Part shown: one piece after another, positions 1-58,945 of the stretch
How positions within the stretch are numbered: position 1 is the stretch's first letter
Layout: the number at the start of each line of letters is the position of its first letter
IMG/VR virus record: IMGVR_UViG_3300027905_000003
Location: 1-58,945 of that record
Reading direction: 5' to 3' (one strand)
Source of the DNA: a virus
Length of the DNA stretch: 58,945 bases
Notes under the pieces: generated by a model
Seen by the model: only the letters and a program-made list of their open reading frames with translations
What the model was told of the DNA's origin: nothing
Database searches by the model: none
Made by a program: the position numbers and the translations under genes

Positions 1-77
1 CTCAATCGCGATCACACCCGCGAGTACGACTGGTCGTCGTTCGATGGCGATGAGATGAGCGCCTTGGGCAGCTTGGC
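1..77. repeat. Left copy of 77-bp terminal overlap
   Basis: Bases 1-77 are identical to 58869-58945. Such an exact overlap is the usual trace of a circular molecule linearised by an assembler with a 77-base k-mer. The same reading frame continues through the join, which supports a true circle of 58,868 bp. Confidence 0.9.
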
Positions 78-339
78 GCGGACGATGGGGTTCGGTGAAG
101 CGTGGCGGCCGATGGTGATCGTCAAGCGGGACTTGTCCGATGAACGACTCATCGCCGCGGCCCAGTGGCTCTTGGAGCATCAACGGTTCCCGCTCGACAA
201 AGAGCCGCACCACGCGTTGGTCTGTCGGGCCCTCACGTGGACCGACCAGCATACCCCGCACGAGACGCAAGAGGCGCTCATGCGGATCGCCGAGCGCCGG
301 CGGCGCCAGAGCACACGATCGCCCCGCGCCGGCCAGTAG
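1..339 (+). CDS. Unknown 125-aa protein, 3' part (gene crosses the circle join)
   Basis: The frame is open from base 1 and joins the segment starting at 58830, giving about 125 residues that begin MADAPKPAP. It ends at the TAG at 337-339, 15 bases before the DUF3987 gene. The protein is mixed helical with no membrane segment, and I recognise no domain. Position between the serine recombinase and the DUF3987 ATPase suggests a replication or maintenance accessory role, which is inference only. Confidence 0.7.
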   Translation, partial: LNRDHTREYDWSSFDGDEMSALGSLARTMGFGEAWRPMVIVKRDLSDERLIAAAQWLLEHQRFPLDKEPHHALVCRALTWTDQHTPHETQEALMRIAERRRRQSTRSPRAGQ

Positions 340-354
340 GCGGCCATCGCTCTC

Positions 355-1665
355 ATGAGCCGCCAGAACGGGCATCGGCCATCCGCCGACATCATCGAGG
401 CCAACCGGCGCTACAACGCGGGCTTTGATGATAATCCGGACCCCGAGGAGCTGCTCCCCGGTTGGCCCGAGCCGTTAGCGAAACCGGCCTTCCGTGAGTT
501 GGCGGGCACCGTGGTCGAGACGATCTTGCCGCACTCGGAGGCGGACCCCGCGGCGATCCTGCTCCACTTTTTGGTCCTCGCCGGTGCGATCATCGGCCGT
601 CGGCGCTTCATGCCGATCGAAGGCTCGCGCCACTGCCCCAACATGTTCTTGCTGATCGTCGGGGACACGTCGAGCGGACGCAAAGGCACGGCCTACAGTC
701 AGGTCCGGCGGATCATGAGCGAGGCGTTCCCCGACTTCATGCGAAAGAACGTCGCGATGGGGCTGGCCTCAGGCGAAGGGTTGATCAACGCCGTGCGCGA
801 TTCGACACAGGATGACGTCGGGATCGTGGACAAGCGATTGGTCTGCGTGGAGACCGAGTTCGCTTCAGTCCTCCGCGCGCTCGACCGCGACGGCAATACG
901 CTGAGTGCTCGGCTCCGCCAGGCGTTCGACTCGGGCGATCTCCGCACATTGACGAAGGCGACCCCGCTCGTAGCCAGCGACGCGCACATCGCGTTGATCG
1001 GTCACATCACGCCGAGCGAGTTGGGGTTCCGGTTGCAGAAGACGGAAATCTCGAACGGCCTCCTGAACCGGTTTCTCCTCGCGTGCAGCCGGCGCTCGAA
1101 GAAGCGACCGGAGGGCGGCGTCGTCCCCGAGCACCAGGTCCATGACTTGGGAGCGGTCGTCCGCGAGATCCTGAACACGAGCGCCATGCAGTACCTGCAA
1201 CTCGAACGCGATGCGCAGGCGAAAGCGCTCTGGCAGACCGTCTACGATGAACTGACGGATGGATATGCGGGCGAACTCGGGGAGGTATTGAGCCGGGCCA
1301 CGGCGCTCGTCACGCGGCTCTCCCTCATCTATGCCACCCTTGACCGCGGGCTCGCCATCCAGTCCGAACATCTCCAAGCCGCGTTAGCTGTATGGCACTA
1401 CGTCGTTCAGTCTGTTCAGTACCTCTTTGGTACTCTAGAGCAGTTAGATAGAAGGGCGGATGAACTGCTGGATGCTATACGAAGTGAAGGGAAAGAAGGG
1501 ATCAAACGCAGTGAGCTGAGAGATGCGGTGTCCCACCACATCTCGGCGTCGGAAATGGAAGGCGCATTGCGCAGTTTGGAGGCGCGGGGACTGGCCGAGC
1601 GGCGAAGCGAAAAAACAAAAGGACGTCCGCTCGAAACGTGGGTCGCGCGCAAAACCGATGAATAG
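355..1665 (+). CDS. DUF3987 primase/helicase-like ATPase
   Basis: This 436-residue protein has the DUF3987 layout found in plasmid and phage replication proteins. A P-loop (GDTSSGRKGT, about residues 103-112) is followed by a Walker-B-like stretch near residue 163 (VCVETE). A central region is typical of these ATPases (GHITPSELGFRL, GLLNRFL). The C-terminal 70 residues look like a winged helix (KRSELRDAV, ALRSLEARGL). It is the only clear P-loop NTPase I found in the whole circle, so it is the likely replication motor. The iteron-rich region follows directly. No primase domain is attached, so a host primase may be needed. Confidence 0.85.
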   Translation: MSRQNGHRPSADIIEANRRYNAGFDDNPDPEELLPGWPEPLAKPAFRELAGTVVETILPHSEADPAAILLHFLVLAGAIIGRRRFMPIEGSRHCPNMFLLIVGDTSSGRKGTAYSQVRRIMSEAFPDFMRKNVAMGLASGEGLINAVRDSTQDDVGIVDKRLVCVETEFASVLRALDRDGNTLSARLRQAFDSGDLRTLTKATPLVASDAHIALIGHITPSELGFRLQKTEISNGLLNRFLLACSRRSKKRPEGGVVPEHQVHDLGAVVREILNTSAMQYLQLERDAQAKALWQTVYDELTDGYAGELGEVLSRATALVTRLSLIYATLDRGLAIQSEHLQAALAVWHYVVQSVQYLFGTLEQLDRRADELLDAIRSEGKEGIKRSELRDAVSHHISASEMEGALRSLEARGLAERRSEKTKGRPLETWVARKTDE

Positions 1666-1676
1666 CTGAGGATGCT

Positions 1677-1915
1677 TGTAAGTATATGTATAGGGCAAAA
1701 AGGGCAGAAGGGCAAAAAGGGTCTAAGTCGTTGTCAGATAAGCACATCTTTTTGCCAGCAAAAAGTGGGCGGAAAGTCGGGTACCCCGGGGGGGCATCAC
1801 CCCTTTTTGCCCACTTATCCGGCTGTTTTCGCCCAAATCGCATCTCATTCACCCGGAACAGCTTACGACCTTTTTGCTCATTTGCCCTTTTTGCCCCTGT
1901 ATACAAATACACTCT
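1677..1915. other. Iteron-rich inverted repeat, probable replication origin
   Basis: Seven copies of an A5/T5 core in a G/C frame lie here: GGGCAAAAAGGG at 1693 and 1710 (17 bases apart), GCAAAAAGTGGGC at 1758, and the opposite orientation at 1748, 1800, 1869 and 1884. The left arm (about 1681-1730) and right arm (about 1862-1911) form an imperfect inverted repeat of roughly 45 bp, each flanked by AT-rich GTATA-type sequence. It is non-coding and follows the DUF3987 gene. Iterons plus AT-rich flanks beside a replication ATPase are classic origin features. A replication initiator or copy-number control site are the alternatives. Confidence 0.65.
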
Positions 1916-1941
1916 ACTGTCTGTTTACGGGGCCGTTTGAC

Positions 1942-2065
1942 GTGCGATTCGGCTCTCTGTTCGCCGGCAGTGGACCGATTGCACTGTCTGGGCAACGCTG
2001 TTGTCCCAGCGCAAGCGGCGCGCGCGTGGGAAGTCCTCATGAATCGCATCGGTCATTCACCATGA
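1942..2065 (+). pseudogene. C5-cytosine DNA methyltransferase relic (both ends kept, middle deleted)
   Basis: A GTG at 1942 opens with VRFGSLFAG, the start of C5 DNA methyltransferases (motif I region). About 30 bases later, in another frame, comes RLHCLGNAVVPAQAARAWEV, the typical C-terminal end of the same family, stopping at TGA 2063-2065. Everything between, including the catalytic PC motif, is missing. The join is out of frame, so this is an internal-deletion scar rather than a working gene. Confidence 0.7.
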
Positions 2066-2247
2066 GCATCACCATCCATGCGGGGGACTGTCGGACCGTC
2101 CTCCCATCCTTGCCATCGGGATCGGTGCGATGCTGCGTGACGAGCCCGCCGTATCTCTGGCTCCGCGACTACGGCGTCGACGGGCAGATCGGGTTGGAGG
2201 ACAGCGCTACCCTCACCAGCACGGAGGACCCACCGCATGCCACGTAG
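2062..2247 (+). pseudogene. N4/N6 DNA methyltransferase relic (N-terminus only)
   Basis: The ATG overlaps the stop of the C5 relic (ATGA). The product starts MSITIHAGDCRTVLPSLPSG and contains TSPPYLWLRDYG, motif IV of beta-class N4/N6 DNA methyltransferases, then GQIGLE. Family identity ends there and the frame stops at 61 residues, with no AdoMet-binding half. The final bases already serve as the ribosome site (GGAGG at 2222) of the next gene. Together with the C5 relic this records loss of two adjacent methylases. Confidence 0.7.
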
Positions 2248-2764
2248 TTGGGATGACGTCGAACGACAAGCGGAGTCTGGACCCCGAGGGATGTTTCATC
2301 TCTTGGCCTGGGGGATCGTCGCCTTGTTCGTGCTGGGAATGCTCGTGTGGTTCCTCGGGAGCGTCTGCAGTGTGGCCGAGAACACGCGCCAGACGGCGAT
2401 GCAGCAGTTCTCCCCATCCGCCTTGCTCGGCAAATACGAGTGGTTCAAGGACGCGCACGCGGCACTCGATGCGAAGCGCGCGAACCTCCAAGTCTATGAA
2501 CAGCGTCTCGCGGGACTCGAAAGGAGCTACGGACCGAACCGCGGCAAGTGGCCGGCCGATGAGCGCGAGCGCGCGGGAATTTGGGAGAGCGAGCAGGCGG
2601 GGATCGCCGCCTCGTACAATCTCCTCGCGGCCGACTACAACAGCGCGATGAGCAAATTCAACTACAGGTTCACTAACGTGGGAGATCTGCCGGGTGGCGC
2701 GACCGAAGTGTTGCCGCGATCCGTCGCCCCGTATACCACCACTGACCGGAGTGAAGCGAAATGA
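2237..2764 (+). CDS. Single-pass membrane protein with coiled coil (KYEWFKDA phage family)
   Basis: 175 residues. A hydrophobic helix at about 20-43 (LLAWGIVALFVLGMLVWFLG) is followed by a long charged helical region with KYEWFKDAHAALDAKR. I recall closely similar proteins in tailed-phage and prophage genomes, often beside the lipoprotein encoded next here; function is unknown. A GGAGG lies 10 bases upstream of the ATG. The C-terminus probably lies outside the inner membrane. The end overlaps the lipoprotein start (ATGA). Confidence 0.75.
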   Translation: MPRSWDDVERQAESGPRGMFHLLAWGIVALFVLGMLVWFLGSVCSVAENTRQTAMQQFSPSALLGKYEWFKDAHAALDAKRANLQVYEQRLAGLERSYGPNRGKWPADERERAGIWESEQAGIAASYNLLAADYNSAMSKFNYRFTNVGDLPGGATEVLPRSVAPYTTTDRSEAK

Positions 2765-3321
2765 GATCGTACGTGATTGCCCTGCTGTGCGCCCTAACGG
2801 CCTGCATTGCACAGCCAGACAGCGCGCCATCGCAGCCGGTGAGTGCTGGCGGCGTTACCCAAGCTGTGGCGAAAGTGACCACGGGGGCTGACGGCCTCAC
2901 CGCCGAGCAGCGCAACATCCGCGATCGTCTCGCCGAGGACAACAAACCCGGCGCGATCAAGCATCTCTACGTGATCAGCGCATACTCGGGCCAGGTCCTC
3001 ATCTACTCGACCGTCAGAGGAAAGGTGACCAGTGGCGGGAAGCGCCTCACGCCCACGAGCATCTACGCGGGTTGCACGGGCGGCCAGTACAACGCCGGAT
3101 GCTGGGGGCAGGACTGGAACGGCAACCGGACCGCCGAAGTGATTCAAGACGATGGCACCTACGGCACGAGCGGCGATTACCTCTACTGGTGGGACACGAG
3201 AGGCGTCTACCACCAGCACTACGTCCAGGGAGGGCAGATCGTCCACATCTCCTCAGAGCCATTAAACGTCCCGCACATCGTCTTGAACCTGAACGAGACC
3301 AAAGCCGATGCGCACCCGTGA
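2761..3321 (+). CDS. Predicted lipoprotein, conserved in phages
   Basis: 186 residues. The N-terminal signal ends in a lipobox (LTAC, Cys about residue 15), so it should be lipid-anchored. The conserved core contains EDNKPGAIKHLYVISAYSGQ and YSTVRGKVTSGGKRLTP. From memory this pairs with the preceding membrane protein in many phage genomes. It begins inside the previous stop codon. A role in the envelope, perhaps superinfection exclusion, is a guess from the lipoprotein nature. Confidence 0.75.
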   Translation: MRSYVIALLCALTACIAQPDSAPSQPVSAGGVTQAVAKVTTGADGLTAEQRNIRDRLAEDNKPGAIKHLYVISAYSGQVLIYSTVRGKVTSGGKRLTPTSIYAGCTGGQYNAGCWGQDWNGNRTAEVIQDDGTYGTSGDYLYWWDTRGVYHQHYVQGGQIVHISSEPLNVPHIVLNLNETKADAHP

Positions 3322-3682
3322 GCCCCCCGTTCAAGGTCGGAAGGACCCCCCAACCTTGCCAGGGGGTATCACCCCCCTACTGACCATCGACGAGGCCGCG
3401 ATCTATCTGCATATTTCCGTCAAGCAGATGCGGCAGCGATCGGATATTCCCCGGTTGAACCTGAGCGAGCCGGGCGTCCGGAAACCGCAGTGGCGCTATC
3501 GGCTCGCGGATTTAGAGCGATTCGCGGCCGACCGCGTAATAAACCCCCACCGACCAGGGGACCGAGAGCATGCGACAGCGCCAGTGGTTCTACCACGGCA
3601 GCAAGGCGTGGATGCGCGTCCTACGGAGCGACAAGCGCTCCGTGCGCGTCTCCTGCGAAACGTCAGATCCCCACACCGCTGA
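3308..3682 (+). CDS. Excisionase-like helix-turn-helix protein
   Basis: 124 residues. The centre (LLTIDEAAIYLHISVKQMRQ, then WRYRLADLERF) is the winged helix-turn-helix of the excisionase/MerR type that recognises DNA near attachment sites. It immediately precedes and overlaps the integrase by 113 bases, the usual place for a recombination directionality factor. The C-terminal 40 residues are Arg-rich and lie over the integrase start, so they may contribute little. Confidence 0.6.
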   Translation: MRTREPPVQGRKDPPTLPGGITPLLTIDEAAIYLHISVKQMRQRSDIPRLNLSEPGVRKPQWRYRLADLERFAADRVINPHRPGDREHATAPVVLPRQQGVDARPTERQALRARLLRNVRSPHR

Positions 3683-4682
3683 CGCCATTTGCGAGATGCG
3701 GAACGCGCTCCAGAACCGAGGCGAGTTCTCGCTGATCGATGGGCTGACCGACCGCACCATTAGTCCACTGGCCCTGCTGGCCGAGTATCGGCGGGACCCG
3801 ATGCTGGCCGAGGCCAAAAAGGCGCTTGATGACATCGACCTCGGGCCCTTAGTCGACGAATGGCGCGCATCGCTCTTGAACGATGGACTCGCGTCCGCCG
3901 ACCGCTACATCGAGCAAGTCCGCCGACTCATCGCGCACGGCGAGGCATTCCCGAGAAGCGCGTTCGCCAAGCAGACGCTCCGACGCCATCTCGACTCACT
4001 CGCGGTCACCGGGTCGACGCGGAACCGCCACCGCGCCGCGCTCCGGCAATTCGCCGCGTGGCTCGTGGACCGTGACGTGCTCGACACGAATCCCGTCAAC
4101 GATGTCCGCTCCTCGACCGAGAACGATCATCGCATGCGGTATCTGACGCCGGCCGAGGTCCAGATGCACAACGCGGCCTTGCCAGACCCATACCGGGCGC
4201 TTGAGGCGATTATGGCGGGAACCGGCATGGAGTGGGGGGCGATCGTCAAGGGTCCTCGCACGCCGGGTCTTCGCCGGCGCGACATCGACTTCAAGGCGCG
4301 GACCATCCAGGCCCACGGGGGCAAGAATCGCTGGCGGAACCGGAGGTGCCACGTGACCGAGCTCTGGACATGGCCGATCATCCTCGACTACGCGAAGCGG
4401 GTCCTGCCCAACCAACTCCTGTTCAGCGACGCCGTCGACTTCCATGATGAAGCGTTGGATCTGCATCACGCGGCGTCGGAAGCGGTACAGTTGGAGCATT
4501 CGACGCTGCACGACCACCGACACAGCTACGCCTACGCCACGCTCTCGCGGGGGATGCCGGCCATTCTGGTCGCGCGCCAGTTGGGCCATAAGGATGCGAG
4601 TATGGTGAACAAGAACTACGGGGACTTCATCCCGAGAGGGCACGAGTACGAACGGTACCTGAGCGCAGAGAGTGGAACGTGA
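3570..4682 (+). CDS. int: Tyrosine recombinase (integrase), unusual active site
   Basis: 370 residues: an N-terminal arm domain, a SAM-like core-binding domain (about 95-180), then the catalytic domain. The HxxR box reads LHDHRHSYA (about residue 312), then QLGHKD, and the nucleophile is Tyr in NKNYGDF (about 349). Where most integrases have TGLRxGE, this has TGMEWGAI, so the first catalytic Arg appears replaced by Glu. I recall a subfamily of phage integrases with Glu here, but activity needs testing. Just downstream lie an RHH gene and tRNA-Leu, a frequent attachment-site class. Confidence 0.85.
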   Translation: MRQRQWFYHGSKAWMRVLRSDKRSVRVSCETSDPHTADAICEMRNALQNRGEFSLIDGLTDRTISPLALLAEYRRDPMLAEAKKALDDIDLGPLVDEWRASLLNDGLASADRYIEQVRRLIAHGEAFPRSAFAKQTLRRHLDSLAVTGSTRNRHRAALRQFAAWLVDRDVLDTNPVNDVRSSTENDHRMRYLTPAEVQMHNAALPDPYRALEAIMAGTGMEWGAIVKGPRTPGLRRRDIDFKARTIQAHGGKNRWRNRRCHVTELWTWPIILDYAKRVLPNQLLFSDAVDFHDEALDLHHAASEAVQLEHSTLHDHRHSYAYATLSRGMPAILVARQLGHKDASMVNKNYGDFIPRGHEYERYLSAESGT

Positions 4683-4855
4683 AACAGCGACCTCTCCGGA
4701 GTACGTCGATTCAGGTTCGGCTCAATGAGCAGGAGAAGAAGCTTCTTGACGGCGTGGCCGATAGACAGGGACTTACGACATCGAGTTGGGCACGGTCAGT
4801 CTTGTTGCGAGAGGCACGCCGGGATGGCGAAACTGGGCAGACGCGACGGTCTTAA
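4679..4855 (+). CDS. Small ribbon-helix-helix DNA-binding protein
   Basis: GTG start overlapping the integrase stop (GTGA). The 58-residue product has the RHH pattern: a beta strand (IQVRLNEQEKKLL) followed by helices (SSWARSVLLREA). It is paralogous to the protein encoded at 12708. Its 3' end runs into the tRNA-Leu gene and its TAA stop uses the tRNA anticodon bases. It probably regulates the integrase region. Confidence 0.6.
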   Translation: MKQRPLRSTSIQVRLNEQEKKLLDGVADRQGLTTSSWARSVLLREARRDGETGQTRRS

Positions 4856-4902
4856 GAACCGTTGACCGGAAGGTCGTGCGGGTTCAAGTCCCGCTCCCGG
4901 CA
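4818..4902 (+). tRNA. tRNA-Leu (anticodon TAA)
   Basis: 85 nt, a complete class II cloverleaf. The acceptor arms GCCGGGA and TCCCGGC pair fully. The anticodon loop is CTTAAGA on a 5-bp stem, with a long variable arm (GACC/GGTC) and T-arm GCGGG-TTCAAGT-CCCGC. No CCA is encoded. It overlaps the 3' end of the RHH gene. It would read UUA/UUG, rare codons in a GC-rich genome, and could also mark the integrase attachment site. Confidence 0.93.
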
Positions 4903-4926
4903 TTGGACAATTAAGCGGGGATCAAC

Positions 4927-5337
4927 GTGATTGAATTTGATGAGAGCATCATCGGCATCTGGTTTATGACGACGGACCGCGATCAGGACTTCATGCTCGG
5001 ACTCAACTCTGAGGGCGACCATTTGCGAATGCGGTACCGGTTCCGGTATTACAACCCAGAGTCCCAGCGATCCCATGACGGGAAGGACAAGAAGAACTGG
5101 TTCAGTGCCGTTGTTACCGCCCCACGTGCCGAAGCCATAGCCAAGATGGAAGCGTGCCTAAACCAGTTCGCCTTGGCCGCCCAGCGGATGTTCGAGTCAT
5201 CGCCCAAGATCTGGTCGTTGGTTCGCGGTGAGTCCGAGACGGTGGGCGACTTCATCGATCGATTCAAGGCAGCGCCATTCGCGAATTTCAAAGAGATGTC
5301 GCAGGAGGAAGCGAAGGCCCTGGGCTTGGAGGGATGA
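4927..5337 (+). CDS. Unknown 136-aa protein
   Basis: GTG start 25 bases after the tRNA, AGCGGGGATCAAC upstream. No membrane segment. The beta-rich N-terminal half (IIGIWFMTTDRDQDFML, HLRMRYRFRYYNP) is followed by a helical half rich in Phe and Ala (MFESSPKIW). Not recognised. Coupled by ATGA to the next gene. Confidence 0.65.
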   Translation: MIEFDESIIGIWFMTTDRDQDFMLGLNSEGDHLRMRYRFRYYNPESQRSHDGKDKKNWFSAVVTAPRAEAIAKMEACLNQFALAAQRMFESSPKIWSLVRGESETVGDFIDRFKAAPFANFKEMSQEEAKALGLEG

Positions 5338-5666
5338 ACATGGCGGTGGTCCTCGTGCAACTCTTGTGTCCCGACCGGCATTGCATCACGGCCGTTGCCA
5401 GCGGTGAGAAATCGCCGGAAGAGATGATCGCGCTGTTCAAGACGATGATCGCGCTGGGGATTGAGCGTCATGCCCTGAATCCCTGGTGCGGGCTCTGTGG
5501 CGCGCCGGCCGACACATGGCAGTACGAAGCCACGCGCACGCCGTGGCCCACGATGGAGGAAGCCATGCCCATTCTGCGAACGGGAGAGCAGGGCCAGATC
5601 CAGTATGCCCGCGTGCAACGCGAAGCGGGGCTGGCGTACGACAAGGACCCAGGGGCGCAGAACTGA
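5334..5666 (+). CDS. Small Cys-containing phage protein
   Basis: 110 residues with LNPWCGLCG, preceded by a beta strand (VVLVQLLCPDRHC) and followed by WPTMEEAMPILR. Similar short proteins with NPWCG-C-G and TMEEA occur in other phages as I remember them. The Cys pairs could bind zinc. Last gene before a long control region. Function unknown. Confidence 0.65.
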   Translation: MNMAVVLVQLLCPDRHCITAVASGEKSPEEMIALFKTMIALGIERHALNPWCGLCGAPADTWQYEATRTPWPTMEEAMPILRTGEQGQIQYARVQREAGLAYDKDPGAQN

Positions 5667-5945
5667 TATCCCCCAGTGGTATCCGAAATTGTGTCGTTTT
5701 TTGTGTCAAAGCGATGCGCGATGCGGCCCCTGTTTACAGCGTTAAAGCCATCTATGCCGAGCCAATGTGATTCTCCGGGCTACGGCACCCTCTTAAAATC
5801 CCCTAGCGGTTGTTGATTGACAACGACTTACACGATCACTGTGACACCCACTGTGACAGGGCATCATTCTGTTTGCTTTCTGTCCATCTGTGTGATACTG
5901 TACGCTCAAGGATGGGTGTACCTTCAAGGTAGGTAATACATCGAC
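5667..5945. promoter_or_regulatory. Control region with dyads and direct repeats upstream of the long accessory operon
   Basis: About 280 non-coding bases. A dyad GTTGT-6-ACAAC lies at 5809-5824, two direct copies of CACTGTGACA at 5837 and 5849 (12-base period), and a perfect 13-bp palindrome TACCTTCAAGGTA at 5919-5931. A plausible promoter is TTGCTT (5873) with an extended -10, TGTGATACT (5891-5899). The palindrome just downstream of the -10 would suit a repressor. The following operon has no other obvious promoter for kilobases. Confidence 0.5.
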
Positions 5946-5963
5946 GTGCGACAGGGGACGCCT

Positions 5964-6344
5964 TTGAGAGTGATCGCCGTGGAGTTCGAGATCGAACGAG
6001 ACAATGACCTATCCGCTCTGGCCAACCTGCGGGCGCAGCTCGGTCGCACGGAGTTGGCTGGGACCTACGAGATCAAAGGCGTTGTCAACCGTGGCCGCGT
6101 CTGTCGCGAATGCGGGTTCGAGGAGTATGGCTCGACCCAACGACTCGAAGCGAAGGGCGGTCCTGTGGCTACCTTCGTCGCCGCCGACCTATGCAGCGCC
6201 TGCGAGAGAGAGGGCACGGCTGCGGGCGACCGGGACGAGGCCATGCGATTGGCTTCTATGGCGGACGAGGATACAAGGGCTCGGGTCCCGCGCCCGCACA
6301 ATCCGCGGGCGCCCCGACAGAAGAACGCGAGGCGAAAGGCGTGA
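5964..6344 (+). CDS. Zinc-ribbon-like small protein
   Basis: I chose TTG 5964 because CAGGGGACGCC just upstream is repeated before another TTG-start gene at 6571. The 126-residue product has CRECGFEEYG and CSACERE, two CxxC pairs spaced like a zinc ribbon, and a basic tail. First gene of the operon after the control region. Upstream GTG 5946 is an alternative start. Confidence 0.6.
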   Translation: MRVIAVEFEIERDNDLSALANLRAQLGRTELAGTYEIKGVVNRGRVCRECGFEEYGSTQRLEAKGGPVATFVAADLCSACEREGTAAGDRDEAMRLASMADEDTRARVPRPHNPRAPRQKNARRKA

Positions 6345-6574
6345 TCCCCGTCCACCAGTCTCCCTCCGACGTTTACATCCTCCCCGCCATCGCGGGCTCG
6401 TGGCCACCACCCGTCGATCGCTACGCCTCAGACATCGCCCGCGTCTCGGAGCAGTTGACCGGCGGGTCGCTTTCCCTTCCCATCGATCCAGCGAACATCG
6501 AGTGGATGCGAGCGCATATGCGAGGGGAGTACGAGGACCCGCTGTACACTGCCCTGAGCAGGGGACGCCCTTGA
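6341..6574 (+). CDS. Unknown 77-aa protein
   Basis: GTG overlapping the previous stop (GTGA). The product opens MIPVHQSPSDVYILPAIAGS and is soluble, Pro-rich and without Cys pairs. It ends in the TTGA overlap with the next gene. Not recognised; supported mainly by the tight coupling on both sides. Confidence 0.5.
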   Translation: MIPVHQSPSDVYILPAIAGSWPPPVDRYASDIARVSEQLTGGSLSLPIDPANIEWMRAHMRGEYEDPLYTALSRGRP

Positions 6575-6711
6575 CGCTGTTCTCCTTTGATCCGGTCACG
6601 AGCGCTGGGGATTTCTGGTTGGTCGCCGGCTATGCGATAGGGAGCATCGTCATCGTCGTGGCCGTGATCCTGGCCGTCTCGCATCTCCGGAGACCCGATG
6701 CACGACGGTGA
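6571..6711 (+). CDS. 46-aa single-pass membrane peptide
   Basis: TTG start after CAGGGGACGCC, coupled by TTGA. One transmembrane helix (FWLVAGYAIGSIVIVVAVIL) and a basic C-terminus (HLRRPDARR), so probably N-out/C-in. Function unknown. Confidence 0.5.
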   Translation: MTLFSFDPVTSAGDFWLVAGYAIGSIVIVVAVILAVSHLRRPDARR

Positions 6712-6853
6712 TGCGGTACTGGCGATCATCGATCTGATGGGCACGCCGTGGGGCATCGCCATCATCCTCGCGGTGGGGCTGTTTATCATCCTGGTCGGGC
6801 TACCGTGGCTGGAGCGTCCTGCGCCGCGCCGGTCACGGCGTCGGCATCACTAG
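6698..6853 (+). CDS. 51-aa single-pass membrane peptide
   Basis: ATG lies inside the previous gene. One transmembrane helix (IAIIILAVGLFIILVGL-type, about residues 20-38) then an Arg/His-rich tail (RRSRRRHH). Resembles its neighbour in layout, so the two may act as a pair at the membrane. Function unknown. Confidence 0.5.
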   Translation: MHDGDAVLAIIDLMGTPWGIAIILAVGLFIILVGLPWLERPAPRRSRRRHH

Positions 6854-6865
6854 GGGGCCTGGCTC

Positions 6866-7318
6866 ATGCGCGTCGTGCTCTTTGGCGGCTATCGAGACGG
6901 AGACGAGTGGTTCATCGCGGGACCGCTGGCGCTCCCCGATGGCCAACTCGAGTACGCGCGGACCGTCCCGCTCGGCGGCATGCCATCGGGTTCGACGGGT
7001 GACGGCTGGGGTCCTATGCCTACCTGGATCTACGTCCTCACGGATGAAGTCCGGACCATTGACGGGGAGGCGGTACGGGTGATGCGACAGGACCGGAGAG
7101 CGGCAGCCGTTGAACCAGAGCGTGCCTCGCGGGAGGCAGAGCCGATGGACGAGGACCCGCTCCACGACCGCCCGCTCTCCGAGAAGCGGCGCGCGGTCGA
7201 CGCCATGGCCGATCTCGTGGACGAGGCGCTGGTCGGACCGGATCGACGGGCATCGCGAGTGTTGCCCATCGATCCGGCGAGTCCCTTCTTTCGCGCTCCA
7301 GCGAGGAAAGCCCGATGA
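6866..7318 (+). CDS. Unknown 150-aa protein
   Basis: The N-terminal beta-rich part carries MRVVLFGGYRDGDEWF and a Gly-rich loop. Its short GGxxDG-like opening recalls the small phage proteins near 39138. The C-terminal half is a charged helix (SEKRRAVDAMADLVDEAL). Coupled to the next gene by ATGA. Confidence 0.6.
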   Translation: MRVVLFGGYRDGDEWFIAGPLALPDGQLEYARTVPLGGMPSGSTGDGWGPMPTWIYVLTDEVRTIDGEAVRVMRQDRRAAAVEPERASREAEPMDEDPLHDRPLSEKRRAVDAMADLVDEALVGPDRRASRVLPIDPASPFFRAPARKAR

Positions 7319-7851
7319 GCGACCTCGAAATCCAGCAGCGGAACTTGGCCTTGAAGACCGACGCCCGGCACTCAGGGTACACGGTGCAGCAGTTGGCCAA
7401 TTCCTACGAGATGGACGAGGACGAGGTGGTGCGGGTATTGGCTGAGGCGAATATCGTCGTGCATGATCGACGCCAGGTGCTGCCTTCGACTTCTCAACCC
7501 GAGCCGGAGACCGACGCCCAAATCGTCGCATCCGGCCGAGACCCGCTCGTCACGCGCAAGGCCGACCGGTCGGTTTCGGGCAAGAAGCCAGTCACGGTCA
7601 CGCCGCTCGCGCCTGTGGCGTCACACGGCGAGGCCAATGAGGAGGTCGTGAATGCGGCGACCGCCGCCGCTCCGGTGCATACGGTCCCCGCGACGGATCT
7701 CGTCTCCGTGCTCGCGAGCGTCCCAGCAGGCACCCGTGATGTGGTCCTTCGGATGCTCCCACCATTCGTCGATCTCTTAGGCTCGCTCTCCTATCCGGAA
7801 CGGCGGAAGGTGTTGGAGACGATCGCCACCTTGGCGGGGGTGAGCCTGTGA
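7315..7851 (+). CDS. Predicted HTH-containing regulator
   Basis: 178 residues. The N-terminal segment (GYTVQQLANSYEMDEDEVVR) looks like a helix-turn-helix. The middle is a disordered Pro/Thr/Val linker, and the C-terminal 50 residues are helical (VVLRMLPPFVDLLGSLSYPE). Next to an Xre-family gene, so the pair may regulate this operon. Confidence 0.5.
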   Translation: MSDLEIQQRNLALKTDARHSGYTVQQLANSYEMDEDEVVRVLAEANIVVHDRRQVLPSTSQPEPETDAQIVASGRDPLVTRKADRSVSGKKPVTVTPLAPVASHGEANEEVVNAATAAAPVHTVPATDLVSVLASVPAGTRDVVLRMLPPFVDLLGSLSYPERRKVLETIATLAGVSL

Positions 7852-8081
7852 GATGGCTCTACCATCCGCCCCGCGCCCCCAAGACGGGCCGGGATCTCCG
7901 CGCGTGGCGGGAACGCTTGGGCTGGACCCAGGCGACATTGGCCATCAAGGCGGGGGTCGTCTCACGCACGGTGTTGCGCGCGGAAGATGGGCGCTTCTCG
8001 TCAGAGACGCTCTGGAAACTGCTCGCGGCGCTCAAGGCCGGAGAGGCGGCACTCGAAGTGTCCGACGGTGGCAAGGCATGA
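7848..8081 (+). CDS. Xre-family HTH protein
   Basis: GTG start coupled to the previous gene. The 77-residue protein holds one Cro/CI-type domain: DLRAWRERLGWTQATLAIKA, then the recognition helix VSRTVLRAEDGR and ETLWKLLAAL. Probably a small repressor. No dimerisation extension beyond the domain. Confidence 0.75.
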   Translation: MRWLYHPPRAPKTGRDLRAWRERLGWTQATLAIKAGVVSRTVLRAEDGRFSSETLWKLLAALKAGEAALEVSDGGKA

Positions 8082-8356
8082 AGCCGGGCACCTATTGCTC
8101 TCAATGCGGACGGACGGATGTGGAGCTGCGAATGAACCTTGTGGGTCCGGGCCGAGGGGGCCGGGAGTCGGGCCGGCTCGGGAACGGGAAGGTCGTCACC
8201 TGGCGGGTGGAGTGGCCCCTCTATCACTGCCAGGGCTGCGATGCGCGCTTGCGTCGTACGGGATTCTACCCCAACTCCACCCCAAGCGACCCTCGCCCGC
8301 CCGTCTTCCTTGAGTCGAGCCCGTGGGCGACTATACCACGTGAGACCGAGTCCTAG
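8078..8356 (+). CDS. Zinc-ribbon protein
   Basis: ATGA coupled, 92 residues. CSQCG (residues 7-11) and CQGCDARL form a four-Cys ribbon around a basic Gly/Arg loop. Likely a nucleic-acid- or protein-binding module. Function unknown. Confidence 0.6.
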   Translation: MKPGTYCSQCGRTDVELRMNLVGPGRGGRESGRLGNGKVVTWRVEWPLYHCQGCDARLRRTGFYPNSTPSDPRPPVFLESSPWATIPRETES

Positions 8357-8389
8357 CGACCTCGCCAGCAAACATCCATATTGGTTCCA

Positions 8390-8674
8390 ATGCCGACAGT
8401 ATCAAAGGTGAATGGACGGAAGATGCACCCGATGCGACTCCGCATCCCCGAGCTCTGGGAAGAACGCCATCAGACGCCCTATCAAGTTGCAAAGGAATCG
8501 GGCGGGCGACTGACTGAGGCGACACTCTACCGGATTACACGAGAGAGAGGGGCCGTCAAGTTCGTAAGCCTCGCCGTCCTGCAAGCGTTAGCGGATGTGC
8601 TGCACGTTGAGCCGCAGGAGCTGTTCGAGTATGAGCGGCGGGCGGTCAGGCCGAGGCCGAAACGGGCCGGATGA
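8390..8674 (+). CDS. Cro/CI-type HTH protein
   Basis: 94 residues with LRIPELWEERHQTPYQVAKE, LTEATLYRITRERG and LQALADVLHVEPQELFEY, a complete Xre-like DNA-binding domain with a basic tail. No strong ribosome site near ATG 8390; in-frame TTG 8381 is an alternative start. Confidence 0.7.
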   Translation: MPTVSKVNGRKMHPMRLRIPELWEERHQTPYQVAKESGGRLTEATLYRITRERGAVKFVSLAVLQALADVLHVEPQELFEYERRAVRPRPKRAG

Positions 8675-8895
8675 CGAAAGTGAACCGCTACCTCGAACGC
8701 TTAAGCGATGACTGTTTCGCCATTGCGAAGCGACTGAACGACATCTCGGCTGACCTGTGGAGCAAGCAGCGCCGCGACGGCCCGGACACCAAGGACGCGC
8801 AGCTCGACATCGAACGCCAAGCGCAAGACATCGAAGCCGTCGGCCGAGCGCTGCACAAGGCGGCCATTTCCTACGATGAGGAGCACGCGACATGA
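8671..8895 (+). CDS. Small helical protein
   Basis: 74 residues, ATGA coupled. Entirely helical and charged (DDCFAIAKRLNDISADLWSK, ERQAQDIEAVGRAL), probably a coiled coil. It ends in the first unit of the 16-bp tandem repeat. Confidence 0.55.
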   Translation: MTKVNRYLERLSDDCFAIAKRLNDISADLWSKQRRDGPDTKDAQLDIERQAQDIEAVGRALHKAAISYDEEHAT

Positions 8896-8934
8896 AGGTC
8901 ACGCGACATGAAGGTCACGCGACATGAAGGTCAC
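8887..8934. repeat. Three tandem copies of a 16-bp stop/start junction
   Basis: GCGACATGAAGGTCAC is present three times head to tail (8887, 8903, 8919). Each copy contains an ATGA and codes MKVT, but 16 is not a multiple of three, so the copies lie in different frames. Only the third ATG (8924) opens the long frame. The first opens an 11-codon frame ending at the next copy. Confidence 0.9.
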
Positions 8935-9400
8935 GCTGGAGAGCACGCCACAGGTCGTGACCCTCGATGGGGTCGCGGCCCGCTTGTGGACGGGCATGAC
9001 GGAAGGCGGCGTCGCCTGTGAAGCCTTGATTGCCCGTGTCGCGGTGCAGCACCGACTCGATCAGCATGAGTTCGAGGAGCTGTTGTTTCAGGATTTGCTG
9101 CCCGCCGCCCCTGCGGTGTCGCGCCCGCCAGGCCTGACGGACGACCTCGAAGCGCGATGGATGGCCTACGCCGAGACCCACGGGCGTATTCCGATGGACA
9201 TTCGGGCCGACGGCGTCATCTGGTACGCCGTGTTGGGAAATCTCCACCTCGCCCTCCGGCATCCGGGGCAGCAGGGCAATCGGTCCGCCGAGGTCGCGCG
9301 CGCGTTCATGCGCCAGACCATCGCTCGGCTGTCCGAGCAAGATGCCGAGGGGGGCGCCGTGCTCACCGAGATGTTCGGCGACGTCTTGGACGATGCGTGA
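8924..9400 (+). CDS. Unknown 158-aa protein
   Basis: Starts at the third repeat copy. Soluble and helical with a Trp-rich centre (ARWMAYAETHGRIPMDI, GVIWYAVLGNLHLALRHP). The layout ALRHPGQQGNRSAEVARAF is reminiscent of small phage proteins of unknown role. Overlaps the next gene. Confidence 0.65.
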   Translation: MKVTLESTPQVVTLDGVAARLWTGMTEGGVACEALIARVAVQHRLDQHEFEELLFQDLLPAAPAVSRPPGLTDDLEARWMAYAETHGRIPMDIRADGVIWYAVLGNLHLALRHPGQQGNRSAEVARAFMRQTIARLSEQDAEGGAVLTEMFGDVLDDA

Positions 9401-9623
9401 CGATCCGCAAATTCCGTTCGTTCCCTTGGGCGAGATCTGCGCCGCCATCCGTCAGCACCTCATGCAGGTCTCGATCATCGACTCGTGGGACCCCTTCATG
9501 GAGCCCTACCCCCGTGTTCCAGATCATCCAGCCCGCCCCTCCGGCCACCCCCGCCATGCGACTCCGCGATCTCCGCTCCGGCCTGCGCGGGTACCTGATC
9601 CTCGCGGACAAAGAGGCGACTGA
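9393..9623 (+). CDS. Unknown 76-aa protein
   Basis: ATG lies 8 bases before the previous stop. The first 40 residues look natural (IPFVPLGEICAAIRQHLMQV, DSWDPFMEPYPR). The remainder is Pro/Arg-rich and overlaps the next gene by about 110 bases, so the functional part is probably the N-terminus. Confidence 0.45.
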   Translation: MRDDPQIPFVPLGEICAAIRQHLMQVSIIDSWDPFMEPYPRVPDHPARPSGHPRHATPRSPLRPARVPDPRGQRGD

Positions 9624-9825
9624 CGCCTGGGCGATGAAAGGGCCGGGCCGATGCTTGAGTATCCGGGATGTCTTGAAGGACTTCGTCCGGTACGTCGAGG
9701 AGCACGAGATGCGATTAGGGGAACTGACGGAGATGCTCGAATCGTCCGGGTCGGGGGTCCCATCTCCTGGTGGTGGGGCGGAGTGTTGTTCACGCTGGTG
9801 GAAGCTTCGCAGGCGGTTCGCATGA
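9514..9825 (+). CDS. Unknown helical protein, about 103 aa
   Basis: GTG 9514 or ATG 9556 could be the start. The convincing part is LRDLRSGLRGYLILADKEAT through RDVLKDFVRYVEEHEMRLGE, an all-helical protein. Ends with the ATGA overlap to the next gene. Confidence 0.5.
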   Translation: MFQIIQPAPPATPAMRLRDLRSGLRGYLILADKEATDAWAMKGPGRCLSIRDVLKDFVRYVEEHEMRLGELTEMLESSGSGVPSPGGGAECCSRWWKLRRRFA

Positions 9826-10037
9826 AGCCCATGACGATGCTCGACTTTGCGGGCGCGTCCTGCGGCAATCCATCCTGCCGAGACCCGAACTGCGCCGAAC
9901 TGGTGTTGCACTCGAAGTGCCATCCCCGCTCCCCGACCTGGGCGAGCGTGGACAAGGGACGGAGTGTGCTCATCCTCTCCTGCTGCGTGTGCGACAAGGT
10001 CGTCGCTGAAATCGCCATCCGGCGGGCTGGCCAGTGA
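9822..10037 (+). CDS. Cys-rich 71-aa protein
   Basis: ATGA coupled. Cys residues in SCGNPSCRDPNCAEL and LSCCVCDKV suggest one or two metal sites. One of many tiny zinc-binding candidates in this operon. Function unknown. Confidence 0.6.
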   Translation: MKPMTMLDFAGASCGNPSCRDPNCAELVLHSKCHPRSPTWASVDKGRSVLILSCCVCDKVVAEIAIRRAGQ

Positions 10038-10249
10038 TCACCGAGCGCGAGTGGCGCTGGAAATACCAAGGTCTGTGGGACGTCCTCTTCCCCGCCTGGG
10101 GCAAGAAGAAAGCAGTGATCGCCTACTACCCCACAAGGCAGCAGTACCACATCGCGGTCGTCGGCTTGAACTTCGCTCCGGCGTGGATGACATCAGTAGA
10201 AATGGGGAAGTGGTTGGAGATCCACGAAGGCAAGCGAGTGCACCGGTAG
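10034..10249 (+). CDS. Unknown aromatic-rich 71-aa protein
   Basis: GTGA coupled. Opens MITEREWRWKYQGLWDVLFP, basic and aromatic, no Cys, no membrane segment. Directly abuts the next gene with no gap. Confidence 0.55.
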   Translation: MITEREWRWKYQGLWDVLFPAWGKKKAVIAYYPTRQQYHIAVVGLNFAPAWMTSVEMGKWLEIHEGKRVHR

Positions 10250-10522
10250 ATGGACAACGTCTGGTTCGAGATTCTCCTGGCACGAGGGATCGCGATGGGG
10301 TGGCGGATGCGCGAGGCCGAGGAAATGCCGTCCCGTGTGATCGATGCCTTGTGCGATATCCTCGCCGACGCGATGGACGCGTCCGGGTTCCCGCGTCCGA
10401 AGTGTGATTATCCGATCACGCGCGCCGAGGTGGCCCGAGCGCGGTATCGGGTCGAGACCACGGGGGACCGGATGGCCTGGTTCCGGATGGAGGATTACGA
10501 GCGCGAGACGGAGGCACCATGA
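10250..10522 (+). CDS. Unknown 90-aa helical protein
   Basis: Starts on the base after the previous stop. The helical core is RVIDALCDILADAMDASGF, then ITRAEVARARYRVE. Soluble. Ends in an ATGA overlap with the DUF7352-like gene. Confidence 0.55.
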   Translation: MDNVWFEILLARGIAMGWRMREAEEMPSRVIDALCDILADAMDASGFPRPKCDYPITRAEVARARYRVETTGDRMAWFRMEDYERETEAP

Positions 10523-10854
10523 CGGGACCCGAACAGCAGGCTCGCGCCCTGCAACGCGTCGTGCACAAGATCGCGTTGCCCGATGACATCGTGAATGACG
10601 CCGAGTCCACCAAGGTGGAGTTACCGGAGGATGCCGAGATCATCCACTTCGGCTTCCAGCGTGCCACGTTCTGCATCTGGTACGTGACGCAGCGCGTACC
10701 ATCCGGGCGCCTCAAGCGCGTGCGGTTCGTGCTCAGAGGGACGGGTCATCCGCTCCCACTCGAAACGGTCGACTTGTATCAGCATGTAGGCTCGTGCTTC
10801 ACGGACCAAGTCGGGACCTATGTGTTCCACCTCTTCCGACTGGATGAGGTCTGA
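10519..10854 (+). CDS. DUF7352-like phage protein
   Basis: 111 residues. The pattern is a hydrophobic strand with HFGFQRATFCIWY, a basic hairpin, the sequence GTGHPLP, then GTYVFHLFR at the end. From memory this is the DUF7352 fold, a small beta protein common in phages, with GTGH as the signature. Function unknown. Confidence 0.65.
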   Translation: MTGPEQQARALQRVVHKIALPDDIVNDAESTKVELPEDAEIIHFGFQRATFCIWYVTQRVPSGRLKRVRFVLRGTGHPLPLETVDLYQHVGSCFTDQVGTYVFHLFRLDEV

Positions 10855-10855
10855 G

Positions 10856-11146
10856 ATGCCGACGCCCGAGGGCTTGGACCCGGTCGACCTCCCCGAGGAG
10901 TTCTTTCAGCGGCAGACGCTGGGCGCGTTGGCCAAGGCACTCACGGATCTCGTACGACAAGGCTATGCTGTCGACATGCCGGTCAAGATCGGCATCGTGA
11001 CGCCAGGCGCACGCGATGGCCAGTTGTATGTCGCGCACATGGCGGTGACGGTTGGGAGGAGTGAAGAGGATCAACGTCGCGTCCTCCAGCTTCTCATCCC
11101 GCCGCCGCCCGGGTACACGCCGCCGCCTCGGCAACCGCAGAACTGA
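10856..11146 (+). CDS. Unknown 96-aa protein
   Basis: ATG one base after the previous gene. Middle: LGALAKALTDLVRQGYAVDM then beta strands (PVKIGIV, YVAHMAVTV), ending in a Pro-rich tail. Abuts the J-domain-like gene. Confidence 0.55.
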   Translation: MPTPEGLDPVDLPEEFFQRQTLGALAKALTDLVRQGYAVDMPVKIGIVTPGARDGQLYVAHMAVTVGRSEEDQRRVLQLLIPPPPGYTPPPRQPQN

Positions 11147-11778
11147 TGACCGTCCTCTCCTGGCGCCCCCTCGGGACCTGGCCCGGCGCGCAACGGAACC
11201 CCGGTGATCGCCGCTTTGGGCATTTCCGGGTCGACTACGACAAGATCATCCGGGACTTGGCCTACGAGCTCGGGATGGTCGATGTCGACGTCGCGGTCGT
11301 CGAAGTCGACTGTCCCCCGCACGGCTTTTCACGCTATGGATCGCCGCTGGTCGACCGGGTGCAGGGGCCGGGGGTCGTCCTCTCGTTCACGCATCCCGAG
11401 CGGGGCCCCATCCGCATCGGCGCCGATCTCTACACGGACTTTCGGGACAACCTCCGGGGCTTGACGCTCTCGCTCGAAGCGCTGCGGGCCGTCAACCGCC
11501 ACGGCATCGCGTCCCATGGCGAGCAGTACACGGGGTTCGCGCGACTGGGAAGCGGGGACAACAAGCCCATAGGCATGACGGTCGAGCAGGCGGCGATCGC
11601 GCTCGTCCCCGAAGGGTGGAACCCTGAGATGCTCATCCGCGACAAGGAACTGGCGAAGATGGCGGCCGACCGGGCGCGGAATGCCTCCCATCCCGATCGC
11701 GGGGGATCGAATGAACGGTTCCAAGAAGTGGAACAGGCGAGGCGAGTCTTGTTCACCCATCACCGGTTGCCGGTATGA
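11146..11778 (+). CDS. Phage protein with C-terminal J-domain-like segment
   Basis: 210 residues. The C-terminus reads ASHPDRGGSNERFQEVEQAR, the HPD loop and helix III of J-domains, preceded by a helix (IRDKELAKMAADRAR). J-domains stimulate Hsp70 (DnaK) ATPase. Phages use them to recruit the host chaperone for replication or assembly. The N-terminal 150 residues are beta-rich and unrecognised. Confidence 0.6.
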   Translation: MTVLSWRPLGTWPGAQRNPGDRRFGHFRVDYDKIIRDLAYELGMVDVDVAVVEVDCPPHGFSRYGSPLVDRVQGPGVVLSFTHPERGPIRIGADLYTDFRDNLRGLTLSLEALRAVNRHGIASHGEQYTGFARLGSGDNKPIGMTVEQAAIALVPEGWNPEMLIRDKELAKMAADRARNASHPDRGGSNERFQEVEQARRVLFTHHRLPV

Positions 11779-12032
11779 CCCGAGAAGAACTGGGGGAGTA
11801 CATCCGTCGCATCTGTCACCAGATCGACACCGTCATGGCCCACGATGCGCCGGAACTCCATTTCATTGGCATGGTCTGGGGGTTCGATGACACGGACCAA
11901 CAACTGGTGGGACGTATCTCGACGGTCGAACCGGATGACATCGCCGACGCATTGGCGCTCTTGGCGAATCCGGGCACGCAGTTGGCGCCCACCGAGAGTG
12001 TGCGACGGGATACGCCGGACAACCGGAACTGA
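11775..12032 (+). CDS. Unknown 85-aa protein
   Basis: ATGA coupled. An N-terminal helix (EELGEYIRRICHQIDTVM) is followed by strands with FIGMVWGFDDTDQQL. Acidic and soluble. Function unknown. Confidence 0.55.
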   Translation: MTREELGEYIRRICHQIDTVMAHDAPELHFIGMVWGFDDTDQQLVGRISTVEPDDIADALALLANPGTQLAPTESVRRDTPDNRN

Positions 12033-12046
12033 ACGGGGCTTCGCTG

Positions 12047-12463
12047 ATGAGTGACGAACGCGTGGTGGATCAACGCCGAACCGACCTCTGGCTCTGGCGG
12101 CATGGGCAGGGAGAACGCGGAAACCGAGCGTCCCTCCTCCGTTTGCTCGCGCGGATGCACCTCGGTCCCGACGTGACTGACGACGAGGTGGATCTCGCAC
12201 TGGAGATGGCGGGCGATCCACCCGATTGGCTCGCCATCCGCGCGCTGTCGGATGGACGGTTCGCGGGTGTGATGCCCCAGTTGTTCGGCGGAGGCAAGCT
12301 TGGCGTGAATCACTTCCCTGGCCACCCCCTTGCCGACGCGGACATCTTCGCCGCTACGTGGGACTACGAACGGGCGATCGATGCCATAGCGGCCCTCAAT
12401 GCGTGGGAGCCGGATGCTGACCATCCGGAGCCCGCAGGCTACAGCAGGCGGTGCGGGATATGA
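12047..12463 (+). CDS. Unknown 138-aa protein
   Basis: Acidic and soluble: SLLRLLARMHLGPDVTDDEV, a Gly-rich loop (QLFGGGKLGV), and an acidic helix near the end (YERAIDAIAALNAWE). Ends ATGA-coupled to an Xre-family gene. Confidence 0.6.
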   Translation: MSDERVVDQRRTDLWLWRHGQGERGNRASLLRLLARMHLGPDVTDDEVDLALEMAGDPPDWLAIRALSDGRFAGVMPQLFGGGKLGVNHFPGHPLADADIFAATWDYERAIDAIAALNAWEPDADHPEPAGYSRRCGI

Positions 12464-12705
12464 CGGATGTGAGGGCGTTGATGAACAAGCGCGCCAGACT
12501 TCGGAACCGGGTCAGAGAGATTCGCGAACTGCGCGTCATGACGCAGGAAGAACTGGCCAGGGCCAGCGGAGTGGGTGTCGCAACTATCTCGCGCTATGAA
12601 CGGCAACTGGTCAAGCAATACGATGGCGATGTGCTGATCGCTCTCGGGAAGGCCCTCGAGTGGGAGGCCACGCAGTTGTTGTTCGTTTCGACGACAAAGA
12701 ATTGA
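12460..12705 (+). CDS. Xre-family HTH regulator
   Basis: 81 residues. RVREIRELRVMTQEELARAS, GVGVATISRYERQ, and LIALGKALEWEATQLLF give a full Cro/CI domain. It precedes an RHH gene by two bases; a regulator pair is likely. Confidence 0.78.
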   Translation: MTDVRALMNKRARLRNRVREIRELRVMTQEELARASGVGVATISRYERQLVKQYDGDVLIALGKALEWEATQLLFVSTTKN

Positions 12706-12707
12706 CT

Positions 12708-12875
12708 ATGCCACGAGAAAATCGGGACCAGCCGTTCGTCATTCGCCTCACCGTATCAGAGAAGAAACGTATCGACCAGGCCGCGTGGGAAGCACATCTC
12801 GACATGAGCACCTGGGCGCGGAACCTGTTGCTCAAAGAGATCGATCGCCTGTTGTCGCGGAAGCGGGATCGCTAG
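12708..12875 (+). CDS. Ribbon-helix-helix protein (paralogue of 4679 gene)
   Basis: 55 residues: a beta strand (FVIRLTVSEKKRI) and helices (MSTWARNLLLKEIDRLL). It shares the strand-helix layout and the SS/ST-WAR-LLL motif with the protein at 4679. A DNA-binding dimer is expected. Confidence 0.65.
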   Translation: MPRENRDQPFVIRLTVSEKKRIDQAAWEAHLDMSTWARNLLLKEIDRLLSRKRDR

Positions 12876-12878
12876 CCG

Positions 12879-13214
12879 ATGGGCTTCTACCTCGACTGTC
12901 ACCGAGACTTCGACAAGGCCGAGATGCTCATCCTGGCCTTGGATGCGAAAGAAGTCAGCGAGCCCGATCGGGAACTCTGGCAGGCGATCCCCCAGGATTA
13001 CTGCGCCGTCTGCGTGGTCGAATACGACACCCACGATGCCGCAGGGATAGTGTTCGATGAGCGAGAACTCAACCACACCAAGCGCAGCGTCGGCGGGGGC
13101 CAACGACCGTGCCGGTGGCTCTTGATCCGGAAGGATCTCGCGGCGTTGAACTGTCCAGCGTATGCGGACTGGCTGGCGAAAGGACCGCCACCCTCCTTGC
13201 AACGGGAGAAGTGA
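12879..13214 (+). CDS. Unknown 111-aa protein
   Basis: GFYLDCHRDFDKAEMLILAL at the N-terminus, then DYCAVCVVEYDTH and a basic loop (GGGQRPCRWLLIRKD). Mixed alpha/beta, soluble. Function unknown. Confidence 0.6.
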   Translation: MGFYLDCHRDFDKAEMLILALDAKEVSEPDRELWQAIPQDYCAVCVVEYDTHDAAGIVFDERELNHTKRSVGGGQRPCRWLLIRKDLAALNCPAYADWLAKGPPPSLQREK

Positions 13215-13691
13215 GTGACGGACATAGACTATGGCTTCTCGCGCATCGTGCGCGTGAGGCCGGCCTTTCACAAGGTTCACGCAAATCCCCGGCAAGACTA
13301 CGGCGTCGGCTGTTGCGAAGTAATCTTCGTTCTCCGGGGCCCGCTGGGTGCCATCTCCTGGCAAGTCTTCACCGGGTGGCATCTGGACGAGACGTGGGAG
13401 TGGTGGGAGATGCGACGGCATACCATCGGCGACACGATGTTCGGGTGGCCACTTCCGGTGGAGCGACCGAAAGGCGGTGTCCTCGCGCTGCACGCCTCGG
13501 CCTACTCACCCGAGCATGCGTATCGCGGGCCAGAGGAAGCATGCGAGTGGCTCGGTGGCCCATGCTGGAGCGAAATCATCAGCTATCTCGCTGGGGACAA
13601 ATTGATGCCGCGACTGATCACGGATGGCGATGAAGCGGTGTGGATTGAACTGCGGACGTTGTACGATCGGCATCTCGCCGAGATAGCCTAG
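13215..13691 (+). CDS. Unknown 158-aa Trp-rich phage protein
   Basis: GTG right after the previous stop. Contains WQVFTGWHLDETWEWWEMRR and HASAYSPEHAYRGPEEACEW, a very aromatic globular protein. I have a vague memory of phage proteins with a similar YSP-Y-GQ stretch, but no function. Confidence 0.6.
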   Translation: MTDIDYGFSRIVRVRPAFHKVHANPRQDYGVGCCEVIFVLRGPLGAISWQVFTGWHLDETWEWWEMRRHTIGDTMFGWPLPVERPKGGVLALHASAYSPEHAYRGPEEACEWLGGPCWSEIISYLAGDKLMPRLITDGDEAVWIELRTLYDRHLAEIA

Positions 13692-13762
13692 CCCCATGAC
13701 CGAAACATCATCGGAGTTGCGAGAGTGGGACGATCGACGAACTGATCGAGGAGCTGCGGCGG

Positions 13763-13960
13763 ATGAAGAGGGCCGGCGTCCACGGCGACAGTCGCGTGGG
13801 GATTGGCGCGCGCGCAGCATTTCGTGGCGTTGGGGAAACCGGGGTGCTCGTGCGGACGTGGTTCATGCTCGTCGCGGCGGCCAATGGTCAAGTCATGATC
13901 TTGCCCGAAGACATCGCGCGTGACATCACGGCGATGCGGAAGGACGGACATGCGAATTGA
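13763..13960 (+). CDS. Unknown protein, start uncertain or frameshifted
   Basis: From ATG 13763 the product is 65 residues. The frame is open back to 13700 and reads TIDELIEELRRMKRAGVHGD just before that ATG, which looks like the natural N-terminus, yet no start codon is present there. An ATG at 13696 in another frame reaches the same region. Either a non-standard start or a one-base frameshift is likely. Confidence 0.45.
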   Translation: MKRAGVHGDSRVGIGARAAFRGVGETGVLVRTWFMLVAAANGQVMILPEDIARDITAMRKDGHAN

Positions 13961-14114
13961 TCCTATCTGTCCCTTGTGCCAGGAGCGGGTCGCGTACGAA
14001 GATGCCGCCGACCGCTATGGCATCGGCGCCTTGCGCCACCGGAACTGCGACATCCGCGCCGTCTTGGGTTCTGTCGCCCACTTCTGGTACCGCTGTTCCT
14101 GCTATGTCCAATGA
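13950..14114 (+). CDS. 54-aa Cys-rich protein
   Basis: CPLCQERV near the N-terminus, then HRNCDIR and YRCSCYV near the end, suggesting a compact zinc site. Overlaps the preceding gene by 11 bases. Confidence 0.55.
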   Translation: MRIDPICPLCQERVAYEDAADRYGIGALRHRNCDIRAVLGSVAHFWYRCSCYVQ

Positions 14115-14138
14115 TCGAAAGAACACAACCCGCCAGGG

Positions 14139-14231
14139 ATGACGAGACGAGAAGCGGCTGATGCGGCGGCGGCGCTCTGGATGAGACCTGAGGGACGACC
14201 GGATGGACCGCCTCGGCTGAGAGACCGATGA
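14139..14231 (+). CDS. 30-aa peptide
   Basis: ATG preceded by CCAGGG and the stop overlaps the protease start (ATGA). The Ala/Arg-rich peptide begins MTRREAADAAAALWM. Its main role may be to couple translation into the membrane protease. Confidence 0.35.
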   Translation: MTRREAADAAAALWMRPEGRPDGPPRLRDR

Positions 14232-15358
14232 GACTCGTGCGCGGTCTCAAGCGGGCGTGTCTCGCATTCGTGGCCATCAATGGCATCTTCGCCGTGCACG
14301 AGACGGGGCATCTCCTCGCCGCGCGCTGGGCCCGCGTCACCGTGCGCGGCTTTTCCCTCGGGATCGGCCCCGCGATCCTGCATCGGACGATCGGCGGCAC
14401 GGCGTACGCCGTACGGGCGATCCCGTTGGGCGCCTATGTCGATCTCGCCACCGGCCCGGAGACCGTCATCATCGGGTCGCTCGATCGCGTATCGCCGTGG
14501 GCTCAGGCCGGCATCTTCGCGGCGGGGCCTCTCGTCAATATCGTGTTCGGGCTCGTCGTCATTCTGCTGCTGCACCCCCATCTCGATTCTCTCGATGCTA
14601 GCCCCGCGAGTAGCGCGCGCATTCTCGGGCCCATCGGCGTGCTCGGTGCCTTGGCGCGCAACATGGGTCGGGATTGGCGGTCGGCGACTGTGGCGGCGGG
14701 GGTCCTCTCCGTCGACATCGGTCTCAGCAATCTCATCCCGCTCCCGCCCTTGGATGGGGGGAAGATCCTGTGGCTCGGCGTGAAGCACGTCTTTCGCGTG
14801 GGGCCAAAAGTAGAGCTCTGGGTGATACTCATCACCACCGCCCTCTTGCTCCTTGTTGTCATTGAGACCGTGGTCGCCGATCTCCGTCGCCAACTGGCGC
14901 AACGCCGGGCGACTCCCACCCACGACTATTCGGTGACCCCGATGCTCGTCCCCTGTGAGTGCGGGCATTTTACCTACCGCGGGTTTCCCCGCTGTGAATA
15001 CTGCGGCGGCGTGAACTTCGCGTACCGCCCGCCACGCGAAGCGGAGAAGATCAACGAGGCGATCGTCCAGTACTTCGGACAGCCGATGAAAGTCCGCTGC
15101 GACCGCGAGTGCAACAAGGCGTGGGGGATGCACACGCGTCCGACCGAGAACGGCGCGTGGCTGTCGGACACAGAGCTAGGTGAGGCGCCAGCCGATCCCG
15201 GCACGTACGAGGGCGATTCCGGCAAGCCGCTCTCACCGGATGCCTTCCCCACCAAGTGGTGCGTGCGAGAGTGCGAGCGATGCGCCTCCTCCCATCTTGG
15301 CGAATCGGGATTGCCGCTTGCCCTGCCCGACCTTTCGCGCCGGCATCCCTGGCCCTGA
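14228..15358 (+). CDS. Site-2 protease (M50 family) with C-terminal zinc-ribbon/Cys-rich domain
   Basis: 376 residues. The zinc-binding motif HETGH sits at about 25-29 in the first membrane helix. A second motif, NLIPLPPLDGG (about 167-177), supplies the Asp ligand. SPWAQAGIFAAGPLVNIVFG between them is typical of the RseP/SpoIVFB family. A last membrane helix is near 205-220. Beyond it lie a zinc ribbon (CECGHFTYRGFPRCEYCG) and a domain with CDRECNKAWG, PADPGTYEG and CVRECERC. I remember that last domain as a stand-alone phage protein. Such proteases cut transmembrane regulators, so one role could be releasing a signal for induction. Confidence 0.8.
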   Translation: MRLVRGLKRACLAFVAINGIFAVHETGHLLAARWARVTVRGFSLGIGPAILHRTIGGTAYAVRAIPLGAYVDLATGPETVIIGSLDRVSPWAQAGIFAAGPLVNIVFGLVVILLLHPHLDSLDASPASSARILGPIGVLGALARNMGRDWRSATVAAGVLSVDIGLSNLIPLPPLDGGKILWLGVKHVFRVGPKVELWVILITTALLLLVVIETVVADLRRQLAQRRATPTHDYSVTPMLVPCECGHFTYRGFPRCEYCGGVNFAYRPPREAEKINEAIVQYFGQPMKVRCDRECNKAWGMHTRPTENGAWLSDTELGEAPADPGTYEGDSGKPLSPDAFPTKWCVRECERCASSHLGESGLPLALPDLSRRHPWP

Positions 15359-15434
15359 ACTGGCGGGATCGGCGTGATCCCGATAGACTGATCCCTTGAA
15401 GGGTCCGCGCGCCCCCTTCGCTTAGTCGTTGGTG

Positions 15435-15788
15435 ATGGCCACCCCGATCCAACCGGACCAGTCTCACCCGCTCTCCCTCGAGGAGCTGCGGAAGAAGCGC
15501 GCCAGCTCCGTCGACTGGGGCCAGTTGCCCCCGCTCGCCACCAGCCTCGAAGTCTCGGATCGCGGTCCGCAGACCGTCTTCTTCCGGAAGCGGTCGCGGC
15601 TGGAGATGGACTCCGCCGAGCAGATGGTCGCCATCACGCCGCAGGAGCTCTTCCAGGCCAATGTCTACGTCCAGGCGGCCTGGTACGGCCTACAGTGCTT
15701 GGGATTTGCTCCGTTGCCGGTGCCGGGGATGCCGGGACAGACGAATGGATCATCGGGACCGTCCTCCAGCACACCGAATCCCGCCTAG
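15435..15788 (+). CDS. Unknown 117-aa protein, first gene of next operon
   Basis: Starts after 76 non-coding bases that hold a GGGATC/GATCCC hairpin. The protein contains SLEELRKKRASSVDWGQLPP and SAEQMVAITPQELFQANVYV, with a disordered tail. It abuts the 474-aa gene, so the two probably work together. Confidence 0.6.
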   Translation: MATPIQPDQSHPLSLEELRKKRASSVDWGQLPPLATSLEVSDRGPQTVFFRKRSRLEMDSAEQMVAITPQELFQANVYVQAAWYGLQCLGFAPLPVPGMPGQTNGSSGPSSSTPNPA

Positions 15789-17213
15789 ATGCCGCGCAAA
15801 ATCGTGCCATCTGGGGTGCCGAACGTCACCGTCAAGGTGTCCCCGGGCGGGTCTGAAGACAAACCCGAACCCAAACCCGAAGAGTCCGGGGACGAGGAGC
15901 AGCGCCAGGCGGCCGAAGACATCGCCCTCGCACATGAAGAGGCGGCCCGGGGCTCGGTCGGGTGGATCTCGCGGGTCAACGCCACGGGGCAGAAGGCGTA
16001 TGCGGGCGAGGCGCCCTCGCACCGCATCACGCAGAAGTTCCTGGCCGAGAACTACGGGGGCGGGACGTTCGAGATCGAGCATCGTCGCCCGCGCGAAAAA
16101 GGCGGCGGCACCGTGCGCGACTCGGTCGACACGATTCGCGTCGACGACACGATCCCCCCCCGCGTGCCCGCTTGGGTCGCCGTCGAGAAGCCGGTCGCCC
16201 CGAGCCCCAACGGCGTGCCGTCGCCCTCCACGCAGTCGATGAACGATGTCCTCACGACCGGCGTCCTCACCGTCGTCAAATCGATGCAGGATGCGTCGAC
16301 GACGAACGCGCAGTTGACCCAGGCGGCCATCGAGCGCTTGCGCGAGCCCAAAGCGGAAGGACTCACGGTCGAGAAACTGGCCGCCGTCGCCGTCCCGTTC
16401 ATGAGCGGGCTCGCAGCCATCGCGACCGCGATCATCAACCGACCGGTCCCAGCGCCCCCCGACCCCACCGCGATCGCGGTGGCCATCGCCACGTTGACCA
16501 AGCAGAAAGACCCGGCCGAGCTGATAGCCGCCCTGGCCCCGATTCTCCGACCGCCCCCGGGCCCGCCCGCCGATGTCACGCAGCTCGGCGGCATGATCGC
16601 CGCGCTCAAGGGTCTCGTCGATCTCAAGGACTCGCTCTCCCCAGGGAACGGATCAGACACCGGCAATCCGTGGGTGGACTTAGGGAGAGACGTGGCCAAA
16701 GCCTTACCAGAAGTCGCCTCAGTCGCCAAAGCCGCGATGGCACAACGGGCCGCGAATGCCGCGCCCCGGCCGACAGGCGAGACGCTGGTGCCGGCCAACG
16801 GAGCAGGTGGCACCCAGGTCCCTCCGGAGGAGCGTCGCGCTCTCCTGACGCCTGCTGCGGGAGAACCGCTAGGACCGCCGCGTGTCGCCGCGCCGTCCTC
16901 CGTTGTGGTACAACCGCCAGCCCCCGACGTGAACGGAGCCCAGACCGAGGAAGCGATGCTCCGCGTTTTCTTGAAGGGCATCTCGGATGAGATGCTCCAG
17001 CACGCCAAAGCGAACCGGCAACCGGTCCGGATCGCCCAGGCGTTCTTGGATCTGCATGAGCAGTACATCGAGCAGATCGCCTGGTGGGTGGAACAGCCGA
17101 ATTGCGTCGAGAACTTCATGAAAGACTTCCCCGAGTGGCGAGAGCATAAAGCCTGGCTCGAGGAGTTCATCCAGACGATCGACAAGGAGACGCATGAGGC
17201 GCCCCAGCCATGA
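15789..17213 (+). CDS. 474-aa protein with hydrophobic centre, possible structural or assembly protein
   Basis: The acidic N-terminus (EDKPEPKPEESGDEEQ) is followed by SVGWISRVNATGQKAYAG and AENYGGGTFEIEHRRP. I have seen YGGG-type modules in virus proteins, but without a function. A mostly Ala/Ile/Pro central region (residues 190-260) contains MSGLAAIATAIINRPVPAPP and could touch membrane. The C-terminus is a charged helical domain (AFLDLHEQYIEQIAWWVEQP). No enzyme motif. Confidence 0.6.
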   Translation: MPRKIVPSGVPNVTVKVSPGGSEDKPEPKPEESGDEEQRQAAEDIALAHEEAARGSVGWISRVNATGQKAYAGEAPSHRITQKFLAENYGGGTFEIEHRRPREKGGGTVRDSVDTIRVDDTIPPRVPAWVAVEKPVAPSPNGVPSPSTQSMNDVLTTGVLTVVKSMQDASTTNAQLTQAAIERLREPKAEGLTVEKLAAVAVPFMSGLAAIATAIINRPVPAPPDPTAIAVAIATLTKQKDPAELIAALAPILRPPPGPPADVTQLGGMIAALKGLVDLKDSLSPGNGSDTGNPWVDLGRDVAKALPEVASVAKAAMAQRAANAAPRPTGETLVPANGAGGTQVPPEERRALLTPAAGEPLGPPRVAAPSSVVVQPPAPDVNGAQTEEAMLRVFLKGISDEMLQHAKANRQPVRIAQAFLDLHEQYIEQIAWWVEQPNCVENFMKDFPEWREHKAWLEEFIQTIDKETHEAPQP

Positions 17214-17560
17214 AAATCGCGCTCATGATCGACATCTCGCCGACGACGAACGGACCATCGAGATGCACCCATGGTCTGAGCGGAGAGGACTTCGGGCATC
17301 CCTGGATTCGGGTGCGGTTCGCCCGAGCGGATAGCACGGGGCGACTGTCCTATGTCGACATCACGTGCGAACGATGCTCGATGACGCTCCCCTGTCTCGT
17401 CTTCGACGTCCCACAAGTCTTCGACATGGGTGGGTCCGCCATCCCGTGGCTCGAACAGGATAAGGCCCGGATGGCGGATCTCAAGCGGCAGATCGAGCAG
17501 TTGCAATCAGCACGGCGGGAACTCAAGACATTGGCGGCGCAAGAGGCAACCGAACCATGA
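17210..17560 (+). CDS. Unknown 116-aa protein with CxxC and coiled coil
   Basis: ATGA coupled. CERCSMTLPCLVFDV in the middle, then a C-terminal coiled coil (DLKRQIEQLQSARRELKTL). Precedes the vWA gene by 10 bases. Function unknown. Confidence 0.55.
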   Translation: MKIALMIDISPTTNGPSRCTHGLSGEDFGHPWIRVRFARADSTGRLSYVDITCERCSMTLPCLVFDVPQVFDMGGSAIPWLEQDKARMADLKRQIEQLQSARRELKTLAAQEATEP

Positions 17561-17570
17561 GGATTCACTG

Positions 17571-18311
17571 ATGACCGAGAAGCTGACGTACGTGTACGTG
17601 GTCGTCGACCGATCCGGGTCGATGGGGTCGATCCGACGCGCTGCGTGGAGCGGGATCAACGAAGTGATCGGCGCCATCCAGTCCAATGCGGCGGCCGCCG
17701 GCGGGACGACAATCGCCTCCGTCATCCAATTCGACTCTCCCGAGTATGGCCCCGTCGAGTGGCTCTACGATCACGTGGACGCCGTGAGCTTGCAGCCGAT
17801 CGCGGAGGCCGCCTACGCCCCGCGGGGCTCCACCGCGCTTTATGACGCGCTCAAGGCCGTGTTGGTCAAAGGTGAGTCGCAGCGCACGACTGACGATACG
17901 GGATTCTTGGTTACGGTCATCTCGGACGGCGAAGAGAACGCCTCTACCGAGATCGATGGCAAAACAATCAAGGCCGAGATCGCACGATTAGAGGCGACCA
18001 AGAAGTGGACCTTCGCCTACATGCTGGCGAACGTGAAGATCGGGGATGTCCAACGGGATCTCGGTGCCCAGTTGGGGAGCACCCGGAACTTCGCGGCGAC
18101 GCAAATCGGCACGGCCACGGCGTCACACGCGATGGCGGACGCGGTCGGGACCTACATGTCGTCCACGCGATCGTCGGGGCAGACCTCGTCGGATTCGTTC
18201 TACGATGATGCCGAGGCCGAGCGGGAAAAACGGGCATCGCAGGCGGCGAAGGACCCGAAGCCGTTGGACGCCATCTCGCGCGTCATCGGCCGGAGAGACG
18301 CCAAGCCGTGA
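17571..18311 (+). CDS. von Willebrand factor A domain protein
   Basis: 246 residues. The MIDAS metal site is complete: DRSGSMG (DxSxS at 13-17), the Thr in GSTALYDAL, and the Asp in ISDGEEN. VWA domains bind protein partners through Mg2+. The C-terminal 50 residues are charged (DDAEAEREKRASQAAKD). It differs from the vWA half of the Ro60 protein at 55110, so the circle carries two. A role in virion assembly or as a stress/defence partner is open. Confidence 0.8.
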   Translation: MTEKLTYVYVVVDRSGSMGSIRRAAWSGINEVIGAIQSNAAAAGGTTIASVIQFDSPEYGPVEWLYDHVDAVSLQPIAEAAYAPRGSTALYDALKAVLVKGESQRTTDDTGFLVTVISDGEENASTEIDGKTIKAEIARLEATKKWTFAYMLANVKIGDVQRDLGAQLGSTRNFAATQIGTATASHAMADAVGTYMSSTRSSGQTSSDSFYDDAEAEREKRASQAAKDPKPLDAISRVIGRRDAKP

Positions 18312-18634
18312 CCGCCCGCTTCTCCGTCTCCGTCGAGGTCGAGGACGAGCCCGCCCAGGCGATGATGCGGGTGCTCGTCAAACTTCTGAGTTTCGATCAG
18401 ACCGACGGCGGGCTCAAGCCGCCCGGCATCCGCGTCATCGGACTCCAGTACGCGCCGGATTTCTCGCCGAGCTACCCCGGTCTCGTCGGTCCCGGAGCCA
18501 TCGTCTCGTCGAACTTCGGTCCCTCGCCGCTCGATGAGCAGAACCGGCTCATGGCCGAGTTTCTGGAAGTGGCGAAGAAGCAACTGAAACAGCAAAAGGG
18601 AGACGATGAGGACTGGAAGGGGGACGACGCATGA
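18308..18634 (+). CDS. Unknown protein, tandem paralogue A
   Basis: 108 residues, GTGA coupled to the vWA gene. It opens MTARFSVSVEVEDEPAQAMM and ends with RLMAEFLEVAKKQLKQQKG then DEDWKG. The next gene repeats both ends, so this is a tandem duplication. The N-terminal ferredoxin-like beta-alpha pattern may mediate pairing. Confidence 0.65.
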   Translation: MTARFSVSVEVEDEPAQAMMRVLVKLLSFDQTDGGLKPPGIRVIGLQYAPDFSPSYPGLVGPGAIVSSNFGPSPLDEQNRLMAEFLEVAKKQLKQQKGDDEDWKGDDA

Positions 18635-18882
18635 TCGCTCGGTTCTCTCTCACCGTGGAGGTCGAGGCGGATTCTCCATCGCACGCCATCGGTCTCGCGC
18701 TCTCGACGATCGAGCAGGAGAAGCGCTGGGCGATCCGGGTGACGGGGATTCTCTACCCATCGGTTCGCGAGGAGAGCCCGGATGCGACCCGCCTCATGGC
18801 CGAATACCTCGACGTCGCGAAAAAGCAGTTACGGAACTTGAACGAGGATGAAGACTGGAAGGGCGGGGAGGGCGAACCCTAG
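18631..18882 (+). CDS. Unknown protein, tandem paralogue B
   Basis: 83 residues. Opens MIARFSLTVEVEADSPSHAI and ends RLMAEYLDVAKKQLRNL with DEDWKGG, matching the upstream gene at both ends but lacking its middle insert. ATGA coupled. Confidence 0.65.
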   Translation: MIARFSLTVEVEADSPSHAIGLALSTIEQEKRWAIRVTGILYPSVREESPDATRLMAEYLDVAKKQLRNLNEDEDWKGGEGEP

Positions 18883-18886
18883 CGCC

Positions 18887-19036
18887 ATGTGCTTCACCCC
18901 CGCTGAACTCCTCTTAGGGATGCTCGCCTCGTGCGCGATCGGCATCATCGTCGGCGCCGTGATCGAGAGCCGGCTCCGTGTGCAAGAAGATGAGAAAGAT
19001 GCGAACGCCTCTCAGTCTGGAGATCCGTTGACGTGA
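18887..19036 (+). CDS. 49-aa membrane peptide
   Basis: One transmembrane helix (LLLGMLASCAIGIIVGAVI) followed by a charged tail. Coupled to the next gene by GTGA. Resembles small phage membrane peptides such as Rz1- or holin-like helpers in size only; function unknown. Confidence 0.5.
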   Translation: MCFTPAELLLGMLASCAIGIIVGAVIESRLRVQEDEKDANASQSGDPLT

Positions 19037-19353
19037 AGTGGAAAGAATTCTTAGCTCTGGCTGAGCAGGCCGTGGAACTGACCGGGGACCCGGCCGGGAA
19101 TCCGGAGATGAAGATCGCCTTCTTAGGGACCGAGGCGAACATGAATGCCACGCGAGCCGTGAGCCGCGAAGTCGCCTTCATCGCCGCACCGGCCTCCCTG
19201 CCCTTTGCACAAGTGCAAGGCGCGCCCAAGCCCGAAGGCCAGTCGCCAACCGCCAATCAGTTCGACGAGATCCCGGCGACGATCGCCGTTCAGCCGAAGA
19301 TGCTTTTGATCGAACTGTTCCCGCAGGGGCCCGTGAAAGGGACGGCGAAGTGA
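19033..19353 (+). CDS. Unknown 106-aa protein
   Basis: GTG coupled. A helical start (WKEFLALAEQAVELTGDPAG) then beta strands rich in Ala and Pro (EVAFIAAPASLPFAQVQG). Soluble. Function unknown. Confidence 0.55.
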   Translation: MKWKEFLALAEQAVELTGDPAGNPEMKIAFLGTEANMNATRAVSREVAFIAAPASLPFAQVQGAPKPEGQSPTANQFDEIPATIAVQPKMLLIELFPQGPVKGTAK

Positions 19354-19733
19354 GTGAAACAGACACACTCCCAGATGTTGCCGAGGAGCAAGCGAGCGAT
19401 CGCCGATTGCCCGACATCCACGTGTTGCTAGGATTGCTGTCGGCCGCGTGCGCCCGCGCCGATGCCATCGGCTACGTCGTGATCGATGCGCCGGACGCTG
19501 AGGCACCGAGAGCCGCACACGAGACCCCACCCCGCACGTTCGTCACCTCGCATCTGGGACGTGCCGATCGATGCTCGCACTTCACGGCGATCGGCCTCTT
19601 GTCCGGCGGTGAGGCCCTGGAGCGCCTACGCCTCATGGAGTGGGACGGACAATCGCGGCGTGCGCGAGAGAACAATAAGGCCGATGCGAAGTCAGCCGAT
19701 GAGAAGTCAGAGGAGCTTTCCGATGCCCGATGA
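19350..19733 (+). CDS. Unknown 127-aa protein
   Basis: GTGA coupled. HVLLGLLSAACARADAIGYV is the hydrophobic core; the C-terminus is Lys/Glu/Ala-rich (NNKADAKSADEKSEELSDAR). The last codons fall in the 32-bp junction repeat, so SDAR is shared with the next protein. Confidence 0.55.
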   Translation: MSETDTLPDVAEEQASDRRLPDIHVLLGLLSAACARADAIGYVVIDAPDAEAPRAAHETPPRTFVTSHLGRADRCSHFTAIGLLSGGEALERLRLMEWDGQSRRARENNKADAKSADEKSEELSDAR

Positions 19734-20027
19734 GCGTGAGATGGCCGAGACAACGACCCATGCCAACCGCCACTATACCGCCGCCGACGGGCCGTGGATC
19801 AGAGACCACGGTCGCCGCATGATCAAGCGACCGCACCCCGTCTACGCGCTCGGTCCGATGGAGCACGCGTTCACCGTCGACACGAACGAAGGCCGACTGG
19901 CTGGCAACGTCGGTGATTTCGTGGCCCACGACCCGATGTCGGGGCACGTCTGGCCGATCGCCGCCTCGTATGTCGAGCAGCATTATGATGAGGTATCCGA
20001 TGCCCGATGAGCGTGAGATGGCCGAGA
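19719..20027. repeat. 32-bp direct repeats bracketing one cistron
   Basis: An identical 32-bp sequence starts at 19719 and again at 19996 (277 bp apart). Each copy covers the end of one gene (SDAR-stop) and the start of the next (MPDEREMAE). The cistron between them could be lost or gained by recombination without changing the flanking coupling. Confidence 0.85.
19723..20010 (+). CDS. Unknown 95-aa protein within a repeat-bracketed cassette
   Basis: Opens MPDEREMAET and ends SDAR, both encoded by the bracketing repeats. The unique part is TADGPWIRDHGRRMIKRPH-like and beta-rich (EHAFTVDTNEGRLAGNVGD). Soluble. Function unknown. Confidence 0.6.
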   Translation: MPDEREMAETTTHANRHYTAADGPWIRDHGRRMIKRPHPVYALGPMEHAFTVDTNEGRLAGNVGDFVAHDPMSGHVWPIAASYVEQHYDEVSDAR

Positions 20028-20413
20028 TCAACGAAGCCATCCAACCCCAAGAGCCACTCCTGCCCCGGGCTGAACGACGTCGGATCGCCCGAGAGCAACC
20101 CGTCTCCGATCGGTTCACTGGGGTCAAGCGGTGTGACCGATGTGGGTTTCAGGTGGAGTTAGAACGCGAGCCCATCCCTGAGCGATGCGATGGGTGTGGG
20201 TTCCGCTACGACACCACGGTCCAGGCGCCGGAAGACTACGACCAGGTGGGATCGGGGATCGAATCGAGCGCGTTGAAGCGCCGGCACGCCGCAGCCGTCG
20301 AAGGCGTGGGCGGCGCGATAGAGCTCTTAGCCGAAGGGGTCAACCGGTTGGCGGACGTCTTTGGGGATATCGGAGAAGCGGTCGCGCAACGGATAGGGAA
20401 GGCGGGACGGTAG
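20000..20413 (+). CDS. Zinc-ribbon protein with helical tail
   Basis: 137 residues, also beginning MPDEREMAE. Two knuckles, CDRCGFQVELE and CDGCGFRYD, make a clear four-Cys ribbon. The C-terminus is an amphipathic helix (IELLAEGVNRLADVFGDIGE). Last gene before the first G-biased array. Confidence 0.65.
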   Translation: MPDEREMAEINEAIQPQEPLLPRAERRRIAREQPVSDRFTGVKRCDRCGFQVELEREPIPERCDGCGFRYDTTVQAPEDYDQVGSGIESSALKRRHAAAVEGVGGAIELLAEGVNRLADVFGDIGEAVAQRIGKAGR

Positions 20414-21042
20414 TTAGTGCACGCGGGGTCGCGGAGTGCGGGGAGTGCGTGGCCAGCGTGGGGTCGGGTTGTGAATCGCAGGCAAGTCGGGCGTAGGCGT
20501 GGCACGCGCTGTCATGGGGATCGGCGCGGCGGCACCTCGATGGGATGTTGATGCGTCGTGAGGCGAAGATCTGGCGAGGCGGCGCGGCGGGCCGGACAGC
20601 GTTGGGGTTGCGCAGCGTTCGTGGGGCGTGGGGTCGGGCAGCGTAGCGCTCGGGCAGCTCGGCGTAGCGCTTCGTCGGGGAGGGGGGGGCGGGCAAGGCA
20701 GGCTATGGGTTGTGTTGCACGCGGGAAGGGTCGCGTCGGGTCGGATAGGCGTGGCTGTCGCGGGGAAAGTCGGTGGGCGGATTCGCGTGGCCGTGCGCAG
20801 CGAGGGGCAGTTGATCGTGGGAGTGCGTTGCGACTGCGTGGTGCAGGCTTGGGTGGCGACGGGTTGGTGGGGCTGGCAGGGGACTGCGTGGTGGTGCGAA
20901 GTCGGGCGTTGACGAGCGATGGCAGGACGAGTCGGGGCGGTCGACGGATCGGGAAGCCGTGGGGCAACGCCGGCGATGGCGTCGCGTAGGACGGATGATC
21001 CAAGATGCTATGGCCAAACACTCAACGAGTGAGAGATCCGTT
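20414..21042. repeat. G-biased non-coding array A
   Basis: About 630 bases with extreme G-over-C bias on the + strand. It is built from short irregular words such as GCGTGG, GTCGGGC, GGCGTAG and GGTTGTG, without a fixed period. Reading frames here are low-complexity and not supported. It lies directly 5' of the gene at 21108 and has a counterpart 3' of it. Composition differs sharply from every gene around it. Confidence 0.75.
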
Positions 21043-21107
21043 CATGCGACAGTCAACGATGGACCCGCCCGCAACCAAGCGGCGCGCGAAGAAAGAACCC
21101 GGAGGCC

Positions 21108-21599
21108 GTGAAGGCCAAGGGCGAAGCGGCCAAGGCGAAGAAAGAAGATGACTTGGAGAGCTACATCTTCCGCACGCCGGAAGGCTACATCGGCGTCCCG
21201 TCGCTCTACATCTGCTCGGCGCTGGCCGATGCCGGTCGCTCGATGCAGGACCCGAGATCGCCCCGGAAATCCTTCCGCGATCTCTTGCGCGCGATCTTGA
21301 TCCCCCTCCCCACGCCGGACCACGTATGCCCGTTCTTGCCGGTGACGAAAGAGTGGGAATTTCTGCATAAAGGGCGCGTCGTCGTGCAACGGTCGGCGAT
21401 CACGCGGTCACGGCCGGCGTTCCGCGAGGGATGGCGGATCGCGTTCGATACGCTCATCAATGCCCCCGAGTACTTGCCGCCCGAGCGGTTGGCGGAACTC
21501 ATCAACACGTGCGGGAAACTCAACGGGTTCGCCGATCATCGGCCGAGTTACGGGCGATTCGTGCTGAGTGGATTCGAGACACGAAAATACGACAAGTAG
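21108..21599 (+). CDS. Phage protein of array-flanked family
   Basis: 163 residues: FRTPEGYIGVPSLYICSALA, QDPRSPRKSFRDLLRAI, RVVVQRSAITRSRPAFREGW and NGFADHRPSYGRF. I recall this pattern (RRVVVQRSAVTR, GW, RP-GRF) as a widespread phage protein of unknown function. The start is uncertain: GTG 21108 has GGAGG only two bases upstream, while ATG 21043 lies in another frame that ends at 21150, so a frameshift is possible. Flanked on both sides by G-biased arrays. Confidence 0.75.
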   Translation: MKAKGEAAKAKKEDDLESYIFRTPEGYIGVPSLYICSALADAGRSMQDPRSPRKSFRDLLRAILIPLPTPDHVCPFLPVTKEWEFLHKGRVVVQRSAITRSRPAFREGWRIAFDTLINAPEYLPPERLAELINTCGKLNGFADHRPSYGRFVLSGFETRKYDK

Positions 21600-21959
21600 G
21601 CGGGACGGGACGGATGGCGTCGGCGGTCCGGGCCGCGCAGGGCGAAGCGGTTGCGCTGCCGCGCGCGGCGAAGCTGAGTGCCGCGGTGTGGAGAATGGCG
21701 ATGAGTTGCGAGGGATCAGCACAGCGTTGGCTGTCGACGGCGTGCGATGCGGGACGTGGCGACGGGCCGGGAATCGAGGGGCGTGGGGGCACGTGGCCTA
21801 GCCATGGAGTACGAGGCCAAGCAAAGTGCCGGTAAGGCGATCGGGGCGTCGGGCCGCGTGGGGATCGGTGGCGTGGCGGAGGGTTTGCGCAGTGGCGCGA
21901 AGCGATGCGAAGGGGGAGCGGCTAGACATCTTCTCGGGTTCGACGATAGGTTGGAAGAC
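21600..21959. repeat. G-biased non-coding array B
   Basis: About 325 bases (21600-21925) of the same G-rich, C-poor irregular words as array A (GCGAAGC, GGCGTCGG, GTGGCGG), then normal sequence to the next start at 21960. No supported gene. It begins directly at the stop codon of the 21108 gene. Confidence 0.7.
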
Positions 21960-22532
21960 ATGCCCTACGCCCTCCGGCTCGGATGCTCGACGCCTGGTCA
22001 AGTCCCCTTCCCGATCACCACCCGTCGGATGCACATCGGTTCGGGCGAGCGCGGAAATTGGACGTCGATCGGCGAAGCGCGTGCTGCCATTAACGGGCCG
22101 GAAGGCAGCAGTGATTTCCTCGTGCGCCAGACCGCCGTCGACGTCACGATGGGATGCGCACACGATGACCCGGCGTGTCTCGTGGGTGCGCTCAAGGGTT
22201 TCTTAGGCACCATCCCCTTCATTCCGGATGACCTCGGCAATCAGGAGCTGTTCAAGCCGCGGCTCTCGCTCTTGATCCATCAGGAGGGGCGCCATCGCAT
22301 CTCGTGCTACAGCATCGCGACCTTGGGCGCGGCACTCGCCAAGGCTATCGCACTTCAGCCTGCCTTTATGGTTCTCGCCTTTGAAAACGGGCCGCCGATC
22401 TTCACGCACATCTACGCGATCGCACGGGATGTGGAGAGCGATGAGGGATTCTACGACCTCGATTCGACCAACCGATTTCAGCGGGGATCACGAGCGGCGC
22501 CGATTGCCCGGTGGCGGATGATCCCGATTTAG
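21960..22532 (+). CDS. Predicted transglutaminase/papain-fold protein
   Basis: 190 residues. The order Cys (RISCYSIATLGAALAKAIAL), His (PPIFTHIYAIARD) and Asp (GFYDLDSTN) with these spacings matches the transglutaminase-like fold. In that family DCDD is usual at the Cys; here it is SCYS, so activity is less certain. Could be a maturation peptidase or peptidoglycan-linked enzyme. The 3' end carries the first copy of a 19-bp junction repeat. Confidence 0.55.
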   Translation: MPYALRLGCSTPGQVPFPITTRRMHIGSGERGNWTSIGEARAAINGPEGSSDFLVRQTAVDVTMGCAHDDPACLVGALKGFLGTIPFIPDDLGNQELFKPRLSLLIHQEGRHRISCYSIATLGAALAKAIALQPAFMVLAFENGPPIFTHIYAIARDVESDEGFYDLDSTNRFQRGSRAAPIARWRMIPI

Positions 22533-22540
22533 GAGGGAGT

Positions 22541-22981
22541 ATGCAGGAAGAAAAAGACATGACCCTCGACGAAGCGGAAGCCCGCCACGAGGAGGTCATG
22601 TTGGAGATGGCGGGCATCAAGGCGCAGATCGCCGCCGCGAAGGCGCACGTGCACACCACGGGGGAGTACGCCGACGCCGGGTGGTTCGCCAAGGCGTCAA
22701 GCGCGCTCCGGTACAAGCAAGCCGAGCATCAACGTCTTCAACTGCTCTGCGGCCGGTTGCGGCGGGAGGAGAAACGGAATGGCGTCCGGCCGAATCTTGA
22801 GGCAAGGCGCGAACGCGCCATCAAGGGCAAATTTCACGAACTGGTGCGAGACGAACTGGGCGACGAACTGTACGAGTGGATGTGGGAGGAAGCGCGGCGA
22901 CTCGTGGCGGCATCGCCACCGGACGACGACAACGATGGCTACGAGTTCGCGATCGAGAACCGAATTGCCGGTGGCGGATGA
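22541..22981 (+). CDS. Unknown coiled-coil protein in a repeat-bracketed cassette
   Basis: GGAGG 8 bases upstream of the ATG. 146 residues, long helices (LDEAEARHEEVMLEMAGIKA, FHELVRDELGDELYEWMWEE). It ends ENRIAGGG using the same 19-bp sequence that ends the previous gene in another frame (22508 and 22968). Soluble. Confidence 0.6.
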   Translation: MQEEKDMTLDEAEARHEEVMLEMAGIKAQIAAAKAHVHTTGEYADAGWFAKASSALRYKQAEHQRLQLLCGRLRREEKRNGVRPNLEARRERAIKGKFHELVRDELGDELYEWMWEEARRLVAASPPDDDNDGYEFAIENRIAGGG

Positions 22982-22988
22982 TCCCGGT

Positions 22989-23102
22989 ATGACCACCAAG
23001 TACGTCACGATTCCCGTACTCGACCGGGAGCACAATGTCCGGTTGGGGGAATCTCTCTTGGTGCACGCGGTGCGATGCTTCGTGGTCTCTTTCTGGCCCT
23101 GA
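22989..23102 (+). CDS. 37-aa peptide
   Basis: MTTKYVTIPVLDREHNVRLG then a hydrophobic end (CFVVSFWP). Begins 7 bases after the previous stop. The 160 bases that follow are non-coding with no clear signal. Weakly supported. Confidence 0.35.
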   Translation: MTTKYVTIPVLDREHNVRLGESLLVHAVRCFVVSFWP

Positions 23103-23263
23103 TCGGTTGTCGTGTGCGCACGGCATCATGAACTAGGACAGCGTTCCGAGTCGTATCGCCCCGCCTCTCCCATTATCAACGGGTGCGTCTCATTTAAAGA
23201 CAAGCGTCGGATCTTGGCGATACAGAAACGACTGGCGCACTATGTCCTCAATCCGCAATCGCA

Positions 23264-23743
23264 ATGAACCGCTTCGATCGGGCCATCCTCTGGCTGGCGG
23301 ACCGGATGCCGATGAGTCTCGCGCTTGGCGGCCCGATGGGATTCGCGTGGGGATTCGTGTGCAGTCTCCTCTTGCCTCGTGTCGTGCCGCGTAACGGCAC
23401 CGGCCACTGGATCGGCTACGCGCTCATGCTTGTCTCGGGGTTTCTCTTTGGCATGGCGGGCGGACGGTGGCAAACCCGCTGGATGCACCGACTCGGCATC
23501 GACCGCTGCACGGACTGCTTTCGCATCGGCCGCTGGGCGATCCGCGTCGTCTGTCGTGCTGATGATTCACTGGCGATCCCGGAACCGCCTCCTTCGTGGC
23601 AAGGCGGATGCTGGTGCCAGCGACACGCCATGGTACATCTCCTGAAATTAATCGGACCGTATCACAACGAGGTCTCCCTCGTGCCGTATGATCGGAACTG
23701 GGGACGGCTGGTGAATGAAGAAAGGGAGCGACGGGGCGCATGA
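23264..23743 (+). CDS. Two-helix membrane protein with Cys-rich tail
   Basis: 159 residues. Two transmembrane helices (FAWGFVCSLLLPRVV, IGYALMLVSGFLFGMA), then a cytosolic part with CTDCFRIGRW and WCQRHAM, which may bind metal. Coupled by ATGA. Function unknown. Confidence 0.6.
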   Translation: MNRFDRAILWLADRMPMSLALGGPMGFAWGFVCSLLLPRVVPRNGTGHWIGYALMLVSGFLFGMAGGRWQTRWMHRLGIDRCTDCFRIGRWAIRVVCRADDSLAIPEPPPSWQGGCWCQRHAMVHLLKLIGPYHNEVSLVPYDRNWGRLVNEERERRGA

Positions 23744-24006
23744 GTGTTTCGGTTGAGGAGCAAATCGATCGGCTGATCCGGCAACGGGATGGCGCGCGGC
23801 AGACCGTGCTGTCGATCGTGCGCGATATCGAGAGCCTTCGCGCGGATCTCGGGGGCGCCATCTTCGGGGATCAGTTCCACGGCCACGTCATGTGGTGCGA
23901 GAACTGCGGATTGCCGGCTCGCTCGCTCGCGTATCAGGCCAATCGGGGGATCGCCGTGTGCCGGCGATGCGTCCTGCCGACGGATTCGGTGCAGCCAACG
24001 ACTTGA
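23740..24006 (+). CDS. Coiled-coil zinc-knuckle protein
   Basis: 88 residues: an N-terminal coiled coil (VEEQIDRLIRQRDGARQTV) then WCENCGLPARS and VCRRCVLP, four Cys of a zinc ribbon. Layout typical of small phage TraR/DksA-like proteins, but the family motif is not certain. Confidence 0.6.
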   Translation: MSVSVEEQIDRLIRQRDGARQTVLSIVRDIESLRADLGGAIFGDQFHGHVMWCENCGLPARSLAYQANRGIAVCRRCVLPTDSVQPTT

Positions 24007-24008
24007 CG

Positions 24009-24803
24009 ATGGCTCGGGATGTCCTGCTATCCATCCTCGGGATTCTCATTGCCTTGGCCCAGGCGATCACCGAGGCGGATGCGTGGCCGGGATGGCTCCG
24101 TGGCGACAGCACTAACGAGAGGTCGGGGCCTGCAGTCGCCTATCTCCCGCCAATCATCCCGTATCGCCCGACCCCACTTCTATTCCCCTTCACCGGGATC
24201 TCGGATGCCCAACGGCAGGAGAAAGTCTACGGATATTACCAAATGGGCATGACGAACCCCGGATCTCCCTCATCAGTCGCCGCCCTGCGCACGCTGCACG
24301 CCATCGCCACCAATGGCCATGATCCAACCTTCGGGCGAAGGCAGAATAATCCCATCTCGACGAGAGTCTACGCGCACTGCGCGCTCGCCACGCTCGCGGT
24401 CGATGGTTGGCATGGAGCGGCAGTGGGTGCCCCTGAGTATCTGGGCAATTACGATCATCCCGCGCCGGGCCGGGCGGGGTTCACGGCGGCAGCGCTGGGC
24501 AAAATGTTGGGGCCGTACGGGATCAAGTCACGGACAATCCGCATCGGCGCGGAGACGGCGAAGGGCTACTACCTCAAGGACTTTGAGGACGCATTCAAGC
24601 GCTACGCTTCGGGTCAGGGCGTCACAGCCGTCACATCGTTGCCGGGCAACGCGTTGGACGGAGACACAGCCGTCACATCGCGAGAGGATGTGACGGCGTC
24701 TCCACGTCGTAAGCCCGTGACGTCAAAGCCTGTGTCGGCTGTGACGGCTGCGAGCAATGGCCGCGTCGGAAATCCCCCAGCGAACGTCGAGGAAAGGCTG
24801 TGA
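24009..24803 (+). CDS. Chimera: virion-type domain fused to a DUF3631-like C-terminal module
   Basis: 264 residues. A signal/anchor helix (DVLLSILGILIALAQAI) leads to a middle domain (EKVYGYYQMGMTNPGSPSSV, LHAIATNGHD) that is paralogous to part of the 26625 protein. After residue 160 comes LGKMLGPYGIKSRTIRIG and KGYYLKDFEDAFKRY, which I recognise as the C-terminal end of DUF3631 replication ATPases. It is followed by a Val-Thr-Ala-rich tail. The ATPase core is absent. The 3' end also holds direct and inverted copies of CAGCCGTCACATC. Confidence 0.6.
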   Translation: MARDVLLSILGILIALAQAITEADAWPGWLRGDSTNERSGPAVAYLPPIIPYRPTPLLFPFTGISDAQRQEKVYGYYQMGMTNPGSPSSVAALRTLHAIATNGHDPTFGRRQNNPISTRVYAHCALATLAVDGWHGAAVGAPEYLGNYDHPAPGRAGFTAAALGKMLGPYGIKSRTIRIGAETAKGYYLKDFEDAFKRYASGQGVTAVTSLPGNALDGDTAVTSREDVTASPRRKPVTSKPVSAVTAASNGRVGNPPANVEERL

Positions 24804-24904
24804 CCGGCCCCGAAATCGTAGCCCCGAACAGCCGCATTCGTGTTCGCGGTCGAGCCGGCGATTCGTCGCTGGCCTTCGCAACTCTTCGACGGGTGAGACT
24901 GTAG
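24800..24904 (+). CDS. 34-aa basic peptide
   Basis: GTG inside the previous stop and TAG overlapping the next GTG by one base. The peptide is Arg-rich (NSRIRVRGRAGDSSLAFATL). Exact abutment on both sides is the only support. Confidence 0.45.
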   Translation: MTGPEIVAPNSRIRVRGRAGDSSLAFATLRRVRL

Positions 24905-25254
24905 TGTTTCATTCGATCCGCACGCAGTTGGCGCAGTCGGGCTTTAACCGCGATGAGCCGCTGCTCTGGGGCGAGCGCACGCAGTCCGGTTGGTCGGTGT
25001 TCTTTAACCGCGAAGGCGTGGTCACGGCCTGGGCCAACCGGTGGAATACGGCCTGCCGGTTCTCGTTGGAGATCACCTTCGATCGGTCACACTATCTGCG
25101 CGGAAGACCAGGGTTCTGCCTGCATGCGTGGTTCTGGCGGTACCATGCTGCCCTCTACATCGGCGCTCGCCGCACAGGTGCCATCTCGCGCAAAGCGCAG
25201 CGTCGTGCGCGCCGTACCGGCACCTTGACAAACAACTCATCGTTCATCCACTAA
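24904..25254 (+). CDS. Unknown 116-aa protein
   Basis: GTG start with GGTGAG about 7 bases upstream. Opens VFHSIRTQLAQSGFNRDEPL and contains an aromatic stretch (CLHAWFWRYHAALYIGARR) and a basic tail. TTGACA occurs near its end (25227) and could belong to a promoter for the virion genes. Confidence 0.5.
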   Translation: MFHSIRTQLAQSGFNRDEPLLWGERTQSGWSVFFNREGVVTAWANRWNTACRFSLEITFDRSHYLRGRPGFCLHAWFWRYHAALYIGARRTGAISRKAQRRARRTGTLTNNSSFIH

Positions 25255-25369
25255 TTCATTCGTCCCCACGCCGCGGTGGCGTTGGTTGACGGGCCCGTCG
25301 CCTTAAGTGAGCGGAGCGTCACAGCTCTAGACTCCAGCGGACGCCCAAGCAGTCAGTTGAGCGCGCGTC

Positions 25370-26017
25370 CTGCCCTACGGCGGCCAGCAGTCCCACGTCT
25401 CTCAGAACGGCACCCGTCCGAACAACGCGTATGCGCCGGACGGGTCTGGTCGTCGGACGCTCCCAAATAGAGTCTGGGTCGACGGAGACCAACGCGAAGC
25501 ATCCCGCGCCCGCGCCCCGCGATTCGGATCGCTCGCCTCGGCCTTTACTCCGCCCATCCCGCAGACGGGCAAGATCGCCCCAGGCGCCAAGCGCCCTGAT
25601 CCACGCAAAGATGCCTTAGGTCCCGAAGCGGGCTTCGCCAAGAAGCGGCAGGACGCGAGCCGGATGGGGAGAGCCTCGACGGCCGTGGTCAAGAGCCGAG
25701 CCATGATTGCGGGCGAGCTCTATGACGAGCACGGGAAGCCGATCGCGGCGGTCATCGATGCGACCCCCGCCTCGCGCAACGGGTCGGGTGGGTCCGGCGG
25801 CGGCGCTCGGTTGGGTCTCGCACCGGTCGCGACGCCCGGCCCGCGTCCGCTCACGCTGCCCAAAATCCCGACCTGGGGCTGGGTCGCCATCGCGGCCGCG
25901 GTAGGCCTTGGCGCCTACGCCGTCTTCGGGGATGACGTCGGCGGATCGGACGAATACGACGATGAGGATCTCGATGACGTCGACGTCGACGAGCCCGGGT
26001 CGATCGTGGCCGCATGA
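25370..26017 (+). CDS. Membrane-anchored virion-type protein, apparent CTG start
   Basis: The frame is open from 25361 with no ATG, GTG or TTG until ATG 25664. The upstream part is clearly protein-like (GGQQSHVSQNGTRP, TPPIPQTGKIAPGAKR). Starting at CTG 25370 gives MPYGGQQ, matching MPYGNQ and MPYFPG at the starts of two neighbouring paralogues. The C-terminal half has a Gly-rich linker, one transmembrane helix (GWVAIAAAVGLGAYAVFG) and an acidic tail. Hairpin ACGCC-GCGGT-GGCGT lies upstream at 25268. No other gene is evident at 25255-25369. Confidence 0.6.
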   Translation: MPYGGQQSHVSQNGTRPNNAYAPDGSGRRTLPNRVWVDGDQREASRARAPRFGSLASAFTPPIPQTGKIAPGAKRPDPRKDALGPEAGFAKKRQDASRMGRASTAVVKSRAMIAGELYDEHGKPIAAVIDATPASRNGSGGSGGGARLGLAPVATPGPRPLTLPKIPTWGWVAIAAAVGLGAYAVFGDDVGGSDEYDDEDLDDVDVDEPGSIVAA

Positions 26018-26625
26018 GCTACGATCCCTCGCGCGCGGGCAGCGGCTTGCGCCTCTACCGGGGTCCCGATCTCCGCTCCCGCGTCACCCGGTTCGGCCAG
26101 GGCCTGGCGTTCAAGGCGCCGACCATTCTGTCCGCCAAGATGCTGGCGCCGGCGCCCGTCGCGCCCAAGCCCGCCGTGACGCTCAAGCCGGTGACCACGA
26201 CGACGCCATTCAAGCCCTTCGTCCTGCCCCCGACCATCGCCATCAACACGCCGTCGTTGCCCGGTCTCCCGGGTTTTCATATCACGCTGCCCACGGCGCC
26301 GACGCAGCCGCCGCCCACGATCACGATGACGCCGGCCCTCCCGCCTCTCACTGGCAGCAGCCCCGGCGTCCCGCTCACCGGCGGCCCATCGACGCCATCG
26401 AGCGGCGGTGCGCCTCCGACATCACTCGGCCCCTCGAACGTGCCGCCGATCTCGGATGGGTCGCCGGCTCCCCAACCCACGAGCACTGATGGCGGCGGCG
26501 GTGGGATCTCGGCTGCACCTGTCTTGAGCGCCGCAGCACCGGCCGCGGGCTTCCCATTGAACACGCTGCTGTTCCTGGCCCTGGGAGCCGTTGGCGTCTA
26601 CCTCCTCGCCACGAGTCACCACTAA
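26014..26625 (+). CDS. Pro/Thr-rich protein with C-terminal membrane anchor
   Basis: 203 residues: a basic N-terminus, a long Pro/Thr/Gly-rich stalk (PPTITMTPALPPLTGSSPG), then a single C-terminal helix (NTLLFLALGAVGVYLLAT) ending in His-His. Probably a stalk projecting from a membrane. Part of a run of C-tail-anchored proteins in the virion region. Confidence 0.6.
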   Translation: MSYDPSRAGSGLRLYRGPDLRSRVTRFGQGLAFKAPTILSAKMLAPAPVAPKPAVTLKPVTTTTPFKPFVLPPTIAINTPSLPGLPGFHITLPTAPTQPPPTITMTPALPPLTGSSPGVPLTGGPSTPSSGGAPPTSLGPSNVPPISDGSPAPQPTSTDGGGGGISAAPVLSAAAPAAGFPLNTLLFLALGAVGVYLLATSHH

Positions 26626-27587
26626 TGCCCTACGGGAACCAGAGCGCGAGCACGGGATCCTTCAGTGCCGTCCGGCGGGTGAATACCCCGTACGATCTGG
26701 GCGCACTCGATGCGAGAAGCTTGCTCGCCATGCGCGGGCGCTTGGGCGCGGTGCAATCGATGGCGACCACGGGTGTCGAAGCTCCGCCAGCCATGCCGCA
26801 CGGGATTACTCCGGCGTCGCACCACTACCCGCCGATGCGGGCGTTGAACCGGGTACCCCGACAAGGGTTCTCGCGGACGGCGTTCGCTCCCGGCGCTGAT
26901 GGCGTCCGCGCGTTCTATGCGATGCGCGGTCGGCTGGGTGAGACCTTGACCATGCGGTCGAGCCGCTATCCCTCGCGCACGGGTGCGCCGGGCTCGCTCA
27001 TGCGCGCGCCGATCGCGGGACGCTACGTCGCGAACGGTGGGCGACGCTTGGGTCAGGTCGCCGAGATCGCGACGGCGGCCACGAGCCTGGTCCCGGTGAT
27101 CACGACCATTCAAGGACTCTTCGGTCCCGGTGCATCAGGGGCAGACGCCGAGCGCCAAGCCAAGGTCTACAGCTACTACGAAGGCGCGATGACCGCGCCG
27201 GGCTCCGTGTCATCGGTCGATGATGTCATCACGTTAGCCGCCATCAGTACCAACGGCTACGACATCACCCAGAAGATCCAGCAGAACAACCCGCAGATCA
27301 CAAGAACGTACGCCCAGCAGGCGTTGCAGGAGCTGTCGTCTCAAGGCTGGATCAACGTCAACACGAGTAGCCCCAAGTACACCGGGATCGGGGCCTCGGG
27401 CGTGGTCTACAAGCCCACCGGGACCACGGGCTTGAACACCGAGGCGGCAGTCTCGCAGAGCGCACTGCCCGCGGGGAATACCGCAGCGCTAGGCGGGACG
27501 GCGGGTGGGTCGAGCACCACGCTCTTGCTCTTGGCCGCACTCGGCATCGGCGGCTTCCTCATTCTCCGGCAACGGGAGCACCACTAG
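26625..27587 (+). CDS. Virion-type protein with repeated MRGRLG modules and C-terminal anchor
   Basis: 320 residues. The N-terminal part repeats a module (LLAMRGRLGAVQSM and FYAMRGRLGETLTM) joined by HHYPPMRALNR. The middle (KVYSYYEGAMTAPGSVSSV, LAAISTNGYD) is paralogous to the 24009 protein. The C-terminus is Gly/Thr-rich then a membrane helix (TLLLLAALGIGGFLIL) and RQREHH. Likely a membrane-anchored virion protein. Confidence 0.6.
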   Translation: MPYGNQSASTGSFSAVRRVNTPYDLGALDARSLLAMRGRLGAVQSMATTGVEAPPAMPHGITPASHHYPPMRALNRVPRQGFSRTAFAPGADGVRAFYAMRGRLGETLTMRSSRYPSRTGAPGSLMRAPIAGRYVANGGRRLGQVAEIATAATSLVPVITTIQGLFGPGASGADAERQAKVYSYYEGAMTAPGSVSSVDDVITLAAISTNGYDITQKIQQNNPQITRTYAQQALQELSSQGWINVNTSSPKYTGIGASGVVYKPTGTTGLNTEAAVSQSALPAGNTAALGGTAGGSSTTLLLLAALGIGGFLILRQREHH

Positions 27588-27588
27588 C

Positions 27589-27876
27589 ATGCCCTACTTC
27601 CCCGGTGGCGGCGGCGTCGCCTACCAAGCGCCCCATGTGTTCTATCGCCAGCCTGCGCGCGGGACGCGCGGCCGATTGGGCCAGAGCTTGTCCGACATCT
27701 TAGGCATCGTCTCGGATGTCGCGGGGACGGTGAGCGATGACACGAGCTCGCCGAGCTCGTACTACGCCGCGCCGCCCGCGCCGGCGCCCGCCCCCGCGAC
27801 GGGGATCTCGTCGACCACGCTGCTCTTGGGTGCGGCCGTGGTTGGTGGGCTCATCTACTTCGGCACGAAGAAGTAG
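27589..27876 (+). CDS. Small C-tail-anchored virion-type protein
   Basis: 95 residues beginning MPYFPGGGG, with RGTRGRLGQSLSDI as in its neighbours, an Ala/Pro linker, and a C-terminal helix (TTLLLGAAVVGGLIYFG) ending in two lysines. Same design as the 25370, 26625 and 27881 products. Confidence 0.6.
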   Translation: MPYFPGGGGVAYQAPHVFYRQPARGTRGRLGQSLSDILGIVSDVAGTVSDDTSSPSSYYAAPPAPAPAPATGISSTTLLLGAAVVGGLIYFGTKK

Positions 27877-27880
27877 CGCC

Positions 27881-28516
27881 ATGGTCACCCACACGGTGTT
27901 GGCGCCGTTGACGGCCGCGATCGGGCGAGCGCATGGCCGCTTTGGGCAGTCGCACCACTATCCGCAGCCCGTGGCGGCTCGCGTCATCGGGACGTCAGGG
28001 AATGCCGCGCTCTCCCGTACGGCGTATGGCGTGGATCCCTACGTCACGTATCAGCAGGCGTACACGGGACGGTTCGCGGGACATCACTATCCGCGTCCGC
28101 GCATGGGGACCGTGCAGTGGCGCGGCGTCCGGTGGGCCGGACCGCGGCTCGGGCAGAACGTATTCACGGATCTCTACAACGCCGCGGTCAACGCGGGCGA
28201 GAACATCGCGGGCGGGTTGCCGATCAATGCGCCGAACGCGGGGGGCGGATCGGTGACGATCGCGCAGCCGTTCGTGGCGCAAAATGACTTCACGTTGCCA
28301 GATGGAACGCAAGTGGTGGCTGGCCAAACCGTCACGCCGGCTATGGCGAACGCCTACGTGAATGCCCAGGGCCAAGATCAGTCGACGCCCGATCCCACGG
28401 CCGGACAGACGCCCGGTCAGCAGTTGCAGCAGGCCGCGGCGGATGCCGGCCCGGGCGGGCTCCTCATCTTCGCCGGCATCGCAGCCGTGGGCCTCTTCTT
28501 CCTGCTCAAGAAATGA
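27881..28516 (+). CDS. C-tail-anchored virion-type protein with HHYP modules
   Basis: 211 residues. Two HHYP modules (GRFGQSHHYPQP and GRFAGHHYPRP) echo the 26625 protein. The middle has DFTLPDGTQVVAGQTVTPAM, and a final helix (GGLLIFAGIAAVGLFFLL) ends in two lysines. Paralogous family member. Confidence 0.6.
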   Translation: MVTHTVLAPLTAAIGRAHGRFGQSHHYPQPVAARVIGTSGNAALSRTAYGVDPYVTYQQAYTGRFAGHHYPRPRMGTVQWRGVRWAGPRLGQNVFTDLYNAAVNAGENIAGGLPINAPNAGGGSVTIAQPFVAQNDFTLPDGTQVVAGQTVTPAMANAYVNAQGQDQSTPDPTAGQTPGQQLQQAAADAGPGGLLIFAGIAAVGLFFLLKK

Positions 28517-28875
28517 CCGCGACGATGGCGAACCCCTCCCGGTCGATTCTCCTCTCGCGCGCCGCCGAGGACATCACCTTCTTGGCGCTTCGCGACGGGA
28601 AGAAGCGGACGCATCGCTTCCCAGCGGACGCCGTCCGCATCCGGCTCGCCGGCGACATGACCGTGCACCTCTCGCGGACCGATGGGGTGGCCGTGTTTCC
28701 GCAAGAGCCCTCAGGGCTCTTGTCGAAGGAAGTCGTGCAGCTCCGCTACCGCCATGAAGAAGATGGCGAGGACTACTTCCACGACTTCGATCCTGGCGTC
28801 TCGCTCATCGTGACGGGCAAGAGAGCCCATCTCTATCGCCCCGATGGGAAGCCCCTCTGGGGACGGTTCGACTGA
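28513..28875 (+). CDS. Unknown 120-aa protein in the virion operon
   Basis: ATGA coupled. A beta-rich protein (ILLSRAAEDITFLALRDGKK, VRIRLAGDMTVHLSRTDG) ending RPDGKPLWGRF. No membrane segment. Overlaps the HExxH gene. Confidence 0.55.
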   Translation: MTATMANPSRSILLSRAAEDITFLALRDGKKRTHRFPADAVRIRLAGDMTVHLSRTDGVAVFPQEPSGLLSKEVVQLRYRHEEDGEDYFHDFDPGVSLIVTGKRAHLYRPDGKPLWGRFD

Positions 28876-28876
28876 T

Positions 28877-29233
28877 GTGGACCCAAGACCTCTTTTCCGC
28901 CTGGTGCATTGCCCTCTGGCTGATCGCGAGCACGCAGCCTCGCTACGCCAGTACGCGCACGTCTTCCACCGGACGAACGTCATCTGCGTCGCATCCGCGT
29001 TCGCAGGTCTCCCGGAGACGCACCAGCTCGGGATCGCGCTCCACGAAGTCGGCCACGTCTTGGCGGGAGAGCGGGCGAGCGAGCGCGCGGCCACCCGAGC
29101 GGTCGAGCGGGAGAGCGGCATCCGCATCGAGTATCTCGACTCGTCGTTGCACGGCGACGCATTGGAATGGATCGCCGTCCGCGACAAGCGCCAGGCCATC
29201 GCGTTCCTCCGCGACTTCATCCGCGAGGAGTGA
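28877..29233 (+). CDS. Small predicted metalloprotease-like protein (HExxH)
   Basis: GTG inside the previous ATG region. 118 residues with LPETHQLGIALHEVGHVLAG, an HExxH zinc motif in a helix, then charged helices (ERAATRAVERESGIRIEYLD). The third zinc ligand is probably a downstream Glu. Placed among virion genes, it could trim capsid proteins or open the cell wall. An alternative ATG frame (28875) is low complexity. Confidence 0.55.
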   Translation: MDPRPLFRLVHCPLADREHAASLRQYAHVFHRTNVICVASAFAGLPETHQLGIALHEVGHVLAGERASERAATRAVERESGIRIEYLDSSLHGDALEWIAVRDKRQAIAFLRDFIREE

Positions 29234-29236
29234 GTG

Positions 29237-30814
29237 ATGCCTGCTCCCCGCCGCGCGCACCACTACCTCATCAATCCCTCGGGCGCCCGGAGTCGACGGA
29301 ACCCGGTGCTCACGATCTTCGGCAACCCGAAACGAAACGCCGAGTTCTCGCGGCCCACGCAGCGTCGGATCTCGTCCTTCATCGGGCGCGAAGTGCGGAG
29401 CGGCGTGCCGGTCAAGCAAGCGGCGGCGATCGCGTATTCAAAAGCCCGGCGAGGCGCCCTCAAGAATCACGGCTACTACGGCGCACTGCCCTATCGGCCC
29501 GCGCCGAAGCGGACGAGCCAGGGCGGCGGAGCCGTGATGTTCCGCGACGTCCCCGTCGGCGGCCGCTTCCAACTCGCCGGCGGCGGCCCCACCTACACCA
29601 AAACCGCCCGCATGGGCTTTCACGGATCAGACCTCGTGTATCGAGCCAATAGAGGCCGTCGGAATGCGACCACTGGCGGGAGATCCCATTACGCCGCCGC
29701 CGGGAGAGCTCTGGGCTCTGCCGCCAAGTCCATCGGGACCGGAGTGTATCGCTCCGGCATCAAGTACGGAAAGAAAAGCTTGGCCGGGGCCGGCGCGGGC
29801 CTCTCGGCCGGATGGAAAGCCTTCCGCGCCGCCAACCACCCTCGTCGCGAGACGACACGTCGGAGAAAGAACATGGCAGCTCGCCGTAACAGCCGCCGCA
29901 ATCACCGCCATCGCGTGCGGTCTGTGCGGCGGAACCGCTCGCGCGTTCGTCAAAACACTCGCGCTCGCACGCGACGGAATCGCCCGCGCTCGCGCCGGAA
30001 CTACCGCGCCCGCGCCAATCGGCCACACCGCAACCGTCGGCGCCGGAACGTGCGGCACCGCGCCCGGATGAACAGCCCGCGCCGCAATCGCCGCCGTCGC
30101 AACGTGCGCCATCACGCCCGCCGCAACACTCACCGTCGTCGTCGGAACACCATGCGCACCCGTCGTCGCCGCAATGTGCACCACAGACGTCGGCGGAATA
30201 GCCATCGCGTGCATGCCCGTCGGCGGAACGTCCATCATCGGCGCCGGCGGAACACGCACCGGATGCACCACCGCCGCCGGAACCCCTTTGCCCGTCGTCG
30301 GCGCCGGAATCCGTTCACTGTCGGCGGCATGACGCAACTGGTCGTGAGCGGATTGATCACCGGTGGTGCGGCCGTCGGCGGGTATGGGCTCGTCAAGTTC
30401 CTCGACTCGCTGTACACGTTCCCGGTCTTGCAGACGACGAACGTCCCGGGTACGACGGCGACCGTGGGCGACACGCTCCAGAGCACGCTCCACGCGACAG
30501 GCATCACGATCGCGAGCGCGATGGTGATGAGAAAGGCCCGGCCGACGACGTTCGTTCGTGAGTTGGCCGCCGGTGTCATCGCCGGCGCCTGGCTCTCCGT
30601 CTTCTTGGACCTCGTCCGCTCGTGGACGGCCCTCCCGGCATCGGTGCAGGGCTACTTCGGCGCCTACCCCCGGATGAGCGCTTATCCGAGGATGGGTGCC
30701 ACCACGGGCTCGAACCTGATCGGCCCAGGCTCTTTGGGCTCCCGCGCCGCGACGGTGCAGGCGGCCCATGCGCGTTACGGCTCCTACCCGGCCATGGGGG
30801 GCGCCAGTTGGTAG
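29237..30814 (+). CDS. Arg-rich nucleic-acid-binding virion protein with membrane helices
   Basis: 525 residues. The N-terminal 75 residues form a helical domain (ISSFIGREVRSGVPVKQAAA). Residues about 210-355 are an extreme run of RRNR and HRRRRN units, protamine/H1-like, expected to condense DNA. The C-terminal 150 residues are ordinary, with a helix (TQLVVSGLITGGAAVGGYGL) and an internal helix in the 400s. Basic cores of this type can neutralise packaged genomes. The gene ends 97 bases before the capsid gene. Confidence 0.65.
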   Translation: MPAPRRAHHYLINPSGARSRRNPVLTIFGNPKRNAEFSRPTQRRISSFIGREVRSGVPVKQAAAIAYSKARRGALKNHGYYGALPYRPAPKRTSQGGGAVMFRDVPVGGRFQLAGGGPTYTKTARMGFHGSDLVYRANRGRRNATTGGRSHYAAAGRALGSAAKSIGTGVYRSGIKYGKKSLAGAGAGLSAGWKAFRAANHPRRETTRRRKNMAARRNSRRNHRHRVRSVRRNRSRVRQNTRARTRRNRPRSRRNYRARANRPHRNRRRRNVRHRARMNSPRRNRRRRNVRHHARRNTHRRRRNTMRTRRRRNVHHRRRRNSHRVHARRRNVHHRRRRNTHRMHHRRRNPFARRRRRNPFTVGGMTQLVVSGLITGGAAVGGYGLVKFLDSLYTFPVLQTTNVPGTTATVGDTLQSTLHATGITIASAMVMRKARPTTFVRELAAGVIAGAWLSVFLDLVRSWTALPASVQGYFGAYPRMSAYPRMGATTGSNLIGPGSLGSRAATVQAAHARYGSYPAMGGASW

Positions 30815-30890
30815 TGCACCGCTGATCGCTTCACTGCCTGTAGTCAGTCACTCGTAAAGAGCACTTCGTAGTTCACAACCGTTCACCCTC

Positions 30891-30904
30891 TCGTCGTGAG
30901 ACGA
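30891..30904 (+). promoter_or_regulatory. GTGA-tetraloop leader hairpin before the capsid gene
   Basis: TCGTC-GTGA-GACGA, a 5-bp stem with a GNRA-class loop, ends 7 bases before the ATG at 30912. No Shine-Dalgarno sequence is present in the spacer. The same design precedes 31884 and 37821. Confidence 0.7.
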
Positions 30905-30911
30905 CACGTTT

Positions 30912-31742
30912 ATGACTCGCATTCAGCAGTTCAGCCGATCGGCGGTGACTTCACTCTTCGCGCTCATCGCCGCCATGACAGCGGCGGTGGGCCGGTGGGT
31001 CAACGCCCGCTTCGATCACTGGTACGACCGCTCGAAGAAGATCCTCGCGTTGCTCGACGCCGACGGTCCGGCCATCGCGCGCAAGCTGCGCTTGGGCATG
31101 ATCCGCATCGACACGAGCGCCTTGACGCAGGATCAGTTGCAAGCCGCGTCCACGCCGGCGACGGCGCTCGAAGGGGAAACCATCGCGTATTCGTTCTGGG
31201 ACACCCAGACGTATCCCTCCGGTGGTCAGCAGTCCTTGACGTTCTTCCAGACTACGAACTCGGACGCCTCGCTCTCGAATATGCCGATGAGCGGATCGTT
31301 CCCGAACCCGATCTGGTTCTGCCCGCAGTTCGTCACGTTGGATGCGCTCGGCATCCCGTCGAACACCGCGGCGACCTCCGCCGGTTCCGTGAATACCGGT
31401 CTCGCCAACGATCTCTACACGTTGGCCAACTCGGGCCGGCTCTGGTTCCAGTTCACGCTGGCCCAGAAGATCTACGCCCAGTTCCCGGCGACGGGCATCC
31501 ACCCCTCGGGCGGCCCGGTCGTCTTCAACACCTCGACCGGCGTAGCGGCCACCCAGCAGCAGTACGCGCTCTGGGGTATCCCGGATGGCGATCTCTACGT
31601 CGGCCCTCCAGGGACGTTAGTCATCCCGCCGATGCAGAACTTCACCGTCAACCTCTTCACGAGCACCACGGCGCCGACGATCACCACGAGCCTCCCCATC
31701 CGCATCACGATGTGGGGCTCGATCATCCGCCGCGTTCTGTAG
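30912..31742 (+). CDS. Putative jelly-roll major capsid protein
   Basis: 276 residues. An N-terminal amphipathic stretch (residues 1-50) precedes an all-beta body: ETIAYSFWDTQTYPSGG, SDASLSNMPMSGSFPNPIWF, and a C-terminal end IRITMWGSIIRRVL. The order F-F, NM-SG-LP-like and a final R-I-x-V-x-G-I-x-R-P-like strand is what I remember from double-jelly-roll capsid proteins of tailless phages. The length is also in their range. Its own leader hairpin and a strong 3' hairpin fit high expression. Identification is by pattern only. Confidence 0.5.
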   Translation: MTRIQQFSRSAVTSLFALIAAMTAAVGRWVNARFDHWYDRSKKILALLDADGPAIARKLRLGMIRIDTSALTQDQLQAASTPATALEGETIAYSFWDTQTYPSGGQQSLTFFQTTNSDASLSNMPMSGSFPNPIWFCPQFVTLDALGIPSNTAATSAGSVNTGLANDLYTLANSGRLWFQFTLAQKIYAQFPATGIHPSGGPVVFNTSTGVAATQQQYALWGIPDGDLYVGPPGTLVIPPMQNFTVNLFTSTTAPTITTSLPIRITMWGSIIRRVL

Positions 31743-31770
31743 TCCCGGTTTCCGGCCACCGCCGTCGTTT

Positions 31771-31809
31771 CAGCGAACTATCAGTTTGAAAGCAATTGAT
31801 AGTTCGCTG
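31771..31809 (+). terminator. Strong 13-bp hairpin after the capsid gene
   Basis: CAGCGAACTATCA and its exact reverse complement flank a 13-base loop. No T-run follows, so this is more likely an mRNA 3' stabiliser or attenuator than a simple intrinsic terminator. Confidence 0.6.
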
Positions 31810-31858
31810 ATCGGCGCGATGGACCTGCACCTCTGAAGGATCCTGAAGGCTGTCTTTC

Positions 31859-31878
31859 ACGCACGCCGTGAGGCGTTC
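31859..31878 (+). promoter_or_regulatory. GTGA-tetraloop leader hairpin (copy 2)
   Basis: ACGCC-GTGA-GGCGT, ending 7 bases before the ATG at 31884. The 20 bases ACGCACGCCGTGAGGCGTTC recur exactly at 37794. Confidence 0.75.
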
Positions 31879-31883
31879 TGTCA

Positions 31884-32408
31884 ATGGCTGGATCTGGACC
31901 GATAGCGGCCGCGCAAGTCGCGCCGACTGTCCTGCCGATCATCCCGTACCCGAACTGGCTGGCGCTTTTGCCGCCCCAGTACTTGGGGCTCGTCAAGAAG
32001 TTCGCGACGTACTCGGCCGTCTTCACGGGATCGAACGTGTTGAACGCGAGTGCGACGCTCACGGTCCCGGTCCAGCTCAATAACGACTCGGACTTCTGCG
32101 TCCTGGCCATCAATGCGATGGTCATCTCGACGGACAGTACCACGCTCTACACGTACCAGCCGATCACGATTCAAGTCACCGATACGCGATCGAACACGCA
32201 GCTCTTCACGCAGCCCGAGCTCCTGCAGAACGTCGCCCCCAACGCGGCGACCCCGTTCTATCTCCCCTATCCCTACGTGTTCGATGGCGGGAGTGTCATC
32301 CAGACGACGCTCGTCAACCTCATCGCAGGCACGAACTTCAACGTCTACGTCAGCTACAAGGGCTTCAAGATCTATCCGACGCCCATGTCGCAGATCACGA
32401 GCGAGTGA
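31884..32408 (+). CDS. Putative single jelly-roll virion protein
   Basis: 174 residues, all-beta. A hydrophobic N-terminus (VAPTVLPIIPYPNWLALLPP) is followed by NNDSDFCVLAINAMVIS, TIQVTDTRSNTQLF, PFYLPYPYVFDGG and VYVSYKGFKIYP. The NDSDF, DTRSN and F-L-P-x-P order matches small virion beta-sandwich proteins I have seen in phages. Together with the 276-aa protein it recalls the two-capsid-protein systems of P23-77-like viruses (about 173 and 291 aa), but I cannot confirm homology. Confidence 0.5.
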   Translation: MAGSGPIAAAQVAPTVLPIIPYPNWLALLPPQYLGLVKKFATYSAVFTGSNVLNASATLTVPVQLNNDSDFCVLAINAMVISTDSTTLYTYQPITIQVTDTRSNTQLFTQPELLQNVAPNAATPFYLPYPYVFDGGSVIQTTLVNLIAGTNFNVYVSYKGFKIYPTPMSQITSE

Positions 32409-32411
32409 GCC

Positions 32412-32669
32412 ATGGCCTCCTCTCGCAAAGGGCGCCGGCATCGCCCGAATCGCATTCCCTCGGCTGACGAACTCGAACGCTTGGTCGATGACTTGGCCGA
32501 GGAGCGCCATGTCCCGCTCCATAGCTGGGCCGAGATCGGGGCAGGGACCGTCATGGAGATCGCCGACGAATTGGACTACGAGACGGACGACGAGGACATC
32601 GAGTCGATCCAGATCCGTCTCCGGGCACTCGCTGACATCCTGAGCAAGTTGGGCGACCGGCTCCGGTGA
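32412..32669 (+). CDS. Unknown 85-aa helical protein
   Basis: A basic start (SSRKGRRHRPNRI) then acidic helices (ADELERLVDDLAEERHVPL, LRALADILSKLG). Lies among virion genes. Possibly a scaffolding or linker protein; unproven. Confidence 0.5.
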   Translation: MASSRKGRRHRPNRIPSADELERLVDDLAEERHVPLHSWAEIGAGTVMEIADELDYETDDEDIESIQIRLRALADILSKLGDRLR

Positions 32670-32676
32670 TGCGCCC

Positions 32677-33327
32677 ATGAGTGTCTTGGACCGTTTGCCG
32701 CGCCGGCATCCCTTCGCGCCCAAGACGATCGCGAACCCGACCGGCATGCCCCCGGACGTCGAGGGCGCGTCGGGACGCTACGCGCAGGTCAACCCGGCGC
32801 TCAACTACGACGCCTACACGCCGGCCCCGGGGGTATCCGCCCCGCTCCAGCAGCCCACGCCCAATCTCCAGATCCATCCGGCCTGGGAGTATCCGCCCAA
32901 GGGCAGTCAGAACTTCTCGGCCCCGAACCGAAGCTTGGGTGTCATCACCGGGACACTCGCCGCCGGCGCCGGGTCAACCCTCGTCTTAGCCTCGCTCGCC
33001 TACTCCTCTCCGTCCAACTACATCACCGTCGTCCGCACGGTGAGTGCCTTCATCAATGCCCCGGACGGGAATAACGACATCAGTTGGATCTTGCAGGTGA
33101 ACGGGCAGGCGGTGCAGAACGGGGCGTTCACGATCTTCCCGTTCATTGCCGGCGCGGTGATCCGTTCCTTCTCGGTCGTCTTCCGCGACATCGAGCCCAA
33201 CTCGACGATCAGTCTCTTGATTCAGAACAACGCCGCCTCGGGGCCTTATACGGTGGGCGGCGGGTTCAGTGGCTGGTCGTATGCGATTCAGGCCGAGCAG
33301 TTGTTGACGGGCGGGTTGCCGAATTGA
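32677..33327 (+). CDS. Virion beta-sandwich protein
   Basis: 216 residues. A Pro-rich N-terminal arm is followed by a beta domain (SLGVITGTLAAGAGSTLVLA, ISWILQVNGQAVQNGAFTIF, NSTISLLIQNNAASGPYTVG). Ends EQLLTGGLPN, encoded by the first of two 36-bp repeats. Likely a minor capsid or spike base. Confidence 0.55.
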   Translation: MSVLDRLPRRHPFAPKTIANPTGMPPDVEGASGRYAQVNPALNYDAYTPAPGVSAPLQQPTPNLQIHPAWEYPPKGSQNFSAPNRSLGVITGTLAAGAGSTLVLASLAYSSPSNYITVVRTVSAFINAPDGNNDISWILQVNGQAVQNGAFTIFPFIAGAVIRSFSVVFRDIEPNSTISLLIQNNAASGPYTVGGGFSGWSYAIQAEQLLTGGLPN

Positions 33328-33588
33328 GTACCTGGCCTCCGCTATCTCCACCGACTGTGTCGACCCGGTCCCCAGATCATCCGAACTGGTGGGTCCCCGA
33401 TACCCTGCGCTTTGCGGTCGCGATACCCGACGTCTTGTGGTATGTCGTTGTGCACGCGCCGATCGCCGCGCTTCGGCATCTCGTTGGCAAGCGAGATCGG
33501 TCTAGGCGTCGTGCGCTGCGCTGGTACCTCCAAAACAGTCGCGCGCCGGTCACCGAGCAGTTGTTGACGGGCGGGTTGCCGAATTGAG
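33293..33588. repeat. 36-bp direct repeats bracketing one cistron
   Basis: A 36-bp sequence coding EQLLTGGLPN plus the TTGA stop/start occurs at 33293-33328 and 33553-33588, 260 bp apart. Two successive genes therefore end in the same ten residues and hand over translation by the same TTGA. Confidence 0.9.
33324..33587 (+). CDS. 87-aa membrane protein in a repeat-bracketed cassette
   Basis: TTG start overlapping the previous stop (TTGA). Contains WWVPDTLRFAVAIPDVLWYV, part of one membrane helix, then Arg-rich (KRDRSRRRALRWY) and the repeated end EQLLTGGLPN. Looks inserted between two older genes. Confidence 0.55.
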   Translation: MSTWPPLSPPTVSTRSPDHPNWWVPDTLRFAVAIPDVLWYVVVHAPIAALRHLVGKRDRSRRRALRWYLQNSRAPVTEQLLTGGLPN

Positions 33589-33925
33589 ACTCGCCTCGCG
33601 TCGCCGCAATTGCGTTCGCCGGAACCCGGTCGAGACCGAGACGAACGCATTGGAAGAAGTCTTGGACGCGTTTCGCGCCCTCAAGCGCCTCCGCGAGCAT
33701 CTCGTCGAGTTGGCCCACGTCATCACCGCCGAGGACGAGGAGGTGGCCGAGACCACGAGCCGCGCGCTGCTCCGTGACCTCGATGACAGCGAGGCCGGAC
33801 TCGTCAACGCCATGCGCGTGCTGATCTCGGGGAAGTACAAGCGCCAAGCCATCGAAGCGCGCATCGTCCGCGTCGAAGATGATCCCGACTACGGGGACAC
33901 AGACCCGCTCGCGAGCTTCGAGTAG
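33584..33925 (+). CDS. Helical protein in the virion operon
   Basis: TTG start at the second TTGA. 113 residues, helices throughout (LEEVLDAFRALKRLREHLVE, SRALLRDLDDSEAGLVNAMR). Soluble. Function unknown. Confidence 0.55.
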   Translation: MRLASRRRNCVRRNPVETETNALEEVLDAFRALKRLREHLVELAHVITAEDEEVAETTSRALLRDLDDSEAGLVNAMRVLISGKYKRQAIEARIVRVEDDPDYGDTDPLASFE

Positions 33926-33929
33926 TCGC

Positions 33930-34139
33930 ATGCCGCGTCGCGCCAATCCGCTCTCGGTTGATCCCGCCTCGCTCGACGACTTCGCACGCCAAGTCGACCA
34001 CGCCGTGCGAGAACTCGACACCATCGACTGGCCTGACCGCAAAGTCTTCCGCGACGTCGTGGACCAAGCGAACGGGGACGGGAGCGCGTTCGCGACGGAT
34101 CTCCGGACGCTGGCATCGGCGCTCCGCAAGTACGGGTAA
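33930..34139 (+). CDS. Unknown 69-aa protein
   Basis: MPRRANPLSVDPASLDDFAR then WPDRKVFRDVVDQANGD. The short basic start with NPL recalls the Arg/Asn-Pro-rich openings of other virion proteins here. Soluble. Confidence 0.5.
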   Translation: MPRRANPLSVDPASLDDFARQVDHAVRELDTIDWPDRKVFRDVVDQANGDGSAFATDLRTLASALRKYG

Positions 34140-34142
34140 GCG

Positions 34143-35447
34143 ATGGCGTTCGCGATCGAAGACCTCGTCGTCTCCCCCGGTATCAATGCGGGCTCGCCCT
34201 TCGCGTTGGGCGATGTCTTGTACGTGGCCCAGGTGTCTCCCGCGATCGCGGCCTCGACGCCCGTCATCCAGATCAACACGGCGACCAGTCCGCAGCAGGT
34301 CCAGATCGGACCCTTCGCCACGATCCCCGGTGCGACGGTCATCGGAAGCGGGGCCGTCGTCCCCACGGGAGGGGCCGGCAACGAAGTCGTCATCGGCACC
34401 AACGCCTCGACGGGCTTGGATACGCAAGACTCCATTGCGATCGGGCATGGGGCCACGACGGGCATTCTCAATAGCGCGAACGGCGGCGTGGCGCTCGGGG
34501 TCGGGGCCACGGTCGGGGGCGCCGGCTCGAATGCGGGGGGAGGCGTCGCAGTCGGGGAGACGGCCACCGCGAACAACGGCGTGGCGATCGGGGCCGCAGC
34601 CGTCTGTCTCTTGGGACAAGTCGCGATCGGGTCCGGGTCACTAGCGCAGAACTTCGGCGTCGCGGTCGGCGGCGGGGCCGCGGCGTTTATCGGCGCGGCG
34701 CACGGCAACGGCAGCGTCGCGATCGGCCGCAATGCGAGCGCCGGCGAGTCGACCGACATCGCGATCGGCACTGGGAACGGTGGGACCCTGGGCGGGGAAG
34801 GCGGGAACGTCATGCTGGGCTCAGGCGTCGGGAGCGCGGGCGTCACGGGCCACGACTGCGTCTGCGTCGGCTCCTCGAGCAACTCGGGCGGCGGCTTCAC
34901 CGCGGCCGCCTCCTCGGGCAACTTCTCGACGGTCATAGGCGGCAACTCGACGGCCGCCCACATCGGCGTCCACATCTTCGGCCGCGGGATCACGAGCACG
35001 GCCAACAACCAGTGCGTGATCGGTGGGACCGATGACCCGGTCGCCACGGTGTACGTCGGGAATGGGATCACGAACACGGGGCCGCAGAACGTCATTCTCG
35101 GCGTGACGGGCGCATCCGGCGCCAACGTGGGCGGCGCGCAACTCACGATCGCGGGCGGGATCTCGACCGGCACGGGCTTGGGTGGACCCATCCTGTTCCA
35201 GACGACGCCTGCTGGGCTCGCGGGCTCATCTCCCAATGCGCTGACGACCGCGCTCACGATCGACTCGACGCAGCTCGTGACGTTCGCCAATGCGCCCTTC
35301 CTGACGACGCAAAGCGCGCCGGGCGTCGCCAACGCGGGCACGTTGACGAATCTCCCGGCGGCGGCGGCGGCCGGGAATCCGCAGGTCTACTTGCAACTGA
35401 AGTCGACCGGCCACACCTACGTCGTGCCAGCCTGGCAGGTCGCGTAG
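34143..35447 (+). CDS. YadA-like trimeric spike/fibre
   Basis: 434 residues. Repeated left-handed-helix units such as IAIGHGATTG, GVALGVGATV, GVAIGAAAV and VAIGSGS match the head repeats of trimeric autotransporter adhesins. The end (LKSTGHTYVVPAWQVA) is compact and may be the tip. A trimeric receptor-binding spike on the virion is the natural reading. Ala/Gly-rich codon use, no signal peptide. Confidence 0.65.
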   Translation: MAFAIEDLVVSPGINAGSPFALGDVLYVAQVSPAIAASTPVIQINTATSPQQVQIGPFATIPGATVIGSGAVVPTGGAGNEVVIGTNASTGLDTQDSIAIGHGATTGILNSANGGVALGVGATVGGAGSNAGGGVAVGETATANNGVAIGAAAVCLLGQVAIGSGSLAQNFGVAVGGGAAAFIGAAHGNGSVAIGRNASAGESTDIAIGTGNGGTLGGEGGNVMLGSGVGSAGVTGHDCVCVGSSSNSGGGFTAAASSGNFSTVIGGNSTAAHIGVHIFGRGITSTANNQCVIGGTDDPVATVYVGNGITNTGPQNVILGVTGASGANVGGAQLTIAGGISTGTGLGGPILFQTTPAGLAGSSPNALTTALTIDSTQLVTFANAPFLTTQSAPGVANAGTLTNLPAAAAAGNPQVYLQLKSTGHTYVVPAWQVA

Positions 35448-35459
35448 AGAAACGACGAT

Positions 35460-36776
35460 ATGGCGACCTCCATCATCGACACGATCGTCCCGACGCCGGC
35501 GACGCCGCCCCCTGTGATCTCGGTGTTCGGTCGGGTGGGCGCCGTGGTCGCCCAGACGGGGGATTACACGGTGGCCCAGGTGACCGGGGCCGCCCCGTTA
35601 GCCTCCCCCGCCTTGACGGGAGTCCCCACGGCTCCCACCGCCGCGCCTGGGACCAACACGACACAGCTCGCGACGACCGCCTTCGTGCAATCCGCCTCGC
35701 CGGTGACGTCGGTGTTTGGCCGGACCGGGGCCGTGGTCGCCCAGACCGGCGACTACACCGTCGCGCAGGTGACCGGCGCGGCACCCTTGGCCTCTCCTGC
35801 TTTGACTGGGGTGCCCACGGCCCCGACGGCCGCTGCGGGCACCGATACGACGCAGCTCGCCACGACCGCCTTTGTCCAATCCGCCTCTCCCTCGCAGACC
35901 ACTTTCACCGCGGCCGGCGCCCAGACGTACACGATTCCCTTGGGCGCGACGTTCATCGACTTCTTCATCTACGGGAGTGCCGGCGGCGGCGGGGGGGGAC
36001 GGGAAGGACCCGCAGCAGAAGCCTCAGTCGGCGGCGGTGGTGGTGGCGGTGGCGGCTACCTCTTCCTCCGCTACCCAGTCTCGGTCTTCACCGCGAACCT
36101 CGACACGCAGCTCACGATCACGGTGGGCGCCGGCGGGACGCCGGGTGCGGCGGCCACGGCCAATTCGACGAACGGCGGGAACGGCGGCACGGGCGGCACG
36201 ACCACGATCGTCGGCGCGACGTCGGCCGTGGTCTATGCCAGCATCCCTGGTGCAGGCGGGGGCGGGGGCGGACAGGCGGCCGCTGGTGGGGCGGGTGGGA
36301 CAGCCCAGTCCACGTCGCAAGGCTTCGGCGCGCATTCTCCAGAGATCGGTGAGGTTGGCGGATCGGCGTCGGCGACGGGCGGGGTTGGAGGGAACGGGAC
36401 CCAGCAGAACTCCTTGGTCGCGGCCATTTCGGATGCCGGGTCCTCGGGCTCGGCCGGCGGCGGGATCAGTACCGGTAACACGGCGGCCGCTGGGGGGATT
36501 GCGGGCGCGGCCGCGGGCTACACCGGGACCTTCAGCCAAGCGGCCGGCGGCACCGTCGGGAACAATGGCAACAACGGCTACACTCCACCGGCGGGCGTCC
36601 CCTACTCGGGCGGCGGCGGCTCGGGCGGTGGCGGCAACACAGCGGGTGTGGGCGGCACGGGCGGGCTGGGCGGACCCGGCGCGGGCGGTGGCGGCGGCGG
36701 CGCCTCGCGGAACGGCGCCAACTCGGGCGCTGGCGGGGCGGGCGGGAATGCGGGAGTATACGTGTATGCCCACTGA
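35460..36776 (+). CDS. Gly-rich receptor-binding fibre
   Basis: 438 residues. Two near-identical repeats (SVFGRTGAVVAQTGDYTVAQ then GAAPLASPALTGVP) are the standard motif of phage tail fibres. The C-terminal 250 residues are almost pure Gly/Ala loops (GGGGGGGGGYLFLRYPVS, GVGGTGGLGG), like the polyglycine tips of gp38-type adhesins. It should determine host range. Internal repeats make it prone to recombination. Confidence 0.8.
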   Translation: MATSIIDTIVPTPATPPPVISVFGRVGAVVAQTGDYTVAQVTGAAPLASPALTGVPTAPTAAPGTNTTQLATTAFVQSASPVTSVFGRTGAVVAQTGDYTVAQVTGAAPLASPALTGVPTAPTAAAGTDTTQLATTAFVQSASPSQTTFTAAGAQTYTIPLGATFIDFFIYGSAGGGGGGREGPAAEASVGGGGGGGGGYLFLRYPVSVFTANLDTQLTITVGAGGTPGAAATANSTNGGNGGTGGTTTIVGATSAVVYASIPGAGGGGGGQAAAGGAGGTAQSTSQGFGAHSPEIGEVGGSASATGGVGGNGTQQNSLVAAISDAGSSGSAGGGISTGNTAAAGGIAGAAAGYTGTFSQAAGGTVGNNGNNGYTPPAGVPYSGGGGSGGGGNTAGVGGTGGLGGPGAGGGGGGASRNGANSGAGGAGGNAGVYVYAH

Positions 36777-36817
36777 TCTGATTCAGGGCCTCTCCATCAT
36801 CTCACCCCGAGCGGGAC

Positions 36818-36916
36818 ATGAGCAAATTGGACCAGCGACTCTGGCTCGTGATCGTGGTGGGCGCCGTCCTCTTCACCGCTCTCGTAGTGTGGCTCGTGGC
36901 CGAGAACATGCGGTAA
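36818..36916 (+). CDS. 32-aa membrane peptide
   Basis: LWLVIVVGAVLFTALVVWLV is a single helix; GCGGGACATG precedes the start. Small membrane proteins are common in this virion block. A longer overlapping frame from 36766 is low complexity. Confidence 0.45.
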   Translation: MSKLDQRLWLVIVVGAVLFTALVVWLVAENMR

Positions 36917-36993
36917 CCTCGGGGCTTCTTTCGGTCGCGATGCCGCATCACGCGAAGGCGCTCATCGTCGCGGAATCGGACTAAGTCCATCCC

Positions 36994-37455
36994 ATGGCCA
37001 ACCCTCCTCCTTATCCGGCCGCCGTGACCACGTCGAGCACGACTGCGCTCTCAGGGATCACGCAGTCCGTAGTCAACGGGATGAACGAGATCACCCTCCC
37101 CGTGATCGTGGTGTCGGGCGCGATCTCGGGTCAGGCCACGGTCGGCGACTTCGTGTATCTCCAGACCCCCGAATTGGCCGGAGCCACGGTACTGGATGCG
37201 AATACGAATGAGATCCTCGCCAGTCTCGCGCTCTTTCAAACCGCATTCTTCCTCGCCTCGGCGAACCTCGTGTGGAAAGCCGTGGCCGCCTTGGCGCCCG
37301 TGTGCTTGCGGCTCATCCCCAAGGGCGCGGTCAACACGCTCGCCTTCGGCAGCGCGAACGCCGCAACGGAGATCACGACGCCGGGCGCGCTCGCGGGCTT
37401 TATCCCCGTCATTGCCCCCAATGGGGCGATCGGTTACATGCCCTACTGGCAATAA
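36994..37455 (+). CDS. Fibre-associated beta protein
   Basis: 153 residues. VNGMNEITLPVIVVSGAISG and SAATEITTPGALAG-like segments suggest a beta-sandwich with no membrane segment. It sits between two fibre genes, so a fibre tip or chaperone is likely. Confidence 0.5.
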   Translation: MANPPPYPAAVTTSSTTALSGITQSVVNGMNEITLPVIVVSGAISGQATVGDFVYLQTPELAGATVLDANTNEILASLALFQTAFFLASANLVWKAVAALAPVCLRLIPKGAVNTLAFGSANAATEITTPGALAGFIPVIAPNGAIGYMPYWQ

Positions 37456-37473
37456 CACTTCCGGAGACCCGCT

Positions 37474-37758
37474 ATGCACTGGCTCGATGACGTCGTCGCC
37501 ACCCTCACCAAAGAAGCCCAACGCTGGAGAAGCTCACACGCCGACAAAGCGGAAGCGCATGCGACGGCGGCGGCATTGCTGCGTCGCTACGCACTCGCCA
37601 ACGAATCCCACGAAGCGGTGAAAGCCGCGCTGGCCGAGCATCCGGTCGAGGCATCCGATGTCGCCCCTGCTCCCGTCGTGACTGAGGTGCGCGATCGCGT
37701 CGAACTGGTGCCGCCCGTGCATCCGGTCGACCCCGATGCCGAAACCCCGACCGTATAA
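37474..37758 (+). CDS. Helical protein with acidic/Pro tail
   Basis: 94 residues: a helix-rich N-terminal half (WLDDVVATLTKEAQRWRSSH) and a Val/Pro/Asp tail. Ends just before a terminator. Confidence 0.5.
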   Translation: MHWLDDVVATLTKEAQRWRSSHADKAEAHATAAALLRRYALANESHEAVKAALAEHPVEASDVAPAPVVTEVRDRVELVPPVHPVDPDAETPTV

Positions 37759-37762
37759 GAAT

Positions 37763-37790
37763 GCCATTGTAATGGCCTAAGTATTTTTCT
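37763..37790 (+). terminator. Intrinsic terminator
   Basis: GCCATT-GT-AATGGC hairpin followed by TATTTTTCT. It closes the virion operon just before the third leader hairpin. Confidence 0.6.
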
Positions 37791-37793
37791 CTA

Positions 37794-37813
37794 ACGCACG
37801 CCGTGAGGCGTTC
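37794..37813 (+). promoter_or_regulatory. GTGA-tetraloop leader hairpin (copy 3)
   Basis: Exact 20-base copy of the element at 31859, with the hairpin ending 9 bases before ATG 37821. The GTG within the loop is not the likely start. Confidence 0.75.
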
Positions 37814-37820
37814 CGTTCAC

Positions 37821-38279
37821 ATGCCCTTCCTCGACATTCAGCACGAAGTCCTCGACGTCTTCGGCTCGGGGGCGACCGGCTTCAAGCCCGTCGTACGTAC
37901 GACGTATGGGTTCGACTCCTCCATAGGCTTCGGGTACCGACTCCAGAAGCCCGTGTTTCAGGCGAACATCGTCGTCGATCTGAACCTTGGGAACTACATC
38001 AGGGTCATCGCGACAGCGAACACCAACATTACGCTCCTCGCCCCGGTGAACGTGCCACAGATATTCGCGATGCCGATCGTGATTGAGATTTCCAACGCGA
38101 GCGGGGGGGCCATGGGTTCAGTGACCCTCAATGCGGCGTACCTCTCGCCGTCGACGGCGGCGTTCTCGACGCAACCAGCCAATGGTAAAAACCAGGTGGC
38201 CGGATGGTTCAACGTTGGAACCCAAGCCGTTCCGGTGTGGCACCAGTGGTTCATACAATCCAGTGATTCGAGTAATTGA
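37821..38279 (+). CDS. Virion beta protein (fibre tip or capsid decoration)
   Basis: 152 residues beginning MPFLDIQHEVLDVFGSGATG, all beta (ANIVVDLNLGNYIRVIATAN, AFSTQPANGKNQVAGWF). The end resembles tail-fibre tips (VPVWHQWFIQSS). Shares a leader hairpin with two capsid-type genes, so co-regulation as a virion component is likely. Confidence 0.6.
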   Translation: MPFLDIQHEVLDVFGSGATGFKPVVRTTYGFDSSIGFGYRLQKPVFQANIVVDLNLGNYIRVIATANTNITLLAPVNVPQIFAMPIVIEISNASGGAMGSVTLNAAYLSPSTAAFSTQPANGKNQVAGWFNVGTQAVPVWHQWFIQSSDSSN

Positions 38280-38284
38280 CCCTC

Positions 38285-38485
38285 ATGCGAACATGCTTCC
38301 GCCATCCTGATCGCGAGACGTCGGTCGTCTCGATGTTCGTCCATCGCACCTTCACCGTCGGCGCGGGCGAGGAGAAATCCGTGATGGCGGTCTGTGGGGC
38401 CGAGGCGATGTGTGAGGAGTGCTTTCTCGGCACCGGGGCGGGGAGCGCTGCGGATTGGACTCGGGTCAGCGGGGCCTGTCGATGA
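38285..38485 (+). CDS. Small zinc-binding protein
   Basis: 66 residues: MRTCFRHPDRETSVV, then VCGAEAMCEECF, spacing right for a treble-clef zinc site (CxxH...CxxC). Coupled by ATGA to the lysin gene. Confidence 0.55.
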   Translation: MRTCFRHPDRETSVVSMFVHRTFTVGAGEEKSVMAVCGAEAMCEECFLGTGAGSAADWTRVSGACR

Positions 38486-39141
38486 CGACGGTCACCGGCA
38501 TCGACGTCGCGGGCGATGTCCGCCCCTACTTGCCGCAGTTCAAAGCGGCGGGGATCTCATTCGTGTTCCGCTACTACGCGCTGCAAGAAGACACGCGGAT
38601 TCCAGGGAAGATCATCTCGGCGGATGAAGCGCAAGCGATCAGCGCGGCGGGATTCAAACTGGGCGCGGTGTTCGAGAACGGACAGCCGACGACTCCGGAG
38701 TACTTCACGAGCGACCGGGGCCGAACCGACGCGGCCATCGCGTTGCAGTGCGCGGCGCGCATCGCGCAGCCCGCGAATACGCCGATCTTTTTCACGGTCG
38801 ACGGCGACCTGCCGTACGGAGACATCAGCACCGCGGTCTTCAACTATTTCGTCGGCATCCGGAACGCGATCTCACCCGCGTATCCGGTCGGGGTCTACGG
38901 CTCAGGATTAGTCTGCGAGAAGATGACGGACTGGGCGCTCGCCAAGTACTCCTGGCTCGCCGGCGCGAAAGACTGGGCGGGATACAGTGACTTCCTACCT
39001 CGCGCGACGATCGTCCAGGGATCACTGCCGGCCGCACTCCACGGGATTCCCGACTTCCCGTATTCGGACAGTGATGGGGATACGACATCGGCTATTGACT
39101 ACGGGGGATTTCAGGTGCCGGTCGACGTGAGTGCCGCATGA
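38482..39141 (+). CDS. DUF1906 glycoside-hydrolase-like lysin
   Basis: 219 residues. TGIDVAGDVRPYLPQFKAAG, FVFRYYALQE, ADEAQAISAAGFKLGAVFEN and IFFTVDGD give the TIM-barrel pattern of DUF1906 (Rv2525c-like), with Asp near residue 7 and a second acidic cluster. Phages of Gram-positive and other bacteria use this family as peptidoglycan-cutting endolysins. The adjacent holin-like and small membrane genes support lysis. Confidence 0.75.
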   Translation: MTTVTGIDVAGDVRPYLPQFKAAGISFVFRYYALQEDTRIPGKIISADEAQAISAAGFKLGAVFENGQPTTPEYFTSDRGRTDAAIALQCAARIAQPANTPIFFTVDGDLPYGDISTAVFNYFVGIRNAISPAYPVGVYGSGLVCEKMTDWALAKYSWLAGAKDWAGYSDFLPRATIVQGSLPAALHGIPDFPYSDSDGDTTSAIDYGGFQVPVDVSAA

Positions 39142-39335
39142 TTGAGTTTCTTGGTGGACCGAAGGATGGCGATGTCGAAGCGCCTGTCGGGGCCCTGCCC
39201 GCCGTGTTGCCGTGCCGAGACGGGTACTACTATCTGCGCGCTCGGCGCACCGACCTCGTGACGACAGCGTCCACGTGTGGCCCACTGCCCGTCGGCACGT
39301 ACGAGTATTCGTATCAGTGGCAGGCGACCGCATGA
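39138..39335 (+). CDS. GGPxDG phage protein
   Basis: 65 residues opening MIEFLGGPKDGDVEAPVG, with DGYYYLRARR and a Tyr-rich end (YEYSYQW). Small GG-x-DG proteins of this layout are frequent near phage structural genes as I recall. Function unknown. Confidence 0.6.
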   Translation: MIEFLGGPKDGDVEAPVGALPAVLPCRDGYYYLRARRTDLVTTASTCGPLPVGTYEYSYQWQATA

Positions 39336-39634
39336 GAACCACCGTCAAGCGACTGATCAAGGCACTCGGTGAGTACCCGCCGGATGCCGTTGTGCTCGTG
39401 CCAGAGTTTCCGTCGGGCCGTGTGCGGGATCTCATCCTCGCGGGGCGGGAGATCATGCAGGTCGATGCCAAGCGGGTCGTGCGCTCCCGGACGGTCCCGA
39501 ACCGGCGCCACGAACACGCTAGGCCCCGGCGGGTCCGCTTCACGGAGTACGAGCTCCGACGCTATGGCTCGAAGCTGAAAGCGCCTCGCGGGTTTCCGGT
39601 CAAGGCCGTGTACTTCAACATCGCTGATGAGTAG
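39332..39634 (+). CDS. Unknown basic 100-aa protein
   Basis: MRTTVKRLIKALGEYPPDAV, PSGRVRDLILAGREIMQV, then an Arg-rich region. Alpha/beta, soluble. Possibly nucleic-acid binding. ATGA coupled. Confidence 0.5.
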   Translation: MRTTVKRLIKALGEYPPDAVVLVPEFPSGRVRDLILAGREIMQVDAKRVVRSRTVPNRRHEHARPRRVRFTEYELRRYGSKLKAPRGFPVKAVYFNIADE

Positions 39635-39893
39635 CGATAGGAGCCCCATGACGATGCCACCGATGACGCCAGCCATGGCCGCCGACCTCACGCGCCAGTT
39701 CGACATCGTGAATGCGCTGCAGGCTGCCGAAGACCTCGTGCGCAAGCAGCTCCGGGAAGGGAAGGCGACCTACACGAAGCTCAGCGATGAGTGTGATGCC
39801 GCGGCGACCGCCACGCACGAGGCGCGTCGAGAATTGCTGCGGTTATTGGTGCGACAGGGCGTGCCGGAGATATTCATCGCGGCCGGTTCCTGA
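39627..39893 (+). CDS. Unknown helical protein
   Basis: 88 residues from ATG 39627 (81 from ATG 39648). Helical (DLTRQFDIVNALQAAEDLVR, ATATHEARRELLRLLVRQG). Soluble. Function unknown. Confidence 0.5.
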   Translation: MSSDRSPMTMPPMTPAMAADLTRQFDIVNALQAAEDLVRKQLREGKATYTKLSDECDAAATATHEARRELLRLLVRQGVPEIFIAAGS

Positions 39894-39925
39894 GAGCCTC
39901 AACCTCTTTCACGGAGTGATCCGTT

Positions 39926-40162
39926 ATGACGACCCCCCCCGCTCAGACGCCCGGCGGATTTAGCCCGCGGCCCCCCGTACCGACCCGGAGCTCCGGCTGG
40001 TGGACGACCGTGGTCTCCACGGTGGTCACCGTCCTCGGTTTCTTGGACAGCCAGCAGGTCATCGCCCTCTTGCCCGCCAAGTGGGGGACGGTCCTCGCGG
40101 CCTTGGGCGCGGGCGCGGCCGCCTTCGGGCTCGTCAAGCATACCGACCAGTCGACGAGCTGA
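39926..40162 (+). CDS. Holin-like membrane protein
   Basis: 78 residues with one clear helix (WWTTVVSTVVTVLGFLDSQQ region) and a second (AALGAGAAAFGLVKH), the pattern of small phage holins. Two genes from the lysin. A hole-forming role is inferred from location and size. Confidence 0.6.
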   Translation: MTTPPAQTPGGFSPRPPVPTRSSGWWTTVVSTVVTVLGFLDSQQVIALLPAKWGTVLAALGAGAAAFGLVKHTDQSTS

Positions 40163-40166
40163 CGCC

Positions 40167-40511
40167 ATGGATACGATCCTTTCCATCATTCAGGAGCTGA
40201 TCGCGCTCTTGGGTTCAGCGAGTCTCGCCGCCGATCTCGCGACGATCGAATCCATCGCGAGCCAGCTCGTAGTCCTGGTGCGGGGCAAGAACGCGCTGCG
40301 CGACGTCCAGGCGCAGGATGCGTACAATGCCGCCGTCCTTGGGTCGGTGACCGCCGCGCAGTACCTGTATCACAACAGCCGGCCGGACTCGGGGATGCCG
40401 CACCAGGACATCGTGGACGGCCAGTTCTATTGGGCGAAGCTGTTGACGGCCGGCTGGACCGTGACCAACGAGACCGTAGTCCCTCCCGTCAGCTCGGCAC
40501 CGACGTCATGA
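40167..40511 (+). CDS. Unknown protein in the lysis module
   Basis: 114 residues. An N-terminal hydrophobic helix (ILSIIQELIALLGSASLAAD) then a soluble domain (QDAYNAAVLGSVTAAQYLYH). Probably membrane-associated through the first helix. Function unknown. Confidence 0.5.
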   Translation: MDTILSIIQELIALLGSASLAADLATIESIASQLVVLVRGKNALRDVQAQDAYNAAVLGSVTAAQYLYHNSRPDSGMPHQDIVDGQFYWAKLLTAGWTVTNETVVPPVSSAPTS

Positions 40512-40642
40512 CGAACCTGGAGGCCTACGCCTTGGGGGTCTTCTCGGGTGGCATCGTTACGGCGCTGGCCCTGGCGATCATCGCCAGAAGGTTGATGGTC
40601 ATCGGGCAAGAATGGATGGAGCGGAAAGGATTGACTCCGTGA
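40508..40642 (+). CDS. 44-aa membrane peptide
   Basis: One helix (AYALGVFSGGIVTALALAII) and a basic tail. ATGA coupled. Candidate spanin or holin helper. Confidence 0.5.
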   Translation: MTNLEAYALGVFSGGIVTALALAIIARRLMVIGQEWMERKGLTP

Positions 40643-40773
40643 ATGCCCGCCAATGGGCTGGGATTACCGCCTGCCTGGCGCTCCTGGGCGCGGCGATAGC
40701 CGGAGTAGCTCTGGACAGAGTCCCGCATCATCGCGGGCATTCTGAAGCTCTCCAAGCCCATTCGTCCCGATGA
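40639..40773 (+). CDS. 44-aa signal-anchor peptide
   Basis: GTGA coupled. WAGITACLALLGAAIAGVAL is one hydrophobic segment, with no lipobox, then His-rich. Sits with other lysis-type membrane peptides. Confidence 0.45.
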   Translation: MNARQWAGITACLALLGAAIAGVALDRVPHHRGHSEALQAHSSR

Positions 40774-41003
40774 GCCCCCTCGGCCGGATGCGGGTCTCCA
40801 AACGGGACCTCTCTCATGTCCTCCACAGCGTGGCCAAATGCCGGGCGCTCGAGAAGCCCGGGTCATCCTTCGCCAACTGGGCCATCACCTTCACGGAACG
40901 GCTCCGGAAGTTCTTAGGGGGAGGGAAGGCCATCGGGGAACTGGAGTGGGAGTTGGCGGAGGAAGAGAGACCACCGGCCCCTGGCAAGGCACCGGAGCCT
41001 TGA
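40770..41003 (+). CDS. Unknown 77-aa basic helical protein
   Basis: ATGA coupled. VSKRDLSHVLHSVAKCRALE, then WAITFTERLRKFLGGGKAIG, with an acidic Pro-rich end. Last protein gene before the RNA block. Confidence 0.5.
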   Translation: MSPLGRMRVSKRDLSHVLHSVAKCRALEKPGSSFANWAITFTERLRKFLGGGKAIGELEWELAEEERPPAPGKAPEP

Positions 41004-41019
41004 TAGATTGTCGGATGAA

Positions 41020-41088
41020 CGCCGGGGGAGCGGTCTCCAAGAGAGCCTCATAAGCTCACTGCCGTCAGTTCGACTCTGACCCTGGCTA
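41020..41088 (+). tRNA. Atypical tRNA-Met-like gene (CAT loop)
   Basis: The loop CTCATAA on a GAGC/GCTC stem gives anticodon CAT, with T-arm GTCAG-TTCGACT-CTGAC. The acceptor is 6 bp plus a C1xT72 mismatch; an unpaired 1-72 position is an initiator-tRNA trait. The D-arm is reduced to GGAG-CGGT-CTCC and the stem lacks the three G-C pairs of true initiators. It may be functional, decayed, or a tRNA mimic. Confidence 0.45.
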
Positions 41089-41091
41089 CTT

Positions 41092-41313
41092 TGGAGGGAG
41101 CGTCGCGCCGTTTTTCCGGAACCTCTAACCGCCCTGTGGCGGGATGACAGTACGGGTTGCGGCGGTGTGTCTCAACAGCAAGACCGGGTGTTTGAGACCA
41201 TCCGGTTGATAGACCTTCCCTCCACTCAAATTTGGCGTCAGGGGTAACGGACTACGGGCTGCACGGCTTGCGTTTTGTTGCTCTGACCGTGGCTCGTCTG
41301 TAGCCCTGGCGCC
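41092..41313 (+). ncRNA. Structured non-coding region between two tRNA genes
   Basis: Domain 1 is closed by TGGAGGGA (41092) with TCCCTCCA (41217) and contains CCGCC-CTGT-GGCGG and a long GTCTCAA/TTTGAGAC hairpin. Domain 2 is closed by GGCGTCAGGG (41234) with CCCTGGCGCC (41304) and contains GGGCT/AGCCC. No reading frame looks coding. No family recognised. Confidence 0.5.
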
Positions 41314-41363
41314 GACCCAGCGACGATCGCGCGCAGGCACAGGGCCGATGTCGGGTTCCGCTT

Positions 41364-41395
41364 GCCAGTTGAGAACTGGCGCGATCTTCTTCTTT
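41364..41395 (+). terminator. Probable terminator
   Basis: GCCAGTT-GAG-AACTGGC followed by GCGATCTTCTTCTTT. It ends the structured region just before tRNA-Gly. Confidence 0.5.
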
Positions 41396-41402
41396 CAAGG
41401 CT

Positions 41403-41474
41403 GCGAGATTAGCTCAACGGGTAGAGCGCTCCTTCGCCATGGGAGAGCCACAGGTTCAAGTCCTGTATCTCGCT
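41403..41474 (+). tRNA. tRNA-Gly (GCC) with C at position 33
   Basis: 72 nt. The acceptor GCGAGAT pairs fully with ATCTCGC, discriminator T as in glycine tRNAs. D-arm GCTC/GAGC, T-arm ACAGG-TTCAAGT-CCTGT. The anticodon loop reads TCGCCAT, so position 33, almost always U, is C. No CCA encoded. The 158 bases that follow (41475-41632) are non-coding. Confidence 0.8.
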
Positions 41475-41632
41475 TGAATGACCACCACGAGGGATAGACC
41501 GAGAACAGTCAACAGCAAGGTCAAGGGCCGACGACAAAGGCCCATTGGCGGGGTCGCTCCCCGCGTGCCCGGCGCGGTTCGTCGACAAGGCGGCCGCGCC
41601 GTGGTATTGTTGGCCCCCATGGGTGGCATCGC

Positions 41633-41908
41633 GTGCGAATAATCCTTGAGAGCGACACGAATCCCGAAGATGATGGGCTTCCGAATCGGCCACTTACTAT
41701 GACGCGTGCTAAACGACACTTGCGTGGCGCTACCCTAGATGTTTGGCTGAATGAAAGGTCGAAGGATGACTGGTGCGCGCTAATGGGTGCGATGCGCCTG
41801 TTCGAGAGCATTTCCTTGTACGGCGCCGAGGTGGTACCAACTCCGTTGCGAGACTTGTTGATCGCGGCGGGTAGTGAGCCGTCCCCGTTCCCACCCGATA
41901 CGGAGTAG
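41633..41908 (+). CDS. Unknown 91-aa protein
   Basis: GTG start. RIILESDTNPEDDGLPNRPL then a helical part (SKDDWCALMGAMRLFESI). Lower codon bias than its neighbours, perhaps more recently acquired. Function unknown. Confidence 0.5.
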   Translation: MRIILESDTNPEDDGLPNRPLTMTRAKRHLRGATLDVWLNERSKDDWCALMGAMRLFESISLYGAEVVPTPLRDLLIAAGSEPSPFPPDTE

Positions 41909-41913
41909 CTCCG

Positions 41914-42123
41914 ATGTGCAAAGCCACTGGACCCTGCTACTGCGACATCTGTCAGGCTGATCGGAAGAGAGCCTTGCTCGCGCACATGGACAAGTGCGAG
42001 CCGTGTCGTACCGGACAGGGGCTGTGCGCGACCGGCGATGAACTGGCGCTGGCCTTGCGCGATCCCAAAGCGATCTACATCACGCGGGGGAGTGGGGGCT
42101 CAACGGTGGGTCCCGGAACGTGA
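41914..42123 (+). CDS. Cys-rich zinc protein
   Basis: 69 residues with CKATGPCYCDICQADRK, HMDKCEPCRTG and GLCATGDEL. The CEPCRTGQGLC stretch is typical of small phage proteins binding two zinc ions. GTGA couples it to the next gene. Confidence 0.6.
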   Translation: MCKATGPCYCDICQADRKRALLAHMDKCEPCRTGQGLCATGDELALALRDPKAIYITRGSGGSTVGPGT

Positions 42124-42377
42124 CGACGCCCGAGAGGATCGAGGAGTGTGTCGCGGCGCTGTGTCTGACCTTTGGGATCACGCGCGACGGCTCGGATGAC
42201 GATGACTCGACGATCTACTGGGTCGATGCCGAACCGGGGCCGGTGAGCTATGGCGACTTCCCTGACGCCTTAAAGGCTGCGGTGAACTTGAACATCGAAC
42301 AGCGTCTGGCCGCCGTCGAGGCGATCGTCTCGCGTCTCAATGGACAGGCAATGTGGAGTCGGCCGATGGACGTATGA
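42120..42377 (+). CDS. Unknown acidic 85-aa protein
   Basis: RIEECVAALCLTFGITRDGS, then a Asp-rich loop, then NIEQRLAAVEAIVSRLN. Alpha/beta, soluble. ATGA coupled. Confidence 0.5.
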   Translation: MTTPERIEECVAALCLTFGITRDGSDDDDSTIYWVDAEPGPVSYGDFPDALKAAVNLNIEQRLAAVEAIVSRLNGQAMWSRPMDV

Positions 42378-42556
42378 AATACCGCGCCCAGCTTGCGATC
42401 GAATTGGAGATGCACGAAAACAGCCCACAACTGGCGGCGCGCTGCCTCGACAGCATCGTTGATCGAATGAGGCATGATTGGCACGGCAACCGGATAACGC
42501 GGGTCGACATCGAGGATCTTGAACCCGTCGTTGATCCTTCTCGGTCTATCCCATAG
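42374..42556 (+). CDS. Unknown 60-aa protein
   Basis: MKYRAQLAIELEMHENSPQL, CLDSIVDRMRHDW. Helical. Followed by a remnant (42561-42605) that carries the first copy of a 20-bp repeat and no start codon. Confidence 0.5.
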   Translation: MKYRAQLAIELEMHENSPQLAARCLDSIVDRMRHDWHGNRITRVDIEDLEPVVDPSRSIP

Positions 42557-42607
42557 CGTTTGAGAGCCCGGCCGAGTAGGACGCGCCGGGGGCGACGCGA
42601 ACTGAAT

Positions 42608-42769
42608 ATGATCAGCAATGACGAATTGGACCGGATCGAACAGAAAGCGGTAGGCGAGGCCAAGGCTCACAGCTTTCTCATGCCCGAGGCATGGGGGCGA
42701 ACGGCGCGTCTGATCGCCATCCTACGCGATCGCTTTCCCATGGTGCGCGTCGGGGGCGACGCGAACTGA
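42608..42769 (+). CDS. 53-aa helical protein in a repeat-bracketed cassette
   Basis: NDELDRIEQKAVGEAKAHSF then TARLIAILRDRFPMVR, ending GGDAN. The bases for GGDAN-stop also occur just before its start (42587), so it looks inserted between repeats. Confidence 0.5.
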   Translation: MISNDELDRIEQKAVGEAKAHSFLMPEAWGRTARLIAILRDRFPMVRVGGDAN

Positions 42770-43049
42770 AAACACACCCGTACAGGACTTGACGCACTTG
42801 CCGGCCAACGTGATCTGTGGGACCGCTGGCGATCGACGTGACACACATCGATGGGCGCAGATCACCCGGTCCTGCGGGCGCCCACGGGTCAGCCATAGCA
42901 TCGGGGTAGGTCTCGTTTCAGACGCGTGTTGAAACCCGCTGGGCCCCAGCGGGCGGGGGTCGGTGACCCGTTGACATCCCGTACGGCCGACGCCAAGGAC
43001 GAGACGCGCCCTACTGGTGATCCCAGCAGGGCGTTCTTACGTTCAAGGC
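42770..43049. other. Structured non-coding region
   Basis: 280 bases without a supported gene. Three successive hairpins: GTTTCA/TGAAAC, CCCGCTGG-GCC-CCAGCGGG (8 bp) and GGGTC-GGT-GACCC. Nearer the next gene, CGCCCT/AGGGCG encloses CTGG/CCAG. TTGACG (42789) and TTGACA (42973) are weak -35 candidates. It could be a leader, a small RNA or a terminator cluster. Confidence 0.45.
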
Positions 43050-43511
43050 ATGCCATTCGTGAAAGGCGACCGCGTCCGCCTGAGGCGCAACGGTCGTATA
43101 GGCACCATCGAAGCCGTCCGGATGAACGGCTATCAGATCCTCATGGACGACAACGGACTCGTCGAGTTCTGGCCCAGTGGGCAAGCGGTCCCGCTCGAAG
43201 CGAGGCCGACCAAGGTAGAATGGGAGACGGTCCACTACCCACAGTGGGCAGATGCCCCGCTTTCAATCCCGCTGCCGCCCGACTTTGAGCCGCCCGAGCT
43301 GGCGGTCATCCTGACTCACGCCATCCCGATCGAACCGATGCCTACCAAGCCCTGCCCGCTCGACGGTGCGGACTCAGAAGTTCTCGTGACCGACAGCGAT
43401 TACCGCTACCAGTGCATCAAATGCGGCAACCGGTTCAACGAAGCGGGAGAGATCCAACCACGATGGGATGACGACTGGGACGAGGGACACCCGGAAGGCG
43501 AAGGCGCCTAG
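43050..43511 (+). CDS. KOW/SH3-like protein with C-terminal zinc ribbon
   Basis: 153 residues. The start MPFVKGDRVRLRRNGRIGTI and GYQILMDDNGLVEFW is a KOW-like small beta barrel. The C-terminus has CPLDGADSEVLV and CIKCGNRFNE, a zinc ribbon. Nucleic-acid or ribosome binding is plausible. Confidence 0.6.
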   Translation: MPFVKGDRVRLRRNGRIGTIEAVRMNGYQILMDDNGLVEFWPSGQAVPLEARPTKVEWETVHYPQWADAPLSIPLPPDFEPPELAVILTHAIPIEPMPTKPCPLDGADSEVLVTDSDYRYQCIKCGNRFNEAGEIQPRWDDDWDEGHPEGEGA

Positions 43512-43552
43512 CGCTTTGCATAGCCGGAACGGGTGTGATATTCTCAGGGACT

Positions 43553-43744
43553 ATGAGCCAGCGCTCCGAACTTTTCCTAGGCGATGACGCACGGCGCGGG
43601 CAGATGGAGCGCTCCGAAACGCCGCGCTACTGGCCACGCGAGAAGAACTCGGCCCTGCTACGCTCCGACTGGGGGCGAGGTGCCAAGCTCTCCGATCCTG
43701 GGCACGTCGCGATGCCTCGGAAGCACAAAGGCTGGCATTCGTGA
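43553..43744 (+). CDS. Unknown basic 63-aa protein
   Basis: RGQMERSETPRYWPREKN, then AMPRKHKGWHS. Disordered and basic. Ends GTGA-coupled. Weak support beyond coupling. Confidence 0.4.
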   Translation: MSQRSELFLGDDARRGQMERSETPRYWPREKNSALLRSDWGRGAKLSDPGHVAMPRKHKGWHS

Positions 43745-44064
43745 GCTCTCCCAACCTCCTCCCCGACGCCCACACCCAAGGCCGGCGCACCGAGCAGCAA
43801 GCTGGTCGCCTGGACTTAACGAGCGACTACGGAGAATCCTGGGCGGTCGATGCCGTCTGCTCCTGCGGGATGCGGTGGCACACGATGACGGGACGTCGGG
43901 ACAAAGCCAAGCGGAAAGCGGCGATCGAGGCGTCGGTCGACGCGCACCGGCATCGCCAGCACTGCGTCTTGCTTCGGGAAACCCGCTACCGGCTCTTCAA
44001 CTCCAAGCTCGTGGCGATGCACGTGGCCACCTATCTCTTGTCCGCCTTAGATCAGATCGCCTGA
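43741..44064 (+). CDS. Unknown Cys/His 107-aa protein
   Basis: VDAVCSCGMRWHTMTGRRDK and a His-rich helix (AHRHRQHC) suggest a zinc site; the end is helical (SKLVAMHVATYLLSALDQI). GTGA coupled. Confidence 0.55.
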   Translation: MSSPNLLPDAHTQGRRTEQQAGRLDLTSDYGESWAVDAVCSCGMRWHTMTGRRDKAKRKAAIEASVDAHRHRQHCVLLRETRYRLFNSKLVAMHVATYLLSALDQIA

Positions 44065-44065
44065 T

Positions 44066-44284
44066 ATGCCACAAATGGAAATGCTGAACGAGCGGAACGC
44101 CTCGGTCTCCGGACAGGTGGCCGGCATTCGGATTGAGTCGGCGGGAGACGCTTCGGGGACGACGATGCTCTCGATCGAGACGCGCGAGGGCAAGTCCTAC
44201 GGCTTCCCGTTGTCTGAGCGGGAAACGCGCGCCCTCTGTGGACTCCTCTTTGCGTCGGCTGAATGCGGCAAAGTCGACAAGTGA
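44066..44284 (+). CDS. Unknown 72-aa beta protein
   Basis: SVSGQVAGIRIESAGDASGT, GYGFPLSERETRALCGLLF-like end. A single beta-sheet domain with a terminal helix. Soluble. Confidence 0.5.
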   Translation: MPQMEMLNERNASVSGQVAGIRIESAGDASGTTMLSIETREGKSYGFPLSERETRALCGLLFASAECGKVDK

Positions 44285-44318
44285 ATTGCTTATGTCTTTC
44301 CATTTCCGAGCGTGACAC

Positions 44319-44618
44319 ATGAACCGCCAGCCGCAGGAGCCGCTACACTACGATCGCGTCGGCTTCATCAAGTATCGGCCGATACCGGGCGGACCCGAGC
44401 ATAGCGTCGAGGTTCAAGCCCTGCCGTCGGGGTTTGAGCCGAACGATCTCCGGCCCTACGTTCGTGTCATCTTTCGCGACGAGCGGGAGCAGGCAGCACT
44501 GACTGCGGACCTCTGTCCGGACCAGGCCCACGGCATCATCCAGGCGCTCGGCCTGGCGTTGGGGCGACTGCCGCCGGTGGATGCGAGTGGGCGACCCATG
44601 AGCAAACCGACTGCGTGA
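44319..44618 (+). CDS. Unknown 99-aa protein
   Basis: RVGFIKYRPIPGGPEHSVEV, YVRVIFRDEREQAALTADLC, then a helix. Alpha/beta, soluble. No family. Confidence 0.5.
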   Translation: MNRQPQEPLHYDRVGFIKYRPIPGGPEHSVEVQALPSGFEPNDLRPYVRVIFRDEREQAALTADLCPDQAHGIIQALGLALGRLPPVDASGRPMSKPTA

Positions 44619-44621
44619 CCT

Positions 44622-44939
44622 ATGTCTATCCGATTTCAACTCTCCGACGTCGACCCCGAAGACGACGACCTCCTCGACGAAGCTGATGAGGAAGACGACG
44701 GATCACGCTGCGAGCACGGGAAGCTCCTGATCGAACTCTGCATCGACTGCGACGCCGAGGACGAGGCGTTGGATGAGGAGGAGGAGGACGACGACGACGA
44801 CGATCTCGAATACGACGCCGACGATCTGGACGAGGAGGACGACTTCGAGGATGACGACGACGACCTCGACGATGACGATGACGATCTAGACGACGAGGAT
44901 GACGAAGAAGAAGCGCCGGACGATGCCATCCAAGCCTGA
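44622..44939 (+). CDS. Extremely acidic protein with zinc knuckle
   Basis: 105 residues. A Cys knuckle (CEHGKLLIELCIDC) is followed by about 60 residues almost all Asp and Glu. Encoded by GAC/GAT runs that are slippage-prone. Proteins like this can mimic DNA and titrate DNA-binding proteins; that is inference. Confidence 0.65.
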   Translation: MSIRFQLSDVDPEDDDLLDEADEEDDGSRCEHGKLLIELCIDCDAEDEALDEEEEDDDDDDLEYDADDLDEEDDFEDDDDDLDDDDDDLDDEDDEEEAPDDAIQA

Positions 44940-45228
44940 CCCCGAGAACGGCCTCCCCGCCCCGACCGCCGAGCAGCGGGCCGAATTGGCTGATGCTCTG
45001 GCCGAGCTCCGCGAGTCTCGCGATGCACCCGTCCCCGAGTCCGTCCGCGTCATCCCGTCCAAGAACGTCTCCCGCCAGACGGCCCGACTCCTGAACGGCG
45101 CCTGGGCGAACTTGACCCGGGAGTGCGCCGAGATCGCGCACGATGCGGCGCAAGATGAAGGGATCGATGAATCGGTCTACAAGCTCGTATGGGTGCCGGG
45201 GCAGCCGGCGCACTGGGCGGCCAAGTGA
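44923..45228 (+). CDS. Unknown helical protein
   Basis: ATG 44923 overlaps the acidic gene by 17 bases (in-frame ATG 44899 is possible). TAEQRAELADALAELRESRD, NVSRQTARLLNGAWANLTRE. Soluble, about 101 residues. GTGA coupled. Confidence 0.5.
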   Translation: MPSKPDPENGLPAPTAEQRAELADALAELRESRDAPVPESVRVIPSKNVSRQTARLLNGAWANLTRECAEIAHDAAQDEGIDESVYKLVWVPGQPAHWAAK

Positions 45229-45464
45229 ACCAGCGGATGAGTCTCGACTGCGCGTCGCATGGCGGAACAGAGGATTGGCTCGCGATCTGCGTCCATGTGC
45301 GCGATGGCGTGCGCCCGTTCTACTTCGAGATGCCGAGTCCCGAACGACCCGGACAAGCGATGTGTGCCGAGTGCTACCGCGCGCCCGTCACTCGGCCATC
45401 CCCGGTTCCCGTCTGTGCGGGGTGCTACCGCACAACGATCGCCGCCCAATTCCCGCCTCTTTGA
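45225..45464 (+). CDS. Zinc-binding 79-aa protein
   Basis: LDCASHGGTEDWLAICVHVR, then MCAECYRAP and VCAGCYRTT, giving a Cys/His knuckle plus CxxC pair. Function unknown. Confidence 0.55.
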   Translation: MNQRMSLDCASHGGTEDWLAICVHVRDGVRPFYFEMPSPERPGQAMCAECYRAPVTRPSPVPVCAGCYRTTIAAQFPPL

Positions 45465-45695
45465 ATGTCCCGCCGTCCCCGGACCGGTCTACCTGTATCT
45501 CTCGACAAGGCCATCATCCAGCACGCCTTGGTGAGTGCCTCGTACGCGGTACGACATGGGATGAAGCGCGTCATGGGAACTCCATTAGGTTCAGTGTTCG
45601 CCCACGGGGTCGGGATGCACAACCCAAAGAACGGCGTCGACTGTCATCCGGATCCGGAGTGTCCGACGTGCAGAAGAGAGCGTCGCCGTGGCTGA
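45465..45695 (+). CDS. Unknown 76-aa protein with C-terminal zinc site
   Basis: LDKAIIQHALVSASYAVRHG then CHPDPECPTCRRERRRG at the end. The Cys cluster suggests metal binding. Overlaps the next start. Confidence 0.5.
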   Translation: MSRRPRTGLPVSLDKAIIQHALVSASYAVRHGMKRVMGTPLGSVFAHGVGMHNPKNGVDCHPDPECPTCRRERRRG

Positions 45696-45927
45696 CGCAC
45701 CGGAGAACGCACCGCAGTGGGGATATTTAACGTGTTCCTGGTGTGGCGGAGACACGTTCGCGGACGGGACAGGGCCCTGCCATCATTGCGGGCATGCATT
45801 GAGCAGTCAGGCGCCACCGCATGAGCACGTCCACATGGAACGCCAGGACGCGGTACTGCGACGGATCGCCAAGTACCTGGGTGAAATCGCAGCGACCCTT
45901 GAAAATCGGTATTCGTCGAATGGGTGA
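45688..45927 (+). CDS. Zinc-ribbon plus coiled coil
   Basis: GTG start. TCSWCGGDTF and CHHCGHAL form a ribbon; the C-terminal helix is AVLRRIAKYLGEIAATLEN. Function unknown. Confidence 0.6.
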   Translation: MADAPENAPQWGYLTCSWCGGDTFADGTGPCHHCGHALSSQAPPHEHVHMERQDAVLRRIAKYLGEIAATLENRYSSNG

Positions 45928-45960
45928 TCAGGCCCCGACGTGTCGACGGGAGCGGAGACG

Positions 45961-46167
45961 ATGAGCACCTACAACGTCGAAGCTTTGTACGGCGAGAAGA
46001 CTCTGCAATTTCCGGAAGGCGCTCCCGGTTTCCGACAAGTATTACGCGCCATAACGACTGGTCAATCTCTCTCGGATGTAGCGAGGTTTGCCGCTGGCAT
46101 CGAGCGCCTGAGCATCGAGGAGCGGGGTGATTGCGTGTTCACCATTCGCGTGACAAAGACGCTGTGA
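45961..46167 (+). CDS. Unknown 68-aa protein in a repeat-bracketed cassette
   Basis: Opens MSTYNVEALYGEKTLQFPEG. The 27 bases TGTCGACGGGAGCG...GATGAGCA just upstream (45941) recur at 46170 upstream of the next gene, one mismatch. Soluble beta protein. Function unknown. Confidence 0.55.
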   Translation: MSTYNVEALYGEKTLQFPEGAPGFRQVLRAITTGQSLSDVARFAAGIERLSIEERGDCVFTIRVTKTL

Positions 46168-46189
46168 TCTGTCGACGGGAGCGAAGACG

Positions 46190-46450
46190 ATGAGCAAACC
46201 CCTGCGCAGGAACAAGCCGCTGGACCAACTGACCGCCGATGAATTGGACGCAGCCGCTTCGCGCAACGAACGGCTGGTCGCCATGCACGATCTGTTGGGA
46301 TTCGAGGACCGCTACGGGGAATATCGGACCATGCGGTTGGTGGCGCTTGGGCTTCGAGCGATGGGCGGCCTGCGACGAGCCAACCCCAATGCCGAATGGG
46401 CGTGGATCGTTGAGGCCACGCGGGCGGCGGTGGCGGGAGCTTCACCGTGA
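46190..46450 (+). CDS. Unknown 86-aa helical protein
   Basis: Begins at the second copy of the 27-base junction repeat. LDQLTADELDAAASRNERLV, LVALGLRAMGGLRR. Soluble. GTGA coupled. Confidence 0.5.
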   Translation: MSKPLRRNKPLDQLTADELDAAASRNERLVAMHDLLGFEDRYGEYRTMRLVALGLRAMGGLRRANPNAEWAWIVEATRAAVAGASP

Positions 46451-46719
46451 GCGACACCGAGACACCGGAAGATGCGGCTGCGAATCAGTTGCGCTCCGAC
46501 TTCGCCTATGCGCTCTGGACCGTGATCTTGCTATTCGAGAACGAGGGCGTGCCGCGAGCGACGAGCCACGACATCATCGCGCATTTCGCTTCGGCTTCGG
46601 AAGACGCCTGGTGGACGGCGCTCGCCGCCACCGCACGCCGTCGGGAGCGACAGGCGATCGGCCGCGCCGTTTTTGATCGTTCTCGGTCCACCCCTGATGT
46701 TAGTTCGGAGCATCCGTAG
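46447..46719 (+). CDS. Unknown 90-aa helical protein
   Basis: NQLRSDFAYALWTVILLFEN then HDIIAHFASASEDAWWTALA. Helical, soluble. Function unknown. Confidence 0.5.
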   Translation: MSDTETPEDAAANQLRSDFAYALWTVILLFENEGVPRATSHDIIAHFASASEDAWWTALAATARRRERQAIGRAVFDRSRSTPDVSSEHP

Positions 46720-46913
46720 TGCGCACGGCAGTCCTGGAAGTCGAAGCCACTGCGGAAGAGGCCGAGCACACGGCGCGCGCGATCGCGTTCTATCTCGTCG
46801 CCGGCCCCTCGCCCTTACCCCACCGTGTCATGGAGTATCTCCGGGACGTGCGCGATGAGGCGTTAGACATGGTCGACGATTTGCGAGCCGGGAACCGTCG
46901 GCGTGGCGACTGA
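46719..46913 (+). CDS. Unknown 64-aa helical protein
   Basis: GTG one base after the previous stop. EATAEEAEHTARAIAFYLVA and MEYLRDVRDEALDMVDDL. Soluble. Confidence 0.5.
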   Translation: MRTAVLEVEATAEEAEHTARAIAFYLVAGPSPLPHRVMEYLRDVRDEALDMVDDLRAGNRRRGD

Positions 46914-46937
46914 TCGGCTTGGGACGGACTCGCGCGG

Positions 46938-47219
46938 ATGAGCCGCTTCATGCCTTACCACGTCATGACGGAAGCCGAGGAACGGGAGTGGCGCGCCTCG
47001 ATCCCGCACTGGAAACTCGCGGGCTATCGCCTCAACTGCGGGCACCGCGTCTGGACGAATACGCAGTTTCGAGCGACCGGGGACTGCCGGTTGTATTGCG
47101 CGACGTGCCAGTCGTGGGAGTGGGCGACCTGTGAGTTCCCGGCATCGGGGACCTGGGGACATTTTCATCTGCCCGATGAAAGGGTCGAGCGCTTGATCAC
47201 GGAGAGGCTGGCGGCGTGA
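46938..47219 (+). CDS. Zinc-binding 93-aa protein
   Basis: RLNCGHRVWTN, RLYCATCQSWEWATCEF. Cys/His plus CxxC arrangement. Followed by GTGA coupling to a membrane gene. Confidence 0.55.
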   Translation: MSRFMPYHVMTEAEEREWRASIPHWKLAGYRLNCGHRVWTNTQFRATGDCRLYCATCQSWEWATCEFPASGTWGHFHLPDERVERLITERLAA

Positions 47220-47512
47220 TCGCCCTCATCGTCATCGCCGGCATTGTGCTCTATGTCGTGGGCGGTTTCGTCACCTACGGATACATCCACTACTCGCAGG
47301 TCGTCTATCCCGAGCGGTGGAAGGATTCCGACACTGAGGAGATCGCGCTGTTCTTTGGATCCATTCTCTGGCCGCTCGCGTGGCTGCTGTTCATCCCGAT
47401 GTTCGCGGCCGCGCGAGTCGCCGATCGCATCGCCGAACGGGGGAAGGAGACGCGCAAACTCGCTGAGGCGAACGAACGGGAGATCAAACGCGCGATGCGA
47501 GAGTTGGAATAA
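47216..47512 (+). CDS. Two-helix membrane protein with coiled coil
   Basis: 98 residues: helix 1 (LIVIAGIVLYVVGGFVTYG), helix 2 (IALFFGSILWPLAWLLFIPM), then a charged coiled coil (RKLAEANEREIKRAMRELE). I recall similar small membrane proteins in other phages. Function unknown. Confidence 0.6.
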   Translation: MIALIVIAGIVLYVVGGFVTYGYIHYSQVVYPERWKDSDTEEIALFFGSILWPLAWLLFIPMFAAARVADRIAERGKETRKLAEANEREIKRAMRELE

Positions 47513-47515
47513 CGA

Positions 47516-47914
47516 ATGGGCGTCATCTACTGGATACGGAACCGAGCGACGGGCGAAGCGTTCGATCTCGACAAGCACGGGTACCATATCATGGTCGACG
47601 ACGACCCGGACGAGGGCCAGCCGGGTCGAGGACTTGATCCGATCATGAGCGGGGACGACGTGGAGGCGAGCACGGCGCGTCTCCTCCGGTACGTTCGCGA
47701 CCGACATCCTGGCGCTGACCGTTCCCTCGTGCCCGACTACGAGAAGTACGTCCGCCAGCAATGGCATCGGTGGCGCGCGCGGAATCCCGGCCCCTTAGAG
47801 ATTCAGAACGATGCGTCGTGCGACTGGGATGACGATCCAGATGCGTTTACGGGAGGCATCATGATGGAGACGGAATACGACCATCGCGCCGGTCACGGGG
47901 ACAAGTGGCGATGA
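47516..47914 (+). CDS. Unknown acidic 132-aa protein
   Basis: GVIYWIRNRATGEAFDLDKH, HIMVDDDPDEG, VRQQWHRWRARNP. Soluble. ATGA couples it to the glycosyltransferase. Confidence 0.5.
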   Translation: MGVIYWIRNRATGEAFDLDKHGYHIMVDDDPDEGQPGRGLDPIMSGDDVEASTARLLRYVRDRHPGADRSLVPDYEKYVRQQWHRWRARNPGPLEIQNDASCDWDDDPDAFTGGIMMETEYDHRAGHGDKWR

Positions 47915-49083
47915 GCTTCTACTCCGCCCTCCCCCTCTTAACCACCAACGCCCTCACGACCGATGAGTGGCGGGATCTCGTGAGCGCCTGGCGCGACACC
48001 CCCTACGTCCCGAACTACGCCTACCGGCTCTCCCACGTCTACCATCACGCCGGCCGGAAGGACCTGGCCCAGGAGCTCGTGCAAATCGCCTTCCGCTTGG
48101 ACCACGACCGCCCGGACTCGGTCTGGCTCCGGGCCCAGGAGCGCATCCGCCTAGGGGATTTTGGAGGGTGGAGGGAATATCAGACCCGCTGGTCCGACCC
48201 GGCATTCCTGCAAGGCCACGATTACCAGCACTGGTTCGGGAACCGGGTGATGTGGGACGGGGTCGAGGACTTGTCGGGCAAGAGCTTGCTGGTGGTGCAA
48301 GAGCAAGGGATGGGCGATTGCATCCAGATGCTCCGCTATCTCGCCGTCGTGTCCCGAGTGGTGGGCAGAGTGTACGCCTTCGTGCATCCCAGCATTCGCC
48401 GCGTGGTTGAAGCGTCGTACGGCGGCGTGCTCGAACGATGGGACGCGACTCGGGTCCGAGGGCCAGAGGATCTGCCGCAGACCGATCGCCACATCGGCAT
48501 CATGAGCTTGCCGGGAATCTTTGGCCCGCTCAAGGATGGAGATCGGGCGATGCCCTGGCCGCTCAAAGAGCCGGGGAAGGACCTGGGGGGAACGGGACTC
48601 GTCTGGCGGGGGAACCCGAAGAACGCGAACGATGCCAACCGGTCGATGCCCCGAGAGGCATACGAACTGCTCGTTGGGTCGCTGCAAGGCGTCGCGTACT
48701 GGCCGCTCTACTCGTTCCAGTTTGGCGAGGGGGCCGATTGGTGGTACCGCACCCGACCCGACAACCCCAAGCTCCGCGATGTCCTCTGCCATCCGCTCCC
48801 GCCGAGCACAGGCGACTGGTTCGACACGGCCAAGTCCCTCCGACGGATCGACCGCCTGGTGACGATCGACTCCGCGGTGATGCACTTGGCGGGCTCGCTC
48901 GGGGTCGAGACGTGGTGCCTTTTGTGTTACCCGGACGACTTCAGGTTTCCGATCGCTGGTGATTACGATCAGTGGTACGATTCGGTCCGGCTCATCCGAC
49001 AGGAGAAACCGGGGGACTGGGACTCGTGCATTCGGCAATTACTGGCGAGATTGAAGGGAGAGGCCGCAGGGGTTAGTGTCTAG
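47911..49083 (+). CDS. TPR/SPINDLY-like glycosyltransferase A
   Basis: 390 residues. The N-terminal 90 residues are TPR-like (RLSHVYHHAGRKDLAQELVQ). Then WDGVEDLSGKSLLVVQEQGM with GDCIQMLRY, the hallmark of TPR-linked GT9/GT41-type transferases. A C-terminal nucleotide-sugar region contains GLVWRGNPKN, then TIDSAVMHLAGSLGVETWC. It would move a sugar onto a glycan, protein or virion component. The 3' end overlaps tRNA-His. A diverged second copy lies at 51958. Confidence 0.75.
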   Translation: MSFYSALPLLTTNALTTDEWRDLVSAWRDTPYVPNYAYRLSHVYHHAGRKDLAQELVQIAFRLDHDRPDSVWLRAQERIRLGDFGGWREYQTRWSDPAFLQGHDYQHWFGNRVMWDGVEDLSGKSLLVVQEQGMGDCIQMLRYLAVVSRVVGRVYAFVHPSIRRVVEASYGGVLERWDATRVRGPEDLPQTDRHIGIMSLPGIFGPLKDGDRAMPWPLKEPGKDLGGTGLVWRGNPKNANDANRSMPREAYELLVGSLQGVAYWPLYSFQFGEGADWWYRTRPDNPKLRDVLCHPLPPSTGDWFDTAKSLRRIDRLVTIDSAVMHLAGSLGVETWCLLCYPDDFRFPIAGDYDQWYDSVRLIRQEKPGDWDSCIRQLLARLKGEAAGVSV

Positions 49084-49139
49084 CGGCAGCACGGCGGGTT
49101 GTGGCTCCGTCAGGATGGGTTCGAGTCCCATACCCCTGA
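49067..49139 (+). tRNA. tRNA-His (anticodon GTG)
   Basis: 73 nt. The acceptor CAGGGGT pairs with ACCCCTG, the anticodon loop is TTGTGGC, T-arm ATGGG-TTCGAGT-CCCAT. G precedes position 1 as histidine tRNAs require, but the discriminator is A rather than C, so the G-1:C73 pair is missing. Its first 17 bases are also the end of the glycosyltransferase gene. Confidence 0.8.
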
Positions 49140-49157
49140 CTTGAAATCGGGAGCGCG

Positions 49158-49406
49158 ATGGCTCGACCACCGTACGACCACCAACCGGAACTGTGGGCCT
49201 GTGACCGCTGCGGAGCAGTCTACATGGATCTCTCTCGCGTCCGGGCGGTGAGCGATGGCAACGATCCCGAGACGGGAGAGGTCATCCACGTCTGTTCGGC
49301 GCCGAGCAGCTTAGAGTTCTCGACTGCGTGCGAGGGCACGGTGAGGCTCCGGGCACGGCTGACGAGTTGGATTCGCGAACGACGCGAGACAATGGGACTG
49401 CCATGA
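49158..49406 (+). CDS. Zinc-ribbon 82-aa protein
   Basis: ELWACDRCGAVYMDLSRVRA, HVCSAPSSLEF, then FSTACEG. Four Cys of a ribbon. Helical C-terminus. Confidence 0.55.
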   Translation: MARPPYDHQPELWACDRCGAVYMDLSRVRAVSDGNDPETGEVIHVCSAPSSLEFSTACEGTVRLRARLTSWIRERRETMGLP

Positions 49407-49726
49407 TGAGACGACGCGACTTTCTTCTGATCGGCGCGGGGTCGGCCTGTTGGCTGTTGCTCTCGCGCCTGCCGTTCAGCACGAGCGCCACGAAGCGGGT
49501 CGGTGCCTGGGTCGAGTGCCAGAGTCTCATTACAGCGTTGGGCGGACGCGGGCGGGTGCAGTACTTCTACGACCCCCGCGTGGGCGTGATGGTCGACGAG
49601 GATGGCTTGGGGCCTGCGCCTGGTGGCGGGTACGGGTGCGCGCGCTTCGGGCCTCCCGTGCTGTCGGTGAAAGAGGCTCAGGCATTGTGGAAATGGGCCT
49701 TGCACGCGAAGGCGGAGATCGCGTGA
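49403..49726 (+). CDS. Predicted exported protein with Tat-type signal
   Basis: 107 residues. MMRRRDFLLIGAGSACWLLL is a twin-arginine signal (RRxFLL). The mature part (GRVQYFYDPRVGVMVDEDGL) is small and Gly-rich. Folded export across the membrane is implied; the only clear Tat-type product here. Confidence 0.55.
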   Translation: MMRRRDFLLIGAGSACWLLLSRLPFSTSATKRVGAWVECQSLITALGGRGRVQYFYDPRVGVMVDEDGLGPAPGGGYGCARFGPPVLSVKEAQALWKWALHAKAEIA

Positions 49727-49773
49727 GCGAGAACGTCATCCGGCGTCTACACGAGGCCCGCGATGCCGGTTAG
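49723..49773 (+). CDS. 16-aa peptide
   Basis: GTGA coupled, MSENVIRRLHEARDAG. Overlaps the next start. Mostly a coupling element. Confidence 0.3.
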   Translation: MSENVIRRLHEARDAG

Positions 49774-50014
49774 AGACGTGGGGCACATCGGTGACATGAG
49801 CGTGCATCTGCACACCGATGTGCAAAGCCAGTTCGCCCCGATGGTGAAACTCATCAAGACTGAGCTGGATCGAGACCCTGGCATGCGACTCACCCTGGAC
49901 GAGTCCGTGGAACTCGCCCGCCTCTTGATCAAAACGGCGGCCGCCAACGGGTGGGGATCGGATGATCCGGATCGTCTGCGGATCATTGCGTGGGCACAGG
50001 TCAAACATGGCTGA
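49763..50014 (+). CDS. Unknown 83-aa protein
   Basis: MPVRDVGHIGDMSVHLHTDV (ATG 49796 is an alternative start). LTLDESVELARLLIKTAAAN. Soluble helical. Overlaps the next gene. Confidence 0.5.
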   Translation: MPVRDVGHIGDMSVHLHTDVQSQFAPMVKLIKTELDRDPGMRLTLDESVELARLLIKTAAANGWGSDDPDRLRIIAWAQVKHG

Positions 50015-50213
50015 ACCAATCCACGACCGTCAGTGCGACATGGTCTTTGACGCCGTGATGGGTGTCGGGACCGATGGCCGACGCTTCGGGACCAACTTCC
50101 GCTGCACCCGTGCCGGAACGAATACGGTAGAGCGCCGATGCATAGACGCCTCTTGTCAGAAGTATCACGTCTTCCATTTCTGCGATCACTGCTACGAGAT
50201 GGTGAAAGACTGA
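50007..50213 (+). CDS. Cys-rich 68-aa protein
   Basis: RCTRAGTNTVERRCIDASCQ, HFCDHCYEMVKD. Probable two-zinc site. ATG of the next gene follows immediately. Confidence 0.55.
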   Translation: MAEPIHDRQCDMVFDAVMGVGTDGRRFGTNFRCTRAGTNTVERRCIDASCQKYHVFHFCDHCYEMVKD

Positions 50214-50458
50214 TGCGATCCTCCCCGTACCTCGACGAGATCCTCGGCCGGCATCCCGACCAGGCGACACTCGTCTGTGCGAAGTGCGGCGCGCGACAGT
50301 TCTTCACCCATCACGAGCCGTCAAGGCCGGCTCTCACGCTCTGGCGCTGGACGCTGATCGCCGCGACGCCGGAGCATCTCCGGTATGCGTGCTGCAACTG
50401 CGGGTATGCGTTCACGGCTCCCGTCGGCACGTACAAAGCGAAGCGGGGCGATGGCTGA
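50213..50458 (+). CDS. Zinc-ribbon 81-aa protein
   Basis: LVCAKCGARQFFTHHE, then YACCNCGYAFTAP. Clear CxxC-CxxC ribbon. Overlaps the methyltransferase start. Confidence 0.6.
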   Translation: MRSSPYLDEILGRHPDQATLVCAKCGARQFFTHHEPSRPALTLWRWTLIAATPEHLRYACCNCGYAFTAPVGTYKAKRGDG

Positions 50459-51746
50459 CTCCTCTCGGATCACCGTCGACACCGTTTACGGCCAGATGGT
50501 CGTCAACCCAAACGACCATCCTCGAGGCAAGTCCTTAGCGGAGACCGGCCAAGCCTACGACCACGAGGACATCGCATTACTCGTCGACTTGGTGAAGAAG
50601 CGGGGACCGGAAAGCGTCGTCATCGACGTCGGGGCCAACTGCGGATCGTATGCGCTGGCGATGGCGCGGCACGCGGCCCAGGTCATTGCCATCGAACCGC
50701 AGCGAGAGCTGGTCCAGCAGTTGCGAGACACGATCGAATTGAACCCGTTCGGCCACCGGATCTTCGCCATGCACGCCGCGGCGGGGCGGGGAGGAGACCG
50801 GTTCTGGGAAGTTCCGGCCCTCGACTACACCGCACGGCATGAGACCGACATCGTGCGCTTGGCCGCGGCGACCGATGAGACCCCGCGAGCGCGCCTGGTG
50901 CCAGAGACCACGGTCGATCACGTCGTGGGCATCTTGCAACTCGCGCGGGTCGACATCCTCAAGATCGACGCTGAAGGGATGGACTTAGACGTCTTGGCTG
51001 GAGCGCGGGAAACCATCCTCCGCTTCAAACCCATCCTGTTCGTCGAGTGGCGGCACACCGACCGCTTCGCCATGCAGCGGGTGCTGTTCGAGGACTTCGG
51101 GTATCCCTCAGCCCAAGTCATCGGGGGGAACGACTTCCTCTGCGACCCGGATGTGGTGACGCCGGATCCGTTGCACTCGTACGTGCCTGGGGATCTGCCG
51201 ACGCTCCTCATGCCGGAAGCGCTCGCCACGATGGAAGACTTGGCGCGGTCCGCACCACAGGGATGCTTCGTCGAGGTCGGGGTCTACCAAGGCGGGAGCG
51301 CGCAACGGCTCTACCGGATCGCGGAGGCGCAAGAGAGAACCCTGTGGCTCTTCGACAGTTTCGTAGGGCACGTCGAAGCGTCGGCCGTGGACTGGCACCC
51401 GGTCGGGGCGTTCAATGCTGGCGGGGGGCCTGCCGCACGCGTCGTGCAAGAGACGCTCCCCAACGCGTACATCGTCATGGGGCGGTTCCCGGATGTACTG
51501 GCGGTGAAACCGGTGGCGTTCGAGTGTCTCCGCGACATTGCATTCGCCCACTTGGATGTCGACCAGTACGAATCCACGAGACGAGCTATTCGCGTGCTCT
51601 GGAGCCGATTGATCTCCGGCGGCATCATCTTGATCGACGACTACGATCTGGACGGGTGCAAGCTGGCCGTGACAACCACATGCTACGAGATGGGCATAGG
51701 CATTGAGATGACAAAAGAGGGGAAGGCCGTCTTGAGGAAGCCGTGA
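50451..51746 (+). CDS. Two-domain methyltransferase: FkbM-like fused to TylF/MycF-like
   Basis: 431 residues. Domain 1 (about 50-245) has VVIDVGANCGSYALAMA, IAIEPQRELVQQL and DILKIDAEGMDLDVL, the FkbM O-methyltransferase pattern. Domain 2 (about 260-431) has GCFVEVGVYQGGSAQRLY, LFDSFVGH, FAHLDVDQYESTRR and IILIDDYDLDG, the TylF/macrocin-O-methyltransferase pattern with its metal-binding Asp pair. It lies between two SPINDLY-like glycosyltransferases, so the set could build a methylated glycan on the virion, envelope or a fibre. Confidence 0.75.
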   Translation: MADSSRITVDTVYGQMVVNPNDHPRGKSLAETGQAYDHEDIALLVDLVKKRGPESVVIDVGANCGSYALAMARHAAQVIAIEPQRELVQQLRDTIELNPFGHRIFAMHAAAGRGGDRFWEVPALDYTARHETDIVRLAAATDETPRARLVPETTVDHVVGILQLARVDILKIDAEGMDLDVLAGARETILRFKPILFVEWRHTDRFAMQRVLFEDFGYPSAQVIGGNDFLCDPDVVTPDPLHSYVPGDLPTLLMPEALATMEDLARSAPQGCFVEVGVYQGGSAQRLYRIAEAQERTLWLFDSFVGHVEASAVDWHPVGAFNAGGGPAARVVQETLPNAYIVMGRFPDVLAVKPVAFECLRDIAFAHLDVDQYESTRRAIRVLWSRLISGGIILIDDYDLDGCKLAVTTTCYEMGIGIEMTKEGKAVLRKP

Positions 51747-51958
51747 CCGTCAAAGAACTCATCGCCCATCTCCAGAAACTGCCCTCCGCGGCCCGCGTGG
51801 TGACGCCGTTCGAGGGCACGCTCGAATATGTCGACATCGAGCTGCCGCATATCAAGCGGTTGGGACAGTGCGGCACCGCCGAGATGCGGTACTACGGACT
51901 GGCACATCCCTACTATCGCCCCGGACCGAACGAGGTCGACATGGTGGTCATCGACTGA
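51743..51958 (+). CDS. Unknown 71-aa protein
   Basis: GTGA coupled. TVKELIAHLQKLPSAARVVT and IELPHIKRLGQCGTAEMRYY. I recall small phage proteins with this VKELI-x-L opening. Function unknown. Confidence 0.55.
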   Translation: MTVKELIAHLQKLPSAARVVTPFEGTLEYVDIELPHIKRLGQCGTAEMRYYGLAHPYYRPGPNEVDMVVID

Positions 51959-53103
51959 TGGCCGTCGCCCCGCTCGTCACCCGCCACCCCTTGCTCACCG
52001 TCCATCTCTACTACGATGCCATCTCCGCACGAGCCCACGGGGATGAGGTATCCGCCTGGGCCATGGAAGACGAGGCATTCACGAAAGAGCATCTCACCGA
52101 CGTCGACTTCGTCTACCGGGGATGGGCCCGGCTCCGGCATGGGGACTGGCGCGGCTGGCTCGATGGAGAGCACCGGTGGGGCAACCCCCTGCATCGCATG
52201 AAGAATGCGCGGCCGTTCATGCGGACGCATGAGCCTTGGCATCGCTTCGCGACGGACGGCCACGGGGAATGGGTCGAACGCGAAGGATGGGAGACGGAGC
52301 TCCGGGAGTTGACGATCCTGGTCGGGATGGAAGCGGGAGCGGGAGACATGATCATGCTCTTGCGGTTCCTGTCCTGGGTCGCGTCTCGAGCTAAGCGGGT
52401 GTACTGGCTCGTGCCCCGCGACCTGAAACGACTGGCTGATTGGTTCATCGGGGACATCGTCGGCGTCGTCACGGAGGAGCCGCTGCCTTCGTTCGACCGG
52501 TGGATCATGATGGAGTCGCTCCCCGCGATTGTCGGCGCAATGGTGCCCTGGCATGAAGGCTACCGGGGATGCGTCAAGGCTCGGATGATCGATGGAGGTC
52601 GAGGTCGCATGCCGGAACTCCCGCCGTCGGGGCGCGCCACGGGGCTCTGCTGGTCGGGGAACCCCGCGTTCGACAATAACGCCAGACGGTCGATGGACCA
52701 CGAGTCCTCCATCCGCTTCCTCTTAGCGATAAATGAAACCATCCGCGATCCCGCCCATGAAGCGCTCGTCTCCTACCAACGCGGTGACGCGGCAGATGTC
52801 TGGCCATCCGTCGCCCGCGATTGGGAACGGACGACGGGGGACTGGCACTCGACCTACCAGTCCCTGGCCACTGAGTGCGCACGGGTCATCACGGTCGACA
52901 CGGGGCTCGCTCATCTCGCCGGCGCGATGGGGATGCCGACCTACTGCTTGGTCGCGTATGATCACGACTTCCGATGGCAGCACGTGGTCGATGGCTGCTC
53001 GGCCTGGTATCCGTCTCTTCGCGTGATCAAACAGCAACGGCCCGGTGACTGGTCGTATCCGATTGCGGAAGTGGTGCGGCAACTGAAGACGGAGGGGAGA
53101 TGA
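51958..53103 (+). CDS. SPINDLY-like glycosyltransferase B
   Basis: 381 residues, diverged paralogue of the 47911 product. GMEAGAGDMIMLLRFLSWVA parallels its EQGMGD-IQMLRY motif, GLCWSGNPAFDNNARRSMD parallels GLVWRGNPKN, and VITVDTGLAHLAGAMGMPTY parallels the nucleotide-sugar site. The TPR part is shortened. Together with gene A and the methyltransferase it forms one modification cluster. Confidence 0.72.
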   Translation: MAVAPLVTRHPLLTVHLYYDAISARAHGDEVSAWAMEDEAFTKEHLTDVDFVYRGWARLRHGDWRGWLDGEHRWGNPLHRMKNARPFMRTHEPWHRFATDGHGEWVEREGWETELRELTILVGMEAGAGDMIMLLRFLSWVASRAKRVYWLVPRDLKRLADWFIGDIVGVVTEEPLPSFDRWIMMESLPAIVGAMVPWHEGYRGCVKARMIDGGRGRMPELPPSGRATGLCWSGNPAFDNNARRSMDHESSIRFLLAINETIRDPAHEALVSYQRGDAADVWPSVARDWERTTGDWHSTYQSLATECARVITVDTGLAHLAGAMGMPTYCLVAYDHDFRWQHVVDGCSAWYPSLRVIKQQRPGDWSYPIAEVVRQLKTEGR

Positions 53104-53342
53104 TCCGTCTTCGAGTGATCGCCAATGTGCAGTCCATGAATCCTGGCGCAGGCGGCACGAAAGAGGTCGACTTCGGTGTCATCGTCGCCCCGTCAGAACT
53201 TGCGGACCACGAGCAGTCCTTGCGCAACTGGGGTGCGAACTACCTCCGCTGGTGCACGGACCACAACAAGAACGGCATCATGTCAGTGTACGATCGAGAA
53301 TTCGCGATCGTCTGGCTCAATCGAGTGGAGCGAGAGATGTGA
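53100..53342 (+). CDS. Unknown 80-aa beta protein
   Basis: ATGA coupled. RLRVIANVQSMNPGAGGTKE and FGVIVAPSELADHEQSLRNW, ending AIVWLNRVERE. Soluble. Function unknown. Confidence 0.5.
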   Translation: MIRLRVIANVQSMNPGAGGTKEVDFGVIVAPSELADHEQSLRNWGANYLRWCTDHNKNGIMSVYDREFAIVWLNRVEREM

Positions 53343-53851
53343 TGGCGTTCGTCCCCGAAGTCTTCCGCCCCGATGGCTACATCGCCAAAGAGTCGTTGCG
53401 GGATGGCGTCTACTACTTCGGCCGCTGCCGGAACTCACAGGTCGCTCGCTGGGATGCCACGCGACAAGTCTTTCGCTACTGGCGAGAGAAGTTTACCCAT
53501 CGCTACGTTGAAGCCTTACGGTGTCGGGAAGACGAAGGCCCGACGATCGATGTCTTCGACGCTCGATGCGCGCTCAGCGAGTTGGAGCGTGAAGATGTGC
53601 CCGACGAGGGACCGCCCATAGACCGCGCTCGACTCCTCCACCAATTCGGTAGCCGCGTGCTGCAACGGAGAGAAGTGCTCAATCTCTCGCAGCAGGAACT
53701 GGCGAAGCGAGCCGGCATGAGCAACGCGGCGTTGTGCAAGATCGAGCGCGGCTACGGATTGCCGTCGTTGGAAGTGGCGGTGCGCCTGGCGGAGGCGCTG
53801 TCGACTAGAGTGGATGCGTTGGTGGGGCCGACGACGGATCCGGTGCTCTGA
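53342..53851 (+). CDS. HTH regulator with N-terminal sensing domain
   Basis: 169 residues (GTG 53339 is an alternative start). The N-terminal 90 residues (VFRPDGYIAKESLRDGVYYF, RYWREKFTHRYVE) are unrecognised. The C-terminus is a full Xre HTH: NLSQQELAKRAGMSNAALCK, LEVAVRLAEALSTRVDALVG. Could sense a ligand to switch the Ro60 end of the circle. Confidence 0.6.
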   Translation: MAFVPEVFRPDGYIAKESLRDGVYYFGRCRNSQVARWDATRQVFRYWREKFTHRYVEALRCREDEGPTIDVFDARCALSELEREDVPDEGPPIDRARLLHQFGSRVLQRREVLNLSQQELAKRAGMSNAALCKIERGYGLPSLEVAVRLAEALSTRVDALVGPTTDPVL

Positions 53852-54507
53852 TGCGATTGCGTCCGAACGCGTGGCGCACACTTCTGGGCCGCATCGTCGC
53901 CGATCCCAGTGACCAAGCCAACCTCGACTGGGGCTCTCCCCGCAAAGGGCATCCCGAAGCGACGATCCGCGCCCACATCCACGAATTGGGGTCGAATCTG
54001 AACGCGCTCTCGCCCGAACTCTCAGACGATGAGTATTGGAAGCTCGCCATCCTGATCCACGTGCACGACATCTTCAAGCCTGACTCGCACGCCATGCGCA
54101 CCGGATCGTACGCGCCGCCGATTCTGGATCCGGATTCGCACGCCTCGATCGCCCGCGCCTTCTTGGCCGAGTTCACCGACGATGTTTCGATGCTGGCCAC
54201 GGTTCAGTACCACGACGAGCCCTTTGCGCTCTATCGCCAGTGGCAACGAAAAGGCCGATATAACCCAGTGCGATTCGAGTCCTTACTCACCGCTATTCCC
54301 GATTGGGACCTCTTCGTCGCCTTCCTCATCATCGACGGGACGACAGCGGGGAAGTCTCTGGCGGCGCAGGACGAGGGATTGTCATCGGTGACTGAGCCGC
54401 GCGAGTGGTTCCTGCACGCGATCCAAGGTCGGGTCACGACCCGGTGGACGGGGGAGACGGTGCGGATGGTGGAGGCGGCACGGGCCTCCTCGGGCCTCCT
54501 CGACTGA
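53851..54507 (+). CDS. HD-domain phosphohydrolase-like protein
   Basis: 218 residues. Metal ligands fit an HD domain: RAHIHELGSNL, then LIHVHDIFKP, DSHASIARAF and VQYHDEPFALY. A nucleotide, alarmone or tRNA-type substrate is typical. It is the last protein gene before the Y RNA array, which may be chance or a functional link. The ATG overlaps the previous stop. Confidence 0.6.
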   Translation: MRLRPNAWRTLLGRIVADPSDQANLDWGSPRKGHPEATIRAHIHELGSNLNALSPELSDDEYWKLAILIHVHDIFKPDSHAMRTGSYAPPILDPDSHASIARAFLAEFTDDVSMLATVQYHDEPFALYRQWQRKGRYNPVRFESLLTAIPDWDLFVAFLIIDGTTAGKSLAAQDEGLSSVTEPREWFLHAIQGRVTTRWTGETVRMVEAARASSGLLD

Positions 54508-54557
54508 CGCCTTGACTTTCCCTGTCGACCCCGCCAGCATCCCCCATTAGTGATGTG

Positions 54558-54622
54558 CCGGGTGGCGCACGATGCGGATACTTCTCTTGTAAAGAAAACG
54601 CCGTGTCGGCTTGTTCCCCAGG
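54558..54622 (+). ncRNA. Y RNA-like unit 1 (no tRNA module)
   Basis: About 65 nt. The inner stem CGATGCGG (54570) pairs all 8 bases with CCGTGTCG (54601). The outer helix pairs GGCGCA with TGTTCC through one mismatch, preceded by a bulged U, the same helix as in units 2-4. The internal loop is only 23 nt. This is the minimal Ro60-binding form. Confidence 0.65.
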
Positions 54623-54641
54623 TGCTCTGATAAACTGAACC

Positions 54642-54773
54642 GCCAGTGGCGTAGGTCGCAGATACTTCATTGGTTCGAATCCAATATTGACCGCCGCACC
54701 ACACGCCCTCTGTACGAGGGGAAGGTCGATTAGCTGAGCGGATACAGCAATCTGCTGCCGCTTGTTCCCTGGC
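54642..54773 (+). ncRNA. Y RNA-like unit 2 with permuted tRNA module
   Basis: About 132 nt. The ends pair GCCAG/CTGGC, then GGCGTA with TGTTCC (one mismatch), then GCAGAT (54658) with ATCTGC (54750). Inside are a T-arm ATTGG-TTCGAAT-CCAAT, acceptor 3' strand ATTGACC (54686), a 30-nt linker with its own CCCTC/GAGGG hairpin, acceptor 5' strand GGTCGAT (54724, 7 of 7 pairs) and D-arm GCTG/CAGC. So the tRNA order is rotated and the Y helix stands where the anticodon arm would be. Confidence 0.75.
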
Positions 54774-54810
54774 ATCTACTTTTTTGTTCGGTCTGCACGC
54801 ATTCAGGAAA

Positions 54811-54908
54811 ACCGGTGGCGTAGGATTCGGATACTTCTTTGGTTGAGACAGGCTCTAAACCTGTCGGCGGTTCAAGCCCGCTAAGCCCGAGTCCGCTCAT
54901 TCCCCGGT
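54811..54908 (+). ncRNA. Y RNA-like unit 3 with T-arm and extra hairpin
   Basis: About 98 nt. The ends pair ACCGG/CCGGT; the inner stem GGATTCGG (54823) pairs 8 of 8 with CCGAGTCC (54887). Inside is ACAGG-CTCTAAA-CCTGT, then a T-arm-like GGCGG-TTCAAGC-CCGCT. No acceptor or D-arm. The GCTCATTCC strand differs from the others, so its Ro60 helix may be weaker. Confidence 0.65.
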
Positions 54909-54920
54909 GCTCGCGTTCGA

Positions 54921-55067
54921 GAGGGGATCGATGGCGTAGGTGATGGTTACTTCGATTCTGGATCGAGAGGTCGTGGGTTCGAGTCCCACCTGGCTGGGTA
55001 ACACCAGTCGGTAGCTCAGTTGGTAGAGCGCTAAAATCTCCATTGCCGCTTGTACCTCGGTCTCTTC
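54921..55067 (+). ncRNA. Y RNA-like unit 4 with permuted tRNA module
   Basis: About 147 nt. An 11-bp end helix (GAGGGGATCGA with TCGGTCTCTTC) leads to the GGCGTA/TGTACC helix, then the inner stem GGTGATGG (54939) with CCATTGCC (55040), 8 of 8. Inside are a variable-arm-like hairpin, T-arm GTGGG-TTCGAGT-CCCAC, acceptor strand CTGGCTG (54990), a 7-nt linker, acceptor strand CAGTCGG (55005, all 7 pairs counting G-T) and D-arm GCTC/GAGC. It ends 42 bases before the Ro60 gene. Confidence 0.75.
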
Positions 55068-55109
55068 TCTTCGCGCACAGCACCGGGCCAATCTCGAAAG
55101 GAGATCAAC

Positions 55110-58945: not shown

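Follow-up and report, generated by a model that had tools for sequence, protein, structure and literature searches.

The window, by which we mean the whole stretch of DNA that was analysed, is the IMG/VR virus record IMGVR_UViG_3300027905_000003 (58,945 bases), and it contains phage-type genes for a primase/helicase, a tail fibre and an integrase-like protein. On its plus strand, positions 55110–56501 encode a Ro60-like protein of 463 aa with TROVE and vWA domains (Pfam TROVE at 9e-17, and vWA; phrog_850 RNA-binding protein at 4.1e-65). We found four Y RNA units in a row directly upstream of this gene, with inserts that differ from one unit to another. The Ro60/TROVE gene adjoins the array directly on its 3' side, which is the gene neighbour looked for in YrlA loci. 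Upstream of the array, positions 53851–54507 encode a 218-aa protein in which an HD-like HVHD stretch can be seen by eye and for which neither Pfam nor PHROG gave a match. We recognised neither a promoter nor a terminator around the Y RNA array, and no PNPase or RNA ligase was found among the window proteins scanned, which represent part of the ORFs.

The four units have in common a 5' strand GGTGGCG...TACTTC and a 3' strand GCTTGTTCCC (and close variants). In the minimum-energy folds of all four, the paired 5' and 3' ends form a Y stem, as in YrlA, and the two strands are conserved in relatives; binding of this stem by Ro is itself a prediction, and from what is known of the family the Ro60-like protein is presumed to be the binder. 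Unit 1 (54556–54625, plus strand), recognised by the conserved strands and the fold, is short and consists of the Y stem and a small hairpin (loop CTTGTAA) with no tRNA-like module. Unit 3 (54810–54911, plus strand), recognised by its fold and by a T-arm match to the covariance model R1 described below, carries an anticodon-arm-like hairpin (54847–54865, loop CTCTAAA, with CUA at the anticodon position) followed in direct order by a T-arm (54866–54882); no D-arm or acceptor was recognised in it. The permuted order discussed below is absent from both of these units. Brevundimonas phage Gurke has a unit similar to unit 3 (L019, TACTTC at 2612).

Units 2 and 4 each hold a tRNA-like module in circularly permuted order, with the T-arm and the 3' acceptor strand followed by a linker, the 5' acceptor strand and the D-arm. 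Both this order and the pairing of the acceptor strands at 7 of 7 positions in each unit, G-U pairs being allowed, are as the original prediction had them. In unit 2 (54641–54776, plus strand; recognised by motifs, fold and model R1) the T-arm ATTGG-TTCGAAT-CCAAT lies at 54669–54685, the 3' acceptor strand ATTGACC at 54686–54692, a linker with its own hairpin (CCCTC/GAGGG) at 54693–54723, the 5' acceptor strand GGTCGAT at 54724–54730, and the stretch from U8 to position 26, including the D-arm, at 54731–54749. In unit 4 (54926–55062, plus strand; recognised by motifs, fold, model R1 and a match to Rfam YrlA below the gathering score) the corresponding elements are the T-arm (54973–54989), the 3' acceptor strand CTGGCTG (54990–54996), the linker GGTAACAC (54997–55004), the 5' acceptor strand CAGTCGG (55005–55011) and U8 to position 26 with the D-arm (55012–55030), all likewise on the plus strand. 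The linkers measure 31 nt in unit 2 and 8 nt in unit 4, each one nucleotide longer than the 30 and 7 nt given earlier, and the outer G-C of the unit 4 linker can pair, leaving a 6-nt loop.

The Y helix had also been said to replace the anticodon arm in both units. This is correct for unit 2, where the helix GCAGAT/ATCTGC occupies the anticodon-stem site and ACTTC forms a 5-nt variable loop in the fold, but not for unit 4, which keeps an anticodon-arm-like hairpin TTCGA-TTCTGGA-TCGAG (54951–54967, plus strand) with CUG at the anticodon position. The hairpin (loop UUCUGGA) has the Y helix on one side and the variable loop AGGTC on the other, so that unit 4 resembles a nearly whole tRNA permuted near the junction of the D-arm and the anticodon arm.

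The unconstrained minimum-energy folds of units 2 and 4 contain the Y helix, the T-arm, the acceptor and the D-arm. Their energies are only moderately below those of shuffles, with modest z-scores of −1.17 and −1.43 respectively, and the D-arm disappears from unit 2 in its centroid fold, so that the energy of folding, taken by itself, supports the structures weakly.

We assembled related Ro loci from viral contigs, genomes and named phages, amounting to 123 loci with at least 7 contigs duplicated; despite the duplicate contigs, modules with the same sequence entered the counts a single time. We scanned the 1.5 kb upstream of Ro with a detector that searches for a T-arm with a D-arm after it and is blind to acceptor pairing. 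Because the detector demands a standard T-loop, a D-stem of 4 pairs and GG in the D-loop, it undercounts. In the Opitutia MAG contig L034, three consecutive permuted tRNA-mimic Y units can be recognised by eye upstream of Ro (835–1325) and the detector returns one, and model matches are present in loci where the detector found nothing, for example L123, L062 and L088. Counted by motif in a loose scan that takes in some false units, there are 1 to 6 Y units per locus in 103 of the 123 loci.

The detector yielded 100 distinct modules in 82 of the 123 loci, and 91 of these modules carry the Y 5' motif. Conservation of the acceptor pairings in homologues had been set beforehand as the test on which the original prediction could fail. 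The prediction passes this test: we found the acceptor paired at 6–7 of 7 positions in 85 of the 91 Y-linked modules (at all 7 in 52), compared to a mean of 4.5 and a maximum of 13 of 91 when strands are swapped between modules (5000 rounds) and to 0–2 modules when the strands are slid by 1–3 nt. None of the nine modules without a Y motif, which are mostly junctions of tandem tRNAs, reaches 6 pairs.

The pairings are maintained by covariation as well. Leaving out L107, which spans two units, gives a set of 90 modules, and removal of the two window units, five near-duplicates (three from L138, one from L139 and one from L140) and five modules with linkers longer than 10 nt results in an alignment of 78 rows. 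Across these 78 modules, which do not include the window, changes on both sides occur at all 7 acceptor pairs with 93.5 % of cells paired, and for the whole structure 97.0 % of cells are paired compared to 68.5 % in shuffles. The T and D stems also covary, but both were selected for by the detector. The core contact R15-Y48, which the detector does not fully enforce, fits 85 of the 90 modules. The permuted tRNA-like modules observed in units 2 and 4 are real.

A covariance model, R1, was generated from the 78 modules, the window again being excluded. Scanned with R1, the window gives 60.8 bits for unit 4 (E 1e-14) and 41.3 bits for unit 2 (E 1.5e-9), and the next match has 21.9 bits. One explanation for such matches is chance or decay, with fragments of neighbouring tRNA genes or remnants of attachment sites having fallen by luck into permuted order. 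Tandem tRNA genes do place a T-arm before a D-arm, and ordinary ones elsewhere score up to 48.7 bits with R1, so the score of unit 2 is not exclusive by itself. At tandem junctions, however, the acceptors are unpaired: in a wider control over whole loci, 84 of 93 Y-linked modules have at least 6 of 7 pairs versus 3 of 29 others, or 2 of 28 when L017 2539, one of those three and Y-linked by eye, is left out. The covariation of the acceptor pairs across the 78 modules contradicts an origin by luck, and in neither window unit is there a D-arm within 100 nt upstream of the T-arm. Since unit 2 combines a 7/7 acceptor with Y strands on both sides and no D-arm within that distance, a tRNA-tRNA junction is excluded for it. 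We regard chance or decay as an exceedingly improbable source of these modules.

At the gathering score, neither the window nor any of the 19 loci searched with Rfam contains a YrlA match. For RF02553 this score is 69 bits; unit 4 attains 35.5 bits (E 5.1e-6) with an alignment that runs over exactly the T-arm to the D-arm, and unit 2 goes unmatched even with E values up to 10 admitted. Units of L016 and L034 are aligned end to end by the Rfam YrlA model, also under the gathering score. At E 0.01 the same family matches 9 of 14 control genomes, so weak RF02553 matches alone prove nothing, and we rely on covariation instead. The E. coli genomes searched with the Rfam YrlA consensus gave no match. 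As for tmRNA, Rfam gave no match at the gathering score anywhere in the window and none up to E 10 in 54480–55130, and ARAGORN reported none. Permuted tmRNA genes of the two-piece type are found in phages or contigs that have a Ro gene and a Y array (L001 1162–1453, L018 6702–6959 and L019 6297–6642).

The original prediction had further proposed that the linkers are cut by RNase P or RNase Z. Once the two enzymes had removed the linker, the RNA would be in two pieces whose acceptor ends are free and tRNA-like, a situation comparable to two-piece tmRNA and to the products of algal permuted tRNA genes. This part of the prediction is not supported. In the set of 90 modules the acceptor is closed by a GNRA loop in 26, a UNCG loop in 12, another 4-nt loop in 14 and another linker of at most 8 nt in 27, while 11 other modules have linkers of at least 9 nt, ten of them of 9–17 nt and the one longer being unit 2 of the window. 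Two of the 12 UNCG loops lie inside 34-nt linkers in L017 and L138, and only these two linkers exceed that of unit 2 in length. An N-CCA comes immediately after the 3' acceptor strand in 6 of the 91 modules and in neither window unit. Pairing that extends the acceptor stem is described as hindering bacterial RNase P (PMC9433436), and unit 4 can extend its stem by one pair. The points in favour of excision are the 31-nt linker of unit 2 and the linkers of L017 and L138. These last two units, from Caulobacter phages (L017 2713 and L138 2215), have a hairpin of their own in the linker and an ACCA start after the 3' strand, and they are the best candidates for a linker that can be cut. Such exceptions, unit 2 included, leave room for cutting in special cases. 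Overall, the linker statistics look like those of a capped helix rather than of a precursor with an excised spacer, and we consider excision improbable.

We looked at how the remainder of the tRNA is represented among the 90 modules. A YrlA-like form, in which the strand after the D-arm makes 4–5 pairs with the strand before the variable loop, is seen in 40 of them (swap control mean 8.3, maximum 18). A hairpin in anticodon register with at least 4 of 5 stem pairs is seen in 47 (swap control mean 21.6, maximum 33), and 15 modules qualify as both. The hairpin counts refer to a fixed register; earlier loop statistics obtained with a free length of the variable loop were set aside. Among the 47, U33 is present in 45 and a purine at position 37 in 45, and the anticodons are many and different. 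In these hairpin-bearing mimics the Y stem enters between the D-arm and the anticodon arm. The notion of an anticodon-like loop universal to all Y units was dropped; the loops of the short units vary widely in length.

Direct-order tRNA inserts with an upstream Y motif are rare, with 3 instances versus 90 permuted modules. In these Y units (L003 2681–2741, L008 2858–2917 and L141 from 1970) the tRNA body has D, anticodon and T arms in the usual order and the acceptor is not well paired, which places the entry of the Y stem on the acceptor side. In phage records, some permuted Y units are annotated as tRNA-Thr, tRNA-Gln or tRNA-Ser (L015 2985–3052, L017 2670–2737 and L019 2721–2795, respectively); tRNA callers appear to mistake the combination of Y 5' strand, hairpin and T-arm for a tRNA.

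It is conceivable that the hairpin-bearing permuted modules are decoys held by Ro60 during infection for host nucleases that cut anticodon loops, the array varying its anticodons so as to cover several of them. The frequency of the anticodon-register stem, the near constancy of U33 and of the purine at 37, and the wide range of anticodons speak for such decoys. For a Salmonella system, PMC7790460 raises decay and nuclease inhibition as possibilities and suggests YrlA as a competitive inhibitor of an anticodon nuclease; the YrlA described there is not cut by the nuclease studied, which speaks against a decoy of this kind. The hairpin is absent from unit 2 and from about half of the modules overall, the loop may persist only through descent of the modules from tRNA genes, and no nuclease is known for this host. 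We judge that nuclease decoys are an unlikely function. In a broader form, aimed at host enzymes binding or attacking tRNA during infection, the proposal would be that phages keep arrays of Ro60-bound, circularly permuted mimics of a nearly complete tRNA, many of which retain the anticodon-like loop intact, as swappable decoys or bait, and we put this forward as a tentative and rather doubtful suggestion.

The closest known system is YrlA (RF02553; PDB 6CU1). As described in PMC8394870, YrlA consists of a stem of paired ends and a domain like the D, T and acceptor arms, is modified by DusA and TruB and binds PNPase; its structure 6CU1 is described as superposing on tRNA by circular permutation (PMC11472068, PMC13355120). 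With regard to modification by TruB and Dus enzymes, the T-loop UUCGA and a D-loop are present in the units studied here. The occurrence of YrlA in phages is credited to a review cited in PMC7765460, and TROVE proteins are reported in jumbo phages (PMC7824862). The units of the window share with YrlA the paired-end Y stem, the adjoining Ro60-type gene, the permuted T-arm, acceptor and D-arm, and a short loop closing the acceptor. They differ in having an acceptor of 7 bp versus 6 in the Rfam consensus, in falling below the Rfam cut-off or going unmatched, in the 31-nt linker of unit 2, in the extra anticodon-like hairpin of unit 4 that the Rfam consensus lacks, and in standing as four differing units in a row.

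Permuted tRNA genes of algae and archaea likewise place the 3' half before the 5' half, joined via the acceptor ends, and according to PMC3978253 are spliced at a bulge-helix-bulge and matured to a working tRNA. In contrast, units of the window type use their ends for the Y stem, the putative binding site of Ro, and for the most part they lack both CCA and an excisable linker. Two-piece tmRNA is similar in that it too is permuted, includes a tRNA-like part and carries a segment between its acceptor strands, whereas the Y units have no mRNA-like part, have a linker that is mostly a short loop, and are associated with a Ro gene. As the layout is published for YrlA (PMC11472068), the permuted order is not in itself novel. 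Neither arrays of varied tRNA mimics in phages nor the form with an anticodon hairpin turned up in the literature searched, which did not extend to the primary YrlA papers. Novelty may lie in the row of differing tRNA mimics carried by a phage, many of which have an anticodon-like loop.

Taken together, these results suggest that units 2 and 4 are probably Ro60-bound tRNA mimics of the YrlA type, with a closed acceptor, used as a tether or a decoy. We hypothesize, by analogy with the family, that the Ro60-like protein from the gene directly downstream binds the Y stem in which the 5' and 3' ends pair. As the covariation shows, the loop end of the Y RNA is a domain shaped like a tRNA whose permutation lies on the anticodon side, so that the order is T-arm, 3' strand of the acceptor, closing loop, 5' strand of the acceptor and D-arm. 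Judging from the relatives, the acceptor would be a closed helix with the linker as its cap and not a precursor from which the linker is cut out. The elbow and the acceptor may then engage tRNA-binding proteins such as PNPase, tRNA-modifying enzymes or tRNA-cutting nucleases, in which case the RNA would be either a tether bringing the protein to Ro60 or a decoy occupying it. The array would present several different mimics at once.

What these loci add is a set of viral Ro genes accompanied by rows of Y RNAs whose tRNA-like inserts are very different from each other and nonetheless maintained by covariation, one form of them carrying an anticodon-like loop. Loci of this type are present in cultured phages of Caulobacter, Brevundimonas and Xanthomonas, which provide a route to testing the function of Ro60 and Y RNA in phages.
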